A stretch of 64,000 nt of DNA from Halolamina rubra (GTDB taxonomy: Archaea > Halobacteriota > Halobacteria > Halobacteriales > Haloferacaceae), in contig NZ_BBJN01000039.1 of assembly GCF_000739555.1 (NCBI RefSeq), forward strand, positions 1 through 64,000. Reading direction: 5' to 3'. Below are positions 1 to 64,000 of this stretch, piece by piece. The notes under the pieces were generated by a model. That model was not told the origin of the DNA, did not search any database, and saw only the letters and a program-made list of their open reading frames with translations. How positions within the stretch are numbered: position 1 is the stretch's first letter; every line of letters begins with the position of its first letter. Made by a program: the position numbers and the translations under genes.

Positions 1-802
1 GTCGAGATTCCGCCTCCGACCCGTCGTCGCCGGCCGAGTCAGATTCCGCCTCCGACCCGTCCTCGCCGCCGATCGGCGGGTAGACGCCGGTGTCCGGCGC
101 GTCCGACTCCGGCGTCGGATCGGCGGCCTCGACGGTGCCCTCCGGGTCGAGCCCGCCGTCGTCGCCGCCGAAGACGCGCCCGCCGCGGGCGGCCTCCTCG
201 GGGTCCGGCCAGTCGGGCTCGTCGTCCATCTCGATCCGGTCGCCGGTGTCGAGTTGCTGGCCCACGCCGAGCGCCTCAGCAATGCGCTCCCTGGTCGCCT
301 CGACCCGCTCGGCGTCGGCGTGGCCGGCGGCCGGCTCGTAGTTCTCGACGCGAACGTCGAGCACTTCGGTCGCGAGCTGGTGGAACGCGACCATCGACTT
401 CACGGCGGTACCGAACTGCCGCTCGCGCTTCTCGTCGATCGCGCCGTACTCCGACTCGCGGATCGCGTCGAGCTCGTCGACGGCCTCGGCGAGCGTCGAC
501 TCCAGCCGTTCGGTCGTCTCCCGGAGCGCCGCGACTTCCTCCGCGAGGGCGTCGACGCGGTCGTCGCGTGAGGAGTCTACCTCTCGGTCGTCACGTGGAC
601 CGGCGGCGACGTGGTCGTCACCGTCGGTTCGGCCGCCGTTCTCGGCCTCGAGCCGTTCGATGCGTGCCTCGAGCGCCGCGAGACGGTCGCTCTCGTCGCC
701 GGTCGGCGACGAGGCGGCCTCGGTAGACGCGTGCTGCTCGGCCGAGTCGTTCCCCCCGATCGTTCGCGGATCAGTCGGTCCGTCGTTCCCGCGTTCCCCC
801 AT
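1..802 (-). CDS. Acidic coiled-coil hypothetical protein, C-terminus outside window
   Basis: I do not recognise this protein. It starts at the ATG complementary to 800-802, and the frame stays open to base 1, so at least 267 residues are visible and the C-terminus is missing. Residues about 40-60 and 85-125 are heptad-like, rich in Leu, Glu and Arg (for example LAALEARIERLEAEN), and suggest a short coiled coil. The end visible here is disordered and acidic, with a duplicated block reading DGSEAESDSAGD then DGSEAES at bases 1-60. There are no cysteines and no membrane segment. It is probably a soluble haloarchaeal protein of unknown role. Confidence 0.6.
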   Translation of the reverse strand, partial: MGERGNDGPTDPRTIGGNDSAEQHASTEAASSPTGDESDRLAALEARIERLEAENGGRTDGDDHVAAGPRDDREVDSSRDDRVDALAEEVAALRETTERLESTLAEAVDELDAIRESEYGAIDEKRERQFGTAVKSMVAFHQLATEVLDVRVENYEPAAGHADAERVEATRERIAEALGVGQQLDTGDRIEMDDEPDWPDPEEAARGGRVFGGDDGGLDPEGTVEAADPTPESDAPDTGVYPPIGGEDGSEAESDSAGDDGSEAESR

Positions 803-848
803 CACGCCACGGGTACTCGAGCCCGGACTATAACGTTACGCCCGGGAG

Positions 849-1682
849 CTACCGACCGATCCCGCAGCCCGAGACCGTGTCGCAGTCCAGCCCTTCCGCC
901 TCCAGCGCGTCGATGAACTCGTTCATCCCGATCGCGTCGCTGGCGATGTGGCCGGTGACGACGAGGTTCTTCCCCTCGCCGCCGTACTCCTCCCGCAGTT
1001 CGGCCGTGTCGCCGGCGCCGACGTGGATGTACAGCACCGTGTCGACGCCGTGGTCGAAGTAGGCGCTGGCCACGTCGCTGCCGCCGTTGGTGCCGGCGGC
1101 GTGGTGGATCGCCACCTCGCCGAGCTCGTTGTCGCGCTCGCCGAGGCGGAGCTCCACGTCGGTGATCGCCTCGTCGATCTCGCGGATCTCGCCCAGTGCG
1201 TCCGCGAACTCGCCGACCGTCGCGTCGTCGTCGAGGCCGTCGGCGACCTCGCGGAAGCGTCGGCGCCCGAGCTCGTCCGGCGCGAGGTGGACGTTCATGT
1301 ACGGGATGTCGAGGTGTTCGGCGATGGAGGGGTCGTGGCGGTAGTTCGCGCTGTGGCCCGCGTGCTCCATGCCGGAGATGATCCCCGACGCCGCCTCCTC
1401 GGCGCGCTCCTCGGGGACGCCGTGGGCGGTCATGAACTCGACCTGCTTGTCGAGCACCGGGGCGAAGTTCACGCGCGGATCGCCGCCCGGCGGGTGGTGG
1501 GCGAGCACGAGGTCGTACCCCTCGCGCTCGGCGAGCTGGATCTCCGGCGACTCGAGGTCGATCCCGACGAGCGCCGTTTCGAGGTCGTCGCCCGGGACGT
1601 GGATCCCGCTGTCCGCCGGCACCTCGTCCCAGCCGACGAGGTCCAGACTGATCTCCATGATCTCCTGCGTCGAGAGTGCCAT
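849..1682 (-). CDS. Nif3-like putative dinuclear-metal protein
   Basis: A 277-residue soluble protein with the look of the Nif3/NGG1p-interacting-factor family, whose members bind two metals through conserved His and Glu residues. A His-His-Pro motif lies at residues 62-64 (LAHHPPGGDP). A C-terminal block with GKNLVVTGHIASDAIG puts another His near residue 245, as expected for the second half of the site. ATG at 1682 is chosen because it gives the MALSTQEI start; longer upstream readings run into the SRP RNA. Substrate and function are not known for this family. The middle (residues about 80-170) looks unlike bacterial Nif3, so the family call is moderate. Confidence 0.6.
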   Translation of the reverse strand: MALSTQEIMEISLDLVGWDEVPADSGIHVPGDDLETALVGIDLESPEIQLAEREGYDLVLAHHPPGGDPRVNFAPVLDKQVEFMTAHGVPEERAEEAASGIISGMEHAGHSANYRHDPSIAEHLDIPYMNVHLAPDELGRRRFREVADGLDDDATVGEFADALGEIREIDEAITDVELRLGERDNELGEVAIHHAAGTNGGSDVASAYFDHGVDTVLYIHVGAGDTAELREEYGGEGKNLVVTGHIASDAIGMNEFIDALEAEGLDCDTVSGCGIGR

Positions 1683-1806
1683 ACCCCCTCTCCCGCGGCG
1701 TCGGTGAAAAGCTCCCGAATCCGGCACGACGCGCCGACGGGTCGCCGGTATCGGCAATCCGGACACGAGCCGACAGCGCTTTTCCCGCCCGCGCGAACGG
1801 TGGGCC

Positions 1807-2951
1807 GTGAACGCTTCACTGTTCGAACCGCTCACGCTGCGTGAGACGACGATCCCGAACCGCGTGATGGTGTCGCCGATGTGCCAGTACTCCTGTGACG
1901 ATCGGGACGGGCTGGCGACCGACTGGCACCACGTCCACCTCGGGAGCCGCGCCGTCGGCGGCGCCGGCGTCGTGATCGCCGAGGCGACCGCAGTCGAGCC
2001 GCGCGGGCGCATCTCGCCCGAGGACCTCGGCATCTGGAGCCAGGAGCACGCCGACGCGCTGGCGCCGACCGCCGAGTTCATCCGCGAGCAGGGCAGCGTG
2101 CCGGCGATCCAGCTCGCCCACGCCGGCCGGAAAGCCAGCACGCGCCGCCCGTGGGAGGACGGCCCCCGCCTCGTGAAACAGGACGAGGGCGGCTGGACGC
2201 CGCGGGGCCCACCGACGATCCGTACCCCCGCGACGAGGCGAACACGGCGCCGACCGAGCGCATGGATCGTGACGACATCGACGAGGTGATCGACGCGTTC
2301 GTCGACGCCGCCGAGTACGCGCTGGACGCCGGCTTCGAGGTGCCGGAGATCCACGCCGCCCACGGCTACCTGCTCCACGAGTTCCTCTCGCCGATGAGCA
2401 ACGGCCGCGACGACGAGTACGGCGGCGACTTCGAGGGACGCACCAAGCTGCTCCGGGAGGTCTGCGAGGGCGTCCGGGAGGTCTGGCCCGACGAGAAGCC
2501 GATCTTCGTGCGGATCTCCGCGACCGACTGGCTCCCGGACCGCGAATCCTGGGACGTCGCCCAGTCGGCCCGGCTCGCGAGCGAGCTCGCAGAGATCGGC
2601 GTCGACTTCCTCGACGTCTCCTCCGGCGGCATCCACCCCGACCAGGAGCTCCCGCGGACCGGCCCCGGCTACCAGGCGCAGTACGCCGAGACGATCCGCG
2701 AAGTGCTGGCCGAGGACGGGCAGACGCTCTCGGGCGACACGCTCGCTGCGGGCAGCGACGAGATCGCGGTCGGCACCGTCGGCGGCATCACCGAAGCGAC
2801 CCACGCCGAGGCGCTGGTCGGCAACGAGCGCGCCGACGCGGTGCTGCTCGCCCGTGAGCACCTTCGGGATCCGTACTTCACGCTCCACGCCGGGCGCGAA
2901 CTCGACGCCGAGAACGCGCCGGAGTGGCCGGACCAGTACAAGCGAGCCTGA
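1807..2951 (+). pseudogene. Old yellow enzyme (YqjM-type NADH:flavin oxidoreductase), frameshifted
   Basis: This encodes an FMN-dependent ene-reductase of the YqjM/old-yellow-enzyme class. The first frame (GTG start at 1807) has Cys26 and Tyr28 in SPMCQYSC, the YqjM-type flavin-contacting positions, then QLAHAGRK. The second frame carries EIHAAHGYLLHEFLSP, with the substrate-binding His pair, and ends at 2951. The frames meet at 2204-2210 (GGGGCCC). Adding one base there joins GGWTP to GPTDDPYPRDEA, which is the expected family sequence, giving about 381 residues. Both halves are otherwise well conserved, so this is either a sequencing deletion or a very recent mutation. Confidence 0.85.
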
Positions 2952-3045
2952 GCGGCCCTCACGGTTCGGAAATTCTGAACAGTTTGCGATTTCTCGAACG
3001 TGCGAACCGCGAGCCATCGGCTCGGGAACTGAGAACGGAATGAAT

Positions 3046-3349
3046 GGCGGACGGCCGGGGTTGCCCGGCGTTCCGACACGGGGAGTCTCGGTTGCCTCCT
3101 CCACCCCGCGACCCGACGAGCGACGGGCGTCCGACGGTGGGCTGCTCGCTTCCGCGCCTGACCCGGTTCCGTCGACCAACCACGGCGGACCGCCCCTGCG
3201 GGCGGGCGTCGTGGACCGCTGTCCCCGGCGGACGAGGCTTCGACGTCGGCTCCCGAGGCCCGCGCCGGTCAACCGGACGAGCCCGGGGTTCGGTCCCCCC
3301 TGAAGACTATCTCGGGGGTGACGAGCGGGGCCTAACCGCCCGACCTAGT
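3046..3349 (-). ncRNA. Signal recognition particle RNA (archaeal 7S RNA)
   Basis: This is the RNA scaffold of the SRP, which binds SRP54 and SRP19. The minus strand carries the diagnostic SRP54-binding helix 8 region, GGGTCAGGCGCGGAAGCGAGCAGCC in pieces, at about 3137-3164 (compare GGTCAGGTCCGGAAGGAAGCAGCC in bacterial 4.5S RNA). GTTGGTCGACGG lies just before it, where helix 6/8 is expected. The proposed 5' end, near GGTCGGGCGG (about 3346), pairs with the 3' end CCCGGCCGTCCG (3046-3059), closing a molecule of about 300 nt, the usual haloarchaeal size. A TATA-like element sits about 26 nt upstream. Protein frames crossing this stretch are spurious. Ends are approximate by a few bases. Confidence 0.93.
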
Positions 3350-3370
3350 CCAGTTCCTACTAACGCGGTC

Positions 3371-3381
3371 GAACTTAAGGC
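3371..3381 (-). promoter_or_regulatory. TATA-like promoter element of the SRP RNA
   Basis: On the minus strand the sequence reads CCTTAAGTTC, with a palindromic CTTAAG core at 3374-3379. It lies about 26 nt before the inferred 7S RNA 5' end near 3349, the normal archaeal TATA spacing. Confidence 0.55.
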
Positions 3382-3428
3382 CCTTTCGGGACAGAGATAC
3401 CCACGCGAGACGCGACCCGCGTCCCGCC

Positions 3429-4151
3429 TCAGAGCTCCACGGGCTCCAGCGTCGCCTCCAGCTCGTCGACGTGCTCGTTGTAGGCGTCGACGAACGCCGG
3501 GAACTTCGGGACGAACCGGCGCACGTCGCTGGCCGCGGGGGGCTGGTACTGCGAGACGAGGTAGACGCCGTCGCTGCCGCCGACCCGGAGGTAGGAGACG
3601 CCGTCGCGGTCCCAGTTGAGCTCCCAGCGCAGCCCGTCGATGCGTTCGGCGTAGGTGCCGTAGTCGCCGCCCTCGAAGCGGCGGAGCTCGCCCGCGATCC
3701 GGTCGCAGATCTCCTCGACGCGGTCGAGCACGCGCCGGCGTTCCGCGACCGCGTTCTCCGTCGTTTTTGCCTCGGGGAACTCCGTGGTCACGTCCGAGAG
3801 CGTCGCCTCGGCCGCCTCGACGTACTCGTCGTAGGCGTCGACGAACGCCGGGTACTCCGCGAGCGCGGCCGCGAGCGGTTCGGGGTCGGGCTGGCGCTTG
3901 GTGGAGACGACGTACACTTCAGACCCGCTCTTGGGGTCGAACTTCAGGAAATCCAGTTCGCCGGCCTCGTGTTTCACCGTCCACTCGCCGCCGGGCGTGT
4001 CGAACGTCTCCCGGCCGTAGTCGCCGCCCTGGAGGCGGGCGAGGTGGTACGCCACCCGGCCGGCGTGGTCGGCGACGGCGGCGACGATCTCGTCGCGTCG
4101 CTCGGCGACGGCTTCGGCGTCTGTCGGCTCGACGGGTGGCCAGTCGGTCAC
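3429..4151 (-). CDS. Hypothetical protein with two tandem homologous domains
   Basis: I cannot name this 240-residue soluble protein. It is visibly an internal duplication. Residues about 30-118 (RVAYHLARLQGGDYG ... YPAFVDAYDEYVEAAEATL) match residues about 148-236 (RIAGELRRFEGGDYG ... FPAFVDAYNEHVDELEATL), sharing GGDYG, a VYxVS strand, PAFVDAYxE and EATL. Each half appears to be alpha-beta-beta-alpha. There are no cysteines or membrane segments. It lies between the SRP RNA and a small membrane protein on the same strand. ATG at 4151 follows a GC-rich leader. Duplication implies a two-fold pseudo-symmetric fold, possibly a homodimer fused into one chain. Confidence 0.75.
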   Translation of the reverse strand: MTDWPPVEPTDAEAVAERRDEIVAAVADHAGRVAYHLARLQGGDYGRETFDTPGGEWTVKHEAGELDFLKFDPKSGSEVYVVSTKRQPDPEPLAAALAEYPAFVDAYDEYVEAAEATLSDVTTEFPEAKTTENAVAERRRVLDRVEEICDRIAGELRRFEGGDYGTYAERIDGLRWELNWDRDGVSYLRVGGSDGVYLVSQYQPPAASDVRRFVPKFPAFVDAYNEHVDELEATLEPVEL

Positions 4152-4195
4152 GGGTTCGGTAGCTCGCTGGGAGAGTTAACGCTCGCGGTCACGGC

Positions 4196-4615
4196 TCACA
4201 GCACCGTCCGGGCCTGGAGACCGGAGACCGCCGTCAGCGCCAACGCGCCGGCCAGCACGGCCCAGCGGTGGTTCTCGATCCACGCGTACTCCGCCGGGAA
4301 ACTGAACAGCACCGTCGAGTCGATCGTGAGCACCCACGCGACCGCGGCCAGCACCACGCTCAGGGCGACGACGGCGCCGACGCCGGAGAGCGTCAACGCG
4401 TCGGTGTGGGGGCGCCCGACCGAGAGGAACACGACGGCGGCGACGACCGCCAGCAGCCCGACCGCGGTCAGCCCGAACGGCCCGGCCGCGTAGTACGCGC
4501 CGAGCGTGTCCCCCGCCCCAGTGATCAACACCAGCGGCGCGAACACGACGACCGCGACGGCGGCGGCGACGACGGCCGCGAGTTTCCCGGCGTCGGCGGG
4601 GTCGGAGAGGTTCAT
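4196..4615 (-). CDS. Small four-helix membrane protein, unknown function
   Basis: A 139-residue integral membrane protein with about four hydrophobic segments (residues about 12-32, 44-66, 77-97 and 117-135). The loop between segments three and four contains FSFPAEYAWIENHRWA. The start is the ATG at 4615, giving MNLSDPADAG. I see no catalytic or metal-binding motif and do not recognise the family; similar proteins are common in haloarchaea. It is divergent from the thiolase gene at 4701, so the 85-nt gap should hold both promoters. Confidence 0.7.
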   Translation of the reverse strand: MNLSDPADAGKLAAVVAAAVAVVVFAPLVLITGAGDTLGAYYAAGPFGLTAVGLLAVVAAVVFLSVGRPHTDALTLSGVGAVVALSVVLAAVAWVLTIDSTVLFSFPAEYAWIENHRWAVLAGALALTAVSGLQARTVL

Positions 4616-4700
4616 GGCCGGTGGTGGCGCCGGCGCGGCCATAAATCGCTCGTGTTCCGCGAAGGGAAACGCGTAAGCGACCCGCGGCCGGCCCCCCGGT

Positions 4701-5867
4701 ATGGACCGAGTCGCCATCGTCGGCGCGTCGATGACCCCCTTCGGCGACCGCGAGGGGGAGTGGCTCCGCGACCTGTTGGCCGAGGCCGGCGCGGACTGCC
4801 TCGACGACGCCGGCGTCGGGGCCGACGCCGTCGACCACCTGTACGTCTCGAACATGGCCAGCGGCGAGCTGGAGGGACAGACGGGCGTGCCGAACATGCT
4901 CGCCCACGATCTCGCCGCCCAGCCGGCCTACACCGCACGCATCGACCAGACCTCCTCCTCCGGCGGCGCCGGCATCTACGCCGCGTGGCAGTCGATCGCC
5001 TCCGGCGCCAGCGAGATGACCCTGCTCGTCGGCGGCGAGAAGATGACCCACAAGACGACGGGCGAGGCGACGGACGTGATCGCCTCGCTCACCCACCCGG
5101 TGGAGTACAAACACGGCGTCACACTCCCCTCCTTCGCCGGGCTCACCGCGCGACTGTACCTCGAGGAGTACGACGCGCCCCGCGAGAGTCTGGGCAAAGT
5201 CGCCGTGAAGAACCACAGGAACGGCGTCGACAACCCCAAGGCGCAGTTCCGGAAGGAGGTCGATCTCGACACCGTGCTCGACTCGCCGATCGTCGCCGAC
5301 CCCCTGCGGCTGTACGACTTCTGCCCGATCACCGACGGCTCGGCGGCGCTGCTGTTCTGTCCGGAGTCCGTCGCCCGCGAGATCGCCGACGAGTACGTCC
5401 TCGTCAGCGGCGTCGCGGGCGCGACGGACACCCACGTCGTCCACGAGCGCGCGGACCCGACGACGATGCGCGGCGTCGTCGAGTCGAGCGACCAGGCCTA
5501 CGAGATGGCCGATCGCGAGCCCGAAGACGTCGACTTCGCGGAGCTCCACGACATGTTCACCATCCTCGAGTTTCTGCAGTTCGAGGACCTCGGCTTCGCG
5601 GAGAAAGGGGAAGGCTGGAAGGCGATCGAGTCGGGCCGGACCGAGCGCGACGGCGACCTGCCGATCAACACCTCCGGCGGCCTGAAGTCGAAAGGCCACC
5701 CCCTCGGCGCCTCGGGCGTCGCACAGGCCGTCGAAGTGTACGAACAGCTCCTCGGCGAGGCCGGCGACCGACAGCTCGACGACCCCGAAGTCGGGCTCGC
5801 CTGCAACGTCGGCGGCTTCGGCAACTGCGTGACCACCACGATCCTCGAAACCCCGGAGGCAGAATGA
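4701..5867 (+). CDS. Thiolase-family acyltransferase, Ser in place of the nucleophilic Cys
   Basis: A 388-residue thiolase-fold protein related to archaeal acetyl-CoA acetyltransferases that pair with DUF35 proteins. The usual A-C-A-S-G-G nucleophile motif is replaced by T-S-S-S-G-G, putting Ser85 where the acylated Cys belongs (codon 4953-4955). The rest of the site is kept: GHPLGASG with His333 and CNVGGFG with Cys368. The next gene overlaps it by 4 nt and encodes the DUF35 partner, so the two probably form one complex. It may catalyse a decarboxylating or acyl-transfer step without a Cys-acyl intermediate, or bind acyl-CoA only; the exact reaction is not inferable. Confidence 0.88.
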   Translation: MDRVAIVGASMTPFGDREGEWLRDLLAEAGADCLDDAGVGADAVDHLYVSNMASGELEGQTGVPNMLAHDLAAQPAYTARIDQTSSSGGAGIYAAWQSIASGASEMTLLVGGEKMTHKTTGEATDVIASLTHPVEYKHGVTLPSFAGLTARLYLEEYDAPRESLGKVAVKNHRNGVDNPKAQFRKEVDLDTVLDSPIVADPLRLYDFCPITDGSAALLFCPESVAREIADEYVLVSGVAGATDTHVVHERADPTTMRGVVESSDQAYEMADREPEDVDFAELHDMFTILEFLQFEDLGFAEKGEGWKAIESGRTERDGDLPINTSGGLKSKGHPLGASGVAQAVEVYEQLLGEAGDRQLDDPEVGLACNVGGFGNCVTTTILETPEAE

Positions 5868-6274
5868 GCGACCAGACTGACACCACGAGCGACGAAGCGA
5901 GCGAGGAACCGGCGATGACCGCGTACCGCTATCCGGACGGCAGCGTCACCTACCCCGGCCACCCCAGGGGCCCGGACGGGAACGAGCCGGTCGGGACCGT
6001 CGACCTCAGCGAGTACACCGCCGAGGTGGTGACCTGGACCACGTCGACGGCGACGCCGCCGGGCGTGCGCCAACCGAACCACCTCGCGATCGTGGAGTTC
6101 GACGTGGACGGCCGGCCGGTCCGCGCGCTCGGCCAGCTCGAGGAGGGGAACGTCGAGATCGGCGACATGGTCGAACCGTTCCACGTCGACGAACTCCGCG
6201 ACCCTGAAGCGGGCATCCGCGAGCCGGAGAGCCAGGCGTGGGACGGGTTCCGGTTCCGCCCCGTCGAGGAGTAG
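5864..6274 (+). CDS. DUF35-type OB-fold protein, partner of the thiolase
   Basis: A 136-residue protein whose ATG overlaps the thiolase stop (ATGA, 5864-5867), indicating translational coupling. In the archaeal HMG-CoA synthase/thiolase complex the DUF35 subunit holds the acyl-CoA pantetheine arm. This protein has the OB-fold part (LAIVEFDVDGRPVRALGQLEEGNVEIGDMVEPF, residues about 75-110). It lacks the four cysteines of the rubredoxin-like zinc ribbon that most DUF35 proteins carry at their N-terminus; there is YRYPDGSVTYPGHPRGPDG instead. The role as thiolase partner is inferred from gene order. Confidence 0.8.
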   Translation: MSDQTDTTSDEASEEPAMTAYRYPDGSVTYPGHPRGPDGNEPVGTVDLSEYTAEVVTWTTSTATPPGVRQPNHLAIVEFDVDGRPVRALGQLEEGNVEIGDMVEPFHVDELRDPEAGIREPESQAWDGFRFRPVEE

Positions 6275-7051
6275 CTACTCGTCGTCGCGCTCGTCCGCGT
6301 CGGCGTCGTCTTCCGCCGGTTCTTCGGTCCCCTCCCCGGTCGCCCCCCTGACCTCCTCCCTGATCGAGTCGAGTTCGGCGTCGACGTCCGGCTCGGCTGG
6401 CTCCGCCGACTCGTCGGCGTCGGCACCCTCGTCCGCAGTCGCCTCTCCCTCCCCCGCATCCGCCTCGCTCTCGTCGGACACGTCGAGGTGGACGGCCTCG
6501 TCCCCGCGCGCCGGCGATCGCGACGACCCCGAACCTGCCGCGCGGTCGCCCGCCTCCCGGAGCCGTTCTTGGATCTCCGCCGACAGCGTCTCGGCCTCGG
6601 AGAGGAGCTCCCGGGCCTCGGGGTCGGGGGCGTCGGTGCCCGCGAGCGCGTCGTTCAGCTCGTCGAGACTGCTGGCGAGCCGCTCCGTCGAGAGCCCGCG
6701 CCCGGCGTCGATCGCGCGGCTTACCGCACCTGCCTCGTCCACGTCGTCCGGGATCGCCGTACGTTCGGGGTCGAGCGCCCGGAGCGCGGCGCCGCCGAGC
6801 TGGAGCAGCCGGACGTTCGCCTCCAGGATCGAGATCAGGGTGGGGATCGTGTACTCCTCGGTGAAGCGGAGCACCTCGCGGAGCCGCGGCGGGCGCGGGG
6901 CGGGGCGGCCGCCGCCCGGTAGCCCGCGCGGGATCCGCGGCCCGTCGCGACGGTCCTCGTCTAACGCCTCCCTGAGCTCGACGAGCGTCGACTCCAGCTC
7001 CGCGATTCGGTCCCGTAGCTCGTCCGGGTCGGGGTCGCGGCGGTCGGTCAT
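6275..7051 (-). CDS. Haloarchaeal hypothetical protein with acidic disordered tail
   Basis: A 258-residue protein not assignable to a characterised family. The N-terminus (residues 8-33) is a predicted coiled coil (ELRDRIAELESTLVELREAL). A Pro/Gly/Arg-rich linker follows, then a helical core (residues about 58-170) containing LRFTEEYTIPTLISILEANVRLLQLGGAALRAL. That stretch is hydrophobic enough to be a membrane-surface or interaction helix. The last about 80 residues are nearly all Asp, Glu, Ala and Gly. It is convergent with, and directly abuts, the DUF35 gene. Confidence 0.65.
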   Translation of the reverse strand: MTDRRDPDPDELRDRIAELESTLVELREALDEDRRDGPRIPRGLPGGGRPAPRPPRLREVLRFTEEYTIPTLISILEANVRLLQLGGAALRALDPERTAIPDDVDEAGAVSRAIDAGRGLSTERLASSLDELNDALAGTDAPDPEARELLSEAETLSAEIQERLREAGDRAAGSGSSRSPARGDEAVHLDVSDESEADAGEGEATADEGADADESAEPAEPDVDAELDSIREEVRGATGEGTEEPAEDDADADERDDE

Positions 7052-7138
7052 GGATCGTCGTTGGGGCCGCCGACGCATAAGCCCCACCGCGGCGCCGACA
7101 CCGACGGTTCTTACTCGCGGGCCGCCGAACCGACGGCC

Positions 7139-7426
7139 ATGACCGACCACGAGGCCGCGACCGAACTGACCGCCGGCGACGTGACCGCCCGCTACGTCGA
7201 GGCGGCGGGGGAACGGCGGCTCGACTTCGAACGCGAGGGGCGGACCGCCTCGATCGCCCAGAACGCCGACGGCTACGCGATGCTGAAAGTGCGCACGGGC
7301 CCCGAGGGCGACGAACTCGAGCGCTACTACGGGTTCGACATGGCGCTGGACCACGCCGCGGAACTGCTCGGCGTGGGCGTCAACGACCTCCCCGTGCCCG
7401 ACCCCGCCGCGGACATGGGGATGTAG
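7139..7426 (+). CDS. Small haloarchaeal hypothetical protein
   Basis: A 95-residue soluble protein starting at the ATG at 7139. It is predicted to be mostly beta strand followed by a helix: VTARYVEAAGERRLDFEREGRTASIAQ, then a conserved-looking ERYYGFDMALDHAAELLG and a short Pro/Asp C-terminus ending GM. A TTACTC element about 30 nt upstream could be its promoter. No cysteines, signal peptide or known catalytic motif are present. I do not recognise a function. Confidence 0.65.
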   Translation: MTDHEAATELTAGDVTARYVEAAGERRLDFEREGRTASIAQNADGYAMLKVRTGPEGDELERYYGFDMALDHAAELLGVGVNDLPVPDPAADMGM

Positions 7427-7444
7427 CCCCCGACCCGGCGAGAG

Positions 7445-7450
7445 TTTATC
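7445..7450 (+). promoter_or_regulatory. TATA box of the phospholipase-D-like gene
   Basis: TTTATC at 7445-7450, within gAGTTTATCAAC, is centred 27 nt before the GTG at 7475. That spacing implies a leaderless transcript starting at or next to the start codon, and it supports the GTG start. Confidence 0.6.
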
Positions 7451-7474
7451 AACGATAGGGGGACCACCCCTTCC

Positions 7475-9188
7475 GTGCCGCGAAAGCCCCGTTCGACCGA
7501 CCGCCGACTGCCCCCTGAGAGCCGTCAGTGGCTGGCCCGCATCGCGGGGCTGCTCCTGGGGGTCGCGCTCGTGCTCGCGCTCGCGAGCGTCGGCGCCGTC
7601 GCCGCCGATCGAACCGCCGGTCCGTCGACCGCCCCCGCCCCGACAGTCGCGGTCGGGAACGCCTCGAACGCCTCCGGCGTCGTGCTCGAACTCTACCCCG
7701 ATCCGGTCCGGAACGGCGACGCCGGCGAGTACGTCCTGGTCGAACTCCCGCGGGCCGGGAACTGGAGCCTCTCGGACGGCGAATCGACCGTCCGCCTGCG
7801 AAACCGCTCGGGACGCGTCCTCGTCACCCCCGAGCCGGGAGCCGTCGGCGACCACGTCGCCGCCGACACGGCAGTCGTCGAGGGCTCGCTCGCGCTGGCG
7901 AACACGGGCGAGACGGTCGTCCTCCGGCGCGACGGCGAGACAGTCCACCGTGTCCGCTACGAGGCGACGGTCGAGGGCGAGCGCTACCTCCCTGCCCCTG
8001 GCGAGTGGCGCCCGCCCGGTCTCGACCCGCGGTCGCCGGTCCCCACCGGCCCGGCCAACGCCACCGCGTTCCTGCTCCCGGACTCCCCCGGACTGGCGCT
8101 GTCGACGCTCGAGAGCGCGACCGAACGCCTCCTGCTCGCGGGCTACACGTTCTCCTCCGAGCGAGTCACGGCGGCGCTGCTCGCGGCGGAGTCACGGGGC
8201 GTCGACGTGCGCGTGCTGGTCGAGGCCGAACCCGTCAACGGCGCCTCGGCCCGGCAGGCACGCCTCCTGGATCGTCTCGCGGCCGGGGGCGTCGACGTGC
8301 GCGTCGTCGGCGTCGGCGCGGACCGGTTCAACTACCACCACCCGAAGTACGCCGTCGTCGACGGGCGGGCGCTGGTCCTCACCGAGAACTGGAAACCCGC
8401 GGGCGTCGGCGGCGCCTCCAGCCGCGGCTGGGGCGTCCGGATCGAGAACGGCACCACCGCCGACGAGCTGGCCGCGCTGTTCCGGAACGACGCCGGCGCC
8501 GCCGACACTCGGGCGTGGGAGTCGTTCCGACGGAACCACCGGTTCGAGTCGTTCCCGGCCGCGAACGGGAGCTACCCCACCGAGTTCGCGCCGGAACAGG
8601 TCACGGCGACGAACGTGACGCTCCTGACCGCGCCCGGCAACGCGGCGTCACGGCTCGTCGCCGCCGTCGACGCCGCCGACTCCCGGGTCGACGTGCTCCA
8701 GCCCAGCCTCGGGCGACAGGACAACCCGCTCGTCCGGGCGACGCTGCGGGCGGCCCAGCGCGGCGTCGAGGTCCGGATCCTGCTCTCGGGCGCGTGGTAC
8801 GTCGCCGAGGAGAACGAGGCGCTGGTTTCGTGGCTGAACGACTGGGCGGCGCGCAACGACGCCCCACTGACCGCTCGCGTCGCCGAACCCGGCGGCCGGT
8901 ACGAGAAGATCCACGCCAAGGGGCTGCTGATCGACGACGACATCGCGGTCGTCGGCTCGCTCAACTGGAACGAGAACAGCGCGACCCGGAACCGCGAGGT
9001 CGCGCTCGCGCTGCACGGGCGCGAACCCGTCGCGTACTACCGGGAGAGCTTCGACGCCGACTGGGCCGGCGGTAACGGGGGGGAGAACGTGGCTGTTCGC
9101 GGCGGGCGCCGTGGCCGCCGTACTGGTCGCGGGGCTCGTCGCGGGGCGCTCGGTGCGCTTCGCGGCGGTGGAGAAGTGGGAGGAGTGA
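7475..9188 (+). CDS. Secreted/membrane phospholipase-D-like protein, C-terminus frameshifted
   Basis: A PLD-superfamily protein with an N-terminal membrane segment (residues about 20-43), a strand-rich lamin-tail-like region (70-160) and two HKD active-site motifs: H289-x-K291-x4-D (HPKYAVVDG) and H480-x-K482-x4-D (HAKGLLIDD). The active part should lie outside the membrane. After residue 533 the as-read frame becomes an Arg-rich run that would end only at 9361, inside the next gene. Dropping one G from the seven-G tract at 9077-9083 restores WLFAAGAVAAVLVAGLVAG, a normal C-terminal anchor, ending at 9188. The listed end is the corrected one. Substrate is unknown; nuclease and phospholipase are both possible. 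Confidence 0.85.
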
Positions 9189-9248
9189 CCTTGTCGACGC
9201 TGTCGGGAGATCAGTCGTCACAGAGGCGCGGCTGCCAGTCGCCGCGCC

Positions 9249-11189
9249 TCAGTCGTCCAGGGCGGCGGCCGTCGAGGAGAGCGCCTCGTCGATCTCGGCG
9301 TCGGCCATCTTCTCGACCAGCGCGTCGATCACCTGCTCGCGCCTGCCCTTCACGAACTTGATCGAGCCGACGACGAGGTGGCCGCCGCCGGAGACGCCGG
9401 CGCCGGGCAGCTCCTCGTTCAGCTCCTCGACCATCTCCGGGATGTCCAGCCGCACGCCGTCGCTCCGGAGCACGGCGAAGTCCGGGCCGTAGCCGATCGT
9501 GATCACGGGGTCGCCCGTCTCCTCGACCTTCGTGTCGTGGAGCTCGCCGGTGGTCTTCCCCGGCGCGGGGTAGGTGAAGCGGTGGGCCCACTGGTCGAGG
9601 TCGATCCGGTAGAGGTGGGCGTCGCTCTCGAGGGTCTCGTGCTCGACGTGGTCCTCGACGGCGTCGAGCTGGTCGTCGACGTCCCGCTCGGCCCGCGAGG
9701 AGAGGAACTCGACCAGCTCCTCGTGGCGGTCGCGGTCGTCACAGCCGACGTTGAGCACGTCGTTCACGACCGAGTGGCCGCTGGAGTAGCGGAGGAAGTG
9801 GGCCGCGTAGTCCAGCGCCTCGCCCACGTCGTCGAGGTCGTCACGGTCGTACCCCTCGGCCTCCGCCAGGTCGACGTAGTCGCTCATCGCGTCGGCGCGG
9901 GAGCGGTCCGAGACCCCGGCGACCGCCGGCACGTGCCGGAGCTCGTCGGTGATCTCCGGGTCGATCATCCGCGCGAGCTCGACGCACATCATCCCCGTGG
10001 TGATGCTGTAGTCCTCGTCGTACAGGTACGGGTTGACGTGGGCGTCGAGCAGCGGGTCCACCGCCTCCGGGTCCGGGTGGTGGTGGTCGACGACGGCGAT
10101 GGGCATGTCGTAGTGCGCGAGGTTGCGGTAGGCCGGCGTGTCCTCCTCGGTGCTCCCGTTGTCGAGCATCAGCAGGAACGGAAGCTGCTGGCCGTGCCGG
10201 GCCCGCCCCTCCAGCGCGAAGTTGAGGTCGCGGGTCACGTCCTCCATCTCGTAGAACGGCGCCTTCGAGGGGAGCCGCTTCAGCAGGTGGCGGCCGGCGT
10301 CGGGGTCGGCGTGGACCTCCTGGATGAAGTGCTCCAGCGCGCGCTGGACGGGGATCGCGGCGCACATCCCGTCGCCGTCGGCGTGGTGGCGCACCCGGAT
10401 CGGGCGGCCCTCGAGCACCGTCCGGCGGAGCAGTCGCGCGAGATCCTCGAGGTCGCCGCGGAGCTTCTCGAACTCGGGCCACTCGACCAGCGGCTCGACG
10501 GCTTCTGGGCCGGCACGCTCGGTGCGGGCCTCGTCGAGGCGCTCGCGGGCGGCCTCGGCCTTCTCGCCGTCGAGTACGGTCACGTCCTCCACCTCGAGCT
10601 GGCGGACGCCGTCGTGGAGGCCGACTTCGCCGGTGACGCGGGCGACGTCGCCGAGTTCGGCCTCGGGGTAGGCGCGCACGCCGGCTTCCTCGAACGCCGC
10701 GGCGGCGACGATTCCCGTCTCGTCGCCGACGTGGAAGATCGTCGGGCCGCCGGTCTGTTTGATCTGGGTGAGCTCGCCCTCGACGGTCACCGTCTCGTCC
10801 CGGGTGAGGTCGTCGATGGCGGTGATCTCCGGCTCGTGTTCGACGCGCACGACCCGGTTCTCGTCTGGGTCGACCTCCTCGAACGCGAGGTCGCCGTTCT
10901 CCCGGATCTCGGTCAGGCCGACTACGAGCTCGTCGCCGACCTCGTACTCGCCGTCGAGGCCGGACTCGTGGACCAGCCCCGAGACGTTGTCGGACACGTC
11001 GACGAAGACGCCGTAGTCGACGACGCCGTTGACGGTCACGAGGTAGCGGGCGCCCTCCGCCACGTCGTCGATCGTGCAGTCGTCGTCGAGATCGTAAACC
11101 ACGGTCGCGTCGTCGGGAACATCCCGACGGGCCGGGGGCGAACCGCCCTCGGCGGTGCCGGCGTCCTCGCCGGCGGAGTCATCAGTCAT
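9249..11189 (-). CDS. RecJ-like DHH phosphoesterase with S1 and OB domains
   Basis: A 646-residue archaeal DHH/DHHA1 protein, probably a single-strand nuclease of the RecJ group. In order it has an acidic N-terminus, an S1 RNA-binding-type domain (residues about 45-105; VNGVVDYGVFVDVSDNVSGLVHES), an OB-fold nucleic-acid domain (about 120-205), and the DHH catalytic part with RHHADGDG and VVDHHHPDP as metal ligands. The DHHA1 domain follows, with GVSGGGHLVVGSIKF at the C-terminus. The S1-OB-DHH order is typical of haloarchaeal RecJ paralogues, which act in DNA repair and replication or RNA processing. It ends 60 nt from the end of the PLD-like gene on the other strand. Confidence 0.9.
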   Translation of the reverse strand: MTDDSAGEDAGTAEGGSPPARRDVPDDATVVYDLDDDCTIDDVAEGARYLVTVNGVVDYGVFVDVSDNVSGLVHESGLDGEYEVGDELVVGLTEIRENGDLAFEEVDPDENRVVRVEHEPEITAIDDLTRDETVTVEGELTQIKQTGGPTIFHVGDETGIVAAAAFEEAGVRAYPEAELGDVARVTGEVGLHDGVRQLEVEDVTVLDGEKAEAARERLDEARTERAGPEAVEPLVEWPEFEKLRGDLEDLARLLRRTVLEGRPIRVRHHADGDGMCAAIPVQRALEHFIQEVHADPDAGRHLLKRLPSKAPFYEMEDVTRDLNFALEGRARHGQQLPFLLMLDNGSTEEDTPAYRNLAHYDMPIAVVDHHHPDPEAVDPLLDAHVNPYLYDEDYSITTGMMCVELARMIDPEITDELRHVPAVAGVSDRSRADAMSDYVDLAEAEGYDRDDLDDVGEALDYAAHFLRYSSGHSVVNDVLNVGCDDRDRHEELVEFLSSRAERDVDDQLDAVEDHVEHETLESDAHLYRIDLDQWAHRFTYPAPGKTTGELHDTKVEETGDPVITIGYGPDFAVLRSDGVRLDIPEMVEELNEELPGAGVSGGGHLVVGSIKFVKGRREQVIDALVEKMADAEIDEALSSTAAALDD

Positions 11190-11306
11190 ACGGAAAAGTC
11201 GGCGGTCGCCGGTGTTAAGTCTTCCAGTTCGGACCGCTGAGGGTGGCTCGACCCCGACAGCTCCGTCCCGGAATCCTTAGTTGGCGCCGCCCCCGAGTTC
11301 GGGGAA

Positions 11307-11807
11307 ATGGGACTGTTCCGGTCGGGCGACGTTGTCGGGATCGCCGACGACGCCCTCACGTTCGCGCTCGAAGCGTCCCGCGAGAGCCACCCCGACGAGT
11401 ACATGGGGCTGCTGCGGGGCGAGCCCGCCAGCGAGTTCGGACTCGACCACGAGGGGCTGCTCGTGACCGACGTGCTGATCATCCCGGGCACGGAGTCGAA
11501 CCCCGTGAGCGCGACGGTCAAGACCAGCATGGTCCCCAACGACTTCTCCTCGGTCGGCTCGATCCACTCCCACCCGAACGGCGTGCTCGAACCCTCCCAG
11601 GCCGACCTCGCGACGTTCACCAAGGGGCAGGTGCACATCATCGTCGGCCACCCCTACGGCCGCGACGACTGGGTCGCGCTGGACCGCGAGGGGAAGCGCC
11701 GGAGCCTCCCGGTGTACGACGTGGAGCTCGACGACCCCGAGGAGTTCTTCGACTTCACGCAGGCGGACATCGACGCCGAACTCGGCCTCGACGGTGACGA
11801 GCCATGA
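11307..11807 (+). CDS. JAMM/MPN+ metalloprotease (SAMP desampylase-type)
   Basis: A 166-residue JAB1/MPN/Mov34 domain protein with an intact zinc-protease signature: Glu31 in EYMG, then H87-x-H89-x7-S97-x2-D100 ([14 protein letters not shown]). In haloarchaea such proteins cleave ubiquitin-like SAMP conjugates. This one is coupled by a 4-nt overlap to a nucleotidyltransferase gene (ribL) and may correspond to the JAMM2 type of Haloferax. A CCTTAG element about 30 nt upstream of the ATG is a likely TATA box. It is cytosolic, with no signal peptide. The specific substrate is not deducible. Confidence 0.88.
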
Positions 11808-12253
11808 GCGGGGGACCGGCGGACACGCGGCGAGCAGTAGCGCAGGGCACCTTCGACCTGATCCACCCCGGACACGTCCACTACCTCCGGGAGGCCGCGG
11901 CGATGGCCGACGAGCTCCACGTGATCGTCGCCCGGAGTTCGAACGTCTCCCACAAGGCCGACCCCGTGCTCCCCGCCCGCCAGCGCCGGGACGTGGTCGA
12001 CGCCGTCGACGCCGTCGACGAGGCCCACCTGGGCGACGAGTCGGACATCTTCGTCCCGATCGAGCGCATCGACCCGGACGTGATCGTGCTGGGGTACGAC
12101 CAGCACCACGACGAGTCCGCGCTCGCGGCCGCGCTCGCCGATCGCGGGATCGACTGCGAGATCGACCGCGCGGGGCCCCGGGAGCCGAAGTACGACGACG
12201 AGCTGCTCTCGACCGGGAAGATCGTCGACCGCATCCTGGAACGCCGTGGATGA
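11804..12253 (+). CDS. ribL: FAD synthase (FMN adenylyltransferase) RibL
   Basis: A 149-residue cytidylyltransferase-fold enzyme, the archaeal-type FAD synthase that adenylates FMN. The nucleotide-binding HxGH motif is present as [14 protein letters not shown] (residues 15-28, His21 and His24). [18 protein letters not shown] and [10 protein letters not shown] fit the RibL/TagD-like family, and [11 protein letters not shown] near the C-terminus resembles the usual STxxI element. It overlaps the JAMM gene by ATGA. The length is normal for RibL. Glycerol-3-phosphate cytidylyltransferase is the main alternative, but archaeal context favours RibL. Confidence 0.88.
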
Positions 12254-12334
12254 GCGCCCGATCGACCCGCTGGCAGTTCCCGGCGAGAGGGCAAACGCGA
12301 AGCCGATAAGTACCGCGGGACGCAACTTCGCGTA

Positions 12335-13735
12335 GTGAGTTCCGACCGCCAGTTCGCCGGCATGCTCGCGGCGACCGCGATGGGAGTGTACCTCCTCGTC
12401 GCCATCGGTGCGACCACGGCGGTGACCGACGCCGCCACCGCCTGTCAGGGCTGGCCTGCCTGCGGGAGCGGCTTCGGCGTCCCGACCACCGCGGACGGCT
12501 GGTTCGCCCTCGGCCACCGCGTCGCCGCCCTCGCCGTCGGCCTGCTCCTCCTCGCCACCGCAGCCCTCGCGTGGCGTCGCGACGAGTCCCGGCGCGTGAA
12601 GGCGTCGCTGCTGTTCGCGATCGTCCTCTACCCGGTCCAGTCCGGGGTCGGCGCCGTCATCGCCACGACGACCGTCACCCCGGCCGCGGCCGTCGCGGCC
12701 CTCCACCTCGGCACGGGCGTCGTCATCTTCGGGAGCGTGCTCGCGGCGCTGGCGTGGGCGCTCGAGGCCGCCACCGGCGACCCCGACGACGAACCGACCG
12801 ACCCCCTCGACGACGCGCCGGCGACCGTCGAGGAGTCGCCCTCGCCCGAGCTCCCGGCGCCCGGCTGGCCCCGGACGAAGGCGAAGCTCGCGGCGTACGG
12901 CCGCCTGACCAAGCCGCGGCTGATGTGGCTGCTCTGCCTCGTCGCCTCGGCGGCGATGGCGCTGGCCGGCGGCGCCAACTTCACCGTTCCCGTCGTCGCC
13001 AAGACGCTCGTCGGCGGCGCGCTCGCCATCGGCGCCTCCGGCACGTTCAACCACGTGCTCGAGCGCGACGTGGACCGCCGGATGCAGCGCACCAGCGACC
13101 GCCCGCTCGCGGTCGACCTGGTGCCGGTTCGCAACGCCGTCGCGTTCGGCCTCGCGCTCGCGGCGATCTCGGTCGGCCTGTTCGCCTCGATCAACGTGCT
13201 CGCGGCGGTGCTCGGGCTGACCGCCATCGCGTTCTACAGCGTCGTGTACACGCTGATCCTCAAGCCCAACACCGTCCAGAACACCGTCATCGGCGGCGCC
13301 GCCGGCGCGCTGCCCGCGCTCATCGGCTGGGCCGCGGTCACCGGCGAGATCGGCTGGGGCGGCCTCGGGCTGGCGACGGTCGTGTTCCTCTGGACGCCCG
13401 CGCACTTCTACAACCTCGCGCTGGCGTACAAGGACGACTACGCCGCCGGCGGCTTCCCGATGATGCCGGTCGTCCGCGGCGAGACGACGACGCGCCGCCA
13501 CATCGTCTGGTACCTCGGCGCGACGCTGGCGGCGACGGCGGCGCTGGCGCTGACGGCCCGGCTCGACTGGCTGTTCGTCGCCTTCGGGATCGCGCTCGCC
13601 GGGCTGTTCCTCTGGACGGTCGTGCGGCTCCACTTCGAGCGCACCGAGGCGGCGGCGTTCCGCGCGTTCCACGCCTCGAACGCCTACCTCGGCGGCGTGC
13701 TGCTCGCCGTCGTGCTCGACACGCTGGTCCTGTGA
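12335..13735 (+). CDS. ctaB: Heme O synthase with N-terminal CtaA/COX15-like domain
   Basis: A 466-residue integral membrane protein. Residues about 185-466 are protoheme IX farnesyltransferase (UbiA fold), with the prenyl-diphosphate-binding NHVLERDVDRRMQRTSDRP and AYKDDYAAGGFPMMP motifs and about eight membrane helices. Residues 1-150 form a separate four-helix domain resembling half of heme A synthase (CtaA/COX15), with CQGWPACGSGF and GHRVAALAVG. This fusion is characteristic of haloarchaea. It makes heme O for terminal oxidases. The GTG at 12335 is supported by GATAAG 28 nt upstream, implying a leaderless message. The following membrane protein gene starts 2 nt after it. Confidence 0.92.
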   Translation: MSSDRQFAGMLAATAMGVYLLVAIGATTAVTDAATACQGWPACGSGFGVPTTADGWFALGHRVAALAVGLLLLATAALAWRRDESRRVKASLLFAIVLYPVQSGVGAVIATTTVTPAAAVAALHLGTGVVIFGSVLAALAWALEAATGDPDDEPTDPLDDAPATVEESPSPELPAPGWPRTKAKLAAYGRLTKPRLMWLLCLVASAAMALAGGANFTVPVVAKTLVGGALAIGASGTFNHVLERDVDRRMQRTSDRPLAVDLVPVRNAVAFGLALAAISVGLFASINVLAAVLGLTAIAFYSVVYTLILKPNTVQNTVIGGAAGALPALIGWAAVTGEIGWGGLGLATVVFLWTPAHFYNLALAYKDDYAAGGFPMMPVVRGETTTRRHIVWYLGATLAATAALALTARLDWLFVAFGIALAGLFLWTVVRLHFERTEAAAFRAFHASNAYLGGVLLAVVLDTLVL

Positions 13736-13737
13736 GC

Positions 13738-14412
13738 ATGTCGGCAGTCACCGTCCCCGGCGTCGAGGACCTCCCCGAACCGCGGACGGTGCTGCTCTGG
13801 ACCGCCGTGCTGTACGTGGAAGTGATGGCGCTCACCGGCTACTGGCTGTTCGGCGACACCGCATCCGTCAGCAGCCCGCGGTTCGCGCTGTACGGGCTGC
13901 TCTGGATCAACGTCGCGCTGTGGGTGTTCGTCCGGGCGGACGTGCCGGACGTGGGCCCGAGCGCGGTCCGCCGCGGCGCCGTGGTGGCGCTCGGCTACCT
14001 CGCGGTGCTCGCGTACACCGGCGGCGTCGTCGCCCCCGGGATCCCCACGACGTTCGACTACACGGCAGGCTTTTCGGTGCTCTGGCTCCCGCCGGGCTGG
14101 GGCCCCGCGATCACGTTCAAGAGCCAGTACCTCCGGCTGATCCTGATGCCCGCGAAAGTGATCGGCTACCTCGCGCTGACGTACCTCGTGTTCGTCACGG
14201 TGCTCGACGTGTCCCGGTCCGCGGTGTCGGGGCTGCTGGGGCTGCTGTCCTGTGTCTCCTGCTCGTGGCCGATCCTGGCGTCGGTCGGCACCGCGGCGCT
14301 CGGCGGCGGCTCGTTCGTCGCGGTGGCGACGACGACGTACGCCTACGACGTGTCGACCGCGGTGTTCCTGCTGACGGTGGCGCTGCTGTCCTGGCGCCCG
14401 TCGTTCCGGTAG
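13738..14412 (+). CDS. Membrane protein in the heme O synthase transcription unit
   Basis: A 224-residue integral membrane protein with about six helices, starting at the ATG at 13738, 2 nt after the ctaB stop. A conserved-looking CVSCSWP motif at residues about 175-181 places a CxxC at the membrane edge and could bind copper or heme or form a disulfide. I cannot name the family. Tight linkage to ctaB suggests a role in oxidase cofactor or copper delivery; that is inference from position only. Confidence 0.72.
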   Translation: MSAVTVPGVEDLPEPRTVLLWTAVLYVEVMALTGYWLFGDTASVSSPRFALYGLLWINVALWVFVRADVPDVGPSAVRRGAVVALGYLAVLAYTGGVVAPGIPTTFDYTAGFSVLWLPPGWGPAITFKSQYLRLILMPAKVIGYLALTYLVFVTVLDVSRSAVSGLLGLLSCVSCSWPILASVGTAALGGGSFVAVATTTYAYDVSTAVFLLTVALLSWRPSFR

Positions 14413-14422
14413 CCCGCCGGGC

Positions 14423-14884
14423 TCAGCTCACGTCGAGGTGGTCGGCGATCCCCTCGCGGATGATCGTCTCGCAGTAGTCACAGCGCACGCCGTCGTCGAG
14501 CACGTCGAAGCGGGTCTCGACCGGCTCCTCGTCGTTGGTGATGCAGTTGCTGTTCGGGCAGGCCAGCACGCCCGTCACCGACTCGGGGCGCTCGACGCGT
14601 TTCTTCTCGCGAACTTCGTACTCCTCGACGATGTTCACCGTCGCCCGCGGCGCGATCAGCGAGAGCACGTCGACCTCGGCCTGGGAGAGCTCGCGCTCCT
14701 CCACCTTCACTACGTCCTTGGCGCCCATCCGGTCGGAGGGGACGTTCATCGCGACGCTGACCCCGGTGCCCTCGCTGCCGTCGATGCCCAGCAGCGCGAG
14801 CACGTGGAGGGAGCTACCGCCCGGGAGGTGGTCGAGTACGGTGCCGTCGCGGATCTTGGAGACGCGGAGTTCGTGGTCACTCAT
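14423..14884 (-). CDS. pyrI: Aspartate carbamoyltransferase regulatory subunit
   Basis: A 153-residue PyrI. The N-terminal effector-binding domain ([18 protein letters not shown] ... ALLGI) is followed by the zinc domain with CPNSNC and CDYC cysteine pairs that hold the regulatory to the catalytic subunit. It overlaps pyrB by 8 nt, so the two are co-translated. Nucleotide (CTP/ATP) control of the first committed step of pyrimidine synthesis is expected from the family. Length is standard. Confidence 0.96.
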
Positions 14885-15800
14885 CGTTCGAGAGCAGGAG
14901 GTCGAGCAGCGCCATCCGGACCGGCACGCCGTTGTGGGCCTGCTCGAAGTAGTTCGCGTGGTCGGTGCCGTCGATCTCCGGGTCGATCTCGTCGACGCGC
15001 GGCAGCGGGTGCATCACCGTCAGGTCGTCCCGGGCCGCCTCGAGCGTCTCGGCGTCGATCTGGAACTCCCCGGCGACCTTCCGGTACTCGTCCTCGTCGG
15101 GGAACCGCTCGCGCTGGATCCGCGTGACGTACAGCACGTCGAGTTCGGGCAGCACCTCGTCCAGCTCGGTGTGCTCCCGGACCTGCGCGCCCGCCTCGTG
15201 GAGGTCGAACCGGACCGAGCGCGGCAGCCGCAGGGACTCCGGACTGACGAAGTGCATGTGGGCGTCGAACTCGGTCAGCGCGGTCGCCAGCGAGTGGACC
15301 GTCCGGCCGTACTTCAGGTCGCCGATGATCCCGATCGTGAGATCGTCCAGCCCCGCGGCCTCCCGGATCGAGTAGAGGTCGAGCAGTGTCTGGCTCGGGT
15401 GCTGGCCGGCGCCGTCGCCAGCGTTGACGACGGGCACGTCGACGAACTCCGAGGCCATCCGGGCGGCGCCCTCGCGGGGGTGGCGGAGCACGAGGCCGTC
15501 GGCGTACCCCTCGACCACCCGGACGGTGTCGGCGAGGCTCTCGCCTTTCTTCACCGAGGAGGCGTCGACGCCGCCCATGTCGACGACGTCGCCGCCCAGC
15601 CGCTTCATCGCGGTCTCGAACGACATCTTGGTTCGCGTGCTCGGCTCGTAGAAACAGAGCGCGAGCACCGTCTCGGGGTACCGGGCGGGGAGCGGGCCGC
15701 CGCCGTCCAGCGCGGCGTCGAACTCGGCGGCGCGGTCGAGCACGCGCTCGACGTCCGCCCGCGAGAGCTGGCCCGCGGCGACGAGGTGGTCCTGACGCAT
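14877..15800 (-). CDS. pyrB: Aspartate carbamoyltransferase catalytic subunit
   Basis: A 307-residue PyrB joining carbamoyl phosphate and aspartate. Conserved carbamoyl-phosphate-site motifs are [25 protein letters not shown] and HPLPRVDEI, with VKKGESL as the mobile loop. It forms the usual PyrB-PyrI dodecamer with the next gene, which overlaps by 8 nt. The ATG at 15800 gives the expected N-terminus MRQDHLVA. Nothing is unusual in the sequence. Confidence 0.97.
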
Positions 15801-15908
15801 CAGTCGAGAGGGCGATGGGCACGACCTTGAATCCCTCGGCTCGGCCGTCCTCGCCGGTGTTCACGCCCGTGTGTGCGGCAGGGACCGACGTTACGAATCT
15901 CGAAGGAG

Positions 15909-17686
15909 TCAGTCCTGCCACTCCGCGTCCGACAGCGTCCGCTGGACCGCCTCCTCCCCGACCGCGGCGGCGATGGAGCGGAACGCGGCGCGCTCGTCGC
16001 GGTCGCCGGCGTTCGCGACCAGCCGCGAGACGATGAACTCCGGCGTCGAGCGCCCGACCGTCCCGAACCGCGGCTGGTAGTCGACGCGCAGGTCGAGCTC
16101 GTCGGTCAGCCCCTCGGCGAAGATGCCGTCGATGCGGGCGGTGTCGGGCAGCGGCGCGAGGTCCTCGGCGAGGTGGGTTACGAACACGCCCAGCGCGCCG
16201 CGGTCGACGGTCAGGTCGACCAGCCCGTTCAGCAGGTCCGCCGCCCTGCCCGGCTCCGTGATCGCCTCGAACTCGTCGACGAGCATCAGCGCGCGCCCTT
16301 CGCCGGTCAGCGGCGGCACGACCGACCGCAGCGTCGACTCCAACACGCCCGCGTTGAACGAGGCGTGGCGCCGGTGGAACACGATCGCGTCGAAGCGGCC
16401 GACCTCGGCCTCGTCGGCCGGGACGGGCAGCCCCATCGCCGCCAGGAGCGCGACGCCACACAGCGTCTCCAGCAGCGTCGTCTTCCCCCCGGAGTTCGCG
16501 CCCGTCAGCACCGCCACGCGGTCGCCCGAGGGCGGGTCGCTGCGCGCGCGCCGCCGGAGACCGAGTGGTCGCCGACGCCGTAGCTAACGGGCTGGATCTC
16601 GCCGTCGATGAACAGGTTGCGCGCGCCACGAACCGCGAGCCCGTCGTCGACGAGCGTCGGCCGCGTGAGATCGTGTGCCGCAGCGAAGCGGGCGAGCGAC
16701 AGGTCGAAGGCAAGCTCGTCGACCGCGTCGACGGCGGTCTCGATCTCCCCGCCCGCGGTGTCGAGCGTCTCCCGGAGCTCGCCGGCGACGACTGCCTCGC
16801 GGTCCGCGACCTGGCCCTCCAGCTCCGCGACGAGCCCGCGCAGCGTCGCCGAGACGAAGTCGGTCTCGTCGCGGGCCTCGTCGGGCGCGACCGCCCTGAC
16901 CTCGCTGGGGGTGACGCCGGTCTCCTCGGCGACGTAGGAGATCACGCCGCTCTGGAACGCCTCGAGCGAGCGCACGTCCTGCCCGCGGACGGTCTCCAGC
17001 ACGTCCAGCGCGCCGTCGTCGAGCCGGCGCGCGGCGGCGAGCTGGGTCCGAAGTCTGTCGAGCTGCTCGTCGGCGCCCTCACCCACCGAGAGCGGCTCGT
17101 CGGCGGCGTCGTCGCCGAACTCGCCCTGCACGGCGCCCAGCGCGTCGACGGCGTTCGCGAGCGCGTCGGCGTCGAGATCCGCGAGGCGCTCGAACGGGCC
17201 GCCCTCGCTCGCGCCGATCTCACGGAGGTCGAGCGCGGCGTCGACCGCCGCGCGCCGGCCCGCGCCGGCGTCGTCGTAGCGCTGGAACGTCGCGACGACC
17301 GACTCCCGGCCGTCGTCGTCCAGCCCCGCCCACACCTCGCGGGCGGCGTCGATGCGGTCGAGTCGGTCTTCGGCGGCCGACTGGCTCGACAGCGGCGTGA
17401 GCACGCGGATGCGGTCGGCGGCGCCGTCGGTCAGCGCGTCCCGCGCGGCCAGTTCCAGCAGATCGCCGTACACGTCGCGGGCGTCGCCGGTGCCCAGCGT
17501 GTCCAGCCCGGCGGCGCCCGTGGCCCGCCGGAGGATCCGCGTCGCCCGGCCCCGCGAGAGGCCGGCGTCGACCAGCGTCCCCACGTCGGCGGACTCGATG
17601 GCGCGCACGGCGCGCTCGACGCCCAGTTCGGTTTCGAGCAGCTCGGCCGTCTTCGGGCCGACGCCCCAGTACTCCTGCAGTCGCAT
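15909..17686 (-). pseudogene. MutS-family (MutS5/MutS2-like) ATPase with N-terminal HhH, frameshifted
   Basis: A haloarchaeal MutS-related protein. It has an N-terminal helix-hairpin-helix DNA-binding segment (YWGVGPKTAELLETELG, then LSRGRATRILR), a long helical core/clamp (residues about 90-375), then the ABC-type ATPase with Walker A TGANSGGKTT and Walker B ALMLVDEFE. The frame of the first 393 codons breaks in a GC-dinucleotide run at 16542-16551. The ATPase continues in another frame to 15909. Removing one GC pair, or adding one base, joins GDHSV to SDPPSGDRVAVLTG. Motifs on both sides are intact, so a sequencing error or fresh mutation is likely. Confidence 0.85.
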
Positions 17687-17720
17687 GGGTGGAGGTGTGG
17701 CCGGGGGTTCTTGAGCGTTG

Positions 17721-19298
17721 TCAGAACTCGACGGGGATCTCGATCAGCGTCGGTCGGTCCCGGTCGAACGCCGCCGAGAGCGCAGCGGGCAGCTCGTCGG
17801 CGACGGCGTCGAACTCGATCCGCCGGGCGGCGGCGCCGAAGCTCTCGGCCATGTCGACGAACGCCGGGTTCTCGATGTCGGTCGCCATCGTCCGGCCGTA
17901 GTCCCGGCGCTGCACGTCCTCGAGGATGTCGTAGGAGTCGTCGTTGCAGACGACGATCGGCACGCCGAGGTCGTACTGCACCGCGGTCGCGAGGTCGCCG
18001 ACGGTGAACAGGAGCCCGCCGTCGCCGACCAGCGACACCACCTGGCGGTCGCTCCCGATCGCCGCGCCGAACGCGGCGGGCGGGCTGAACCCCAGCGTGC
18101 CGAACCCGCGGGGGAAGAGGAACGAGCGCGGCGCACCGGTCGGGAACCGCGTCCGCGCGGCGTAGCTCACCTTCGTCATGTCGTTGACGACCACCGCGTC
18201 GTCGTCGAGCGCGTCCCGGAGCACCGCCAGCAGGTGGTGTCTGTCGTCCTCGGCGCCGACCGCGAGCGGTTCGGGGCCGGCGTCGGCGGCCTCGTTCGGC
18301 CCGTCGAAGCGCAGCCCGCGCTCGCTCGCGCGGTCGTGGATCGCCCCGAGCGTCGCCCCGGCGTCGCCGACGATCCCCAGCGCCGTCTCGTGGTTGTTGC
18401 CGAAGTTCGTGGGGTCGACGTCGACGTGGATCAGTGCCTCCGGGAACGGCGTGTCGGCGCTGTCCTGCGCGCTGAGCTCCGTGCCGACCGCCAACACGAG
18501 GTCGCGTTCGGCGACGAACTCGTGGGCCGGCTCGTGGCCCAGCGCCGTCGCGACACAGCAGTCGTGGTCGCCCGGAACCACGCCCTTCCCCGCGGCGGTC
18601 GTAATTACCGGGATCTCCGTCTCGTCGACGAACCTCCGCACCGTCTCGGCGGCGTCGACGGTCCCGCCGCCGACGACGAGCAGGGGGCGGTCGGCGCCGG
18701 CGAGCAGCTCGACCGCCTCGTCGACGCGCTCGGTGTCCGGCCCCGGCGGGGCGGCGGCCGCGCGGTCGACCAGGTCGACGGGCTCCGCGCGTTCGAGCAC
18801 GTCGGTCGGGATCTGCACGTGGATCGGGCGGGGGCGGCCGCGCTCCAGCCGGTCGAACGCGTCGGCGATCGTCTCCGGCACGTCGGTTACGCGGTCGACG
18901 TGGTAGCTCTCGGCGGCGACGGAGTCCATCACGCCCTGCTGGTCCTTGAGCTCGTGGAGGTGGCCCTTCCCGCGACCGGCCTCGTTGGTCGCGTTCGTCG
19001 TCGAGATCACCAGCATCGGCGAGGAGTCCGAGTACGCCTGCCCGACCGCGGTCGCGACGTTGGTCAGCCCCGGGCCGGTGATGACGAAGCAGACCCCGAC
19101 GCGGCCGGTCGCACGGGCGTAGCCGTCGGCCGCGAACCCCGCGCCCTGCTCGTGGCGAGTCGTGACGTGGTCGATCCCGCTGTCGAGCAGCGCGTCGTAG
19201 ATCTCCAGGGTGTGCACGCCGGGGATCCCGAAGGCCACGTCGACGCCCTCGCGCTCGAGCTGTGCGACGACCGCCTCGCCGCCGGTCAGTCGGTCCAT
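17721..19298 (-). CDS. ThDP-dependent enzyme, acetolactate-synthase-like
   Basis: A 525-residue three-domain ThDP enzyme of the IlvB/benzoylformate-decarboxylase group. The catalytic Glu is in RHEQGAGFAADGYAR (about residue 50). The cofactor motif is GDGGLLFTVGDLATAVQYDLG followed by CNDDSYDI instead of the usual Asn-Asn. It differs from the true IlvB at 53173-54987 and has no regulatory subunit beside it, so it is probably a paralogue acting on another 2-oxo acid (decarboxylase or carboligase). The FAD-binding middle domain is not clearly conserved. Substrate is unknown. Confidence 0.82.
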   Translation of the reverse strand: MDRLTGGEAVVAQLEREGVDVAFGIPGVHTLEIYDALLDSGIDHVTTRHEQGAGFAADGYARATGRVGVCFVITGPGLTNVATAVGQAYSDSSPMLVISTTNATNEAGRGKGHLHELKDQQGVMDSVAAESYHVDRVTDVPETIADAFDRLERGRPRPIHVQIPTDVLERAEPVDLVDRAAAAPPGPDTERVDEAVELLAGADRPLLVVGGGTVDAAETVRRFVDETEIPVITTAAGKGVVPGDHDCCVATALGHEPAHEFVAERDLVLAVGTELSAQDSADTPFPEALIHVDVDPTNFGNNHETALGIVGDAGATLGAIHDRASERGLRFDGPNEAADAGPEPLAVGAEDDRHHLLAVLRDALDDDAVVVNDMTKVSYAARTRFPTGAPRSFLFPRGFGTLGFSPPAAFGAAIGSDRQVVSLVGDGGLLFTVGDLATAVQYDLGVPIVVCNDDSYDILEDVQRRDYGRTMATDIENPAFVDMAESFGAAARRIEFDAVADELPAALSAAFDRDRPTLIEIPVEF

Positions 19299-19376
19299 AC
19301 CTCCTACGGGGCGCGTGAACCACCGTAGTTCTTTCTCCGACCGCAGTTTTTTGCGTCAGCCGGTGGAGTGGCCCCC

Positions 19377-19757
19377 ATGAGCGAACTGGCCGCCGACCCC
19401 ATCCACACGGCGCTCGCGGACCGGCTCGGCACCGCGCTCCGGGGGGTGATCGTGTACGACGGCGAGCGCGTCGACGACTCGCTGCGGGCCGACGTGGCGG
19501 ATCAGTACACCGACGAGGAGATCAGGTCGTTCGTCGACAACAGCATCGTCCACCAGCTGGACGCGCCGACCGTCGAGGAGTCGTTCCAACTCGGCAGCCT
19601 CGAAGCCGTCGTTCGCACGTTCGAGCGCTCGTGGGTCACCCGGGTCGCCGACGGCGCCAAGCGGGGCTGTCTGTTCTCCGTCGAGCGCGACGAGAACGTG
19701 TCGATGGCGGCCGTCGAGGACGGGATCGAGATCGTCCGCGAGGAGCTGCGGGAGTAG
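19377..19757 (+). CDS. Small haloarchaeal hypothetical protein
   Basis: A 126-residue acidic soluble protein from the ATG at 19377 (an in-frame GTG at 19368 would add three residues). The pattern is helix, strand (LRGVIVYDGERVDDSLRAD), helix, then VADGAKRGCLFSVERDENVSMAAVEDGIEIV. The order resembles the small protein at 61457-61843, and the two may be distant members of one haloarchaeal family. A T-rich TTTTTTG element lies about 28 nt upstream. Function is unknown. It abuts the YedE gene convergently with no spacer. Confidence 0.65.
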   Translation: MSELAADPIHTALADRLGTALRGVIVYDGERVDDSLRADVADQYTDEEIRSFVDNSIVHQLDAPTVEESFQLGSLEAVVRTFERSWVTRVADGAKRGCLFSVERDENVSMAAVEDGIEIVREELRE

Positions 19758-20210
19758 TCAGTCCCGGAGCAGGTCCCGGGCGACCCCCTGCCCGTAGGCG
19801 CCGACGAACATCCCGGCGATCCCCGCGAGGATCGGCCAGTTGCCGATGCCGACGCTCGCGTAGGCGGCGCCGGGGCAGATGCCCGAGATCCCCCAGCCGA
19901 CGCCGAACACGACGCCGCCCAGCAGCACGTTACTGTCCAACGTTTTCCGGCGCAGATCGTACACCCTGTCCGTCAGCGGCGCGCGCTTCCCGCTCCGGGT
20001 CGCGAGGTGGAACACGGGGCCGGCGACCAGCGCCGCCCCGCCCATCACGAACAGCAGGCCGAAGTCCTCGAACTGCAGGAAGTCGAGCACGACCTCGGGC
20101 CGGGCCATCCGCGAGACCGCGAGGCCGACGCCGAACACGAGGCCGCCGACGAAGATCAGCGGCATGAACAGCGGGTGGCGGCCGTCGGCGCCCGCTCCGG
20201 GATCGCTCAC
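19758..20210 (-). CDS. YeeE/YedE-family sulfur transporter, C-terminal half protein
   Basis: A 150-residue membrane protein with about four helices, matching one half of the YeeE/YedE (TsuA-like) thiosulfate/sulfur-compound transporters. The conserved half-site is GWGISGICPGAAYASVGIGN, with a Cys at about residue 112 that in TsuA lines the substrate path. It overlaps the partner gene at 20207-20686 by 4 nt, so the two halves are probably made together and form one pseudo-symmetric transporter. Confidence 0.85.
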   Translation of the reverse strand: MSDPGAGADGRHPLFMPLIFVGGLVFGVGLAVSRMARPEVVLDFLQFEDFGLLFVMGGAALVAGPVFHLATRSGKRAPLTDRVYDLRRKTLDSNVLLGGVVFGVGWGISGICPGAAYASVGIGNWPILAGIAGMFVGAYGQGVARDLLRD

Positions 20211-20686
20211 GGCGACACCCCCATCGCCAGCAGGACGTGGGCGGTCCCGGCGGCGACGAGCACGAACGTCGCGACGTTCAACAGCGACGCGTCGGAGAGC
20301 GACCCCACGCCGCAGATCCCGTGGCCGGAGGTACAGCCCTTCCCGACCCGGGTGCCGACGCCGACGAGCACGCCGCCAACGAACAGCCGCGTCGTCGACA
20401 CTTCGGTGACGAACCAGTCGTCGCCCGAGAGGGCAGTGTACGCCGCCGCCCCTAGCACGATCCCGGCAGTGAACACGAGCCGCCAGCCACGCGACTGGAC
20501 GAAGCGGAACTGCTGGAACCGGTCGCGGTCGGAGACGTACGAGAGCGTCGACTCGAGGAACGTGCTCGCGCCCGCGGCGATGCCCGTCCCGAGGTAGATG
20601 GCGACCGTCGCGAGGCCGATCAGCAGGCCGCCGACGAGGTAGTGCAGGACGCCGTTGGGGAACAGCGTCGCGAAGTCCAGAGCCAT
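20207..20686 (-). CDS. YeeE/YedE-family sulfur transporter, N-terminal half protein
   Basis: A 159-residue four-helix membrane protein. The signature VGVGTRVGKGCTSGHGICGVGSLSDAS carries the conserved Cys residues of the first half of YeeE/YedE. The start is the ATG at 20686. It is the upstream member of the two-gene split transporter. In other haloarchaea such pairs sit near rhodanese or metallo-beta-lactamase genes, none of which is seen here. Thiosulfate or another reduced sulfur species is the expected substrate. Confidence 0.85.
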   Translation of the reverse strand: MALDFATLFPNGVLHYLVGGLLIGLATVAIYLGTGIAAGASTFLESTLSYVSDRDRFQQFRFVQSRGWRLVFTAGIVLGAAAYTALSGDDWFVTEVSTTRLFVGGVLVGVGTRVGKGCTSGHGICGVGSLSDASLLNVATFVLVAAGTAHVLLAMGVSP

Positions 20687-20809
20687 AGGGCCCTCTCCGC
20701 CCGGCACGCGTTTGAACGTCCCGGCGCCGGCGGCCGAATCCTCAGCTGACCGATACGATGGCGTCGCCGGAACCCCTACGGATAAATCCCGGCTGGTTCT
20801 GGGTCCGCC

Positions 20810-22108
20810 GTGTCTCGGCTCTCGTTCGACGCCGTGCGGGGGTTCGACCGCTCGGTGTACGTCGTCGCCGTCGGCCAGCTGCTGAACGTGTTCGGCTCCG
20901 GGCTGGTGTACCCGTTCGCGACGATCCACTTCCACCTGGAGATCGGGATCGCGCTGTCGCTCGTCGGGCTGGGGCTGCTCGTGAAGAACGTCAGCACGGC
21001 CGTCGCGACCACCGTCGGCGGCTACCTCGCCGACCGGATCGGGCGCAAGCCGGTGATGGTGGCGGCGATGGCCGGCAACGCCGTCACACTCGCGGGCTAC
21101 GCGTTCGTGCCAGCGATCGCCGCCGCGATCGACCCGCTGGACCCGGCGGGTGCGTTCATAGCCGTCTCCGCGTTGGCGGGCGCGACGAACGGGCTGTACA
21201 CGCCGGCCGGGCAGGCGTACATCGCCGACCTGACCGACGGCGCGGAGCGCGACCGCGCCTACTCGCTGCTGAAAGTCGGCAACAACGTCGGCTTCGGCAC
21301 TGGGTTCGTCGTCGGCGGCCTGCTGTACGAGTGGGCGGAGGTGACCGTGTTCCTCGCCGACGGCGCCACCTCCGCGGTCGTCGCCGTCGTGCTGTTCGCG
21401 CTGGTGCCGCGGATCCACGCGGGCCAGGAGGACGTGGCGCTCCGGGACTCAGTGGGCGACTGGGGAGCGGCGATCACCAAGCGCCGCGTGCTCGGCCTGG
21501 CGGCGCTGAACGTCTGCTTCGCGGTGCTGTACGCCCAGATGCAGACCACCGTCCCCGTCGTCGCCGAGGCGGAGCTGGGGCTCTCCTCGTCGGAGATCGG
21601 CACGCTGTTCGTGCTCAACCCGCTGACGCTCGTGCTGCTCCAGATCCCGCTCGTCGACGCCGTCTCGGGCTGGCGGCGCACGCGGGGGCTCGTGCTCTCG
21701 GTCGGCTTCTGGGCGGCGTCGATGGCGGTCGTCTGGCTCGTCTACCTGCTGGATCTGGGCCCGGCGGCCGCGGGACGCCATCCGCTGCTCGCCGTCGGCG
21801 TCGGGCTGCTCGGGCTGCATCTCGTCGCCCGGACCGTCGGCGAGGTGCTGCACTCGCCGATCTCGACCTCGCTGATGAGCGCGCTGGGGAGCGACGGCGA
21901 GCGCGGCGCCCAGCTGTCGATGCTCGAGGTCGCCAAGCGCGCCGGGTTCGGGATCGGCTCCTTCGTCGGCGGCGTGTTCTTCGACTACGGGCTGGCGGCG
22001 TGGCTCTGGCCGTCGCTGATCGGGGTCAGCCTGCTGCTGGGCGTCGGGCTGCTGGCGTTCGAACGGACGCTGTCGCCGACTGAGAACGGCTTGGCGGCGG
22101 AGAGCTAG
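20810..22108 (+). CDS. Major facilitator superfamily transporter
   Basis: A 432-residue MFS carrier with about 12 membrane helices and the loop 2-3 signature GGYLADRIGRKPVM. GTG is used as start at 20810. A long central cytoplasmic loop (HAGQEDVALRDSVGDWGAAITKRR) splits the two halves. It is a drug/proton-antiporter or sugar-type MFS; the substrate cannot be read from sequence. GGATAAATCC at 20779-20788 is a likely TATA region. Confidence 0.85.
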   Translation: MSRLSFDAVRGFDRSVYVVAVGQLLNVFGSGLVYPFATIHFHLEIGIALSLVGLGLLVKNVSTAVATTVGGYLADRIGRKPVMVAAMAGNAVTLAGYAFVPAIAAAIDPLDPAGAFIAVSALAGATNGLYTPAGQAYIADLTDGAERDRAYSLLKVGNNVGFGTGFVVGGLLYEWAEVTVFLADGATSAVVAVVLFALVPRIHAGQEDVALRDSVGDWGAAITKRRVLGLAALNVCFAVLYAQMQTTVPVVAEAELGLSSSEIGTLFVLNPLTLVLLQIPLVDAVSGWRRTRGLVLSVGFWAASMAVVWLVYLLDLGPAAAGRHPLLAVGVGLLGLHLVARTVGEVLHSPISTSLMSALGSDGERGAQLSMLEVAKRAGFGIGSFVGGVFFDYGLAAWLWPSLIGVSLLLGVGLLAFERTLSPTENGLAAES

Positions 22109-22137
22109 ATCGCCCTTCCGGAACCAGACCGCGCGGT

Positions 22138-22419
22138 TCAGCTACTCGGGAGGCTCGGCCCCACACTCGGCGTCGGCATGTCGGCGCCGGCGACCTCGCC
22201 GACGTACCAGACGAGCGCGGCGACCGCGGGGGCGACGAACGCGGCGGCGGTGAACAGCGCCGACGGGAGGTCGCCGTGGGCGTAGTGAACCCGCGCGAGG
22301 TTCGACCAGAACAGCGCCCACACGATCAGCCCCGCGGCGACCGCGACGGTCGTGGCCACGTCGACGATGCGACTCGCTGCGCTCGATGCCAAATCGAGCG
22401 CGTTGCGGTACGCAGGCAT
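22138..22419 (-). CDS. Small two-to-three-helix membrane protein
   Basis: A 93-residue membrane protein with helices at residues about 20-40, 52-72 and possibly a short third. The loop contains FWSNLARVHYAHGDLPSA. I cannot assign it. ATG at 22419 gives MPAYRNALDL. An AT-rich promoter (TTTATC on the minus strand, 22455-22460) lies about 35 nt upstream of the ATG, so a short leader is expected. Confidence 0.6.
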   Translation of the reverse strand: MPAYRNALDLASSAASRIVDVATTVAVAAGLIVWALFWSNLARVHYAHGDLPSALFTAAAFVAPAVAALVWYVGEVAGADMPTPSVGPSLPSS

Positions 22420-22454
22420 CGTCGCATGCCGACCATCGAGCCTTGTGAAAGTTT

Positions 22455-22460
22455 GATAAA
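22455..22460 (-). promoter_or_regulatory. TATA box upstream of the small membrane protein
   Basis: On the minus strand AAATTTATCAAACTTTC stands out as the most AT-rich patch of the region. TTTATC at 22455-22460 is an archaeal TATA-like core about 35-40 nt before the ATG at 22419. Confidence 0.5.
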
Positions 22461-22564
22461 TTTAGTAATGAATGTGGTGGAGAATACCTGCGAACGCGTC
22501 GCAAAAACTGAATCGTTGCCGCCGTGTCCGGCAGCGAATTCGGGGTCGACAGCAGTTCTGGCCT

Positions 22565-22623
22565 CACAGCCACGGCGTCAGCTCCGAACCGACGACACGG
22601 AGGTCGTCGGCGGTCGCTCGCCG
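22565..22623. repeat. Structured 59-nt element, copy 1
   Basis: The first of two equal-length copies (the other is 22635-22693). It contains a conserved 5' block (CACAGCCACGGCGTC), then GCTCCG, an 8-bp stem CCGACGAC/GTCGTCGG (22589-22596 with 22603-22610) closed by the loop ACGGAG, and a conserved 3' block GGTCGCTCGCCG. CTCCG at 22582-22586 is complementary to CGGAG in the loop (22598-22602), allowing a pseudoknot. CGGCG and CGCCG at the two ends can also pair. No protein frame explains it. Confidence 0.7.
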
Positions 22624-22634
22624 ATTGGGCTACA

Positions 22635-22699
22635 CACAGCCACGGCGTCCGCTCCGTGACTGCGCGACGGAGCGCGCAGTAGGTCGCTCGCCGTGGCTG
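22635..22699. repeat. Structured 59-nt element, copy 2, with long outer stem
   Basis: The same layout and length as copy 1, but the 8-bp stem has a different sequence and is still perfectly paired: ACTGCGCG (22659-22666) with CGCGCAGT (22673-22680), again around the loop ACGGAG. GCTCCGT (22651-22657) can alternatively pair with ACGGAGC (22667-22673). The outer arms CAGCCACGGCG (22637-22647) and CGCCGTGGCTG (22689-22699) form an 11-bp perfect inverted repeat. It ends one base before the stop codon of the acyl-CoA dehydrogenase gene, so it would lie in that gene's 3' untranslated region. Confidence 0.75.
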
Positions 22700-22700
22700 G

Positions 22701-23852
22701 TTAGCGCGGCGTCTGCCGGTAGATCAGGTTCCGCTGGATCTCGTTGGCGCCCTCGTAGATCACCGGGATGCGCACGTCGCGGTAGACGCGAGCGATGCGG
22801 CGGTCCGCGAAGATCGAGCGGCCGCCGTGGAGCTGCATCGCGCGCTCGGCGACGTCGACGGCGGTCTCGGTCGACTTGGTCTTGGCCATCGCCGCCCAGT
22901 AGCCGGGGTTGTCGTGCTCCTTCACCATCCGCGCGGCGCGCCAGTTCAGCGTCCGGGCGGCCTGGAACTCCGTCTGCATGTCCGCGAGGATGTGCTGGAC
23001 CGCCTGGAACTCGTTGATGTTGCGGCCGAACCCCTCGCGCTCGTGGACGAACGCCTCGGCCTCCTCGATGGCCGCGGCCGCGAGCCCGAGCCCGTGGCCG
23101 CCGACGACGACCCGACCGTGGTTGAAGAAGTCCGCGAGCGCGTAGAACCCGCCGCCCTCGGTGCCGACGAGGTTCTCCTCCGGGACGCGGCAGTCGTCGA
23201 AGACGATGTGGCCCTGTTTGGACGCGCGCATCCCCATCTTCTCGGGGATGTGCTCGGCCTCGTACCCCTCGGAGTCGGTCTCGACGATGAACAGCGAGTA
23301 GTTGCCGTAGCGGTCGTCGCGGTCGCCGGTCTTGGCGTAGACGGTGAGCCAGTCGGCCTCGACGGCGTTGCCGACCCAGTACTTCTCGCCGTTGAGCACC
23401 CACTCGTCGCCGTCCTTCTCGGCGCTGGTGGTCATCCCCGCGAGGTCGGAGCCGGTGTCGGGCTCGGAGACCGCGAGCCCCGAGAGCTGGTCGTTCTGGG
23501 CGACCGGGCGGAGGTACTTCTCGTGCTGCTCCTCGGTGCCGTACTGCTCGACCAGCTCACAGCCGAAGGAGGCGAGCATCAGCGTCAGCCCGATGCCGGC
23601 GTCGGCGCGGAAGAACTCCTCGCCGATCGCGAGGATCTGTTCCACGTCGAACCCGCGCCCGCCTAGCTCCTCGGGCAGGTCGGCGGCGACGAGGCCGGCG
23701 TCCATCGCCGCCTCGAGCACGTCCCACGGGTACTCCCCGGCCGCGAACTGCTCCGCCGCGACGGGTTCGATCTCCGCCTCGGCGAACGCTCTGGCTTCGG
23801 CTTTCGCCTCGCGCGCGTGCTCGGGGACGAGCCCCTCGTCGAGTAAGTCCAT
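22701..23852 (-). CDS. acd: Acyl-CoA dehydrogenase
   Basis: A 383-residue FAD flavoenzyme catalysing alpha,beta-dehydrogenation of acyl-CoA. LAVSEPDTGSDLAGMTT and KYWVGNA are flavin/substrate-binding segments, and YEGANEIQRNLI holds the catalytic Glu at about residue 367, the position used in short/medium-chain and isobutyryl-type enzymes. Length is standard. The start is the ATG at 23852; a CTTTTTG element about 28 nt upstream may be its promoter. Electrons would go to ETF. The chain length or branching of the substrate is not deducible. Confidence 0.93.
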   Translation of the reverse strand: MDLLDEGLVPEHAREAKAEARAFAEAEIEPVAAEQFAAGEYPWDVLEAAMDAGLVAADLPEELGGRGFDVEQILAIGEEFFRADAGIGLTLMLASFGCELVEQYGTEEQHEKYLRPVAQNDQLSGLAVSEPDTGSDLAGMTTSAEKDGDEWVLNGEKYWVGNAVEADWLTVYAKTGDRDDRYGNYSLFIVETDSEGYEAEHIPEKMGMRASKQGHIVFDDCRVPEENLVGTEGGGFYALADFFNHGRVVVGGHGLGLAAAAIEEAEAFVHEREGFGRNINEFQAVQHILADMQTEFQAARTLNWRAARMVKEHDNPGYWAAMAKTKSTETAVDVAERAMQLHGGRSIFADRRIARVYRDVRIPVIYEGANEIQRNLIYRQTPR

Positions 23853-23920
23853 ACGCTAGAGTGGCGGCGAGCACGCAAAAAGGCACTCAGAACTGCCGCT
23901 CCGTGGTCCCGCGTTTCCGG

Positions 23921-25846
23921 TCAGCGCCCGTCGGCCGCGGACTCGTCGTCGTCCTCGCCCGCGTCGTCGGGCGCCTCCTCGTCATCCTCGACCTCGTCGC
24001 CGGTTTCGTCGTCCGCGGCGGCGCCGATCCCCGTGAGCCGGTCGCTCTCCCGGCGCCCCGCGGGCCCGTCCGACGACGAGAGCGCGGCGCCGCCCCGGCG
24101 TTCCTCGTCCTCCTCGGTTTGCTCCGGCTCCGCCTCCGGCGCGTTGTCGGCGTCGACGCCCGGGTCGGCCTCCGCCCGGGTCGGCTCGGTCTCCATCGCC
24201 GCCTCTAGCGCCGCCGCTGCGGGATCCTCGTCGTCGGACCCGTCGGGCACCGATTCGTCGGCAGCCGCCGGCTCCTCGCCAGCCTCCGGGGTGACGTCGT
24301 CGCCGTTGCCGGCGGCGCGGGCGCTCGGTCGGTCGCGCTCGATCGCCACCGTGTCGCCCTCGCGCAGGCGCTCGCGCACCGCGTCGCGCTCGACCGTCCC
24401 CGACACCGTCCGGGGGAGCTCCTCGACCGTGCCGACCGTCCGCGGGAGCTTGAACCCCGCGAGCCGCTCGCGCAGGTGGCTCTCGAGCGCGTCCACGTCG
24501 ACGTCGTCGCCGGCCGGGACCAGCAGCGCGGCGACCCGCTCGCCCCACTCCTCGTCGTCCATCCCGACGACCGCGGCGTCCTCGACCGCCTCGTGGGCCC
24601 GGAGCGCGTCGACGACCTCCCCGGGGTCGACGTTCTCGCCGCCGGTCAGGATCCGGTCGTCGAGCCGGTTCAGCACGTACAGCCGCCCGGCATCGTCGCG
24701 GTACCCCACGTCGCCGGTGTGGAGCCCGTGGGGCCCGAACGCCTCGTCCGTCGCCGCCGGGTCGCCGTAGTAGCCCGGCGTGACCGTCGGGCCGCTGACG
24801 ACCAGTTCGCCCGACTCGCCCGCCGCGACCGGTTCGCCGTCCCCGTCGACGACGGTCACCGTCGTCCAGAGCAGGGGGTTCCCCACCGTCTCGGGGTGGT
24901 CGTACGCCTCCTTGGCGCGGGCGGTCGCGATCTGTGAGGCCGTCTCGGTCATCCCGTACGTCGGGCAGATCGGCACCGAGTAGTCCCGGCAGCGCTCGAC
25001 GAGCTCGGCCGGGGTGGGGGCGCCGCCGACGAGCGCGAACCGCAGGCAGTCCGGGAGCGTGCCCCGCGCCGAGAGCATCCGGCGGAGCATCGTCGGCACC
25101 AGCGAGACGCAGGTCGCTTCGTGCTCGCGCAGGTCGTCGACGGTTCCCCCCGGATCGAACGACTCGCGGACGATCACGGTCGTCCCGTACAGCGTCGAGC
25201 GCAGCACTGGCGCGATTCCGCCCATGTGGTGCAGCGAGAGCGGCACCAGCCAGCGGTCCTCGGGGTCGACCCCCAGCCTGAACGCGCTGGCGGTCGCGCT
25301 CGCGAGCAGGTTCCCCATCGTGAGCCGGACCGCCTTCGGCTCTCCGGTGGTCCCGGAGGTGAACAGGAGCAACTGCGTGTCCGCTCGCTCCCACGCGGTC
25401 GGCGTGAACTCGTCCGGCTCGGCCGCCGACAGCGGCGTCACGTCGTCGTCGTCGGCCTCGTCGATGGTGAACGCCGGCACCGACCGCCCCACCTCCGCCG
25501 TTGCCGCCCGGACCTGCGACTCGGTGGTCCCGTCACAGACGACGGTGTCCACGTCGGCGCGGTCGAGGCGGGCGGCGAGCTCCGGCGGCGTGAACTCCGC
25601 CGCCAGCGGCACCAACACGGCGCCCAGCCGCATCGACGCGTGGATCAGGCAGACCGCCTCGACGCCCGTCTCCAGGACGGCGGCGACGTGATCGCCCTCG
25701 GCGACGCCGAGCGCCGAGAGCCGTCCGGCCATCTCCTCGACCGTCTCGTCGAGCGTCGCGTACGTCCAGGCGTTGCCGGAGCTCGCGTTGACGAGGGCCT
25801 CCCGGTCGGGCGTGGTCCGGACCCGGTGGGCCAGCCAGTCGTGCAT
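23921..25846 (-). CDS. menE: MenE-like AMP-forming acyl-CoA ligase with long acidic tail
   Basis: A 641-residue ANL-superfamily ligase, probably o-succinylbenzoate-CoA ligase of menaquinone synthesis. The adenylate-forming P-loop is LLLFTSGTTGEPKAV, and YGMTETASQI, HTGDVGYRDDAGRLYVLNRLDDRI and SGTVERDAVRERL follow in order; the catalytic core ends near residue 500. The last about 140 residues are a low-complexity Asp/Glu/Ala tail not needed for the fold. ATG at 25846 gives MHDWLAHRVRTTPD, the normal family start. No other men genes are in the window, so another acyl-CoA ligase is possible. Confidence 0.8.
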   Translation of the reverse strand: MHDWLAHRVRTTPDREALVNASSGNAWTYATLDETVEEMAGRLSALGVAEGDHVAAVLETGVEAVCLIHASMRLGAVLVPLAAEFTPPELAARLDRADVDTVVCDGTTESQVRAATAEVGRSVPAFTIDEADDDDVTPLSAAEPDEFTPTAWERADTQLLLFTSGTTGEPKAVRLTMGNLLASATASAFRLGVDPEDRWLVPLSLHHMGGIAPVLRSTLYGTTVIVRESFDPGGTVDDLREHEATCVSLVPTMLRRMLSARGTLPDCLRFALVGGAPTPAELVERCRDYSVPICPTYGMTETASQIATARAKEAYDHPETVGNPLLWTTVTVVDGDGEPVAAGESGELVVSGPTVTPGYYGDPAATDEAFGPHGLHTGDVGYRDDAGRLYVLNRLDDRILTGGENVDPGEVVDALRAHEAVEDAAVVGMDDEEWGERVAALLVPAGDDVDVDALESHLRERLAGFKLPRTVGTVEELPRTVSGTVERDAVRERLREGDTVAIERDRPSARAAGNGDDVTPEAGEEPAAADESVPDGSDDEDPAAAALEAAMETEPTRAEADPGVDADNAPEAEPEQTEEDEERRGGAALSSSDGPAGRRESDRLTGIGAAADDETGDEVEDDEEAPDDAGEDDDESAADGR

Positions 25847-25903
25847 ATCTCCCTCCACAGGACTACTGGTACTTCCCTCTTGGCACACGTCGCCGGCGAC
25901 CGG

Positions 25904-26506
25904 TTAACCGTGGCCGAGCGACGCGAACAGCGACTCGACGGCGGCGCGGCTCTCGGGGCGATCCGGCGTGTAGACGCCGACCGCGAACACCGTGTCCTCG
26001 CCCATCGTCTCGCGGGCGACGAGGAGCCGCGGGGCGTCGCCCTCGACCGCGTACTCGCCGGCGGTCACCTCCTGGCCGGCGAGTTCGACGGTCGTCTCGC
26101 CTGCCCACGTTACCTCGGTCGTCTCCATCGGGAGGTACGGGAAGACGTAGGTCACCACCTGCTTCAGCGGCGCGTACGTCAGCGGGTTGAGCGGCACGCC
26201 GCCGAAGCGCCAGGCCGGGAGGCTCACCGTCACCACCGCCGCCCCCGTCTCCTCGTGGGTCGTCGTCATCACGTACGCCGAGAGGTCGACGCGCTTCTCG
26301 ACGCCGGCGACGCCCAGTCGCTCCCGGAACTGCACCGGCTCTACGGTCGGCTCGGCGAACCCGTGGTGGTCGGCGGTGCCGGCGTCGACGGCCAGCGGCG
26401 CGTCGGCGCTCCCCTGTAGCGGCCCGCCGGCGACCAGCCAGCCGCCGCCGACGGCCGCGAACAGCACCACCCCGACGACGCCGAGCCTGAACAGTCTCCA
26501 CAGCAT
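25904..26506 (-). CDS. Membrane-anchored haloarchaeal hypothetical protein
   Basis: A 200-residue protein with one N-terminal membrane segment (residues about 7-27) and a strand-rich extracellular-type domain: KRVDLSAYVMTTTHEETGAAVVTVSLP, NPLTYAPLKQVVTYVFPYLPMETTEVTWAGETTVELAG, and a C-terminal AVGVYTPDRPESRAAVESLFASLGHG. It resembles a group of haloarchaeal proteins of unknown function found next to metabolic genes. No lipobox Cys is present. Confidence 0.65.
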   Translation of the reverse strand: MLWRLFRLGVVGVVLFAAVGGGWLVAGGPLQGSADAPLAVDAGTADHHGFAEPTVEPVQFRERLGVAGVEKRVDLSAYVMTTTHEETGAAVVTVSLPAWRFGGVPLNPLTYAPLKQVVTYVFPYLPMETTEVTWAGETTVELAGQEVTAGEYAVEGDAPRLLVARETMGEDTVFAVGVYTPDRPESRAAVESLFASLGHG

Positions 26507-26607
26507 GCGCCGCGGTTACGAGTAAGCTCCCTTAACTGTTCGGCTCGGTGATAGCCACGGGACGGCGCAGCCGACGGCCGCAGCGGAACGGGCCGCAGAA
26601 GGGTTCG

Positions 26608-27000
26608 TCAGTGCTCCACGAACTCGACGAGCACGCCAGCGGTGTCCCGCGGGTGGAGGAAGGCGATGTCGTGGTTCCACGCGCCCGGGCGGGGCTCGTC
26701 GTCGATGGGCTCGATCCCGAGGTCGCGGGCGCGGTCGAGGGCGGCCGCGGCGTCGTCGGTCGCGAAGGCGACGTGGTGGAGGCCCGGGCCGTTCTCGGCG
26801 ACGTAGTCGGCGATAGTGCTGCTGTCGTCGAGCGGTTCGATCACCTCGACGTACCCGTTGCCGAGGTCGAGGAACACGAAGCGCATCCCGCGGGCCTCGT
26901 CGGTCTCCTCGTGGACGTTCTCGGCGCCGAGCAGGTCACCGAACAGTGCCGCGGTCTCGGCGGCGTCGTCGGTGGCGACGCCGGCGTGGTCGAACTCCAT
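26608..27000 (-). CDS. mce: Methylmalonyl-CoA epimerase
   Basis: A 130-residue vicinal-oxygen-chelate protein converting (S)- to (R)-methylmalonyl-CoA. Metal ligands expected for the family are visible: His5 (FDHAGVAT), His76 (LHHVAFATDD) and Glu126 near the C-terminus (VLVEFVEH). The start is the ATG at 27000, giving MEFDHAGV. It lies 67 nt downstream of the methylmalonyl-CoA mutase gene on the same strand, and the two act in sequence in propionyl-CoA metabolism. Confidence 0.95.
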   Translation of the reverse strand: MEFDHAGVATDDAAETAALFGDLLGAENVHEETDEARGMRFVFLDLGNGYVEVIEPLDDSSTIADYVAENGPGLHHVAFATDDAAAALDRARDLGIEPIDDEPRPGAWNHDIAFLHPRDTAGVLVEFVEH

Positions 27001-27067
27001 GGGCGTGTCTCGGGGTCGACGGCCCAAAAGCGTGGGTCGTTCGCGTGAGGCTCCGCGGGGCGACCGC

Positions 27068-28753
27068 TCAGACCGACACGCCCTGCTGGTACTCGCCGAA
27101 CACGTCGCGGAACAGGTTACAGACCTCACCCACGGTCGCCTTCGCCTTCACCGCGCCGACGATGTACGGCATCACGTTCTCGTCGCCCGCGGCGGCGTCA
27201 CGCAGGTCGTCGAGCGCCGCCTCGACGGCGTCGTCGTCGCGCGCCTCGCGGAGCTCGTTGAGCCGGTCGATCTGTCGCTGCTCGTCCTCCTCGTCGACCG
27301 ACTCCAGATCCATCTCCGGCTCGGCGTCCTCGACCTCGAACTCGTTGACGCCGACGATGACCCGCTCGCCCTCCTCGATCTCCTCCTGGCGCTCGAAGGC
27401 GACTTCCTGAATCTGACGCTGGACCCACTGGTCCTCGATGGCGCCGCGCATCCCGCCACGGTCGTCGACGTCCTCCAGAATGTCGAACGCCTCCTCCTCG
27501 AGTTCGTCCGTGAGGCTCTCGACGTAGTAGCTGCCCGCGAGTGGGTCGATGGTGTCGGCAGCACCCGACTCGTGAGCGAGTATCTGTTGTGTTCTGAGCG
27601 CGGTCCGGACGGATTTCTCCGTCGGCAGCGCGAGCGCCTCGTCCTTCCCGTTGGTGTGGAGGCTCTGAGTGCCGCCGAGCACCGCCGAGAGCGCCTGGTA
27701 GGCGACGCGGACGACGTTGTTCTCGATCTGCTGGGCCGTGAGCGTCGAGCCGCCGGTCTGGGTGTGGAACTTCAGCTGCTTCGACTTGGGGTTCTCGGCG
27801 TCGAAGCGCTCCTCCATGATCTGGGCCCACATCCGGCGGGCGGCCCGGAACTTCGCTGCCTCCTCGAAGATGTTGTTGTGGGCGTTGAAGAAGAAGCTCA
27901 GCTGGGGCGCGAACTCGTCCACGTCGAGCCCGGCGTCGATGGCCGCCTCGACGTACTCGATCCCGTTGCCGAGCGTGAACGCGACCTCCTGGGCGGCCGT
28001 CGAACCGGCCTCGCGGATGTGGTAGCCCGAGATGGAGATGGTGTTGAAGTTCGGCACCTCCTCGGCGCAGAACTCGAAGATGTCCGTGATGAGCCGCATC
28101 GACGACTCCGGCGGGTAGATGTACGTGTTCCGCGCGGCGTACTCCTTCAGGATGTCGTTCTGGATGGTGCCACGCAGCTCCTCGCGGTCGACGCCCTGCT
28201 CGTCGCCGACGGCGATGTACAGCGCGAGCAGCACGCTCGCGGGCGCGTTGATCGTCATCGACGTCGACACCTCGTCCAGCGGGATGCCGTCGAACACGGT
28301 CTTCATGTCCTCGATCGAGTCGATGGCGACGCCGGAGCGTCCAACCTCGCCAGTGGCCATGCCGGCGTCGGAGTCGTGGCCCATCTGCGTCGGCAGGTCG
28401 AACGCCATCGAGAGTCCGGTCTGCCCCTGGTCGAGCAGGTAGTGGAAGCGCTCGTTGGTCTCCGACGCCGTCCCCATCCCGGCGTACTGCCGCATCGTCC
28501 AGAGCCGGCCGCGGTGCATCGTCGAGTAGACGCCGCGGGTGTACGGCTCCTCGCCCGGGAAGCCGATCTCCTCCTCGTAGTCTTTGTCGGCGATGTCGTC
28601 GGGGGTGTACAGCGGGTCGACCTCCTGCCCGCCGGTGTCGGTGGTGAACGTCTCCTTGCGCTCGCCGAACCGGTCGACGGTGGGGCCGTAGGTCTCCGCC
28701 TCCCAGGACTCCTTCCCCTCGCGGATCGCCGCGAGGTCCTCGTCGTCGAACAT
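27068..28753 (-). CDS. mcmA: Methylmalonyl-CoA mutase, catalytic (alpha) chain
   Basis: A 561-residue catalytic chain lacking the C-terminal B12-binding domain; in haloarchaea that domain is a separate small protein, not seen in this window. Conserved substrate-barrel motifs are [78 protein letters not shown] and [18 protein letters not shown] at 28753 gives [15 protein letters not shown], the typical start. It interconverts (R)-methylmalonyl-CoA and succinyl-CoA with the downstream epimerase. Confidence 0.95.
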
Positions 28754-28871
28754 GGGTCGAACTGGGGGCGGTTCGGACTTAAGGGTGGGGAGACCGCGGC
28801 GACCCCCGCGAGGCGCCGACGGCGGTCCGGAGTCACCCCCCTTTATCGGCGACCGGGCCACAGGAGCGGAC

Positions 28872-29327
28872 ATGGCACTCATCGACACCGCGTTCAGTAT
28901 GCTGCACGTGCTGTTCGCCGGGATCTGGGCCGGCACGACCGTGTTCTACGCGTGGCGGATCCACCCGCTGCTCTCCGAGGGCGACATCGGCGCCACGTCG
29001 GCGATGTCGATCACGACCGGACTGCGCTGGCTGACCCGGATCGGCGCCGTCGTGTTCGTCGTCACCGGCGGCCACATGGCGGCGACGGGGTACGGCGACG
29101 GCCGGCTGTTCGGCACCAGCGCCGGCCACGCCGTGCTCGGGATGCTCGCGCTCTGGCTGGTCGTCACCGGGCTGCTCGAGGCCTCGATCGGCAAGATCCA
29201 GGACTCGCTGGGCGAGGGGAAGATCCAGACCGCCGGCCGGGAGAACGAGACGCTGATCCGCGTCGCGGCGACGTTCTCGGTCGTCCTGCTCCTGCTCGGC
29301 GGCTACCTCGCGCGGCCGCTGGTCTGA
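28872..29327 (+). CDS. CopD/DUF2269-like small membrane protein
   Basis: A 151-residue four-helix membrane protein (helices at about 5-27, 50-72, 80-103 and 128-148) resembling CopD-like or DUF2269 membrane proteins. His12, His31 and His67 are in or near helices and could bind heme or copper. The ATG at 28872 is 27 nt from a TTTATC box (28842-28847), implying a leaderless message. Function is uncertain. Confidence 0.72.
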
Positions 29328-29397
29328 GACCAGCCGACCACACACCGACGGGTTCGTCGGGCCAAACGCTTACTTCTCCGCCGGCGAACCGACGCGC

Positions 29398-30066
29398 ATG
29401 GATCTGGAGACCGTCGAGCGGTACGTCCGCGCCACCGGCGCGGGCCACAGCGAGGTGCAGGCGGAGATGGCCGACTACGCCGACGAGAACGACTTCCCCA
29501 TCATCGGCCCCGACGCGGGCGCGGTGCTGCGGATGCTCGCGCGCCTCACCGACGCCGAGCGCGTGTTCGAGTTCGGCTCGGGCTACGGCTACAGCGCCTC
29601 CTGGTTCCTCGCCGGCGGCGCCGACGAGGTGGTGCTCACCGAGATCGACGAGGGCGAACTCGACATGGCGCGGGAGTTCCTCGACCGCGCCGGCGTCGCC
29701 GACCGCGCGCGGTTCGAGCACGGCGACGCGCTGGAGCTGGTCGAGGCGTACGGCGGCCCGTTCGACGTGGTGCTGATCGACCACGACAAGCCGCGCTACG
29801 CCCAGGGGTTCGACAAAGCCCGAGAGAAGGTCCCCGAGGGCGGCGTGATCGTCGCCGACAACATGACCCGCGGCCCGATCGACATCGACGCGCTGACGGC
29901 GTACTTCGCCGACGGCGAACCGCTCCCCGACGACGCCAGCGACGGCACCGAGGGGATCGCGAACTACGTCGAACACGTCCGCGCTGACCCGGCGTTCGAG
30001 TCGTTCGTCCTCCCCGTCGGCTCGGGGCTCTGTCTGAGTACGCGCGTCGCGCCGCGGCGGGACTGA
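29398..30066 (+). CDS. Class I SAM-dependent O-methyltransferase
   Basis: A 222-residue methyltransferase of the O-methyltransferase (CCoAOMT-like) family. Motif I is VFEFGSGYGYSASWFLAGG, VVLTEIDEGELD is motif II, and FDVVLIDHDKPRYAQGFDKA with VIVADNMTRG are the metal/substrate part. The N-terminal segment IIGPDAGAVLRMLARL matches the family's usual PxxG region. It is cytosolic. The substrate, a catechol-like or small phenolic/cofactor molecule, cannot be inferred. Confidence 0.85.
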   Translation: MDLETVERYVRATGAGHSEVQAEMADYADENDFPIIGPDAGAVLRMLARLTDAERVFEFGSGYGYSASWFLAGGADEVVLTEIDEGELDMAREFLDRAGVADRARFEHGDALELVEAYGGPFDVVLIDHDKPRYAQGFDKAREKVPEGGVIVADNMTRGPIDIDALTAYFADGEPLPDDASDGTEGIANYVEHVRADPAFESFVLPVGSGLCLSTRVAPRRD

Positions 30067-30093
30067 GCCCCCTGTAGGCCGGTCGCGTTCAGG

Positions 30094-31545
30094 TCACTGC
30101 CGCACGCCCGTGACCGACGGCACACTGATCCGCGCAGCCAGCCCGCGCCCCGTCGACCCGACAGCGCCGGCGGCGGCGTCGAGGCCGTCGCGCACCCTGC
30201 TGCCCAGCGACCGAACACCCCCGGAGACGGACGAGCACGTTTCCGTCGCGGCGTCCGCGACGGTCCGTCCCGCCGCGGCGGCGCCGTGACTCGACTCGCT
30301 CGCGACCTGCCGGACTCGTCGGCTGGCCGCGCTGCTGCCGTGCCGGAGCCCTGCGACCGCCCGAGCCCCTGCGCTCCCCAGCCGTCCGCCGACGCCGCGA
30401 GCGACGCCGGCGAGCCGAGCCGCTCGCTCCCCCACCCCGCGACCGATCCTGGCGGGGGCAACCGTCGTCGCGGCCGTCGTCGCCGCCACCGCGGCCAGCG
30501 TCGGGACGGCGACCAGCGAGCGCAGGCCCGTGGCGGTCGTCACCTGGTCGGCCGTCGACGCCGCGTCGTCGTCGGCCTCGGCGTACGGGTCGGGGTCCCG
30601 GAGATCGGTCAGCACGCGCTTCGCGATCACGTCGGCCCCGTTCTCGAACTCGGGAGCAGTCGGCGGGTCGGCGACCGCGTCGAGCACGTCGATGGGGCGG
30701 TCGGCGACGGCGAACCCGTCCACGTCGAACCGCTCCAGCCAGTCGGCGACCGCGCGCTGTTCGTCGGTCGCCGGGTGGACCACACAGGGCGTGCCCGCGA
30801 CTGCGGCGTCCATGATCGTCGAGTAGCCCGAACAGACCACCGCGTCGGCGCCACGGACGTACGGCAGCAGCGACGGGACGGGGTCCCACTCGTCGTCGGC
30901 CACGTCGAGCACGTCGTACCCCTGCCGGCGCAGGTGGTCGGCGATGGTGGACAGCGACGAGTAGTGGCTCGGCACGACCACCACGTCGGGCGGGTCGTCG
31001 ACGGCCCCGTCGCCGTCGAGCGCCACCGGCGGGATCCGGGTTGCCGCCTCGGGGTCGCCGCCCGACTCCGGCCAGACCACGGGGTAGAAGAACTCGCGGG
31101 CCGCCGAGAGCTGGAACCGCGTGTGGAACCCCGCGCCGGCGCGCTCGATCCGGTCGCGGTAGAGGCTCGGCATGTCGTGTTTCAGCACGTACAGCGGCAC
31201 GTCACACCGACTCGCCGCCATCGCGGCGAACATGTCGTCGGTGACGAGCGCGTCCGGCTCGGTGGCGGTCAGCCAGGCCTGGTACTCCACGATCCGACTC
31301 AGGCTGGCCGGGAGGCTCCGACTGAGCGTCTCCCACGTCGAGCCGCCCTGGAACGTGTCGATGAAGTCGACGTCGGTGGGTTCGAACTCGTCGTACCCGT
31401 TCAACGCGACGAACTGGGTGCCGGCGCCGCCGCCGGCCATGCGGACTCTCCCGCCCCGTCGCTCGACGGCGTCGGCGACGGCCAGCATCCGAGTCGCGTG
31501 TCCCGCACCTTCGGGGTAGTGCGCGACGGCAACTGTCGGAGCCAT
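30094..31545 (-). CDS. MurG/GT28-like glycosyltransferase with unusual basic C-terminal tail
   Basis: A 483-residue protein. Residues 1-325 are a GT-B glycosyltransferase-like fold: HYPEGAGHATRMLAVADAVERRGG at the N-terminus, and GADAVVCSGYSTIMDAAVAGTPCVVHPATDEQRAVADWLE at the donor site, as in UDP-sugar transferases of the MurG type. Residues about 355-385 may be a membrane segment. The last about 110 residues are repetitive Ala/Gly/Ser/Arg (RRVRQVASESSHGAAAAGR) and basic, unlike the acidic proteins around it. The donor and acceptor are unknown. The tail could bind membrane lipid. Confidence 0.78.
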   Translation of the reverse strand: MAPTVAVAHYPEGAGHATRMLAVADAVERRGGRVRMAGGGAGTQFVALNGYDEFEPTDVDFIDTFQGGSTWETLSRSLPASLSRIVEYQAWLTATEPDALVTDDMFAAMAASRCDVPLYVLKHDMPSLYRDRIERAGAGFHTRFQLSAAREFFYPVVWPESGGDPEAATRIPPVALDGDGAVDDPPDVVVVPSHYSSLSTIADHLRRQGYDVLDVADDEWDPVPSLLPYVRGADAVVCSGYSTIMDAAVAGTPCVVHPATDEQRAVADWLERFDVDGFAVADRPIDVLDAVADPPTAPEFENGADVIAKRVLTDLRDPDPYAEADDDAASTADQVTTATGLRSLVAVPTLAAVAATTAATTVAPARIGRGVGERAARLAGVARGVGGRLGSAGARAVAGLRHGSSAASRRVRQVASESSHGAAAAGRTVADAATETCSSVSGGVRSLGSRVRDGLDAAAGAVGSTGRGLAARISVPSVTGVRQ

Positions 31546-31648
31546 GAATCGTCGGACGTTCCAGCCTCGCCCCTAAGGGCCTTGTGGCGATCTGAGCGCG
31601 CTCGAGACAGGGCTCGACGCCCGTGCACGCCGGCCCCCGGTGGCGGCG

Positions 31649-32449
31649 TCAGACCTGTTCGGTCCGCCTCCCCGGTTTGGGGTCGACGTGCTCCCGGGGC
31701 ATCAGGTCCGCGAAGCGCTGGTCAGCCAGCCACTCCGCGAGGTGGACCAGCTCGTCGCAGGCGGCCTCGAACAGCCGCTCGCCCTTCTCCGCGCTGGCGT
31801 CTGTCGGGTCGCCGAAGGCGCCGTTGGCGGAGTTCTCGATCGTGTCGTAGTGGACCCGGGCGCCGTGGCGGCTGTGGCCGGAACTCGCGAGGTCGGTCAG
31901 GCCGCCGTCGCGGGCGTTCTCGAACTCGCCCGGCTCGACCGTCTCGGGGTCGAGATGCAGCAGCATCGACGTCTCCTTCGGGCCGGCGTGGGGGCCGTTG
32001 GTCTCGAAGAGGTCGTCGACGAGCTCCGGGATCGACTCGTCCCACATCCACGGCGTCGCGAACGCGGTCTCGTCGGCGCGGAGGCGGCGGCCGACCTCCT
32101 GGAGATGCTGTGCGTTGCCGCCGTGGGCGTTGACGAACACCACGCGGTCGATCCCGTGGGCGGTGAGGTTCCGCGTCAGCTCCTCGACGTAGTCCCGGAA
32201 CGACGACGGCGACACCCACATCGTGCCGTGGAAGTGGCGGTGGTGGTCGCTGACGCCGACGTTCACGGTGGGCGTACAGACGAACCCCGTGCGATCGGCG
32301 GCCGCGCGGGCGAGCCCCTCGGCGATCACGTGATCGGTCGAGAGCGGCAGGTGCGGGCCGTGCTGTTCGGTCGAGCCGAGCGGGACGAACGCCACGGGGC
32401 CGGCGTCGGCGGTCGCCACGTCCGGCCACGTCTGGTCGGCGAGGTACAT
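31649..32449 (-). CDS. Creatininase-family metal hydrolase (ArfB-like)
   Basis: A 266-residue creatininase-superfamily amidohydrolase. Metal-binding motifs are GSTEQHGPHLPLSTDH (Glu28/His30 region), NVGVSDHHRHFHGT, VNAHGGN, and the downstream Glu in AGPKETS. In archaea this family includes ArfB, the formamide hydrolase acting in riboflavin/F420 synthesis, a plausible role here but not proved by context. It ends about 100 nt downstream of the glycosyltransferase start on the same strand. Length is normal. Confidence 0.88.
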   Translation of the reverse strand: MYLADQTWPDVATADAGPVAFVPLGSTEQHGPHLPLSTDHVIAEGLARAAADRTGFVCTPTVNVGVSDHHRHFHGTMWVSPSSFRDYVEELTRNLTAHGIDRVVFVNAHGGNAQHLQEVGRRLRADETAFATPWMWDESIPELVDDLFETNGPHAGPKETSMLLHLDPETVEPGEFENARDGGLTDLASSGHSRHGARVHYDTIENSANGAFGDPTDASAEKGERLFEAACDELVHLAEWLADQRFADLMPREHVDPKPGRRTEQV

Positions 32450-32538
32450 GGGTAGTCGCCGGTGCCCAGGCCCCTAAAGCCTCCCGAGCGCGGCACGCCC
32501 GGGGCGAACAGCCGCTCGTGGACCTGTTAGGTCTGCAT

Positions 32539-32571
32539 AACTTTAACCGCGGCTGGTCCGTAGTTACGGAC
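32539..32571 (+). promoter_or_regulatory. Promoter with perfect 16-bp palindrome before the DUF2267 gene
   Basis: ACTTTAACC (about 32540-32548) is a TATA-like element about 29 nt before the ATG at 32573. Between it and the start lies GTCCGTAGTTACGGAC (32556-32571), a perfect inverted repeat with 7-bp arms and a 2-bp centre. It would overlap the transcription start, the position expected for a repressor operator in haloarchaea. Confidence 0.55.
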
Positions 32572-32572
32572 G

Positions 32573-33000
32573 ATGAACTTCGACGAGTTCACCGGCGAGA
32601 TCCAGCACCGACTCGAGCTACCGGGAACCGGCGAGGCGGTTCGCTCGATACGGGCGACGCTGATGGCGCTGGGCCAGCGGATCCCCGAGGGGAACGCCGA
32701 GGACCTCGCGGCGTCGCTCCCGATGGAGATCAAGTGGTACATGACCGGCGCCGTCCACGGCACGGCCAGCGGTTCGACTGGGCGGAGTTCGTCTCCCGGG
32801 TCAGCGAGGTGGAGGGCACCGAGCGCCAGGAGGCGGCGTACCACGCGCAGGTGGTGATGGATCTCGTGGCGTCGCAGGTGCCGCCGTCGGACCTGCGGCA
32901 GCTGCGGGACGCGCTCCCGGAGAGCGAGGACGACGAGAACTGGGGGAAGCTGTTCGGCGTCGTCGACGACGGCGGCTGGCAGGGCGGCTCGACGGCGTAA
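32573..33000 (+). pseudogene. DUF2267-family protein, frameshifted
   Basis: A DUF2267 protein of about 142 residues. Frame one (ATG at 32573) gives NFDEFTGEIQHRLELPGTGEAVRSIRATL then PMEIKWYMTGAVHG. Frame two continues GQRFDWAEFVSRVSEVEG through to [15 protein letters not shown] and stops at 33000. The break is at 32757-32764: CACGGC followed by ACGGCC lacks one C needed to read VHGHGQRFDW. Both halves match the family, so a one-base deletion, biological or technical, is the simplest reading. The function of DUF2267 is unknown; these proteins are often stress-linked. Confidence 0.82.
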
Positions 33001-33061
33001 CGATTTCGGAGCCTCCGGCCCCTTCGCCACGCTTTTGACGCCTCCCCACCGACTCACGACC

Positions 33062-33448
33062 ATGTTTGGAGGCGGCGGACTCAACCCGCGCAAGATGCAG
33101 CAGATGATGAAGCAGATGGGGATCGACGTCGAGGAGCTCGACGCCGAGGAAGTGATCATCCGGACCGGCGACGAGGAGCTCTACTTCGACGGCGCCCAGG
33201 TCACCAAGATGGACGCCCAGGGCCAGGAGACCTACCAGATCGTCGGCGAGCCGAACGTCCGCGAGACGGGCGGCGACGATACGGAAGCGCTGGAGGAGGG
33301 TGCCGACGAGGCCGACGACGACGGCGGCATCCCCGACGCCGACGTGGAGATCGTCGCGCAGCGTGCCGGCGTCACCGAGTCCACCGCCCGGCAGGCGCTG
33401 GAGGAGAACAACGGCGACCTCGCCGCGGCCGTCTCGCAGCTGGAGTAG
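33062..33448 (+). CDS. nac: Archaeal nascent polypeptide-associated complex protein (alpha-NAC)
   Basis: A 128-residue homodimeric NAC protein that binds ribosomes and emerging chains. The N-terminus, [29 protein letters not shown], leads into the NAC beta-barrel ([20 protein letters not shown]). An acidic linker and a C-terminal UBA domain ([34 protein letters not shown]) follow. ATG at 33062 is chosen over an upstream frame extension because GCTTTTGACG lies 28 nt before it. The methyltransferase gene follows 4 nt after the stop. Confidence 0.95.
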
Positions 33449-33452
33449 TCCG

Positions 33453-34184
33453 GTGGAGGCCGTTCTACTGGTTCACGGCGACCGTGAGTACGTACGCCAC
33501 CCCGGCGAGGAGCTCCAGACCGACCTCGGCGTGCTCGACGTGCCCGAGGACGTGAGCCACGGCGACGAGCTCGAGACCCACCTGGGCGAGCGCTTCGTCG
33601 CCCAACGACTCCGAGGGCCGGATCTGTTCGAGCACTTCGAGCGCACCGGCGCGCCGATGATGCCGCGCGACGCCGGGCTCGTGATGGGCCACACCGGCGC
33701 CGGCGGGGGCGACCGCGTGCTCGACGCCGGCACCGGGACTGGCGTGCTCGCGGCGTACCTCGCCCGTGCGGGCGCCGAGGTGACGACGTACGAGACCGAC
33801 GCCACGTTCGCCGACGTGGCCCGGGAGAACATGGCGCTCGGCGGCGTCGACGACCGCGTCGACGTGCGAACCGGCGACGTGACCGAACAGCTCGACGAAC
33901 TCGTCGACGAGGGCCCGTTCGACGTGCTCACGCTCGACACCGGCGACTCGGCGGCCGTCGTCGAACGCGCGCCGGAGCTACTGACCAGCGGCGGGTTCGT
34001 CGCCGTCTACTCGCCGTTCGTGGAGTCGGTCCGGGAGACCGTCGAGGCCGCCCGCGACGGGCTCACGGAGATCCGGACGTTCGAGACGATCCAGCGCCGG
34101 ATGGACGTGAGCGACCGCGGGACGCGGCCGTCGACGGCCGGCGTGGGCCACACTGGCTACCTCACGTTCGCGCGGAAGGAGTAG
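33453..34184 (+). CDS. trmI: tRNA (adenine-N1)-methyltransferase, TrmI/Trm61-like
   Basis: A 243-residue class I methyltransferase. The N-terminal beta domain (VLLVHGDREYVRHPGEELQTDLGVLD) is typical of TrmI, which makes m1A57/58 in archaeal tRNA. The SAM site is VLDAGTGTGVLAAYLARAGAEVTTYETD, with DVLTLDTGDS as the motif IV region where many homologues have a longer DxP. The GTG start at 33453 lies 4 nt after nac, so co-transcription is likely. C-terminal RPSTAGVGHTGYLTFARK matches the family end. Confidence 0.87.
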   Translation: MEAVLLVHGDREYVRHPGEELQTDLGVLDVPEDVSHGDELETHLGERFVAQRLRGPDLFEHFERTGAPMMPRDAGLVMGHTGAGGGDRVLDAGTGTGVLAAYLARAGAEVTTYETDATFADVARENMALGGVDDRVDVRTGDVTEQLDELVDEGPFDVLTLDTGDSAAVVERAPELLTSGGFVAVYSPFVESVRETVEAARDGLTEIRTFETIQRRMDVSDRGTRPSTAGVGHTGYLTFARKE

Positions 34185-34228
34185 GGGCGCGTCCGTTCGT
34201 TTTCGGCGCGGTCAGGCCGCGAGCGCTC

Positions 34229-34552
34229 TCAGTGGTCGTCCTCGCGCCACTTGTGGCCGCACTCCGTACACGTGAAGAAGCGCGTCTCGGACTCGTCGGC
34301 CGAGCGGATCTGCTTCATCTCGTAGCTCGCGCGGTCGTGGCCGCACTCGGGGCAGCGGATCTCCGTGGTCGGCCCCATGGCCTCCTCGCCCACGTCGGAC
34401 ATGTCGACGATCTCGCTCTCCTCCTGGTCCTGCTGGGTGGTCATCGCGCTCTCCTCGGCCTCGTCGCGGGGCTCGGTGTAGCCACAGCTGCCACAGACCC
34501 ACTCGTCGCCCTCCGCCTTCATCATCGAGCCGCACTCGTCGCAGAACTTCAT
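34229..34552 (-). CDS. tfs: Transcription factor S (TFS)
   Basis: A 107-residue TFIIS/RPB9-like cleavage factor for archaeal RNA polymerase. The N-terminal zinc ribbon is FCDECGSMM ... CGSCGY, and the C-terminal ribbon is CPECGHDRASYEMKQIRSADESETRFFTCTECGHKW, including the acidic D-E hairpin that inserts in the polymerase secondary channel. The minus strand shows CGCTTAAACC about 30 nt upstream of the ATG, giving a nearly leaderless transcript. Confidence 0.96.
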   Translation of the reverse strand: MKFCDECGSMMKAEGDEWVCGSCGYTEPRDEAEESAMTTQQDQEESEIVDMSDVGEEAMGPTTEIRCPECGHDRASYEMKQIRSADESETRFFTCTECGHKWREDDH

Positions 34553-34614
34553 TAGCGGTGGCGTAGCGGGCCACCCGGTTTAAGCGCCGGGGTTCGCCGC
34601 CGGTGGGGCGTGGG

Positions 34615-35883
34615 TCAGCCGAACGTCCCGGACTCCACCGCGGTCGGCGCGCCGAACCGCCGCAATGGGGGGAGGGCCGCCCAGAACGACCCGGTGAGCG
34701 CGATGCCGACGCCGCCGGCCAGCAGCACCGCCCGCGCGCCGACCGCGGCGCCCGCCAGGCCCCCGAGCAGCAGTCCCAGCGGGCCGACGACGTTGCTCAG
34801 GCTGCTGACCGTCGCCGTCACCCGGCCGAGTCGGTCGTCGGGCACGCCCGTCTGCATCGTCGCCTGCACGCCGACGTTGTACACGCCGACGGGGACGCGG
34901 GAGAGCCCGAACAGCGCCGCCGTCAGCGCGACGCCGCCGAGTTCGACGCCGCCGACCCAGGCCGCGCCCGCGAGCAGGAGGCCGACGGCGTTCGTGACGC
35001 CCAGCGATCGGTCCTCGACCAGCGGCGCGAGCAGGGAGCCGGCGACGGCGCCGGCGGTCGTCGCCGCGAGCAGGAGGCCGTACCCCGCCGCGCCCGAGAG
35101 CGCGGCCGCGTACGCGGGCAGCACCGCGAACGCCGCGCTCGTGAGGAAGTTGGCGACGAGGCTCGCCAGCAGCATCGCGCCGAGCACCGACCCCGTGAGG
35201 ACGGCGACACCCTCCCGGAGTTCCCGGCGGTAGGCAGCGAGATCGAGGCGGCCGTCCGGATCGTCACTCCCCTCCGCCGACTCGGTTTCGGGGATCGAGA
35301 GCCCGAGGAACAGCAGCGCGGCGACGCCGTACGTCGCGGCGTCGACGCCGTACAGCGCGACGGCGCCCACGGCGGCGACGAGCGCGCCGCCGATCGCCTT
35401 CGCCCCGGCGTCGACGGCGCTCGTGACGATCGAGAACGCGCTGTTGGCACGGACGAGCGACTCGCTGGCGACGACTCGGGGGAGCGCTGCCGTCTGGGCC
35501 GGCGCCGCGAACAGTTCCGTCAGCGCCATGAACGGGAGCACCGCGAGCACGACCCAGACCGAGAGCTCGCCGGCCAGCGCCGCCAGCGGCACGAGCAGCG
35601 ACAGGACGGCGCCGAGCGCCTCCGAGCCGACGAGGACGCGCTCGAGCCGCGCGCGGTCGACCAGCGGGCCGGCCAACAGCTTCAGCGCGTTCGGCGCACG
35701 CAGCAGGAACCCCGCGAGCCCGGTGTACGTCGTCGAGCCGGTGAGCTCGAACACCAGCCACATCGCGGCGACGGTGTACAGCCCGTCGCCGAGGAAGCTC
35801 GTCGCCCGGCCCGCGAGCATCCGGCGGAACGCCGGATCCGTCGGGGGCGAGAACCGCCGGCGGAGCGTCGCGTGGAGGGACAC
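34615..35883 (-). CDS. MFS transporter (EntS-like efflux type)
   Basis: A 422-residue MFS protein with about 12 helices, resembling the EntS/MFS_3 efflux branch: FRRMLAGRATSFLGDGLYTVAAMWLVFELTGS at the N-terminus, an A-motif-like GPLVDRARLERVLVGSE, and a C-terminal ATVSSLSNVVGPLGLLLGG. It starts with GTG at 35883. CTTACTAAACC on the minus strand at about 35930-35940 with an upstream CGAAAA resembles a BRE/TATA pair. The substrate is unknown. Confidence 0.85.
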   Translation of the reverse strand: MSLHATLRRRFSPPTDPAFRRMLAGRATSFLGDGLYTVAAMWLVFELTGSTTYTGLAGFLLRAPNALKLLAGPLVDRARLERVLVGSEALGAVLSLLVPLAALAGELSVWVVLAVLPFMALTELFAAPAQTAALPRVVASESLVRANSAFSIVTSAVDAGAKAIGGALVAAVGAVALYGVDAATYGVAALLFLGLSIPETESAEGSDDPDGRLDLAAYRRELREGVAVLTGSVLGAMLLASLVANFLTSAAFAVLPAYAAALSGAAGYGLLLAATTAGAVAGSLLAPLVEDRSLGVTNAVGLLLAGAAWVGGVELGGVALTAALFGLSRVPVGVYNVGVQATMQTGVPDDRLGRVTATVSSLSNVVGPLGLLLGGLAGAAVGARAVLLAGGVGIALTGSFWAALPPLRRFGAPTAVESGTFG

Positions 35884-36027
35884 GCGCGAGCCGTCGGCGG
35901 CCCGCGTGTTGAACCCTCGGGGAAACGCGGTTTAGTAAGTTTTCGGATAGGTTCGACCCCTGTCGTTCTGACCCGCGGCGGCGTTCGGACGGGCGGATTT
36001 GGAGGCGATTCTTTCACACGATTTCGG

Positions 36028-36047
36028 CGGTAACACCGCTGTAACCG
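36028..36047. promoter_or_regulatory. Near-palindrome in the MFS/DoxX intergenic region
   Basis: The sequence reads CGGTAACA-CCGC-TGTAACCG; the 8-bp arms match at 7 of 8 positions. An internal perfect hairpin, GCGGT-AAC-ACCGC, overlaps it at 36027-36039. It lies in the 279-nt divergent gap between the MFS and DoxX genes, which otherwise shows only promoter-like AT patches. It could be an operator. Confidence 0.35.
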
Positions 36048-36150
36048 GGTGACGGCGGGGTTCGCGAGCGCTCAAGTGGTTCGCACCTGTAGCTGGTAGC
36101 GTGACGCAACCACCCACTACGGCGGAACCGCTCGCAACCGACTCGACGAC

Positions 36151-36156
36151 GGAGGT
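36151..36156 (+). promoter_or_regulatory. Strong Shine-Dalgarno sequence of the DoxX gene
   Basis: GGAGGT at 36151-36156 lies 6 nt before the ATG at 36163. Most genes here look leaderless, so a full Shine-Dalgarno motif implies a transcript with a real 5' leader and fixes this start. Confidence 0.55.
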
Positions 36157-36162
36157 GGCGCG

Positions 36163-36591
36163 ATGAGCCTGCTCCAGGTCGCCGCGTTCGACGGCGCCGC
36201 GGGGACGATCTTCCTGCTGGCCCGGGTCGTGTTCGGCCTCGTCCTCGCGTTCATGGGGCTGAACCACTTCATGGACGTCGAGGGGATGGCGGGGTACGCC
36301 GGCGCGAAAGGCGTCCCCGCGCCCGAGTTCGGCGTCGTCGCCTCCGGCGTGATGCTGCTGCTGGGCGGGCTCGGCATCGCCGCCGGCGCCTACCCCGTGC
36401 TCGCGGCGGGCGCGCTCGCGACGTTCTTCGTCGTCGCGACGCCGCTGATGCACGACTTCTGGAACGCCGAGGACACGCAGGGCGAGATGACCCACTTCCT
36501 CAAGAACGCCGCGCTACTGGGCGGCTCGCTGGCGTTCCTCGGGCTCGGCGGCGCCGACTGGCCGCTGGCGCTCGGCGTCGGCCTGTTCTAA
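36163..36591 (+). CDS. DoxX-family membrane protein
   Basis: A 142-residue four-helix DoxX/DoxD-type protein: LLARVVFGLVLAFMGLNHFMDVEGMAGYAGAKGVPAPEFGVVASGVMLLLGG, then MHDFWNAEDTQGEMTHFLKNAALLGGSLAFLGLGG. These are hallmark DoxX loops. DoxX proteins are linked to thiol/oxidative stress and quinone metabolism, but the role here is not established. The start is fixed by the GGAGGT site 6 nt upstream. Confidence 0.88.
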   Translation: MSLLQVAAFDGAAGTIFLLARVVFGLVLAFMGLNHFMDVEGMAGYAGAKGVPAPEFGVVASGVMLLLGGLGIAAGAYPVLAAGALATFFVVATPLMHDFWNAEDTQGEMTHFLKNAALLGGSLAFLGLGGADWPLALGVGLF

Positions 36592-36618
36592 GCGACACCC
36601 CCGACCGCTCGTTGCGGG

Positions 36619-37137
36619 CTACTCCACGTACGGGCGTTCGATGTCGGGTTCCCCCTCGATCCAGCGCGTGATCGCGCTGGTCCCCCAGTCGAACAGCGAG
36701 ATCACCGGCGAGAGCACGCGCTCGACGACCGAGATGACGGGCGCGACCCGGAGCGACCACGCGGCAGCGTTGCCGAGCCCGTACGCCTTCGGGACGATCT
36801 CGCCGAACACGAGCACCAGCACGCTCGTGAGCAGCGTCGCGGCGACGACCGCGGCGCCGGGGTCGAGCGAGCGCGCGACCAGCACGGTGACGATGCTCGA
36901 GATCGCGACGTTGACCACGTTGTTCCCGACCAGCAGCGTGACGAGGAGCCGATGGGGGTCCTCGCGCAGCGCAGCCAGTGTTCGCGCCCGGCCGTCGGCG
37001 GCGGCGGTCGCGTCGGCGGAGGTGTCCGTGCCAGCCGGCAGCGAGAAGATCGCCGTCTCGGAGCTGGAGAAGAACGCACTACAAGCCAGCAGGGCGACTG
37101 TGGCGGCGATCCCGGCGGCGAGTAACAGGTCGACCAT
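36619..37137 (-). CDS. DUF21/CNNM transmembrane-domain protein without CBS domains
   Basis: A 172-residue membrane protein matching the DUF21 (CNNM/CorC membrane) domain only: ACSAFFSSSETAIFSL, LREDPHRLLVTLLVGNNVVNVAISSIVTVLVARSL, and VLVFGEIVPKAYGLGNA. Full-length relatives follow this with CBS and CorC_HlyC domains. Here the frame ends after EPDIERPYVE, leaving a membrane-only form. A Mg2+/Na+ transport role is known for CNNM relatives and is only inferred here. Confidence 0.85.
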   Translation of the reverse strand: MVDLLLAAGIAATVALLACSAFFSSSETAIFSLPAGTDTSADATAAADGRARTLAALREDPHRLLVTLLVGNNVVNVAISSIVTVLVARSLDPGAAVVAATLLTSVLVLVFGEIVPKAYGLGNAAAWSLRVAPVISVVERVLSPVISLFDWGTSAITRWIEGEPDIERPYVE

Positions 37138-37260
37138 GGCCACCTTCCCGGCGGGGCGGTAATGAAGCCGGCGGCGGGCGCCACCGGCCGCCGTGTCGTG
37201 GCACGTCGACGCCACAGCACCGACACGTCTAACCCGGGCCGCCGAGGAACTCCGACAGAG

Positions 37261-38259
37261 ATGCCGCTCAAGGCCACCGCGCGGGCCCACCCCATCCAGG
37301 GGCTCGTGAAGTACCACGGGATGCGCGACACGGAGCTGCGCCTCCCCTACCACGACTCGATCAGCGTCTGTACCGCGCCGTCGAACACCACCACCACCGT
37401 CGAGTTCCTCCCCGACGCCGGCGACGACACGTACATCATCGACGGCGAGGGCGTCGACGGCCGCGGCGCCGAGCGCATCCGCCACGTGCTCGATCACGTC
37501 CGCGACCTCGCGGGGATCGACCACGCCGCGCGGGTGGAGAGCGAGAACTCCTTCCCCTCGAACGTCGGCTTCGGCTCCTCCTCCTCCGGCTTCGCGGCGC
37601 TGGCGATGGCTGCCAGCGAGGCGGCGGGGATGGACCTGACCCGACCCGAGATCTCGACGATCGCGCGCCGCGGCTCGTCGTCGGCGGCCCGCGCGGTCAC
37701 GGGCGCCTACTCCGACCTCTCCGCCGGCCTCAACGACGAGGACTGCCGCTCCCACCGCCTCGCCACCGGCACGGGCGAGGACGGCTTCGACCCGGAGGAG
37801 GACCTCCGGATCGTCACGGCGCTCGTCCCGGCTTACAAGGAGACCGAGGAAGCGCACGAGGAAGCCGAGGCGAGCCACATGTTCGACGCGCGACTGGCGC
37901 ACGTCCAGGACCAGCTGGTCGAGATGCGCGACGCGCTGCGGGAGGGCGACTTCCACCGCATCTTCGGCACCGCCGAGCACGACTCGCTGTCGCTGACGGC
38001 GACGACGATGACCGGCCCGTCGGGCTGGGTGTACTGGAAGCCCCAGACCATCGCCGTGTTCAACGCCGTGCGGGAGCTCCGGGAGACGGGCGTGCCGGTC
38101 TACTTCTCGACGGACACCGGCGCGTCGGTGTACGTGAACACGACTGCGGACTACGCCGACGTGGTCGAGGAGAAGGTCGCGGAGACGGGCGTCGAGACGC
38201 AGGTCTGGGAGGTCGGCGGCCCCGCCGAGGTGCTCGCGGAGAGCGAGAGCCTGTTCTGA
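37261..38259 (+). CDS. mvaD: Phosphomevalonate decarboxylase (haloarchaeal MvaD)
   Basis: A 332-residue GHMP-superfamily enzyme close to diphosphomevalonate decarboxylases. In haloarchaea the homologue acts on phosphomevalonate to give isopentenyl phosphate. Motifs are ARAHPIQGLVKYHG at the N-terminus, the phosphate-binding SNVGFGSSSSGFAALAMAASEAAG, and ARRGSSSAARAVTGAYSDL. The C-terminal STDTGASVYVNT region binds substrate. ATG at 37261 is the natural start. It acts in isoprenoid (archaeal lipid) synthesis; its partner isopentenyl phosphate kinase is not in the window. Confidence 0.92.
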   Translation: MPLKATARAHPIQGLVKYHGMRDTELRLPYHDSISVCTAPSNTTTTVEFLPDAGDDTYIIDGEGVDGRGAERIRHVLDHVRDLAGIDHAARVESENSFPSNVGFGSSSSGFAALAMAASEAAGMDLTRPEISTIARRGSSSAARAVTGAYSDLSAGLNDEDCRSHRLATGTGEDGFDPEEDLRIVTALVPAYKETEEAHEEAEASHMFDARLAHVQDQLVEMRDALREGDFHRIFGTAEHDSLSLTATTMTGPSGWVYWKPQTIAVFNAVRELRETGVPVYFSTDTGASVYVNTTADYADVVEEKVAETGVETQVWEVGGPAEVLAESESLF

Positions 38260-38371
38260 GCCAGCCCCGGCGCGCGATCGTCGGCAGCGTCGGCCGCCGG
38301 CTCTGAGCGTGGTGCCGTGGCTGTGTCGCCCCTCCCCCAGGTTCTTTTTCGATCCGTCGGGTGTCGCCAGT

Positions 38372-38941
38372 ATGGTCGAAGTTCGGTCGATCCGGAAGTC
38401 CGACCTCCCCGCGTTCCGCCGCCTCCACAACCGCTACGTCGACCGCGATGAGTCGCTCGACACCGTCCGCGAGTGGTACGCCGAGTCGCCCGAGTTCCTC
38501 CTCGGCGCGTACGACGGGGAGGCGCTCGTCGGGCACGCGCTCGGCCGCCCGCACTCGGCGGAGCGCCTCGAACTCGCGGGGATCAGCGTCGAGGAGTCCC
38601 ACCGCCGGCAGGGGATCGGCTCGGCGTTGCTTGACGCCGTCGAGGACCGGGCCGTCGCCCACGGGTTCGAGCGCGTGTCGCTCGGCTCCGCCGGCGGCTA
38701 CGTCGACGAGTTCTACGCCGCGAACGGGTACCGTCCCGAGAGCGTCCTGGTCCGTCTCGACGCCGATTCGGCGGTGCCGGAGACGGTCCACGAGGTGGTG
38801 GGGGTCCGAATCGAGGACGGGACGCGGAAACTCTACGTCGAACCCGGAGACGGCGGCCCCGACCACCTCGACGCGGTCCGTGGAGCGTTCGACGACCCCG
38901 AGGCGATCTACATCATGGCGAAGCAGCTCGACGAAGCGTAA
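38372..38941 (+). CDS. GNAT-family acetyltransferase
   Basis: A 189-residue GNAT N-acetyltransferase. The acetyl-CoA site is LAGISVEESHRRQGIGSALLDAVEDRAVAHG (the R-R-Q-G-I-G P-loop), and VDEFYAANGYRPESVLVRL is the C-terminal motif B. A C-terminal extension (residues about 135-189) is not part of the core domain. TTCTTTTTCG about 25-30 nt before the ATG at 38372 may be its promoter and the mvaD terminator region at once. Substrate is unknown. Confidence 0.87.
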   Translation: MVEVRSIRKSDLPAFRRLHNRYVDRDESLDTVREWYAESPEFLLGAYDGEALVGHALGRPHSAERLELAGISVEESHRRQGIGSALLDAVEDRAVAHGFERVSLGSAGGYVDEFYAANGYRPESVLVRLDADSAVPETVHEVVGVRIEDGTRKLYVEPGDGGPDHLDAVRGAFDDPEAIYIMAKQLDEA

Positions 38942-38952
38942 CCGGCCGCACG

Positions 38953-40023
38953 TCAGACCAGCTTCATCATCCGGGTCTCGAACTTCCCGACCCGGACTTT
39001 CCACCAGCCGCGGAGCTCCTCGTCCAGATCCGGGTCGTCGGTGTCGGCGCGCAGCACGTTCACGCCGTCGAGCTTCGCCCGCGAGGCGACGATCGTCACG
39101 TCGCACTGCCGAATCACGTCGGGGGAGAGCTGGGGGTTCCCGCGGCCGAACACGAACCCCTGGCCGCCGATGGGGGAGACGACGATGACGTTCTCGCCTT
39201 CCGGCCCGAGCGCGTCCAGTATCTGTTGCTCGCTGGCGTCTCGCACCACCACCTCGCCGTCGCGCCACACGTCGACGCCGATCGGCGAGCCCTCGAACCC
39301 GAGTTCGTCCTTGATCGTTCCGACTGTCGATCCGGGACCGAGCACGTACGTCCGCGACGGCTCGGCCCGGATGTCGTCGGCGACGCCCTCGGCGAGCGCC
39401 TCGACGGTACCGCCGCCGAGCTGCTTCGAGGACTGCATCTGCTCTCCCACCGGCACTCGTGCGACCGCCCGGAGTTCCGGGTTCACCTCGCCCTCGCGGT
39501 ACTCGTCCTCGTCGATGTCCATCACCTCCCGGCGCTCGGTGCGCTCGTAGCTCGCGACGATGTAGGCGGCGTCCTCCGGCGAGACCGCGAACACCGAGGA
39601 GTAGACCTTGACGCCGGCGGGAACGCCGAGCATCGGCGTGTCGGTTCCCTCGAGCGTCTCCGCCACGTCCGCCGCAGTCCCGTCGCCGCCCACGAACAGC
39701 ACGAGGTCGACGCCGGCGTCGACGAACGCCTCGACGGCCTCGCGAGTGTCCTCCGAACCCGTCTCGTCGCCCCCGGGCTGGCCGAGAACGGCGGGCTCGT
39801 ACCCCGCCGCCCGGACCGCCGCCTGCCCCATCGGCTCGCCCCAGGTCGAGATCTCGGCGTCGGGCAGTCGATCCCGGAGCTCTGCCAGCGCGCGCTCGGC
39901 GCGCTGGGGCGCCCGCGGTTCCGCGCCGCGGGCGCGGGCCTCCGCCACCTTCCCGTCGGTGCCCTTCAGCCCGACGCGGCCACCCATTCCCGCGATGGGG
40001 TTGAGGACGAAACCAACGTGCAT
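38953..40023 (-). CDS. ATP-NAD kinase-like (DAGK-fold) protein
   Basis: A 356-residue protein of the archaeal ATP-NAD/AcoX kinase family. The N-terminal FVLNPIAGMGGRVGLKGTDG and LVLFVGGDGTAADVAE carry the GGDGT motif of NAD/diacylglycerol kinases; GVPAGVKVYSSVFAVSP, GPGSTVGTIKDELG and SPIGGQGFVFGRGNPQLSP follow. It is longer than standard NadK and belongs to the AcoX-like branch whose true substrate is unclear, so NAD+ phosphorylation is only a possibility. Confidence 0.85.
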   Translation of the reverse strand: MHVGFVLNPIAGMGGRVGLKGTDGKVAEARARGAEPRAPQRAERALAELRDRLPDAEISTWGEPMGQAAVRAAGYEPAVLGQPGGDETGSEDTREAVEAFVDAGVDLVLFVGGDGTAADVAETLEGTDTPMLGVPAGVKVYSSVFAVSPEDAAYIVASYERTERREVMDIDEDEYREGEVNPELRAVARVPVGEQMQSSKQLGGGTVEALAEGVADDIRAEPSRTYVLGPGSTVGTIKDELGFEGSPIGVDVWRDGEVVVRDASEQQILDALGPEGENVIVVSPIGGQGFVFGRGNPQLSPDVIRQCDVTIVASRAKLDGVNVLRADTDDPDLDEELRGWWKVRVGKFETRMMKLV

Positions 40024-40143
40024 GGCCCCCCTTCGACGGGGAGCGGGAAAACGGCCGCGGAGGCGGCGACCGCGACAGCCCTGCCGCCGGCGTCGACGCC
40101 GGAGACCACCAGAGCTAAGCGCCGGAGCGTCGAACGCCGAGGC

Positions 40144-40260
40144 ATGCTTCAGGCTACCGCAGTCGAAGGGGTGTCGCTCGATCCGGCGCTGACCGGCGCC
40201 GTCGCGCTCGTACTGGGGATCGCCGTGACGGCGGCGTGGACGCTCGCGTTCTACCGGTAA
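40144..40260 (+). CDS. Putative 38-residue single-span membrane protein
   Basis: A short frame from the ATG at 40144 giving one clear membrane helix (residues about 15-36: PALTGAVALVLGIAVTAAWTLAF) after a polar N-terminus and ending YR. GAGCTAAGCG about 30 nt before the ATG could be the TATA element. Its stop at 40258-40260 directly abuts the convergent CinA-like gene. Small single-span proteins are common in haloarchaea, but chance cannot be excluded at this length. Confidence 0.45.
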   Translation: MLQATAVEGVSLDPALTGAVALVLGIAVTAAWTLAFYR

Positions 40261-40962
40261 CTACTCGGCGTTCTCGCCGACGTCGTCGACGTGCTCGGCC
40301 AGCCACGCGGCCGCCCGTCGAGCTTCCGCCGGATCAGTCGCCGTGACCTTCAGCGTCACCGTCTCGCCGGGGTAGGAGCCGACGCTCACGTCGAAGCGCT
40401 CCCCCACCTCGGCGATCCGGTCGAGCAGCTCGCTCTCGGGCTCGGCGGCCTCGACGCGCTCGACGTACGTCTGCTCGCCGTCGAACTCGTCGGCGACGGC
40501 CGCGAACATCGCCCGCATCTCCGCCGGGACGCCGGGGAGCACGTAGCAGGACTCGACGACGGCGCCCGGGGCGACCCCCTCGGTGTTGTGGAGCGGCCGC
40601 GAGCCGGCCGGGAGCTCGGCGGTGCCGGTCGCGAGGTCGTCGCCCGCGTAGCCGCCCTCCTCGCGGAGCCACGCGACGGCCTCGTCGTGCAGTTCGACCT
40701 CGCGGCCGAACGCGGCCGCGACGCCCGCCATCGTCACGTCGTCGGGGGTCGGGCCGAGGCCGCCGGTGACGATCACGGCGTCGTACTCGGCGTGGTACTC
40801 GTTGACGACGCGGGCGATGTCCGCCTCGCGGTCGGGGACGGTCGTCACGCGCTCCACGCCGACGCCCCGCTCGTCGAGGCGGGCACAGAGCCAGGTCGCG
40901 TTCGTGTTCTCGGTGTCGCCGGTGAGCAGTTCGTCGCCGACGGTGACGATTGCGGCGTCCAT
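40261..40962 (-). CDS. CinA/MoaB-like molybdopterin-binding domain protein
   Basis: A 233-residue protein with the CinA N-terminal (MoCF-biosynthesis) domain: AIVTVGDELLTGDTENTNATWLCARLDERGV, VIVTGGLGPTPDDVTMAGVAAAFGR, and a C-terminal alpha-beta domain (SVGSYPGETVTLKVTATDPAEARRAAAWL). Bacterial CinA is linked to pyridine-nucleotide recycling (NMN deamidase) and this domain to ADP-ribose pyrophosphatase activity. Archaeal versions lack the separate deamidase domain, as here. ATG at 40962. Confidence 0.88.
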   Translation of the reverse strand: MDAAIVTVGDELLTGDTENTNATWLCARLDERGVGVERVTTVPDREADIARVVNEYHAEYDAVIVTGGLGPTPDDVTMAGVAAAFGREVELHDEAVAWLREEGGYAGDDLATGTAELPAGSRPLHNTEGVAPGAVVESCYVLPGVPAEMRAMFAAVADEFDGEQTYVERVEAAEPESELLDRIAEVGERFDVSVGSYPGETVTLKVTATDPAEARRAAAWLAEHVDDVGENAE

Positions 40963-41015
40963 CTGTCGGGGGTAGGCGCGAGCCGGGGAAAAGCGCGACG
41001 GCGGCGGCTCCGCCC

Positions 41016-41663
41016 TCACTCTCCGGGGCCGACGACGGCGTAGCAGTTCCCGCTGGAGAGCTCCCACTCGAGCAGCGCCAGCTCGCTCGCCCGGAGGTCG
41101 GCCTCGAACTCCCTGGGGTCGTACACGTGGTAGAACCGCCCGACGGTGTCGCCGCCCGGCAGCGTCCAGTCGATCTCGGTGTCGAGCCCCGAGCCGTCGG
41201 TCTCCTCGTCGACGAACCGGTCGTGGGCGGTGCTCCACGCGCTCACCAGCGCCCGCCCGCCCGGCGCGAGGGTGCGACCCAGTTCGTTTAGGCTCGCGAG
41301 CCGGCGCGTCCGCGGCCGGAGGTGGTGGAGCGTCGCGACGTACACCGCGAGATCGACCGCGTCGGCCCGCAGCGGGATCGACCCGGCGTCGCCGGCGACG
41401 AGGTCGACCGCGAACCCGCGCTCGGTGGCGCGGTCGGCCGCCTCCGCCAGCAGCCCCGTGCTGGCGTCGACGCCGACGACGCGGTCGGCGTGGGCGGCGA
41501 GCACCTCGGCGTGGCGCCCGTTGCCGCAGCCGAGGTCGAGGCCGACGGCGCCGGAGCGCCCCTCGAGGAACGACTCGATCTCGGGCCAGGGGTACTCGCG
41601 GGTCTGTGAGAAGTGGCCGGCGATGCGGTCGTACGTCTGGCCGGCGTGGCGGTCCGCTCCCAT
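41016..41663 (-). CDS. SAM-dependent methyltransferase, Trm9/ABH8-like
   Basis: A 215-residue class I methyltransferase. GQTYDRIAGHFSQTREYPWPEIESFLEG resembles the N-terminus of Trm9-type tRNA wobble-uridine methyltransferases, and GLDLGCGNGRHAEVLAAHADRVVGVDAS is motif I. VAVYVATLHHLRPRTRRLASLNELGRTLAPGGRALVSAWS covers motifs IV-VI, with FYHVYDPREFEADLR near the end. ATG at 41663. The Trm9 assignment is by resemblance; a small-molecule methylase is possible. Confidence 0.82.
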   Translation of the reverse strand: MGADRHAGQTYDRIAGHFSQTREYPWPEIESFLEGRSGAVGLDLGCGNGRHAEVLAAHADRVVGVDASTGLLAEAADRATERGFAVDLVAGDAGSIPLRADAVDLAVYVATLHHLRPRTRRLASLNELGRTLAPGGRALVSAWSTAHDRFVDEETDGSGLDTEIDWTLPGGDTVGRFYHVYDPREFEADLRASELALLEWELSSGNCYAVVGPGE

Positions 41664-41665
41664 CG

Positions 41666-43756
41666 TCAGAGGAAGGCGAAGGCGATCACGGTAAGCGTGA
41701 GCAGGATCACGACGTGTTTCGCCCCGTCGGCGATCGACCCCTCGCCGAGCTGGCCGGCGATCAGCCCCGAAAACGTCGCCTGGATCACGGCGGCGTGGTA
41801 GAACAGCAGCGTGTACGCCCCGGTGTCGACGCTCCCGAGGCTGCCGAACACGCCGCCGGAGACGCCGCCCGGGAGCCCGCCGCCGGTGCCGCTCAGGTTC
41901 GCGCTGTCGATCGCCGGGATGAACGACGTCGAGAGCGCGAACACGATCCCGATGAACACGAGATAGGCGATGTAGATGACCAGCATGTACGTCACCATCT
42001 CCTGGCGGCGCTCGCGCTGGAGCCGGCGGCTGGCGCGGGCCTCGTCGGCCGCGATCTCCAGCACGGGCGCGATCTCCCCGCTCGCCGTCATCGCGTTGGT
42101 GATCAGCACCGTCGCGCGGGTCATCATCGGCGAGTCGATCCGGCGCTCCATCCGGCGGAACGCCGCCCGCACGTCGGCGCCCCAGCGCACGTCCTCCCAC
42201 GCCCGCTGGAGCTCCGGGCTCAGCGCGCCCAGATCCGAGCGCGTGAGTCGCTCCATGCTCTGGACGACGCTCACACCCGCGTCGTTGATGCTCGCGAAGC
42301 GGTCGAGGAAGTCGGGGATCACCCGCTCGATCGACCGCACCCGGCGCTTGTCGATCTCGTACAGCAGCGCGAACGCGCCGGTGACGAACAGCGTCGCCTC
42401 GACGACCGGGCTGTCGACCGCCCGGAGCGCCGCCAGCGGGGCGAGGGGGATCGCCCCCGCACGGACGAACACCCACCAGAGCCCGACCGGGACGGTGACG
42501 GCGAAGCTGTAGCTCGGGTTGCGCAGCAGGGTCCGGGCCGGGCTCCGCAGCCAGCCGAGCACCGACTCGTACGTCTCGTACACCGCGAGCCGTTCCCGGC
42601 TGGCCCGCCACTCGTCGGCGACCTGCCCGCCGTCGGCGCGGGCGGCTTCGGTCTCCACGTCGGTGATCCCGCTGACCTGGACCGGCGGGATCTCCGAGCG
42701 CACGTCGCCGAGCGTGCTGCTGATCGTCCTGGTCGAGCTGTCGATGTAGGCGACGAACGCCAGGCTCGCCACCGGGACGGCGAGGTACACCACCACCCGC
42801 AGGAGGTCGAGCGTGTCCTGCAGGACGAGGCCGACGACGACGAGGATGGTGATCAGGAACAGCGGGCCCGCGACGAGCACGGTGACGTACGCCTCGGCGA
42901 ACGTCGACAGCAGGTCGAGATACTGGCGCTGCTGGGCCTCGGCCTCCTCCTGGTAGCGCTCGTACTGCCCCTTGAGGAAGTTCGAGAGCGACTGCCCGGA
43001 GCCGAGCACGGAGGCGAGGTTCTCCCCGAACTCCTCTAAGTTCTCGCTGGGCGTGCGGTCGGCCATCCGGTCGAGCGCGGTCAGCACGTCGGTGCCGAAC
43101 GTGTTCATGTCCCTGACGGCGACGCCGATCTCCACCGCCGCCTCGCCGTACACGTCGCGGTTTCGGGTCAGCGTGTCGAGGATCGCGGGGAACGCCATCC
43201 CCGACCGGGAGAGCGCGTACACGAACGCGATCGTCCGCGGGAGCGTCGCCTCGATCCCGCTCGCGCGGTTGCTCGCCCGCTCGTCGAGCATCGCCCACCG
43301 CAGAACGTAGGTGCCGAGCGCCAGCGCCGTGCCGACGGTCGCGCTGGAGACGAACACCAGCACGAACAGGTCCGCCAGCCCGAGGTCGGTGACGCGGGTC
43401 AGGTCCGCGAGGAACCCCAGCGCGGCCGGCAGCGCAGCCCGCACGGCCTCCCCGCTGATCCGGAGCGTCCAGAGCAGCGCGGCAGCGCCGTAGACGCCGA
43501 CGACGCTGCCGCTCACCCCGAACAGGAGGCTGTACAGCAGCGTCCGCGCCGCGTAGACGCGGTGGGTGGTCCGGACGTGGGCCGCACGGAGGCGGGACTG
43601 CTGGTCCCGCTTGCGCGGGCTCTCGTCGGCGACGTAGTCGCCGAACAGCGAGATCGCGACTCGGGTGACGAGTAGCTCCGCGGGCCGGGCGACGCGCTCG
43701 GCCGCGATCGGCAGCAGCAGGAGCACGGCGACGACGAGCGGGAGCGCCCAGAGCAT
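41666..43756 (-). CDS. pilC: TadC/PilC-like type IV pilus membrane platform protein
   Basis: A 696-residue integral membrane protein with two type II secretion F (GspF) domains, residues about 155-310 (ASGIEATLPRTIAFVYALSRSGMAFPAIL) and about 470-590 (RVIPDFLDRFASINDAGVSVVQSMERLT), separated by helices, with more helices at the C-terminus. It is the archaeal PilC/FlaJ-like platform paired with the upstream ATPase. I use the ATG at 43756, just after the ATPase stop; an ATG at 43783 would add nine residues and overlap the ATPase by 26 nt. No prepilin genes are seen nearby. Confidence 0.88.
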   Translation of the reverse strand: MLWALPLVVAVLLLLPIAAERVARPAELLVTRVAISLFGDYVADESPRKRDQQSRLRAAHVRTTHRVYAARTLLYSLLFGVSGSVVGVYGAAALLWTLRISGEAVRAALPAALGFLADLTRVTDLGLADLFVLVFVSSATVGTALALGTYVLRWAMLDERASNRASGIEATLPRTIAFVYALSRSGMAFPAILDTLTRNRDVYGEAAVEIGVAVRDMNTFGTDVLTALDRMADRTPSENLEEFGENLASVLGSGQSLSNFLKGQYERYQEEAEAQQRQYLDLLSTFAEAYVTVLVAGPLFLITILVVVGLVLQDTLDLLRVVVYLAVPVASLAFVAYIDSSTRTISSTLGDVRSEIPPVQVSGITDVETEAARADGGQVADEWRASRERLAVYETYESVLGWLRSPARTLLRNPSYSFAVTVPVGLWWVFVRAGAIPLAPLAALRAVDSPVVEATLFVTGAFALLYEIDKRRVRSIERVIPDFLDRFASINDAGVSVVQSMERLTRSDLGALSPELQRAWEDVRWGADVRAAFRRMERRIDSPMMTRATVLITNAMTASGEIAPVLEIAADEARASRRLQRERRQEMVTYMLVIYIAYLVFIGIVFALSTSFIPAIDSANLSGTGGGLPGGVSGGVFGSLGSVDTGAYTLLFYHAAVIQATFSGLIAGQLGEGSIADGAKHVVILLTLTVIAFAFL

Positions 43757-43757
43757 C

Positions 43758-45413
43758 TCACTCCACCGTGTCGGCGAGCCCATCGCCCGCCGAGAGCTCG
43801 ACGTCGGCTCGTTCGACCCGGTCCATCACGCGGTCCGGGTGGGCGTAGTACTCGTTGATCAGCGCGGTGAAGGCGCGGTAGTCGGTGATGCCGCGCTTCT
43901 GGAGGAACTCGAGGAACCGCTCGCGGTCGCGCATCTCTTGGAGCAGTTCCGAACGGCGCCAGCCACGCTCCTCCTGGATCTCCTCGAGCAGCGCGGAGTC
44001 CCGCCGGCGCACGGTGTCGGTGTCGGCCTCCCACTGGAACGCGGCGGAGTAGTCGAGCTCGCCGGTCCGCTGGTCGATGCCGCCGATCTCGCCGACGGTT
44101 TTGGTCCGGCGGACGCGCTCGTCGTCCTTCCGGGTGAGCACCTGGATCGAGATCATGTCGAGGCTCTGGACCATCGCCCGCGGGACGTTGATCGGCTCGT
44201 TCTCCAGCCGGTTGATCACGGTCTCGATCGAGTCGGCGTGCATCGTCGAGAACGTCGTGTGACCGGTGTTCATCGCCTGGAACAGCGTGACCGCCTCGGC
44301 GCCGCGGACCTCGCCGACGACGATGTACTCCGGGCGGTGACGCAGCGCCGAGCGCAGCAGGTCGTACATGTCGATGTCGGTCCCCTCGTCCAGCCGCTCG
44401 CGGGTGACCGAGGAGAGCCAGTTGTCGTGGTACAGCGAGAGCTCGCGGGTGTCCTCGATGGTGAGCACCTTCGCCCGCGGCGGGATGAACATCGACACCG
44501 CGTTCATCGACGTGGTCTTCCCCGACGCCGTCCCGCCGGCGAAGATGAGCGACTTGTTGTGCTCGATGCAGAGCCAGAAGTACGCCATCTCGCTGATCGT
44601 GAACGTGTCGTTCTCGATCAGGTCGATCGGCGTGAACGGCTCCTCGGCGTACTGCCGGATCGTGAACGCCGAGCCGCGTGGGGTGACTTCCTCGCCCAGC
44701 GCGAGCTCGGCGCGGGAGCCGTCGGGGAGCGTCGTCTCGACGATGGGGTCGCCGACGGAGATGTGGCGGCCGGACTGCTGGGCGAGCCGGATGACGTAGT
44801 TGTCCAGCGCCTCGGGCTCGAAGGAGACGTTCGTCTCGATGTCGGTGTACTCGTCGTGGTAGACGAAGATCGGGAGCTCGTAGCCGTCACACGAGATGTC
44901 CTCGATGTGGCCGTCGTTCAGCAGCGGGTCCACCTTCCCGTACCCCCGGAAGTCCCGCATGAGGTAGTACAGCAGCGAGTGGAACGTCCCCATGTCGGCG
45001 TCGACGCCGTACTGCTCGAGCAGCGTTTCCAGCTCCTCGCTGAGTAGCTCCCTGTCGGCGTCGGTGTCGGCCGCGCGGTACAGCAGCGGGTCGCGGATAT
45101 CCTCGACGACCCGGCGCAGCAGCAGCCGCTCGAACTCGTCCAGGGTCGGCTCGACGGCGTGGTACTGGTGTTCGCTCGCCGCCGGGTCGTGGGTGATCAC
45201 CACGTAGGCGTACGGCGCGTTCACCCAGTAGCGGTCGACCTCCTCGTGGCCCTCGGGCACGTCGAACGACGCCAGCGGCCCGTCCTCGCCCGGACGGAAC
45301 GGCCGCGTCTCGAGCTCCGCGCCGCGAAGTAGCTCCAGCGTCCGGCTGATGCGCCGCTTCAGCCCCGAGAGCGTGCTACCGGTCTCCGACCCGTCGATTC
45401 GGTCCCCCGACAT
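43758..45413 (-). CDS. pilB: Type IV pilus assembly/secretion ATPase (PilB/GspE family)
   Basis: A 551-residue hexameric secretion ATPase. An N-terminal regulatory part includes a predicted helix bundle (residues 1-150). It is followed by the N2 domain and the ATPase with Walker A FAGGTASGKTTSMNAV, the Asp box VLTIEDTRELSL, Walker B YIVVGEVRGAEAVTLFQAMNTGH, and the His box FSTMHADSIE. It powers pilus or secretion assembly with the PilC-like partner that follows at once. The start is the ATG at 45413 (MSGDRIDGSE). Confidence 0.92.
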   Translation of the reverse strand: MSGDRIDGSETGSTLSGLKRRISRTLELLRGAELETRPFRPGEDGPLASFDVPEGHEEVDRYWVNAPYAYVVITHDPAASEHQYHAVEPTLDEFERLLLRRVVEDIRDPLLYRAADTDADRELLSEELETLLEQYGVDADMGTFHSLLYYLMRDFRGYGKVDPLLNDGHIEDISCDGYELPIFVYHDEYTDIETNVSFEPEALDNYVIRLAQQSGRHISVGDPIVETTLPDGSRAELALGEEVTPRGSAFTIRQYAEEPFTPIDLIENDTFTISEMAYFWLCIEHNKSLIFAGGTASGKTTSMNAVSMFIPPRAKVLTIEDTRELSLYHDNWLSSVTRERLDEGTDIDMYDLLRSALRHRPEYIVVGEVRGAEAVTLFQAMNTGHTTFSTMHADSIETVINRLENEPINVPRAMVQSLDMISIQVLTRKDDERVRRTKTVGEIGGIDQRTGELDYSAAFQWEADTDTVRRRDSALLEEIQEERGWRRSELLQEMRDRERFLEFLQKRGITDYRAFTALINEYYAHPDRVMDRVERADVELSAGDGLADTVE

Positions 45414-45577
45414 GCCGTAGTCGTGTGGGCTACCGGAGGGGCGGCCTTATAACTGTACGCACTGCGGCGTCGGCTGCAGTCCGCGCGCGCCGGCCGCGGG
45501 TCGGCGCGACCGAACTGTCGCAAGGCACACACGGGCGTCACGGTTTTAGGTACCCATCGCTAACCGTGCAGTACCGA

Positions 45578-46048
45578 ATGAGGCGCGACTACTTCGAACT
45601 TGACGTGACGAACGTCGACTGGGCGGCGGAGGGTGCCGAGCCCGCCCAGCCGCTGGTCGAGATCGACTTCAGCGGCCCCGGGGAGGGGCTCCGGGAGCGC
45701 CTCAGCGACACCGACGGCGAGCTGCTCGCCGGCGACGACGTCGACGTCGCGTTCCGCCTCCAGGAGGAGCTCGTCGAGGACGCCTCCGTGCCGGGCGTCG
45801 TCGCCGTCACCAACCGCGTCACCGGGGAGTACGTCCTCGAACTCAACGAGGAGTCGGCGGACGTGCTCCGGTTCATCGAGGCCGCGCGGGCGTACACCGA
45901 GTCCGAGGACGCCGACGGCTACCGCGTGATCGTCTCGATCGACGGCGAGGAGATGGTCGAGTACGAGAAGGACACGTTCCTCGTCTACGACGCCGACGGC
46001 GAGTTCCTCCGCGAGCGCAGCCTCATCCCGCCGGGCGTCGAACTGTAA
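45578..46048 (+). CDS. Haloarchaeal hypothetical protein, divergent from the pilus genes
   Basis: A 156-residue acidic soluble protein from the ATG at 45578, with a beta-rich look (RRDYFELDVTNVDWAAEGAEPAQPLVEIDFSG ... VDVAFRLQEEL ... VIVSIDGEEMVEYEKDTFLVYDADGEFLRERSLIPPGVEL). CGGTTTTAGG about 30 nt upstream is a likely TATA region giving a nearly leaderless transcript. Related proteins occur widely in haloarchaea without known function. No link to the divergent pilus genes can be shown from sequence. Confidence 0.72.
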   Translation: MRRDYFELDVTNVDWAAEGAEPAQPLVEIDFSGPGEGLRERLSDTDGELLAGDDVDVAFRLQEELVEDASVPGVVAVTNRVTGEYVLELNEESADVLRFIEAARAYTESEDADGYRVIVSIDGEEMVEYEKDTFLVYDADGEFLRERSLIPPGVEL

Positions 46049-46199
46049 CCGGCCGTCGGCTCTCTACTGCAGCTATCGCGCACGCCTCGAACAGTCGGCG
46101 CTATCAGCACCGTTCGAGCCGCGTGGAAAGTTCACACAGTCCAGAATTTGTGACCAGTCCGGAACACCCACAGTGTCGTCAGAAGGAACGCGACCGCCC

Positions 46200-47108
46200 T
46201 CAGTTGCCGCGGCCCTGCAGCTTCTCCTCCTCGGGGAGGTCGACGTTGGCGTCGCCGCGCATGCCGCCGCCGGCGTCGGAGGCGATCTCGAACAGCGCCT
46301 CCGGGTCGTCCCAGTTGTTGACGGCCTCGACGATCGCGCTGCCCATCGCCTGGGGGTTCTCCGCGCCGAAGATCCCCGAGCCGACGAAGATGCCGTCGCA
46401 GCCGTGGTACATCATCAGCGCGGCGTCGGCGGGGGTGGCGATCCCACCCGCGGCGAAGTTGACGACCGGGAGGCGACCGAGGTCGGCGGTCTCGTGAACC
46501 AGATCGCGCGGCGCCTCGTTCTCGCGGGCCCACATCTCGCGCTCCTCGTAGTTCATCCCCTCCAGCTTACGGATCGCGCTCTTGATGTTGCGCTGGTGGT
46601 GGACCGCCTGGTTCACGTCGCCGGTGCCGGCCTCGCCCTTGGTGCGGATCATCGCCGCGCCCTCGTCGATGCGCCGGAGCGCCTCGCCCAGGTTGCGCGC
46701 GCCGCAGACGAACGGCGCGGTGAAGTCGCGCTTGTCGATGTGGTACTCCTCCTCGGCGGGGGTGAGCACCTCGCTCTCGTCGACCATGTCGGCGCCGGCG
46801 GCCTCCATGATCTCGGCCTCCTTCCGGTGGCCGATCCGGACCTTCCCCATCACCGGGATCGAGACCTCGTCGGTGATCTCGCCGATGTCCGCGGGGTTGG
46901 CCATGCGGGCGACGCCGCCGCGCTTGCGGATGTCGGCCGGCACCGCTTCGAGATGCATCACCGCGACGGCGCCGGCGTCCTCGGCGATCCGGGCCTGCTC
47001 GCGGTTCACCACGTCCATGATGACGCCGCCTTTCTGCATCTTCGCGAAGCCCCGCTTCACGAGGTCGGTGCCCCGTTTGAGCTCCTCGATGTCGTCTACT
47101 TCGTCCAT
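46200..47108 (-). CDS. pdxS: Pyridoxal 5'-phosphate synthase subunit PdxS
   Basis: A 302-residue PdxS (beta/alpha barrel). Conserved active-site stretches are [98 protein letters not shown] and [12 protein letters not shown], with [30 protein letters not shown] at the end. It makes PLP from ribose 5-phosphate, glyceraldehyde 3-phosphate and ammonia. The glutaminase PdxT is not in the window. Length is normal. Confidence 0.97.
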
Positions 47109-47241
47109 ACGTTCCCTTACGGCGGACGGGACTTAAGGGGGGTGGCTTCGGCCCGTTCGGCCGGGAGTCGGCGGCGACGCCCGCGGGACCGTCCGCACCG
47201 CCACCGGCAGCCCTTTGCCGCCCCCGCCCGCTCCCTCGTCC

Positions 47242-47997
47242 ATGACCCTGCCGGGCCTGCTCCCCCGCTCCCGCCTGCCCGACCGCGACGCGCTCCCAGG
47301 CTGGCTCGCCCCAGTCCCGCGGGCCGTCGAGGACCTCGGCCTGCGGGCGGTGTGGCTCGTCGTCCTCACGAACCTCGTCGGGACCGCGTTCGGCTTCTGG
47401 TACTACGGCTTCCACCCGCTGCCGCTCTCGGACCCGCTGATCGTCGGCCAGTTCGCCGCGGAGCCCGTGCTCGTGTGGCCGCTCGTCCCCGACAGCCCCG
47501 TGGCGACGCTGTTCATCGCGCTCGCGTTCGGCGCGTGGGCGCTGGGGCGGAACAGCGAGTACCTGAACGCGCTGGCCTTCTTCGGCTGCTGGAAGCTCGG
47601 CCTCTGGACGCCGTACGTCCTGCTCGTCTTCTCGGAGGGGTTCCGCGCGGTCAACCCGCTGCCGATGTACCTGTTCCTCCTGTGCAGCCACCTCGCGATG
47701 GTGGTCCAGGCGTTCGTGCTCCACCGGTTCTCGGACTTCCCGGTCCGCGCCGTCGCGGTCGCGGTGCTCTGGTACGGGCTGAACGACCTCGTCGACTACT
47801 TCGTCCCACTGGTGGGTACGCCCCACCACACCCTGATCCCGGGGCAGGTCGTCGGCGCCGACGGATTCCTCACGCACCCCTCGGAGATCCACCTGCTCGC
47901 GGCGGCGGGCGCGGTGGTGCTCACGCTCACGGCGACGTTCCTGACGCTGTCGACGCGGGTGAAGAAGCTGGAACTGCTCGCAGAAGCCGACCGCTAG
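47242..47997 (+). CDS. DUF1405-family membrane protein
   Basis: A 251-residue membrane protein with about seven helices, matching the DUF1405 family: [104 protein letters not shown] at 47242 is preferred over an in-frame upstream ATG at 47215 because of the natural MTLPGLL start. It overlaps leuB convergently by 4 nt. Function is unknown. Confidence 0.86.
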
Positions 47998-48971
47998 AGC
48001 CGGCGGATCACGGCGTCGGCGACCGCGTCGGTCGTCGCCGAGCCGCCGAGATCCGGCGTTCGGGGCCCCGCCTCGAGAACGGCCTCGACGGCCGCGCGCA
48101 CCTCGTTCGCCTCCTCGTCGTGGCCCAGGTGGGAGAGCAGCATCGCCGCGCTCAGCATCGTCGCCGACGGGTTGGCGACGCCCTCGCCGGCGATGTCTGG
48201 CGCGGTGCCGTGGACCGGCTCGAACAGCCCGTTCTCGGCGCCGACGTTCGCGGAGGGGAGGAGCCCGAGCCCCCCGACCAGCCCGGCCGCGAGGTCCGAG
48301 AGCACGTCGCCCGCGAGGTTGGGGCAGACGATCACGTCGTACTGGGTCGGGTCGAGCGCGAGCTTCGTCGCCATCGCGTCCATCAGTTCAGTCCCGTAGT
48401 CGGCGTCGCGCTCGTCGGCGACGGCGTCGACGGCGTCGAGGAACCGGCCGTCGGTCGTCCGCATCACGTTCGCCTTGTGCGCGACGGTCACGTCGGCGTC
48501 GCGCTCGGCGGCGTACTCGAAGCCGAACTCGGCGATGCGCCGCGAGGCGGACTCGGTGACGACCCGGGTGAGCGTCGTCACGCCCTCGCCGAGATCGCTC
48601 TCGTGGCCCGCGTAGACGCCCTCGGTGTTCTCCCGGACGAACACCACGTCCGTCTCGGGCCGGAGCGCGTCGACGCCGGGGTACGCCCGCGCCGGGCGGA
48701 CGTTCGCGAAGCTGCCGACCGCCTCCCGGAGCGGGAGGATCACCTCGGCGGCCGTCTCGCCCGCGGCGCCGAACAGCGTCGCGTCGGCGCCCTCGACGGT
48801 CTCGCTCGTCGATTCGGGGAGCGGGGTGCCCCGCTCCGCTGCCACCGCGTCGCCGGCCTCGGCGTCGACGAACGAGAACTCGGGCTCGACTGCTTCGAGC
48901 ACCCGGACTGCCGCCGGGACGACCTCCTGCCCGATCCCGTCGCCCGGGACGACCGCGATCTCGTCGGTCAT
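47994..48971 (-). CDS. leuB: 3-isopropylmalate dehydrogenase
   Basis: A 325-residue NAD-dependent beta-decarboxylating dehydrogenase, the last committed oxidative step of leucine synthesis. Motifs are [52 protein letters not shown] (substrate loop), [21 protein letters not shown], and [30 protein letters not shown] at the Mg/NAD site. The first two bases of its ATG overlap the leuD stop (4-nt overlap). It is the last gene of the ilvB-leuB run. Confidence 0.95.
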
Positions 48972-49651
48972 CTATCGGTGTAGGGGAGCGAGGCGGCCGT
49001 CTCGGCGACCTGCTCGGGGTTCGACCCCAGTAGGGCGGTCGTGTCCCACTCGCCGGCCACGAGCGACTGCCGCTGGGCCGGATCGACCGCGGCGTCGATC
49101 TCGCGGTCGGCGTACGTCACGGTCTCCGCGGCCACGTCGACCGTGATCTCGGTGTCGGGCTCGGCCTCGACGCGGTCCTGCAGCGCCGCGATCGCCTCGC
49201 TGTCGGCGGTCACTGTCGGGATGCCCAGCGCGAGGCAGTTGCCCGCGAAGATCTCCGCGAACGACTCGCCGACGACGGCGTCGATCCCCCAGCGCTGGAG
49301 CGCCTGGGGCGCGTGCTCCCGGGAGGAGCCACAGCCGAAGTTGGCGTTGACCACGAGCACGTTCGCGTCCCCGAACTCGGGGTCGTTGAACGGGTGGTCG
49401 GTCGGGTTCTCGGCGACCTCGCCGCCGTCGGCGTCCGGGCCGGTGGTCTCGTAACGCTGGTCGAAGAAGGCGAACTCGCCCAGCCCCTCGAACGTGAGCA
49501 CCTTGAGGAACCGCGCGGGGATGATCTGGTCCGTGTCGATGTCGTTCCCGCGGACGGGGACGCCCGTCCCCGTGACGCGCTCGACGGCCGGGGCGTCGAC
49601 GCCGCCGTCGCTCGACGGGTCAGCGTCAGTCGCGGTCTCGTCACCGCTCAT
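48968..49651 (-). CDS. leuD: 3-isopropylmalate dehydratase small subunit
   Basis: A 227-residue LeuD. The core has [33 protein letters not shown] and the swivelling-domain motif [14 protein letters not shown], then [19 protein letters not shown]. It has a longer than usual acidic N-terminus (about 30 residues). Its ATG overlaps leuC (ATGA). With LeuC it isomerises 2- to 3-isopropylmalate. A CimA-pathway role in citraconate hydration is also possible for this pair. Confidence 0.95.
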
Positions 49652-51075
49652 CGCGCCACCTCCGGGGTCGCGTCCAGTTCGCGCACGTCGGTCACTTCCC
49701 CCGTCACGGCCGCGGCGGCGACCATCTCCGGGCTCATCAGGATCGTCCGCCCGTCGGCGCTGCCCTGCCGGCCGACGAAGTTCCGGTTGGAGGAGGAGGC
49801 ACACACCTCGTCGCCCTCCAGCTGGTCGTCGTTCATCCCGAGACACATCGAGCAGCCCGCCTCACGCCACTCGAAGCCCGCCTCGCGGAAGGTTTCGTCC
49901 AGCCCCTCCCGCTCGGCGGCGGCTTTCACGCGCTGGCTGCCCGGGACGACCAGCCCGCGCACGTCGTCGTGGACCTCGCGGCCCGCGACGATCTCTGCGG
50001 CCGCCCGCAGGTCCGGGAGCCGCGCGTTCGTACAGGAGCCCAGGAACGCGACGTCGACCGGGAAGCCGGCCATCGGCTCGCCGGACTCGACGCCCATGTG
50101 CGCCTGCGCGCGCTCGGCGACCGCGCGGTCCTCGGGCGGCAGCGCCTCGGGCGCCGGCACGGGCTCGGAGACGCCGGCGGTCTGGGCGGGCGTCGTCCCC
50201 CACGTCACCGTCGGCTCAATCGCGTCGGCGTCGATCGTGACCACGTCGTCGTAGGTGGCGTCGTCGCCCGAGCGGATCGACTCCCAGTACCGCTTGCGCT
50301 CCGCGAACGTCTCGGGCGAGTCCTCGAACGCGTCCGTCTCACGGAGCCACTCGTAGGTGGTCTCGTCGGGGTTGACGTAGCCCGCGCGGGCACCGCCCTC
50401 GATCGACATGTTGCAGACGGTCATCCGGCCGGGCATCGACAGCGACTCGACGGCCGGGCCGCCGTACTCGTACACGTAGCCGACGCCGCCGTCGGTGCCG
50501 AGCTCGCCGATGATCGTCAGGATCAGGTCCTTCGCGGTGACGCCGTCGCCGAGCTCGCCCGTGACCTCGATCCGGCGGACCGCCTGCTTCTCCATCGCGA
50601 CGGTGCCGGTGGCGAACACGTCCCGGATCTGTGAGGTGCCGATCCCGAACGCCAGCGCGCCGAAGGCGCCGTGGGTCGCGGTGTGGGAGTCGCCGCAGAC
50701 GACGGTCATCCCGGGCTCGGTCAGCCCCTGCTCCGGCCCGATGACGTGGACGATCCCCTGCCGGCCGGTGTCGGGGTGGTCGAACGTGACCCCCGCGTCG
50801 GCGACGTTCTCCTCGAGCTTCGCCATCATCGACTCCGCGGCGTCGTCGTCGTACGGGCGCTCCCGGTCGTCGGTCGGGACGATGTGGTCGACGGTCGCGT
50901 GGGTGCGCTCGGGGTAGGCGATCTCGAGGTCGCGCTCCTCGAGCATCCCGAACGCCTGCGGGCTGGTGACCTCGTGGATCAGGTGCAGGCCGACGAACAG
51001 CTGGTCCTGGCCGCTGGGGAGCCGACGGACGCGGTGGCGGTCCCACACCGCGTCGTACAGCGTCCCCTCGCTCAT
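49648..51075 (-). CDS. leuC: 3-isopropylmalate dehydratase large subunit
   Basis: A 475-residue aconitase-family subunit holding the [4Fe-4S] cluster: [24 protein letters not shown], then [19 protein letters not shown] and [15 protein letters not shown] supply the three cluster cysteines. [27 protein letters not shown] closes the domain. It overlaps the upstream small orf and the downstream leuD by 4 nt each, so all three are translationally coupled. Confidence 0.96.
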
Positions 51076-51425
51076 ACGTCGGCCTCTGTGTCCGCCTCCG
51101 CGTCGTCGTCCTCCTCGACCCGTTCGACGCCGCGGTCGTACACCTGCGCCGCGTCCGGGGCGTCCTCCCGCGGCGTGTGGTCGACGTCGCCCATCGGCTC
51201 CTCGTCACGCTCGTCGTCGGGCTCGGCGTCGGCCTCGCCGCCGTCGACGACGGCGACCTTCCCGCGCTCGAACACCTGGGAGTCGCCGAACGTCTCGCCG
51301 GTCATGGGGTTGGTGTGCTGCACGTCGCCCATCGTGTGCTGGTCGGCGGCGTGCTCCTCGTCGTGTCGCTGGCTGTCGGTCTCGTGTCGATCCGTCGGGG
51401 TTCGGGTGTCGGTGTGTCGGGTCAT
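51072..51425 (-). CDS. Small acidic hypothetical protein inside the ilv-leu operon
   Basis: A 117-residue, Asp/Glu/His-rich, probably disordered protein with no relatives I can name. It carries two copies of a short motif: [24 protein letters not shown] at residues about 32-55 and [22 protein letters not shown] at about 77-98. Both fit MGDVxHT plus about 12 residues plus QV-aromatic-acid-RG. It starts 4 nt after ilvC and overlaps leuC by 4 nt, so it is made with the pathway enzymes. Function unknown; a scaffold, metal-handling or regulatory role is guesswork. Confidence 0.7.
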
Positions 51426-51429
51426 TGTC

Positions 51430-52461
51430 TCAGTCGTCCGCGGGTGGGTTGGCTGCCTCTCGGTGCTCCTCCTCGCTCCAGGCGAACAGCGCGCGGAGCT
51501 CCTCCCCCACGTCCTCGATGTCGTGGGCCTTCTCGGCGCGGCGGCGCTGGCCGTACGACGGCCGGCCGGCCTGGTTCTCCGCGATCCACTCGCGGGCGAA
51601 CTCGCCGTTCTGGACCTCCTCGAGCACGGTCTCCATCTGCTCGCGCGTGTGGTCGTCGACGACGACGTCGCCGCGGGTGAGCCCGCCGTACTCGGCGGTG
51701 TCGGAGACGGAGTCCCACATCTCGCTCATCCCGCCCTCGTACAGCAGGTCGACGATGAGCTTGAGCTCGTTCAGACACTCGAAGTACGCCATCTCCTCGC
51801 TGTAGCCGGCGTCGGTCAGCGTCTCGTACCCCGCCTTCACGAGCTCGGTGACGCCGCCACAGAGCACCGCCTGTTCGCCGAACAGGTCGGTCTCGGTCTC
51901 CTCGCGGAACGTGGTCTCGATGACGCCCGCGCGGGTGCAGCCGATCGCGTCGGCGTACGCCAGCGCCTCCTGCTTCGCCTCGCCGGTCGCGTCGCGGTAC
52001 ACCGCGAGCAGCCCGGGCGTCCCCTCGCCGTCGGCGTACTGCCGGCGGACGATGTGGCCCGGCCCCTTCGGCGCGACCATCGTCACGTCGACGTCCTCGG
52101 GCGGCTCGATCTGGTCGTAGTGGACGTTGAACCCGTGGGCGAACTGGAGCGTGTCGCCGGCCTCGAGCTCCGGCTCGATCGCCGCGTACACGTCGGGCTG
52201 GACGTTGTCCGGGACGAGCATCGACACCATGTCCGCGGCCGCGGCCGCCTCCGTCGGCGTCGCTACGGCGAGCCCGTCCTCACGGGCCGCCGACCGCGAG
52301 GCCGAGCCCTCCCGCAGGCCGACGATCACGTCGACCCCGCTCTCCGCGAGGTTCTGGGCGTGGGCGTGGCCCTGGCTGCCGTAGCCGAGTACGGCGACCG
52401 TCTTCGTCTCGATGTAGCTGTGCGTCGCGTCGTCGTCGTGGTAGATCGTGTTCTCAGTCAT
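51430..52461 (-). CDS. ilvC: Ketol-acid reductoisomerase
   Basis: A 343-residue class I IlvC. The NADPH Rossmann site is [33 protein letters not shown]. Catalytic Mg2+-binding motifs are [50 protein letters not shown] and [20 protein letters not shown]. It converts acetolactate and acetohydroxybutyrate to dihydroxy acids. It overlaps ilvN by 8 nt. Length is typical of the short form. Confidence 0.97.
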
Positions 52462-53176
52462 CGTTCGTCGGCGCCTCCGGCGCCGTTGCGTGGCTCGATG
52501 CCGCGTCGATCCGCTGTCGTTCGTAGCGCTCCTCCTCCGCGTCGGTGGTCCACTCGGTGCCGCGAGCCAGCGCGGCGGTCCCGGTTCGCGTCAGCTCCCG
52601 GACGCCGAAGCGCTGGAACGCCTCGATCGCCCGGTCGACCTCCGCGGAACTGCCCGTCACCTCGACGGTCACCGTCCCGGGCTCGGCGTCGAGGGTGCGG
52701 GCGTCGAACATCTCGGCGACCGACTCGACCGCGGCGGGCCGGTCGTCGTGGACTTTCAGCACCGCCAGCTCGCGCCGGACCGCGTCCCGGCCCAGCTCGC
52801 GGACCGAGATCACCGGCACCAGCTTCTCGAGCTGCTTCTCGACCTGCCGGACGCCCGGCTCCGGCTCCTCGATGGTGAGCGTCATCCGGGCGGTCTCGGG
52901 GTTGGTCGTCTGCCCGACGGTGAGCGAGTCGATGTCGAACCGGCGGCGGCTCACCAGCCCGGCGACCTCCGCCAGCACGCCGGGCTCGTGTTTCACCAGC
53001 GCCGAGATGGTGGTCCGGCGCTCGGGGTGGCTGGCCTCGGCGTCGGGGTCGACCCGGACGCCCTCCTTCGAGCGGCGCCCGCTGGGTCGCTCGCGCTCGT
53101 CGGGCCCGGGACCGGTCAGCCCGTCACGCTTTGCGTCGCGGTCTGCGAAGCCCCCCTCGGCTCGCTCCCGGCTCAT
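52454..53176 (-). CDS. ilvN: Acetolactate synthase regulatory subunit
   Basis: A 240-residue IlvN. The ACT domain ([46 protein letters not shown]) lies at about residues 57-102. The C-terminal domain ([29 protein letters not shown]) is the second regulatory part. There is an extra 50-residue charged N-terminus and a 35-residue acidic tail. Valine feedback is the family's usual control. It overlaps ilvB by 4 nt and ilvC by 8 nt. Confidence 0.95.
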
Positions 53177-54987
53177 AGCTGCCCCTCCGAGAGCGCGAAG
53201 CCACTGTTGTCGCCGCCGCTCGGGACCATCGGGTAGACGTTCTCGTCGGGGTCGATCCGGGCGTCGACGACCGACGGGCCGTCGTGGGCGAACGCCGCTT
53301 CGAGCGTGTCGGCGACCTCGTCGTACTCCTCGAGCGTGAACCCCTTCGCGCCGAACGCCTCCGCGATGGGTTCGAACTCGGGCATCCAGCCGTACTCCGA
53401 GGCGGTGTGTCGCCCCTCGAAGAACGCGTCCTGCCACTGGCGGACCATCCCGATCGCCTCGTTGTTGAGGATGATCACTGTCACGTCTAGGTTCTCCCGC
53501 GCGGCGACGGAGAGCTCCTGCAGCGTCATCATGAACGAGCCGTCGCCCTCGAAGCAGACGACCTCCCGGTCGGGCGCGGCGACTTTCGCGCCGATGGCGG
53601 CGGGCAGCCCGTACCCCATGGTGCCCAGCCCGTGGCTGGAGACCCAGGCGCGCGGGTCGCGGTACGTCCAGTACTGGGCGGCCCACATCTGGTGCTGGCC
53701 GACGCCGGTGGTGACGATCGCGTCGTCGGGCGTCGCCGCGTCGGCGGCCTCGACGACGAACTGCGGCTTCAGCGGCTCGTCCTCGGGCGCCGCGTACGTC
53801 ATGGGGTACGTCGCCTCCCACTCGCGGCACTGCTCGCGCCACACGTCGTGGCCGTCGGCGTCGGATCGCGCCTCGAGCGCGTCGTGGACCTGCCCGACCA
53901 CGGCCGCGGCGTCGCCGACCAGCGGGTAGTCCGCCTCGACGTTCTTCGAGATCTCGGCGGCGTCGACGTCGGCGTGGATCACCTCGGCCTCGGGCGCGAA
54001 CGTCTCGATGCCACCCGTGAGTCGGTCGTCGAAGCGCGTCCCGATCGCGAACAGACAGTCGGTGTGCGAGACCGCCAAGTTCGCGGCGCCGGTGCCGTGC
54101 ATCCCGGCGAAGGAGAGACAGCGCTCGTCGTCCTCCGGCACCGTGCCGATGCCGGGCATCGTCGTCACCACGGGCACGTCGAAGCGCTCGACGAACGCCC
54201 GCAGCTCCTCGCTGGCCTCGGCTTTCACCACGCCACCACCCGCGAGCACGAGCGGTCGCTCCGCCCGGGCGAGCGCGTCGGCCGCGGCGTCGACGGCTGG
54301 CTCGTCGGCGCGCTCGGGCGCCTCGTAGTACTCCGGCAGTCCGGCCTCCGGGCCGGCGTCGCTCGTCGTCTCGGCCGTCGTCGCGTCCTTCGGCAGGTCG
54401 ACCAGCGTCGGGCCGGGGCGGCCAGCGGCCGCGAGTTCGACCGCCTCGCCGACGCTCGGGCCGACGGCGTCGGCCTCGCCCGCGACGTAGTTCTGCTTCG
54501 TGATCGGCCGCGTGACGCCGACGGTGTCGGTCTCCTGGAACGCGTCGTTACCCAGGAACTCGGTCGGCACCTGCCCCGTCAGCGCGACGACGGGGTCGGA
54601 GTCCATGTCGGCGTCGGCGATCCCCGTGACGAGGTTGGTCGCGCCCGGACCGGAGGTCGCCATGCAGACGCCCGGCTCGCCCGTCACCTGGCCGTAGGCG
54701 TCGGCGGCGTGGGCCGCCGCCTGCTCGTGGGCCATCGTGACGTGGGTCGGCGCCGCGTCGGCCTCCGCGAGCGCGTCGTAGACGGGCATGATCGCGCCGC
54801 CCTGCACGCCGAAGACGTGCTCGACGCCCGCCGTCTCGAGCGCGGCGATCGCGGCGTCGGCGCCGGTCGTCGCCGTGGACTGCTCGTCGTGGTCGGGTGG
54901 CTGTTCGTCGCTCGGTTCCGCTCGGTCGTCGTCGTGCCGTGGCTCCCCCTCGGTGGGTCGGGCCGCGGCGGGTGCTGGCTCGCTCAT
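53173..54987 (-). CDS. ilvB: Acetolactate synthase catalytic subunit
   Basis: A 604-residue ThDP/FAD enzyme. After a 40-residue acidic extension come the catalytic Glu in MAHEQAAAHAADAYGQVTGEPGVC, GPGATNLVTGIADADMDSDPVVALTGQVP, KFNY-region equivalents, and the ThDP site CFEGDGSFMMTLQELSVAARENLDVTVIILNN followed by MVRQWQDAFFEGRHTASEYG, typical of AHAS. First enzyme of valine/isoleucine synthesis and first gene of the seven-gene operon. A short leader frame and hairpin lie 63-140 nt upstream of its ATG. Confidence 0.96.
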   Translation of the reverse strand: MSEPAPAAARPTEGEPRHDDDRAEPSDEQPPDHDEQSTATTGADAAIAALETAGVEHVFGVQGGAIMPVYDALAEADAAPTHVTMAHEQAAAHAADAYGQVTGEPGVCMATSGPGATNLVTGIADADMDSDPVVALTGQVPTEFLGNDAFQETDTVGVTRPITKQNYVAGEADAVGPSVGEAVELAAAGRPGPTLVDLPKDATTAETTSDAGPEAGLPEYYEAPERADEPAVDAAADALARAERPLVLAGGGVVKAEASEELRAFVERFDVPVVTTMPGIGTVPEDDERCLSFAGMHGTGAANLAVSHTDCLFAIGTRFDDRLTGGIETFAPEAEVIHADVDAAEISKNVEADYPLVGDAAAVVGQVHDALEARSDADGHDVWREQCREWEATYPMTYAAPEDEPLKPQFVVEAADAATPDDAIVTTGVGQHQMWAAQYWTYRDPRAWVSSHGLGTMGYGLPAAIGAKVAAPDREVVCFEGDGSFMMTLQELSVAARENLDVTVIILNNEAIGMVRQWQDAFFEGRHTASEYGWMPEFEPIAEAFGAKGFTLEEYDEVADTLEAAFAHDGPSVVDARIDPDENVYPMVPSGGDNSGFALSEGQL

Positions 54988-55049
54988 CGTGACTGGTGAC
55001 TGCGGGTTCGCTGGTCGGGTGATGCGACGGTCGGTTGAGAAGCGGTGGG

Positions 55050-55073
55050 TGTAGGGGTCAGGCAGCCCCTACA
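55050..55073 (-). promoter_or_regulatory. Leader hairpin between the ilvB leader peptide and ilvB
   Basis: Perfect 8-bp stem: TGTAGGGG (minus strand, 55073-55066) with CCCCTACA (55057-55050), loop of 8 nt. The 5' arm begins in the last Ile/Val codons of the 22-codon leader frame, and the leader's UGA stop sits in the loop. It is followed by no clear U-tract. The placement is that expected of an attenuator or a translation-coupling structure. Confidence 0.5.
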
Positions 55074-55126
55074 ATGATGAGCGAGACGCTGACGCCGAGC
55101 GAACCGGTGTGGCGTCGACGCGTCAT
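55058..55126 (-). CDS. Putative ilvB operon leader peptide (22 aa, Leu/Val/Ile-rich)
   Basis: A 23-codon frame (stop included), ATG at 55126 to TGA at 55060-55058. After Met-Thr and three Arg, residues 9-20 read SLGVSVSLIIVG: seven of the ten codons 10-19 are Leu, Val or Ile. Two of them, ATT and GTA, are rare in this GC-rich genome and lie at the entrance to the hairpin. A TTATC box is centred about 28 nt upstream, so the mRNA would start at this ATG. It ends 70 nt before ilvB. This matches the logic of bacterial ilv leader peptides. The length makes chance a real alternative. Confidence 0.5.
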   Translation of the reverse strand: MTRRRHTGSLGVSVSLIIVGAA

Positions 55127-55150
55127 GGACGGCCCGATGAACCCGACCGT

Positions 55151-55164
55151 GATAACTCTTTCCG
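55151..55164 (-). promoter_or_regulatory. Promoter of the ilvB leader/operon
   Basis: On the minus strand CGGAAAGAGTTATC reads as a purine-rich BRE followed by a TATA-like TTATC core. The core is about 25-29 nt before the ATG of the leader frame at 55126, which implies a leaderless message whose first codon is that ATG. Confidence 0.5.
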
Positions 55165-55231
55165 CGCCGTGTCGACCCGTGACACGATCGCTGCCGCTGG
55201 GGCTGTCGCGAGGCGTCGTCGGTGGCGCGCA

Positions 55232-56465
55232 TCAGGCCGGCCCCTCCGTGATCCGCTCGCTCTCGCGATCCACGTCGTGGGCCTCGGCGATGGCGGCGAG
55301 CGTGTCGTCGGTGATCTCGTCGCCGTCGGCGCCGCGGTCTTTCACCTCGCGGGTGACCGCGCGCACCTGCTCGTCGGTCGGGTCGTAGCCCGCGTCCTGC
55401 AGGCGCTCGCGGACGGAGTGGGTGCCGGTGTGTTTGCCCAGCACCAGCTCGCGCTCGGCGCCGACCATCTCCGGCGTCATCACCCCGGGCTCGAACGTCG
55501 CCGCGTTCTCGATGACGCCCGCGGCGTGGATGCCGGACTCGTGGGCGAACGCGTTGTCGCCGATCACCGGCGCGTTCGCCGGCTGGTCGACGCCGCTGCG
55601 CGCCTCGACGGTACGGGCCAGTTCCGTGATCTCCGTGGTGTCGATCCCGGTGTCGGCGCCGTAGACGCTCTCGGCGGCCATGACGACCTGCTCGAAGGCG
55701 GCGTTGCCGGCACGCTCGCCGATGCCGCCGACGGAGACCTGCGCCTGGTCGGCGCCGGCCTCGAAGCCGGCCAGCGCGTTCGCGCTCGCGAGCCCGAAGT
55801 CGTCGTGGGTGTGCACGTCGATCCGCGCGTCAGTGTGCTCCCGGATCGACCGGATCAGGTCCGCGAACCGGTCGGGGGTCGCGACCCCGCAGGTGTCCGG
55901 GACGTTGATCCAGTCGGCGCCGGCCGCCGAGACCGCCTCGATCACCTCGAACAGGTAGTCGGGGTCGGTTCGGGTGGCGTCCATGGGGGAGAACATCACT
56001 TCGGCCCCGGAGTCGGCCGCGCGCTCGACGTTCGCGACCGTGCGCTCGAGCACGGCCTCGCGGCTGGCGTGCATCGAGTCCTCGATCTGCACGTCGCTGG
56101 TCGACGCGAACGTGTGGACCATGTCGACGCCGGCGTCGATCGCGGCCTCGACGTCCTCCTCGACGACGCGGGCCAGCCCACACACCGTCGTGTCGGCGGC
56201 CGACGCCACGTCGCGGACCGCCGCGAACTCCGCGTCGGAGTTCACGGGGAAGCCCGCCTCGATCACGTCGACGCCCGCGCTGTCCAGCGCGGCGGCTATC
56301 TCGCGTTTGTCCTCGTAGGAGAACGACGTACGGGGCGACTGTTCACCGTCTCGCAGGGTGGTGTCGAAGATCCGAGCTTTGGCGAACTCGGGATCAGTTC
56401 TCAGCGTGCCCTGGGAGAACTCGATCCGCCGGGGATTCCGACGCTCCCTCGATATCGTGAGTCAT
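55232..56465 (-). CDS. leuA: 2-isopropylmalate synthase (or citramalate synthase), 5' end frameshifted
   Basis: A LeuA/CimA-family enzyme of about 410 residues. FDTTLRDGEQSPRTSFSYEDKREIAAALDSAGVDVIEAGFPVNSDAEF holds the catalytic and metal site, with VHTHDDFGLASANALAGFEAGADQAQVSVGGIGERAGNAAFEQV later. It lacks the full C-terminal leucine-allosteric domain. The frame containing DTTLRDGEQ has no ATG, GTG or TTG before it. The ATG at 56465, just downstream of a TATA box, is in another frame. Removing one base from GGGG at 56431-56434 joins MTHDIEGASES to RRIEFSQGTLR, a normal family N-terminus. The listed start assumes that. Confidence 0.85.
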
Positions 56466-56492
56466 TGCGTCCCACGCTATCCCGTGCCGTGG

Positions 56493-56498
56493 CATAAA
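56493..56498 (-). promoter_or_regulatory. TATA box of leuA
   Basis: GGTTTATGCC on the minus strand, with TTTATG at 56498-56493, lies about 30 nt before the ATG at 56465. It is the clearest promoter on the leuA side of the divergent region and supports that ATG as the true start. Confidence 0.55.
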
Positions 56499-56534
56499 CC
56501 TGTCGCCCCGATCCATCACGGTTAATAGGGATGG

Positions 56535-56553
56535 TCACTTAGTTGAGTGATCA
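56535..56553. promoter_or_regulatory. Dyad sequences between leuA and ilvD, possible shared operator
   Basis: TCACT-N6-AGTGA (56535-56550) overlaps a perfect TGATCA (56548-56553). A further CCATC-N12-GATGG dyad is at 56513-56534. They sit between the two divergent promoters, a suitable place for a regulator (for example Lrp/AsnC type) acting on both leuA and ilvD. No regulator gene is adjacent. Confidence 0.35.
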
Positions 56554-56576
56554 TCGACGCCACGCCCGGGACGGAG

Positions 56577-56580
56577 TTAA
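56577..56580 (+). promoter_or_regulatory. TATA-like element of ilvD
   Basis: GGAGTTAAGTG with a TTAA core at 56577-56580, 26-28 nt before the ATG at 56605. The spacing indicates a leaderless transcript and supports the start at [10 protein letters not shown] rather than an upstream GTG. Confidence 0.5.
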
Positions 56581-56604
56581 GTGCCCCCGGGCGTGGGTGA
56601 CGGT

Positions 56605-58356
56605 ATGAGTCGACAGCACACAGGCGGGGAGGGAGACGCCCCGAGCGGGGGAAAACCCCCCGAGCTGCGGAGCAGCGAAGTGACCGAGGGGCCGGAGCGC
56701 GCGCCACACCGCGCGATGTTCCGCGCGATGGGGTTCGACGACGACGACCTCTCCTCGCCGATGGTCGGCGTCGCCAACCCCGCGGCCGACGTGACGCCGT
56801 GTAACGTCCACCTCGACGACGTCGCCGACGGCGCGATCGTGGGCGTCGACGACGCCGGCGGCATGCCCGTCGAGTTCGGTACCATCACCATCTCCGACGC
56901 CATCTCGATGGGGACCGAAGGGATGCGCGCGTCGCTGATCTCGCGGGAGGTGATCGCCGACTCCGTCGAGCTGGTCGCCTTCGGCGAGCGCCTCGACGCG
57001 CTGGTCACCGTCGCGGGCTGCGACAAGAACCTCCCCGGGATGCTGATGGCCGCTATCCGGACCGACCTGCCGAGCGTGTTCCTCTACGGCGGCTCGATCC
57101 TCCCCGGCCAGCACGAGGGGCGTGACGTGACCGTCCAGCACGTGTTCGAGGGCGTCGGCACGTACGCGCAGGGGGAGATGAGCCGCGAGGAGCTGGACGA
57201 GCTGGAGCGCAACGCCTGCCCCGGCGCGGGCTCCTGTGGCGGGATGTTCACCGCGAACACGATGGCCTCCATCAGCGAGGCGCTCGGCCTCGCGCCGCTG
57301 GGAAGCGCGTCGCCGCCGGCCGAGACAGAAGGCCGAACCGAGGTCGCCGAGCGCGCGGGCGAACTCGCGCTCGACGCCGTCGAGCACGACCGGAAACCCT
57401 CCGACATCCTCTCGCGGGCGTCCTTCGAGAACGCGATCGCGGTGCAGGTCGCGATGGGCGGCTCCACGAACGCGGTGCTCCACCTGCTCGCGCTGGCCGC
57501 GGAGGCCGGGATCGATCTCTCCATCGACGACTTCGACGAGATCGCCCGCCGGACGCCGAAGATCGCCAACCTCCAGCCCGGCGGCTCGCGGGTGATGAAG
57601 GATCTCCACGACGCCGGCGGCGTCCCCGTGGTGATCCGCCGGCTGGTCGAGGCCGGCCTGTTCGACGGCGACGCGAAGACGGTCACGGGGCGCACCGTCT
57701 CCGAAGAACTCGCGGAACTCGACCTGCCCGCGGACGAGACGCTCGACGAGACCGACTTCCTCCGGCCCGTCGACGACCCGTTCCACGAGGAGGGCGCGAT
57801 CAAGATCCTGAAGGGGAACCTCGCGCCCGACGGCGCCGTCCTGAAAGTCACGGGCGAGGACCAGTTCCACCACGAGGGGCCGGCCCGCGTGTTCGAGAGC
57901 GAGGAGGACGCGATGAAGTACGTCCAGGAGGGCGGCATCGAGTCCGGCGACGTGATCGTCATCCGGAACGAGGGGCCTCGCGGTGGCCCGGGGATGCGCG
58001 AGATGCTCGGCGTCACCGCCGCCGTCGTCGGCCAGGGCCACGAGGACGACGTGGCGATGGTCACCGACGGCCGCTTCTCGGGCGCGACTCGCGGCCCGAT
58101 GATCGGCCACGTCGCGCCTGAGTCGTTCGCCGGTGGCCCGCTCGGCGCGCTGGAGGACGGCGACCACGTCACCGTCGACATCCCCGACCGCAGCCTCGAC
58201 GTCGACCTCGACGACGACGAGATCGAGCGACGGCTCGACGATCGCGAGCCGCCCGAGCGGGAGTACACCGGCGGCGTGCTGGGCAAGTACGGGACGCAGT
58301 TCGGCTCCGCCGCCGACGGCGCCGTCACGAACCCGGGGCTGACGCGCGACAGGTAA
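56605..58356 (+). CDS. ilvD: Dihydroxy-acid dehydratase
   Basis: A 583-residue IlvD/Edd-family Fe-S dehydratase that forms the 2-oxo acid precursors of valine, isoleucine and (through oxoisovalerate) leucine. Cluster and substrate motifs are [24 protein letters not shown] and [26 protein letters not shown], with [12 protein letters not shown] and [21 protein letters not shown] in the C-terminal half. It is divergent from leuA and the ilvB operon, completing the pathway set in this locus except for the transaminase. Confidence 0.97.
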
Positions 58357-58407
58357 CGAGGTCGGCCGGAACACCAAAAGGTCCCCCCTACGTGCTGATG
58401 TGGTACT

Positions 58408-60084
58408 GTGACGGTGCACGTCGATCCGGGGATCCTCTATCTGGCTGCCCTGATCGTCTCCTCCGCGGTCTGTGGGTTCATGGGCTATCTCGCGATCGCG
58501 AACCGCAACCGACGTGGTGCGCGCGCGTTCGGAGTCCTCGTCGGCATCCTCCTGGTGTGGGCGCTGACCGAAATCGTCGAACTCGTCACCGCCGAGCCGT
58601 CGGTCGCGGCGGTCGCGCGGCAACTCCGGTTCGTGTTCGTCCCGTTGATCCCGGTCGCAGTGCTGGTCATCGCGCTCCAGTACACCGACCACGAGGAGTA
58701 CGTCTCCTCGGGGACGGTCGGCCTGCTCTGCCTCGTCCCGACGATCACCGCCGTGCTCGTGCTGACCAACCCGGAACACGGCTTCGTCTGGATCGACGGC
58801 ACGATGGTGTCGGTTCCACCGTACTCCGTGTACGAGGTCACCTACCGGCCGTGGTTCTGGATCTACTTCGTGTACACCCAGGTGCTGATCGTGATCGCGG
58901 TCGTGCTGTTCCTCCGTTGGGGGCTCGACGCCGAAGGCCCCTATCGCCGGCAGGCCCAGTACATCCTCGTCGGTATCTCGGCGCCGTGGCTGGGGAACCT
59001 TCTCGAGATCACCGGGATCTGGAACTCGCCCGTCGACCTCGGCCCGATCGTGACCACGATCACTGGGATCAGTATCGGTATCGCAGTGTTCCGCTTCCGG
59101 TTTCTGGATCTGTCTCCCATCGCCCGCGACACCGTCGTCGAGGCGATGCACGGCGCCGTGATCGTGCTGGACGAGGAGGACCGCGTCGTCGACGCCAACC
59201 CCGCGGCCCGGAAGCTGCTCGACGCCGGCGACGACGGTGTCGTCGGCCACGCCGTCGACGACATCGCGTCACCGTCGCTGGCCGAGGCCTGTCGTGAGAC
59301 GGACGGACCGGAGCGGCTCTCGCTCCCCGTCGGGCAGGGCGAGCGCACGTTCGACGTGGTCCGCTCGGCGCTCCCCAGCAGTGGCCGGGTGGTACTGCTC
59401 TCGGACGTGACCGAGCAACGCCGGCAAGCCAAGCAGTTGGAGCGGCAGAACGAACGGCTCGATCAGTTCGCGTCCGTGCTCTCGCACGACCTCCGGAACC
59501 CGCTCAACGTCGCGCAGGGGTACGTCGACCTGATCGAGCAGGACGGCGAGGACGGGGAGAACGTCGAGCGCGTCGAGTCGGCGCTCGATCGGATCGAGTC
59601 GCTGATCGAAGACACCCTGGCCCTCGCCCAGGAGGGGTCGGCGGTGACCGACCCCGAGTTCGTCGACCTCGCGGCCGTCGCCGAGTCCGCGTGGGAGACC
59701 GTTCCGACCGACGACGCGACGCTCGCGATATCGGTCGACCGAACCGTCCGCGCAGACCGGGACCGGCTGGTTCGGCTGTTCGAGAACCTCTTTCGCAACT
59801 CGGTCGAGCACAACGATAACGCCGATCTCACCGTGCGCGTGGAGGGTATCCCGGACGGGTTCGCGGTCGTCGACGACGGGGAGGGGATCCCCGAGAGCGA
59901 GCGTGCGGCCGTGCTCGAACGGGGGTACACCACCAGCGACGGTGGAACCGGACTCGGGCTGGCGATCGTGGCCGAAATCGCGCGGGCCCACGGCTGGCGA
60001 GTCGAGATCGCCGGGAGCGAGGGGGGCGGCGCACGCATCGCGTTCCACGGGGTCGAGGGCGCGCTCGGAAGGGAAACGCCTTAA
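58408..60084 (+). CDS. Membrane sensor histidine kinase (7TM-PAS-HisKA-HATPase)
   Basis: A 558-residue kinase with a seven-helix N-terminal sensor (residues about 8-225, histidine-kinase N-terminal 7TM type), a PAS domain (DTVVEAMHGAVIVLDEEDRVVDANPAARKLLD, about 240-330), the phospho-acceptor His in FASVLSHDLRNPLNVAQGYVDLIE, and the ATPase with N-box FENLFRNSVEHN, DDGEGIPESER and GGTGLGLAIVAEIARAHG. GTG start at 58408. No response regulator is adjacent, so its target and signal are unknown. Its last bases contain the next gene's TATA box. Confidence 0.93.
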   Translation: MTVHVDPGILYLAALIVSSAVCGFMGYLAIANRNRRGARAFGVLVGILLVWALTEIVELVTAEPSVAAVARQLRFVFVPLIPVAVLVIALQYTDHEEYVSSGTVGLLCLVPTITAVLVLTNPEHGFVWIDGTMVSVPPYSVYEVTYRPWFWIYFVYTQVLIVIAVVLFLRWGLDAEGPYRRQAQYILVGISAPWLGNLLEITGIWNSPVDLGPIVTTITGISIGIAVFRFRFLDLSPIARDTVVEAMHGAVIVLDEEDRVVDANPAARKLLDAGDDGVVGHAVDDIASPSLAEACRETDGPERLSLPVGQGERTFDVVRSALPSSGRVVLLSDVTEQRRQAKQLERQNERLDQFASVLSHDLRNPLNVAQGYVDLIEQDGEDGENVERVESALDRIESLIEDTLALAQEGSAVTDPEFVDLAAVAESAWETVPTDDATLAISVDRTVRADRDRLVRLFENLFRNSVEHNDNADLTVRVEGIPDGFAVVDDGEGIPESERAAVLERGYTTSDGGTGLGLAIVAEIARAHGWRVEIAGSEGGGARIAFHGVEGALGRETP

Positions 60085-60108
60085 TCAGTTTCGGACCCAG
60101 TCACAGGT

Positions 60109-61386
60109 ATGACTGACGAGGAGGAGGCGACCGAGACCGAGGAGGAGGCGCTCCAGCTCTCCGCCGAGGAGATGGAGTCCCGCCTCGACGAGGCGAGCGA
60201 GTCGCTCGAGGACGCCGAGACCGAGGCCGCGCTCGACGACGTCGAGGCCACCGTCGACCGCGTGGCCGAGGCGTTCGAGACGGCCGACTTCCCCGAGGAC
60301 GACGAGGAGGCCGGGGAGATCGAGAGCCGCATCGACGAGCTCCGCGAGGGGATCGAGGAGCAGCGCGGGCCCTACGCCGAGGACGTGGTCGACGACCTCG
60401 AATCGTTCCAGACACAGCTCACAGAGACGCGCTGGACCGCCAAGGGCGAGCCTGCGGTGCAAGACGCCGTCGCCGACTACCTCGACGCCGCGGGCGACGC
60501 GCTCGACGCCGAGTTCGGCGACGCCGCGGACGCCGAGCCCGAGACGCTGGCCGACGAGCTCGACGCCGTCGCCGACGCGGTCGAGGACGCCGGCCTCGAC
60601 GCCGACGACGACGCCGACACGATCGCGGCGCTGGTCGAGGCGACCGACGAGCTCGAGTCCGGGCTCGACGACGCCGAGGAGTGGGACGACCTCCAGACCA
60701 ACGAGCAGCTCCGGGCGGAGGGGTTCTACGACGTGCTCGGCCACTACAAGGACTACCCCGTCGAGTGGGCCGCGCTGAAGGAACACGAGCAGCAGGGCAA
60801 CGTCGAGCAGGTGCTCCGCGCGCTCGACGCGCTCGACTCCGAGTTCATGGAGCGTCACTGCATGGAGGCGCTGACCCGGATGGGCGATCCGGCGGCGTTC
60901 GACGAGATGCACGCCCGCGCCCAGAAGCGCGACAAGCCCGGGATCGAGGCGCTGGGGAAGATGGGCGCCGGCGCCGAGGACGCCGTCGACACGCTGCTCG
61001 ACTACGTCGACGAGGACTCCGACCCGCAGCTCCAGAAGGTGACGTTCAAAGCGCTGGGCGAGATCGGCAGCGAGGAGGCCACCCAGCCGCTGGCGAACAA
61101 GCTCGAGATGGAGGACGACAACGTCCGACCGATCGCGGCCCGCGCGCTCGGCCTGATCGGCGACACGCGAGCGATCGAGCCGCTGGCCGACACCGTCGAG
61201 AACGACGAGGAGCGCACCGTACGCACCGCCGCGGCGTGGGCGCTCCGCCAGATCGGCACCCGCGAGGCGCTCGAAGCGGCCGCCGAGTACGACGACGCCA
61301 CGGCGTACACCCTGCAGGCGGAGGGCGAGAAGGCCCGCGAGGCGCTCGACGCCGACGACGACGAGGCCGCCGCCGTCGAGGCCTGA
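60109..61386 (+). CDS. HEAT-repeat (PBS-lyase-type) protein with acidic N-terminus
   Basis: A 425-residue protein. Residues 1-200 are highly acidic and helical (LSAEEMESRLDEASESLEDAETEAALDDVEATVDRVAEAF). Residues about 205-400 form HEAT/PBS-lyase repeats, for example LKALGEIGSEEATQPLANKLEMEDDNVRPIAARALGLIGDTRAIEPLADTVENDEERTVRTAAAWALRQIG. Such repeats bind other proteins. The TATA element CCTTAATC (60079-60086) overlaps the stop of the kinase gene and gives a leaderless start at 60109. Partner unknown. Confidence 0.88.
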   Translation: MTDEEEATETEEEALQLSAEEMESRLDEASESLEDAETEAALDDVEATVDRVAEAFETADFPEDDEEAGEIESRIDELREGIEEQRGPYAEDVVDDLESFQTQLTETRWTAKGEPAVQDAVADYLDAAGDALDAEFGDAADAEPETLADELDAVADAVEDAGLDADDDADTIAALVEATDELESGLDDAEEWDDLQTNEQLRAEGFYDVLGHYKDYPVEWAALKEHEQQGNVEQVLRALDALDSEFMERHCMEALTRMGDPAAFDEMHARAQKRDKPGIEALGKMGAGAEDAVDTLLDYVDEDSDPQLQKVTFKALGEIGSEEATQPLANKLEMEDDNVRPIAARALGLIGDTRAIEPLADTVENDEERTVRTAAAWALRQIGTREALEAAAEYDDATAYTLQAEGEKAREALDADDDEAAAVEA

Positions 61387-61456
61387 TCGGCGCCGCCCCC
61401 CGGCGATTATCGTGGTCTTCCTGTGGAGTTAAGTGCGCCACTCGCGCACGCCCGAT

Positions 61457-61843
61457 GTGAACGACCAGTACCAGCAGTTGGTCCGGCTGGTGAAGGCGCG
61501 GGCGGGACGGAGCTTCCGGACGGCGTTCTGCTACGACGCCGACGGCTGGGACGCGCTGTACGTCCGAACCGACCTCGCGACCGACGACCTCGAGGCGGCG
61601 GTCCCGGCGCTCGCCGAGCGCGCGCGGTCACAGGAGCCGCTCGTCCGGGGGCGTGACTACCCGCCGCTTGGCGCCCAGCGCGCGTCGGTGTTCCTCCACG
61701 AGAACGCGGTGCTCGTCCAGTTCAGCGAGCCCGACTCCGAGACCGGGGTCGTGCTCACGCTCGACACAGAGGTCGCGGGGAACCTCTCGGAGTTCGTGAA
61801 GGCGTGTGAGACGGTGCTGACCGAGCCTCAGCGCCGCCAGTAG
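61457..61843 (+). CDS. Small haloarchaeal hypothetical protein
   Basis: A 128-residue soluble protein. I use GTG at 61457 because GAGTTAAGTG lies 25-28 nt before it (TTAA about 61427-61430); a GTG at 61433 would add eight residues. The pattern (YQQLVRLVKARAGRSFRTAFCYDADGWDALYVRTDLATDDLEAAV ... ASVFLHENAVLVQFSEPDSETGVVLTLDTEVAGNLSEFVKACETVL) is alpha/beta and resembles the protein at 19377-19757. Function unknown. It overlaps pssA convergently by 16 nt. Confidence 0.68.
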   Translation: MNDQYQQLVRLVKARAGRSFRTAFCYDADGWDALYVRTDLATDDLEAAVPALAERARSQEPLVRGRDYPPLGAQRASVFLHENAVLVQFSEPDSETGVVLTLDTEVAGNLSEFVKACETVLTEPQRRQ

Positions 61844-62562
61844 AGCACCGGCCCGAGCACGAGGTACGCCAGCGCGAGGTACAGCAGCCCGAACGCGAAC
61901 CCCCGACCGTACAGCCCGGGCAGCAGGATCGCGCCGGCCTGGACGACGCCCATCACCAGCGCGTCCTGGGCGTGGAGGTCGGGGTAGACCACGTCACAGA
62001 GCATCAGCGGCGTCAGCACCGCCGCGAGCGCGAGCAGGAACCCGGCGTCGTGAAAGCCTGCGAGGGGGATCCCGGCGCCCCGGTAGCCCGTGAGCACGAT
62101 GGCGCCGAAGATCGTGGCCGCGAGCGTCGTCGGCACGCCGACGGTCTCGTCGCTGTCGCTGTCGTAGGCGGTGTACAGTCCGAGTCGCGTGACGGCGGCG
62201 GCGACGTACAGCGCGGGGACGGCGACGCCCGCCAGCGCGAGCAGGCCCTCTGCGGAGAGCCCCGACGCCAGCGTCGCCGGCGATCCCCACTCCCGCAGGG
62301 AGACGACGGCGACGAGGAACGCGGGCGCGACGCCGAAAGTGGCCACGTCCGCGAGCGAGTCGAGGTAGGGGCCGGCCTCGGTGCCGCCGTACTTCCGGGC
62401 GACGACGCCGTCGAGGCCGTCGGCGATGGCCCCGAGCAGCACGAGCCGGGCCGCCAGGCCGACGTCGACGGTCACCGCGACGACCGCGAGAAACCCCAGC
62501 GCGGCGTTCCCGACGGTGACGGCGTCGGCTGGCCCGAGGCGACCGATGAACCGCGAGCGCAT
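61828..62562 (-). CDS. pssA: CDP-alcohol phosphatidyltransferase (archaetidylserine/phosphatidylserine synthase type)
   Basis: A 244-residue membrane enzyme of about seven helices with the complete CDP-alcohol phosphotransferase motif D-x2-D-G-x2-A-R-x8-G-x3-D-x3-D in ADGLDGVVARKYGGTEAGPYLDSLADVATFG (residues about 46-76). The C-terminal half is hydrophobic. It transfers the activated archaeal lipid to serine or another alcohol at the cytosolic membrane face. The PssA assignment is by resemblance; inositol or glycerol phosphate acceptors are possible. Confidence 0.88.
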   Translation of the reverse strand: MRSRFIGRLGPADAVTVGNAALGFLAVVAVTVDVGLAARLVLLGAIADGLDGVVARKYGGTEAGPYLDSLADVATFGVAPAFLVAVVSLREWGSPATLASGLSAEGLLALAGVAVPALYVAAAVTRLGLYTAYDSDSDETVGVPTTLAATIFGAIVLTGYRGAGIPLAGFHDAGFLLALAAVLTPLMLCDVVYPDLHAQDALVMGVVQAGAILLPGLYGRGFAFGLLYLALAYLVLGPVLYWRR

Positions 62563-62689
62563 GTCCGGCCCGTCGGCCGGCCCCGGTTTACGTGTTTACA
62601 TCCGGACGACGGCCGCGGGTCCGGCGGAGCCGCGCCGCGATCGCTCCGGAATCACGCCGCCTAAATCGCTCGGGTTCCAACCCCGGCGT

Positions 62690-63130
62690 ATGGAGCGCCG
62701 ACGCTATCTCGTCACCGCGGGCGCCGCCGCCGCGGCGAGTCTCGGTGGCTGTCTCGGGCTGACCCGGGGGGAGAACACCGAGTTCGACGTGGGGATGCGC
62801 CCCACCGCGTACGATCCGCCGGAGATCACCGTCGCGCGGGGGGAGGAGGTCGTCTGGGAGAACACGGGTACCCGCGACCACACGGTAACCGCCTACGAGG
62901 CGTCGCTGCCCGACGGCGCCGCCTTCTTCGCCTCGGGTGGGTACGAGGACGAGCAGGCCGCCCGCGACGCCTGGGCCAACGGCGCCGGCGGCGCGCTGAG
63001 CAACGGCGAGCAGTTCAGCTACACGTTCGAGATCCCCGGCGAGTACGAGTACTTCTGCATCCCCCACGAGAGCGGCGGGATGATGGGGACCGTGATCGTC
63101 GAGGACCGCACGCCGACGGCGACGGAGTAG
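62690..63130 (+). CDS. Halocyanin-like blue-copper lipoprotein
   Basis: A 146-residue cupredoxin. The N-terminus has paired Arg (MERRRYLVTAG) and a lipobox LGGC with Cys21, so a Tat-exported, lipid-anchored protein is likely. The type 1 copper ligands are His64 (DHTVTAY), Cys123 (YFCIPH), His126 and Met131 (SGGMMGTV). CCTAAATC about 27 nt upstream of the ATG is its promoter. It would carry electrons at the outer membrane face as halocyanin does. Confidence 0.9.
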   Translation: MERRRYLVTAGAAAAASLGGCLGLTRGENTEFDVGMRPTAYDPPEITVARGEEVVWENTGTRDHTVTAYEASLPDGAAFFASGGYEDEQAARDAWANGAGGALSNGEQFSYTFEIPGEYEYFCIPHESGGMMGTVIVEDRTPTATE

Positions 63131-63202
63131 GCGTCGACGGCGCGGTCGCTCGTCGCCGGTGAAAAAGCGAAAAGCGCGTGAATCCGTTGCCGAGCGGCGG
63201 CG

Positions 63203-63844
63203 CTACTCCTCGACGGCCTCGTCGACGTCCTCCTCGTCCACGTCGACGGAGGCCTCCTCCTCGGCCGCGACCTCCTCGGGTCGGGCCTCGAGCGTCAGCT
63301 TCTGGACCTCGACGCGGCGCAGCGGGTAGATCTCCTTGGCCTCGCCGTAGATGGCGGAGGAGACCCGCCCCTCGACGACGCTGTCGACTAGCTGCTCGAA
63401 GCTGCGCTCCTCGGCGGCGTCCTCGACGATGTCGACCATCACCGAGCGGATCGCCTGCTCCTGGGAGCGGTCGGCCTTCTGGGTCGTCAGCGCGACCGGC
63501 TGGATCTTGACGCGGTAGTCGTCCGTGGTCAGCAGCGTGACCGTGGCGGCGACCTTCGAGGCGCCGCGGCGGACCAGCGAGCGCAGGTAGTCCCGCGTGA
63601 GTTCGTACTTGATGAACTCGGTGTAGGCGGCGTCGCTGCCCACGTCGTTGATCTTGAACGTCAGCTTGCTGTTGTTCTGTCCCTGGTCGCCCTCCATCTC
63701 GCCCTGCGTGGTCTCGATGGTTCGGCCGACGACCTGGTTCGGTTCCTCAGCGACAGTCTCACCGATCTCGGCCCGGTCGAACTGCTCGGGCGCGAGCACG
63801 GTGTACCATCGTTTGCCTTCGATCGTTGTGGATTTCTCGCTCAT
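63203..63844 (-). CDS. rps3ae: 30S ribosomal protein S3Ae (eS1)
   Basis: A 213-residue S3Ae/eS1. Family signatures are KRWYTVLAPEQFDRAEIGETVAEEPNQVVGRTIETTQGE, KLTFKINDVGSDAAYTEFIKYELTRDYLRSLVRRGASKV and YGEAKEIYPLRRVEVQKL, followed by an acidic tail. Its ATG overlaps the stop of pcc1 (ATGA), a coupling seen in other haloarchaea. Confidence 0.97.
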   Translation of the reverse strand: MSEKSTTIEGKRWYTVLAPEQFDRAEIGETVAEEPNQVVGRTIETTQGEMEGDQGQNNSKLTFKINDVGSDAAYTEFIKYELTRDYLRSLVRRGASKVAATVTLLTTDDYRVKIQPVALTTQKADRSQEQAIRSVMVDIVEDAAEERSFEQLVDSVVEGRVSSAIYGEAKEIYPLRRVEVQKLTLEARPEEVAAEEEASVDVDEEDVDEAVEE

Positions 63845-64000
63845 GTGTTGTCGGTGTCCCGCGCCGTCTCGCAGACGGCGTCGGCGACAGTCAGGTTGAC
63901 GAGGTAGTCGTCGACGGAGGCGGCCAGCCCGCCAGCGTCCTCGCGGACGATGGTGGTCCGGACCGCGTCGCCGTCGACGGCCGTCGTCATCGCATCGGTG
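63841..64000 (-). CDS. pcc1: KEOPS complex subunit Pcc1, N-terminus outside window
   Basis: The last 52 codons of Pcc1, a small dimerising subunit of the KEOPS complex that makes t6A in tRNA. The visible part reads TTAVDGDAVRTTIVREDAGG, then LAASVDDYLVNLTVADAVCETARD, matching the family's C-terminal strand-helix. The 5' part runs past base 64000. It ends inside the S3Ae start codon region, indicating co-transcription. Confidence 0.88.
   Translation of the reverse strand, partial: TDAMTTAVDGDAVRTTIVREDAGGLAASVDDYLVNLTVADAVCETARDTDNT

Follow-up and report, generated by a model that had tools for sequence, protein, structure and literature searches.

How might an archaeon adjust the expression of its branched-chain amino acid genes to the supply of their products? 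The question is raised by a 64,000-nt stretch of DNA from Halolamina rubra (contig NZ_BBJN01000039.1, positions 1 to 64,000; hereafter the window), in which a short reading frame rich in Leu, Val and Ile codons lies just upstream of ilvB. An initial annotation had proposed that this frame is the leader peptide of an archaeal attenuator, with control codons for Leu, Val and Ile, translated from a leaderless transcript. In bacteria, attenuation through leader peptides is textbook knowledge, and it needs coupling between transcription and translation. Regarding Archaea, "nearly nothing is known" about such coupling (PMC8576121).

The leader element upstream of ilvB

All features of the element lie on the minus strand. 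A TATA-like box, TTATC (55155-55151), starts 29 nt before an ATG at 55126, an arrangement that points to a leaderless or near-leaderless promoter. The ATG opens a 22-codon frame (55126-55058) with the translation MTRRRHTGSLGVSVSLIIVGAA. Its codons 10-19 read L G V S V S L I I V; Leu, Val or Ile occupy seven of these ten positions (with ATC-ATT-GTA in succession), and this run ends in Leu16-Ile17-Ile18-Val19 (CTC ATC ATT GTA; 55070-55081), which we regard as the putative control codons from the sequence and from codon counts across loci. Within the Ile18 and Val19 codons begins the 5' arm of a hairpin (TGTAGGGG, 55073-55066), near-invariant in the first 29 loci; the 3' arm (CCCCTACA, 55057-55050), which carries compensatory changes in variant members, completes an 8-bp stem, and the 8-nt loop (CTGCCTGA, 55058-55065) contains the leader stop TGA (55060-55058). 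The ilvB gene for the large subunit of acetolactate synthase (54987-53173) starts 62 nt past the stem and 70 nt past the leader stop. It is 83% identical to ilvB of Halolamina salifodinae and heads the open reading frames ilvB-ilvN-ilvC-small ORF-leuC-leuD-leuB (47994-54987), presumably one unit and the one under control. On its upstream side the leader adjoins leuA, whose end is at 55232. The names of these genes in the window (ilvB, ilvN, ilvC, leuC, leuD, leuB and leuA) are presumptive family assignments.

Over the whole 64-kb window, both strands, our own pattern for a TATA-like box at leaderless distance from a short ATG ORF (8-60 codons) returned three ORFs, among which the ilvB leader alone had both an end rich in Ile, Leu and Val and a stem of at least 7 bp whose loop contains the stop. 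The folding energy of the 145-nt stretch is unremarkable (z -1.51, with 13 of 200 shuffles as good), so the proof for this leader is comparative and not energetic. Rfam covariance models gave no match at E ≤ 5 on either strand of 351 bases, and no U-tract terminator of the bacterial type was found at 54900-55300. The initial observation at ilvB is thus confirmed and is no chance pattern: the 22-codon frame, the TTATC box, the Leu/Ile/Val run and the stop-in-loop hairpin all lie where the initial annotation had placed them.

Conservation across haloarchaea

A match to ilvB was present in 60 of the 60 relatives searched, three of which (G036, G049 and G053) have only a distant one. For the comparison of upstream regions we gathered the loci of 30 relatives, regions of 27 further genomes, two extra copies, one longer stretch and 80 named loci, that is, 134 distinct upstream sequences representing 133 genes (L030 and L089 are the same gene, that of G014). 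The element was found in 29 of the 30 loci first returned, and upstream of 129 of the 133 readable haloarchaeal ilvB genes: 123 canonical members identified by script, meaning the motif (the search required GTAGGGG) with an in-frame ATG and a nearby stop, and six variants identified by eye. The 123 canonical upstream regions are all distinct over 120 nt. Among the variants, the leaders of Actinarchaeum and a close relative end in PIVGPA before the stop and have the stem GTAGGGCC/GGCCCTAC, that of an AT-rich genome ends in VSVGA, one with a GTG start ends in IVGAF, and those at two second ilvB copies end in IIGVHA and IIGAPQ. These second copies (L074 in G031 and L087 in G029) have kept the leader and the stop-in-loop hairpin without GTA, the L074 copy with a different stem sequence, GGGGTT/AACCCC. 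No element was seen at ilvB in G014, G045, G043 and G058 among the 133 genes. Aligning the ilvB upstream regions of relatives was a check that the initial annotation had suggested, and conservation across the class was found for the short frame, for the Ile/Val codons in it and for the stem.

Of 292 genomes belonging to the class, 281 had a match (E ≤ 0.1) to a covariance model built on the first 29 loci, a figure that counts any match anywhere in the genome, some of which may be valS or chance matches. G016, without a match in this 292-genome search, has the element (L062). Outside the class, four of about 163 genomes gave weak model matches (E 0.001-0.007); these we treated as chance from their sequences. 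In this sample, the element is a haloarchaeal feature.

The hairpin and the tract that follows it

Canonical members show no covariation, because their nearly invariant arms hardly vary. Paired changes of the stem are found in Actinarchaeum (GGGCC/GGCCC), in a second ilvB copy (GGGGUU/AACCCC) and in the ileS leaders of Haloferax described below (GCGGGG/CCUCGC). With the divergent members added, 13 cells are doubly changed against 3.8 in shuffles (0/500), in an alignment of 36 sequences that includes 21 canonical ilvB leaders, picked so as to cover the range of the set, and the relatedness of the sequences qualifies this count. A slide of +2 also scores, with 9 cells, since the ileS stems pair in another register in that alignment. 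The stem covariation also proposed as a check is seen in the divergent members, as compensated changes. Regarding an alternative pairing, the complementarity of the leader to either arm was below that of codon shuffles in 122 leaders, and a classical antiterminator of the trp type was rejected for this lack of excess complementarity.

After the stem comes a G-free run with a median of 16 nt, at least 12 nt long in 67% of the 123 loci, compared with 0.4% of 1,783 other CCCC sites in the same loci. Thymine is raised at +12, +13, +14 and +16 (.41,.65,.50 and.42, respectively), which gives a class-wide U cluster from +12 to +16, and 93 of the 123 loci have a TTC at +7 to +24, against 46.2 in shuffled sequences. 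The window copy (55038-55053, after CCCC) has a G-free run of 10 nt only, followed by GC and by TT at +13/+14, in the place of the class-wide cluster. A long U-tract was not found in the 123 loci: the maximal number of T per 8 nt equals that of shuffles (3.84 vs 3.82), and the longest T run is slightly above them (2.67 vs 2.27). Between the stem and the aligned start of ilvB lie 48 to 474 nt, depending on the locus.

These features can be set beside termination in Haloferax volcanii, where a T stretch with TC marks the intergenic termination sites, 503 sites have a hairpin up to 10 nt upstream, and 59% of transcripts ended at the one hairpin tested in vivo (PMC7237163). The anatomy of the hairpin and its tract would suit a leaky, regulated terminator. 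Since the stem is followed throughout the class by a tract that is poor in G and contains a U cluster, a feature that a single sequence could not reveal, we lean towards transcription termination as the regulatory outcome.

Evidence for translation of the leader and its putative control codons

The 198 ATG codons at -120 to -20 of the motif are distributed 171/14/13 over the three frames, with 171 in the leader frame. When the first ATG past the nearest TATA-like box was considered, it was in frame in 112 of 117 loci (the other six of the 123 yielded no box with an ATG), in most cases at 29-32 nt from the box, as would be expected of haloarchaeal genes with leaderless transcripts. In 116 of the 123 loci the stop starts ahead of the 3' CCCC, in seven after it, and the loop, of 5, 6, 7 or 8 nt, varies in length together with the reading frame. 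The leader frame thus looks translated, and it is this comparative ATG-frame evidence that provides the short upstream ORF of a leader-peptide attenuator. The N-terminal part of the leader is not conserved between genera, only the last codons being kept, and the first 16 codons in seven Halolamina genomes show 28 synonymous vs 26 nonsynonymous pairwise differences. Hence, translation itself and the last codons seem to matter, rather than the peptide as a product.

Counting from the codon at the start of the motif (codon 0), codon -1 is Ile in 121 of the 123 loci, and in 91 of these it is ATT, which makes up 6.6% of the Ile codons of ilvB. Codon 0 is GTA, against 0.5% of ilvB Val codons; GTA is built into the canonical search (GTAGGGG), and the independent figure is that of the variants, of which four of six also have GTA. 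The fraction of Ile, Leu and Val at codons -1 to -7 is 1.0,.48,.61,.20,.45,.47 and.30, compared with.177 in IlvB, and upstream of codon -7 it is about background or below. Control codons for the product of the pathway are therefore found near the hairpin, as in an attenuator, and rare codons in this position are what a sensor of tRNA charging would use. In some leaders a single Ile codon and a single Val codon lie close to the stem, which in a bacterium would count as a weak sensor.

Cognate leaders at aminoacyl-tRNA synthetase genes

A hairpin of the ilvB type also occurs before valS in several families, with Val and without Ile at the control positions. The leaders end, before their stop codons, in DDVFVGAF, AAFVPVVGAPMPH (stop past the stem), AAFVGAP, DVFVGEI and TVFVGAP. 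We found this type in four of 30 valS loci (L190, L195, L196 and L197), L196 having a single Val at the control positions and L195 its stop after the stem. A second type, present in seven of the 30 (L178, L180, L181, L182, L184, L185 and L187), is a short leaderless ORF with a V-V-R or V-V-Y end encoded with GTAGTA, in which no clear hairpin was seen; the ValRS at these loci scores higher against TIGR00422 than most others and perhaps represents another ValRS subfamily. In the remaining 19 of 30 loci, including that of the window's own genome, no valS leader was seen. Second matches to the ilvB model, as possible pointers to further targets, were searched for in 40 genomes, six of them also covered by the valS search. 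In five of these six (G041, G054 with E 0.19, G056, G057 and G059; not G051) the extra match lies just upstream of valS, and G054 has one further match elsewhere. Among the other 34 genomes, the extra match that was placed, that of G076 (L092), lies within another coding region and was taken as chance.

Regarding ileS, the Haloferax genes have the same type of hairpin with Ile-Ile and without Val (..IIAG followed by Q, H or R and the stop), on the stem given above, in 14 of 15 loci, some of whose sequences start inside the leader. In a wider set, one of 30 ileS loci has the leader (L248), and three others have short boxed ORFs without an Ile run. The pheS gene is preceded by a leader with a Phe run near its end, mostly ..GFGFFF.., in 22 of 30 loci (L345-L371), and each of these 22 leaders has a T-rich box at the distance typical of leaderless transcripts; the leader in the window's own genome (L363) is MAPDTAARTNRLAAAGRGVGFFFA. 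For the pheS leaders as a set, the stop-in-loop stem is only mildly above shuffles (55% vs 22% with at least 5 GC pairs). Leaders of the plasmid-type trpS (..CWRW.., 23 aa) were found in two of four Haloferax loci, in a scan that discarded W-containing ORFs without a promoter box, and in three of six named plasmid loci (L374, L375, L403, L404 and L405). Those of L403-L405 are absent from the gene tables of their plasmid records, which are known to be incomplete. None of 14 chromosomal-type Haloferax trpS loci had a leader.

The same kind of scan was empty at three other genes: 0 of 30 loci for leuS (short ORF with a box), 0 of 30 for trpD (at least two Trp towards the end, with an ORF in L309 discarded as repeat-like) and 0 of 30 for hisG (at least two His), with criteria that would miss leaders with fewer control codons. 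According to these blanks, the match between control codons and cognate gene is not the product of hard looking. The proposal of an archaeal leader peptide with Leu/Val/Ile control codons on a leaderless transcript is therefore supported by conservation across the class together with the matching codons at valS and ileS.

As a separate observation on histidine, hisG gave no match at E ≤ 1e-30 in seven of seven Halolamina genomes (G000-G006) and was found in 50 of the 60 searched, so that histidine auxotrophy is possible in Halolamina.

The start codon of leuA

The neighbouring leuA (56465-55232, minus strand) has a start-codon problem of its own. At its promoter-associated ATG in the window there is a short frame (56465-56394), and among 88 leuA loci (relatives among L001-L177) the TATA-associated ATG is out of the LeuA frame in 69 of the 69 that have one, the other 19 being without it. 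The LeuA frame itself lacks an upstream ATG, GTG or TTG in 55 of the 88 and has one in 33, some of the stretches being incomplete. A shift of +1 would join the two frames, and CGA-GTT-CT(T/C)-C occurs in the same frame relation in 81 loci, a site of rare codons that includes one Leu codon. Two loci of the Actinarchaeum type differ by one base just past CTT. The problem has been noticed before, by Pfeiffer and Dyall-Smith. Their report notes it in 16 genomes, names an atypical start or slippage and speculates on leucine dependence (PMC8305020). The present counts make conserved slippage more likely, and a conserved +1 shift at CGA-GTT-CTT/CTC seems to be required for leuA.

A model for the control of ilvB and its alternatives

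At the level of sequence, the comparison establishes a translated frame, Ile/Val codons, a stop in the loop, a hairpin, a G-poor tract and a switch to cognate codons at valS and ileS, and sensing of Ile and Val by the leader is well supported. We consider it probable that the element is a leader-peptide (ribosome-mediated) attenuator of an archaeal kind on a leaderless transcript, in which a waiting ribosome blocks the hairpin and transcription otherwise terminates. We infer the stalling, the termination and the direction of the response from this anatomy. The transcript would begin at the leader ATG, and ribosomes would start on the leader at once. With Ile-tRNA or Val-tRNA (perhaps also Leu-tRNA) in short supply, the ribosome would wait at the rare ATT or GTA codon, before or inside the 5' arm; it would cover GUAGGGG, no hairpin would form, and RNA polymerase would continue into ilvB. 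When charged tRNA is plentiful, the ribosome would get to the stop codon in the loop and depart, and the hairpin would then form just upstream of the G-poor, U-containing tract, where RNA polymerase would terminate, or a factor such as FttA/aCPSF1 would remove it, before ilvB. The waiting ribosome itself would be the antiterminator. The footprint of a ribosome reaches about 12-13 nt past the A site. A ribosome waiting with its A site on ATT or GTA would cover the 5' arm, and release at the stop would leave that arm free; the strongest Ile/Leu/Val positions do lie in or near the ribosome-covered zone. Transcription and translation appear coupled in H. volcanii (PMC8576121). Against attenuation stand the lack of a long U-tract and, in the stretch of the window scanned, of a bacterial-type terminator, the lack of an antiterminator, the short G-free run of the window copy, the missing covariation in canonical members, the leaders with few control codons, the stop past the stem in seven of the 123 loci and in one valS leader (L195), and the absence of a leader at valS of the window's own genome and, in 30 loci each, at leuS, trpD and hisG.

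One could argue that the leader does sense Ile/Val charging and acts after transcription, on mRNA stability or on (re)initiation of ilvB translation. No classic terminator was found in the stretch of the window scanned, and a leaderless leader ORF sharing a transcript with the main ORF could be coupled to it, as the initial annotation had raised; we nevertheless find this unlikely, as a stem-to-ilvB distance of 48 to 474 nt is loose for coupling and the G-poor/U tract hugs the hairpin rather than the start of ilvB. The near-invariant last residues, (I)IVG(A/V), close to the stop, could instead belong to a nascent arrest peptide of the TnaC kind, ...IIVGA stalling its own ribosome near the stop with a free branched-chain amino acid as the signal. 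In such a peptide the arrest sequence would be constant and so would its distance from the stop, and the leaders show neither: GTA lies 3, 4, 6 or 8 codons from the stop, the residues at valS and ileS differ (VFVGAP, VFVGEI, IIAGQ) and track the cognate amino acid, and much of the conservation is of nucleotides, in the stem. This makes an arrest peptide quite improbable.

Nucleotide conservation of this kind, with GTAGGGG..CCCCTAC almost invariant in canonical members, would also be expected of a palindromic binding site for a regulatory protein, on RNA or DNA, with an incidental frame. That explanation leaves the frame, the position of the stop, the rare Ile/Val codons and the distribution of ATGs unaccounted for; a protein dimer on DNA would hardly be expected to tolerate a spacer varying over 5-8 nt, and different stems serve the same logic at ileS and at one second copy of ilvB. 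We therefore hold it to be very improbable indeed. Finally, the ORF is conserved and evidently translated, and it might be a functional micropeptide gene that merely lies before ilvB. To this we give almost no credence: between genera only the last codons are conserved, the synonymous and nonsynonymous differences within Halolamina speak against strong purifying selection, and sensing is what the cognate codons ahead of valS, ileS, pheS and trpS suggest.

Relation to known leaders

The favoured reading, a ribosome-mediated attenuator, has its nearest relatives in bacteria. The E. coli attenuators of ilvB (ivbL) and ilvGMEDA likewise have a short Val/Leu/Ile ORF, with the position of the ribosome deciding on the hairpin, and they work with an antiterminator and a U-tract terminator on a leadered mRNA; the haloarchaeal element differs by its one hairpin, the stop in the loop, a presumably leaderless mRNA and no antiterminator. 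The end of E. coli IvbL, ..VVVVVGNAP, resembles the haloarchaeal ..IIVGAP, a likeness that is presumably convergence. The bacterial pheST and trp attenuators have runs of Phe or Trp before their cognate genes, as do the haloarchaeal leaders of pheS and plasmid-type trpS; the latter differ in being archaeal and leaderless, and the support for the pheS hairpin is weak. T-box riboswitches too sense tRNA charging before aminoacyl-tRNA synthetase and biosynthesis genes; unlike them, the haloarchaeal element has no Rfam match and would sense through a translated frame.

The closest layout is that of the actinobacterial ilvB leaders, where the Ile/Val/Leu codons overlap the hairpin directly; unlike the haloarchaeal ones, these have poly-U terminators and bacterial hosts (PMC1262725). 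The ilvBNC operon of C. glutamicum is a case of such a leader ORF (PMC11857589). In S. coelicolor, mutated candidate control codons had no effect (PMC1262725), which is a warning for the haloarchaeal case too.

Two of the leaders have probably been seen before. Babski et al. 2016, using dRNA-Seq, found a 26-aa uORF before pheS (HVO_2948) and a 23-aa uORF before a trpS (HVO_A0127) in H. volcanii, among uORFs in transcripts with long 5'UTRs; the accessible text mentions neither codons nor attenuation, the string 'attenuat' does not occur in it, and ilvB, valS and ileS are missing from its uORF table (PMC4983044). The published lengths equal those of the F- and W-rich leaders of other Haloferax found here, and the masses differ slightly (2772 against 2822; 2743 against 2730 and 2728), presumably because the species are different. 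From gene and length, we infer that the published uORFs are the leaders described here. In the literature searched, largely papers available without subscription, we found no description of an archaeal leader-peptide attenuator, and the accessible text of PMC7237163, PMC4983044, PMC12482152, PMC8576121, PMC1262725 and PMC8305020 contains no such attenuator at these genes. What would be new with respect to bacterial attenuation is the different domain, the leaderless transcript, the single hairpin, and the lack of an antiterminator and of a long U-tract; the logic would be the same.

On a broader proposal our judgement is evenly poised: that haloarchaea have a general system with the ribosome as sensor, with cognate leaderless leaders at ilvB, valS, ileS, pheS and trpS and with access to leuA controlled by a conserved +1 frameshift at a site of rare codons, one of them for Leu. 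This would be an archaeal amino-acid attenuation independent of the bacterial form and without an antiterminator, in which the ribosome controls RNA polymerase in cis.

Implications

If this broader proposal is true, amino-acid attenuation exists in Archaea, and an archaeal ribosome is able to control RNA polymerase in cis. Through a codon-based leader present across the class, with cognate relatives at valS, ileS, pheS and trpS, three processes would become open to direct tests in Haloferax volcanii: the coupling of transcription and translation, the sensing of amino acids, and termination in the absence of a long U-tract. More than 100 natural sequence variants of the leader would be usable as controls.
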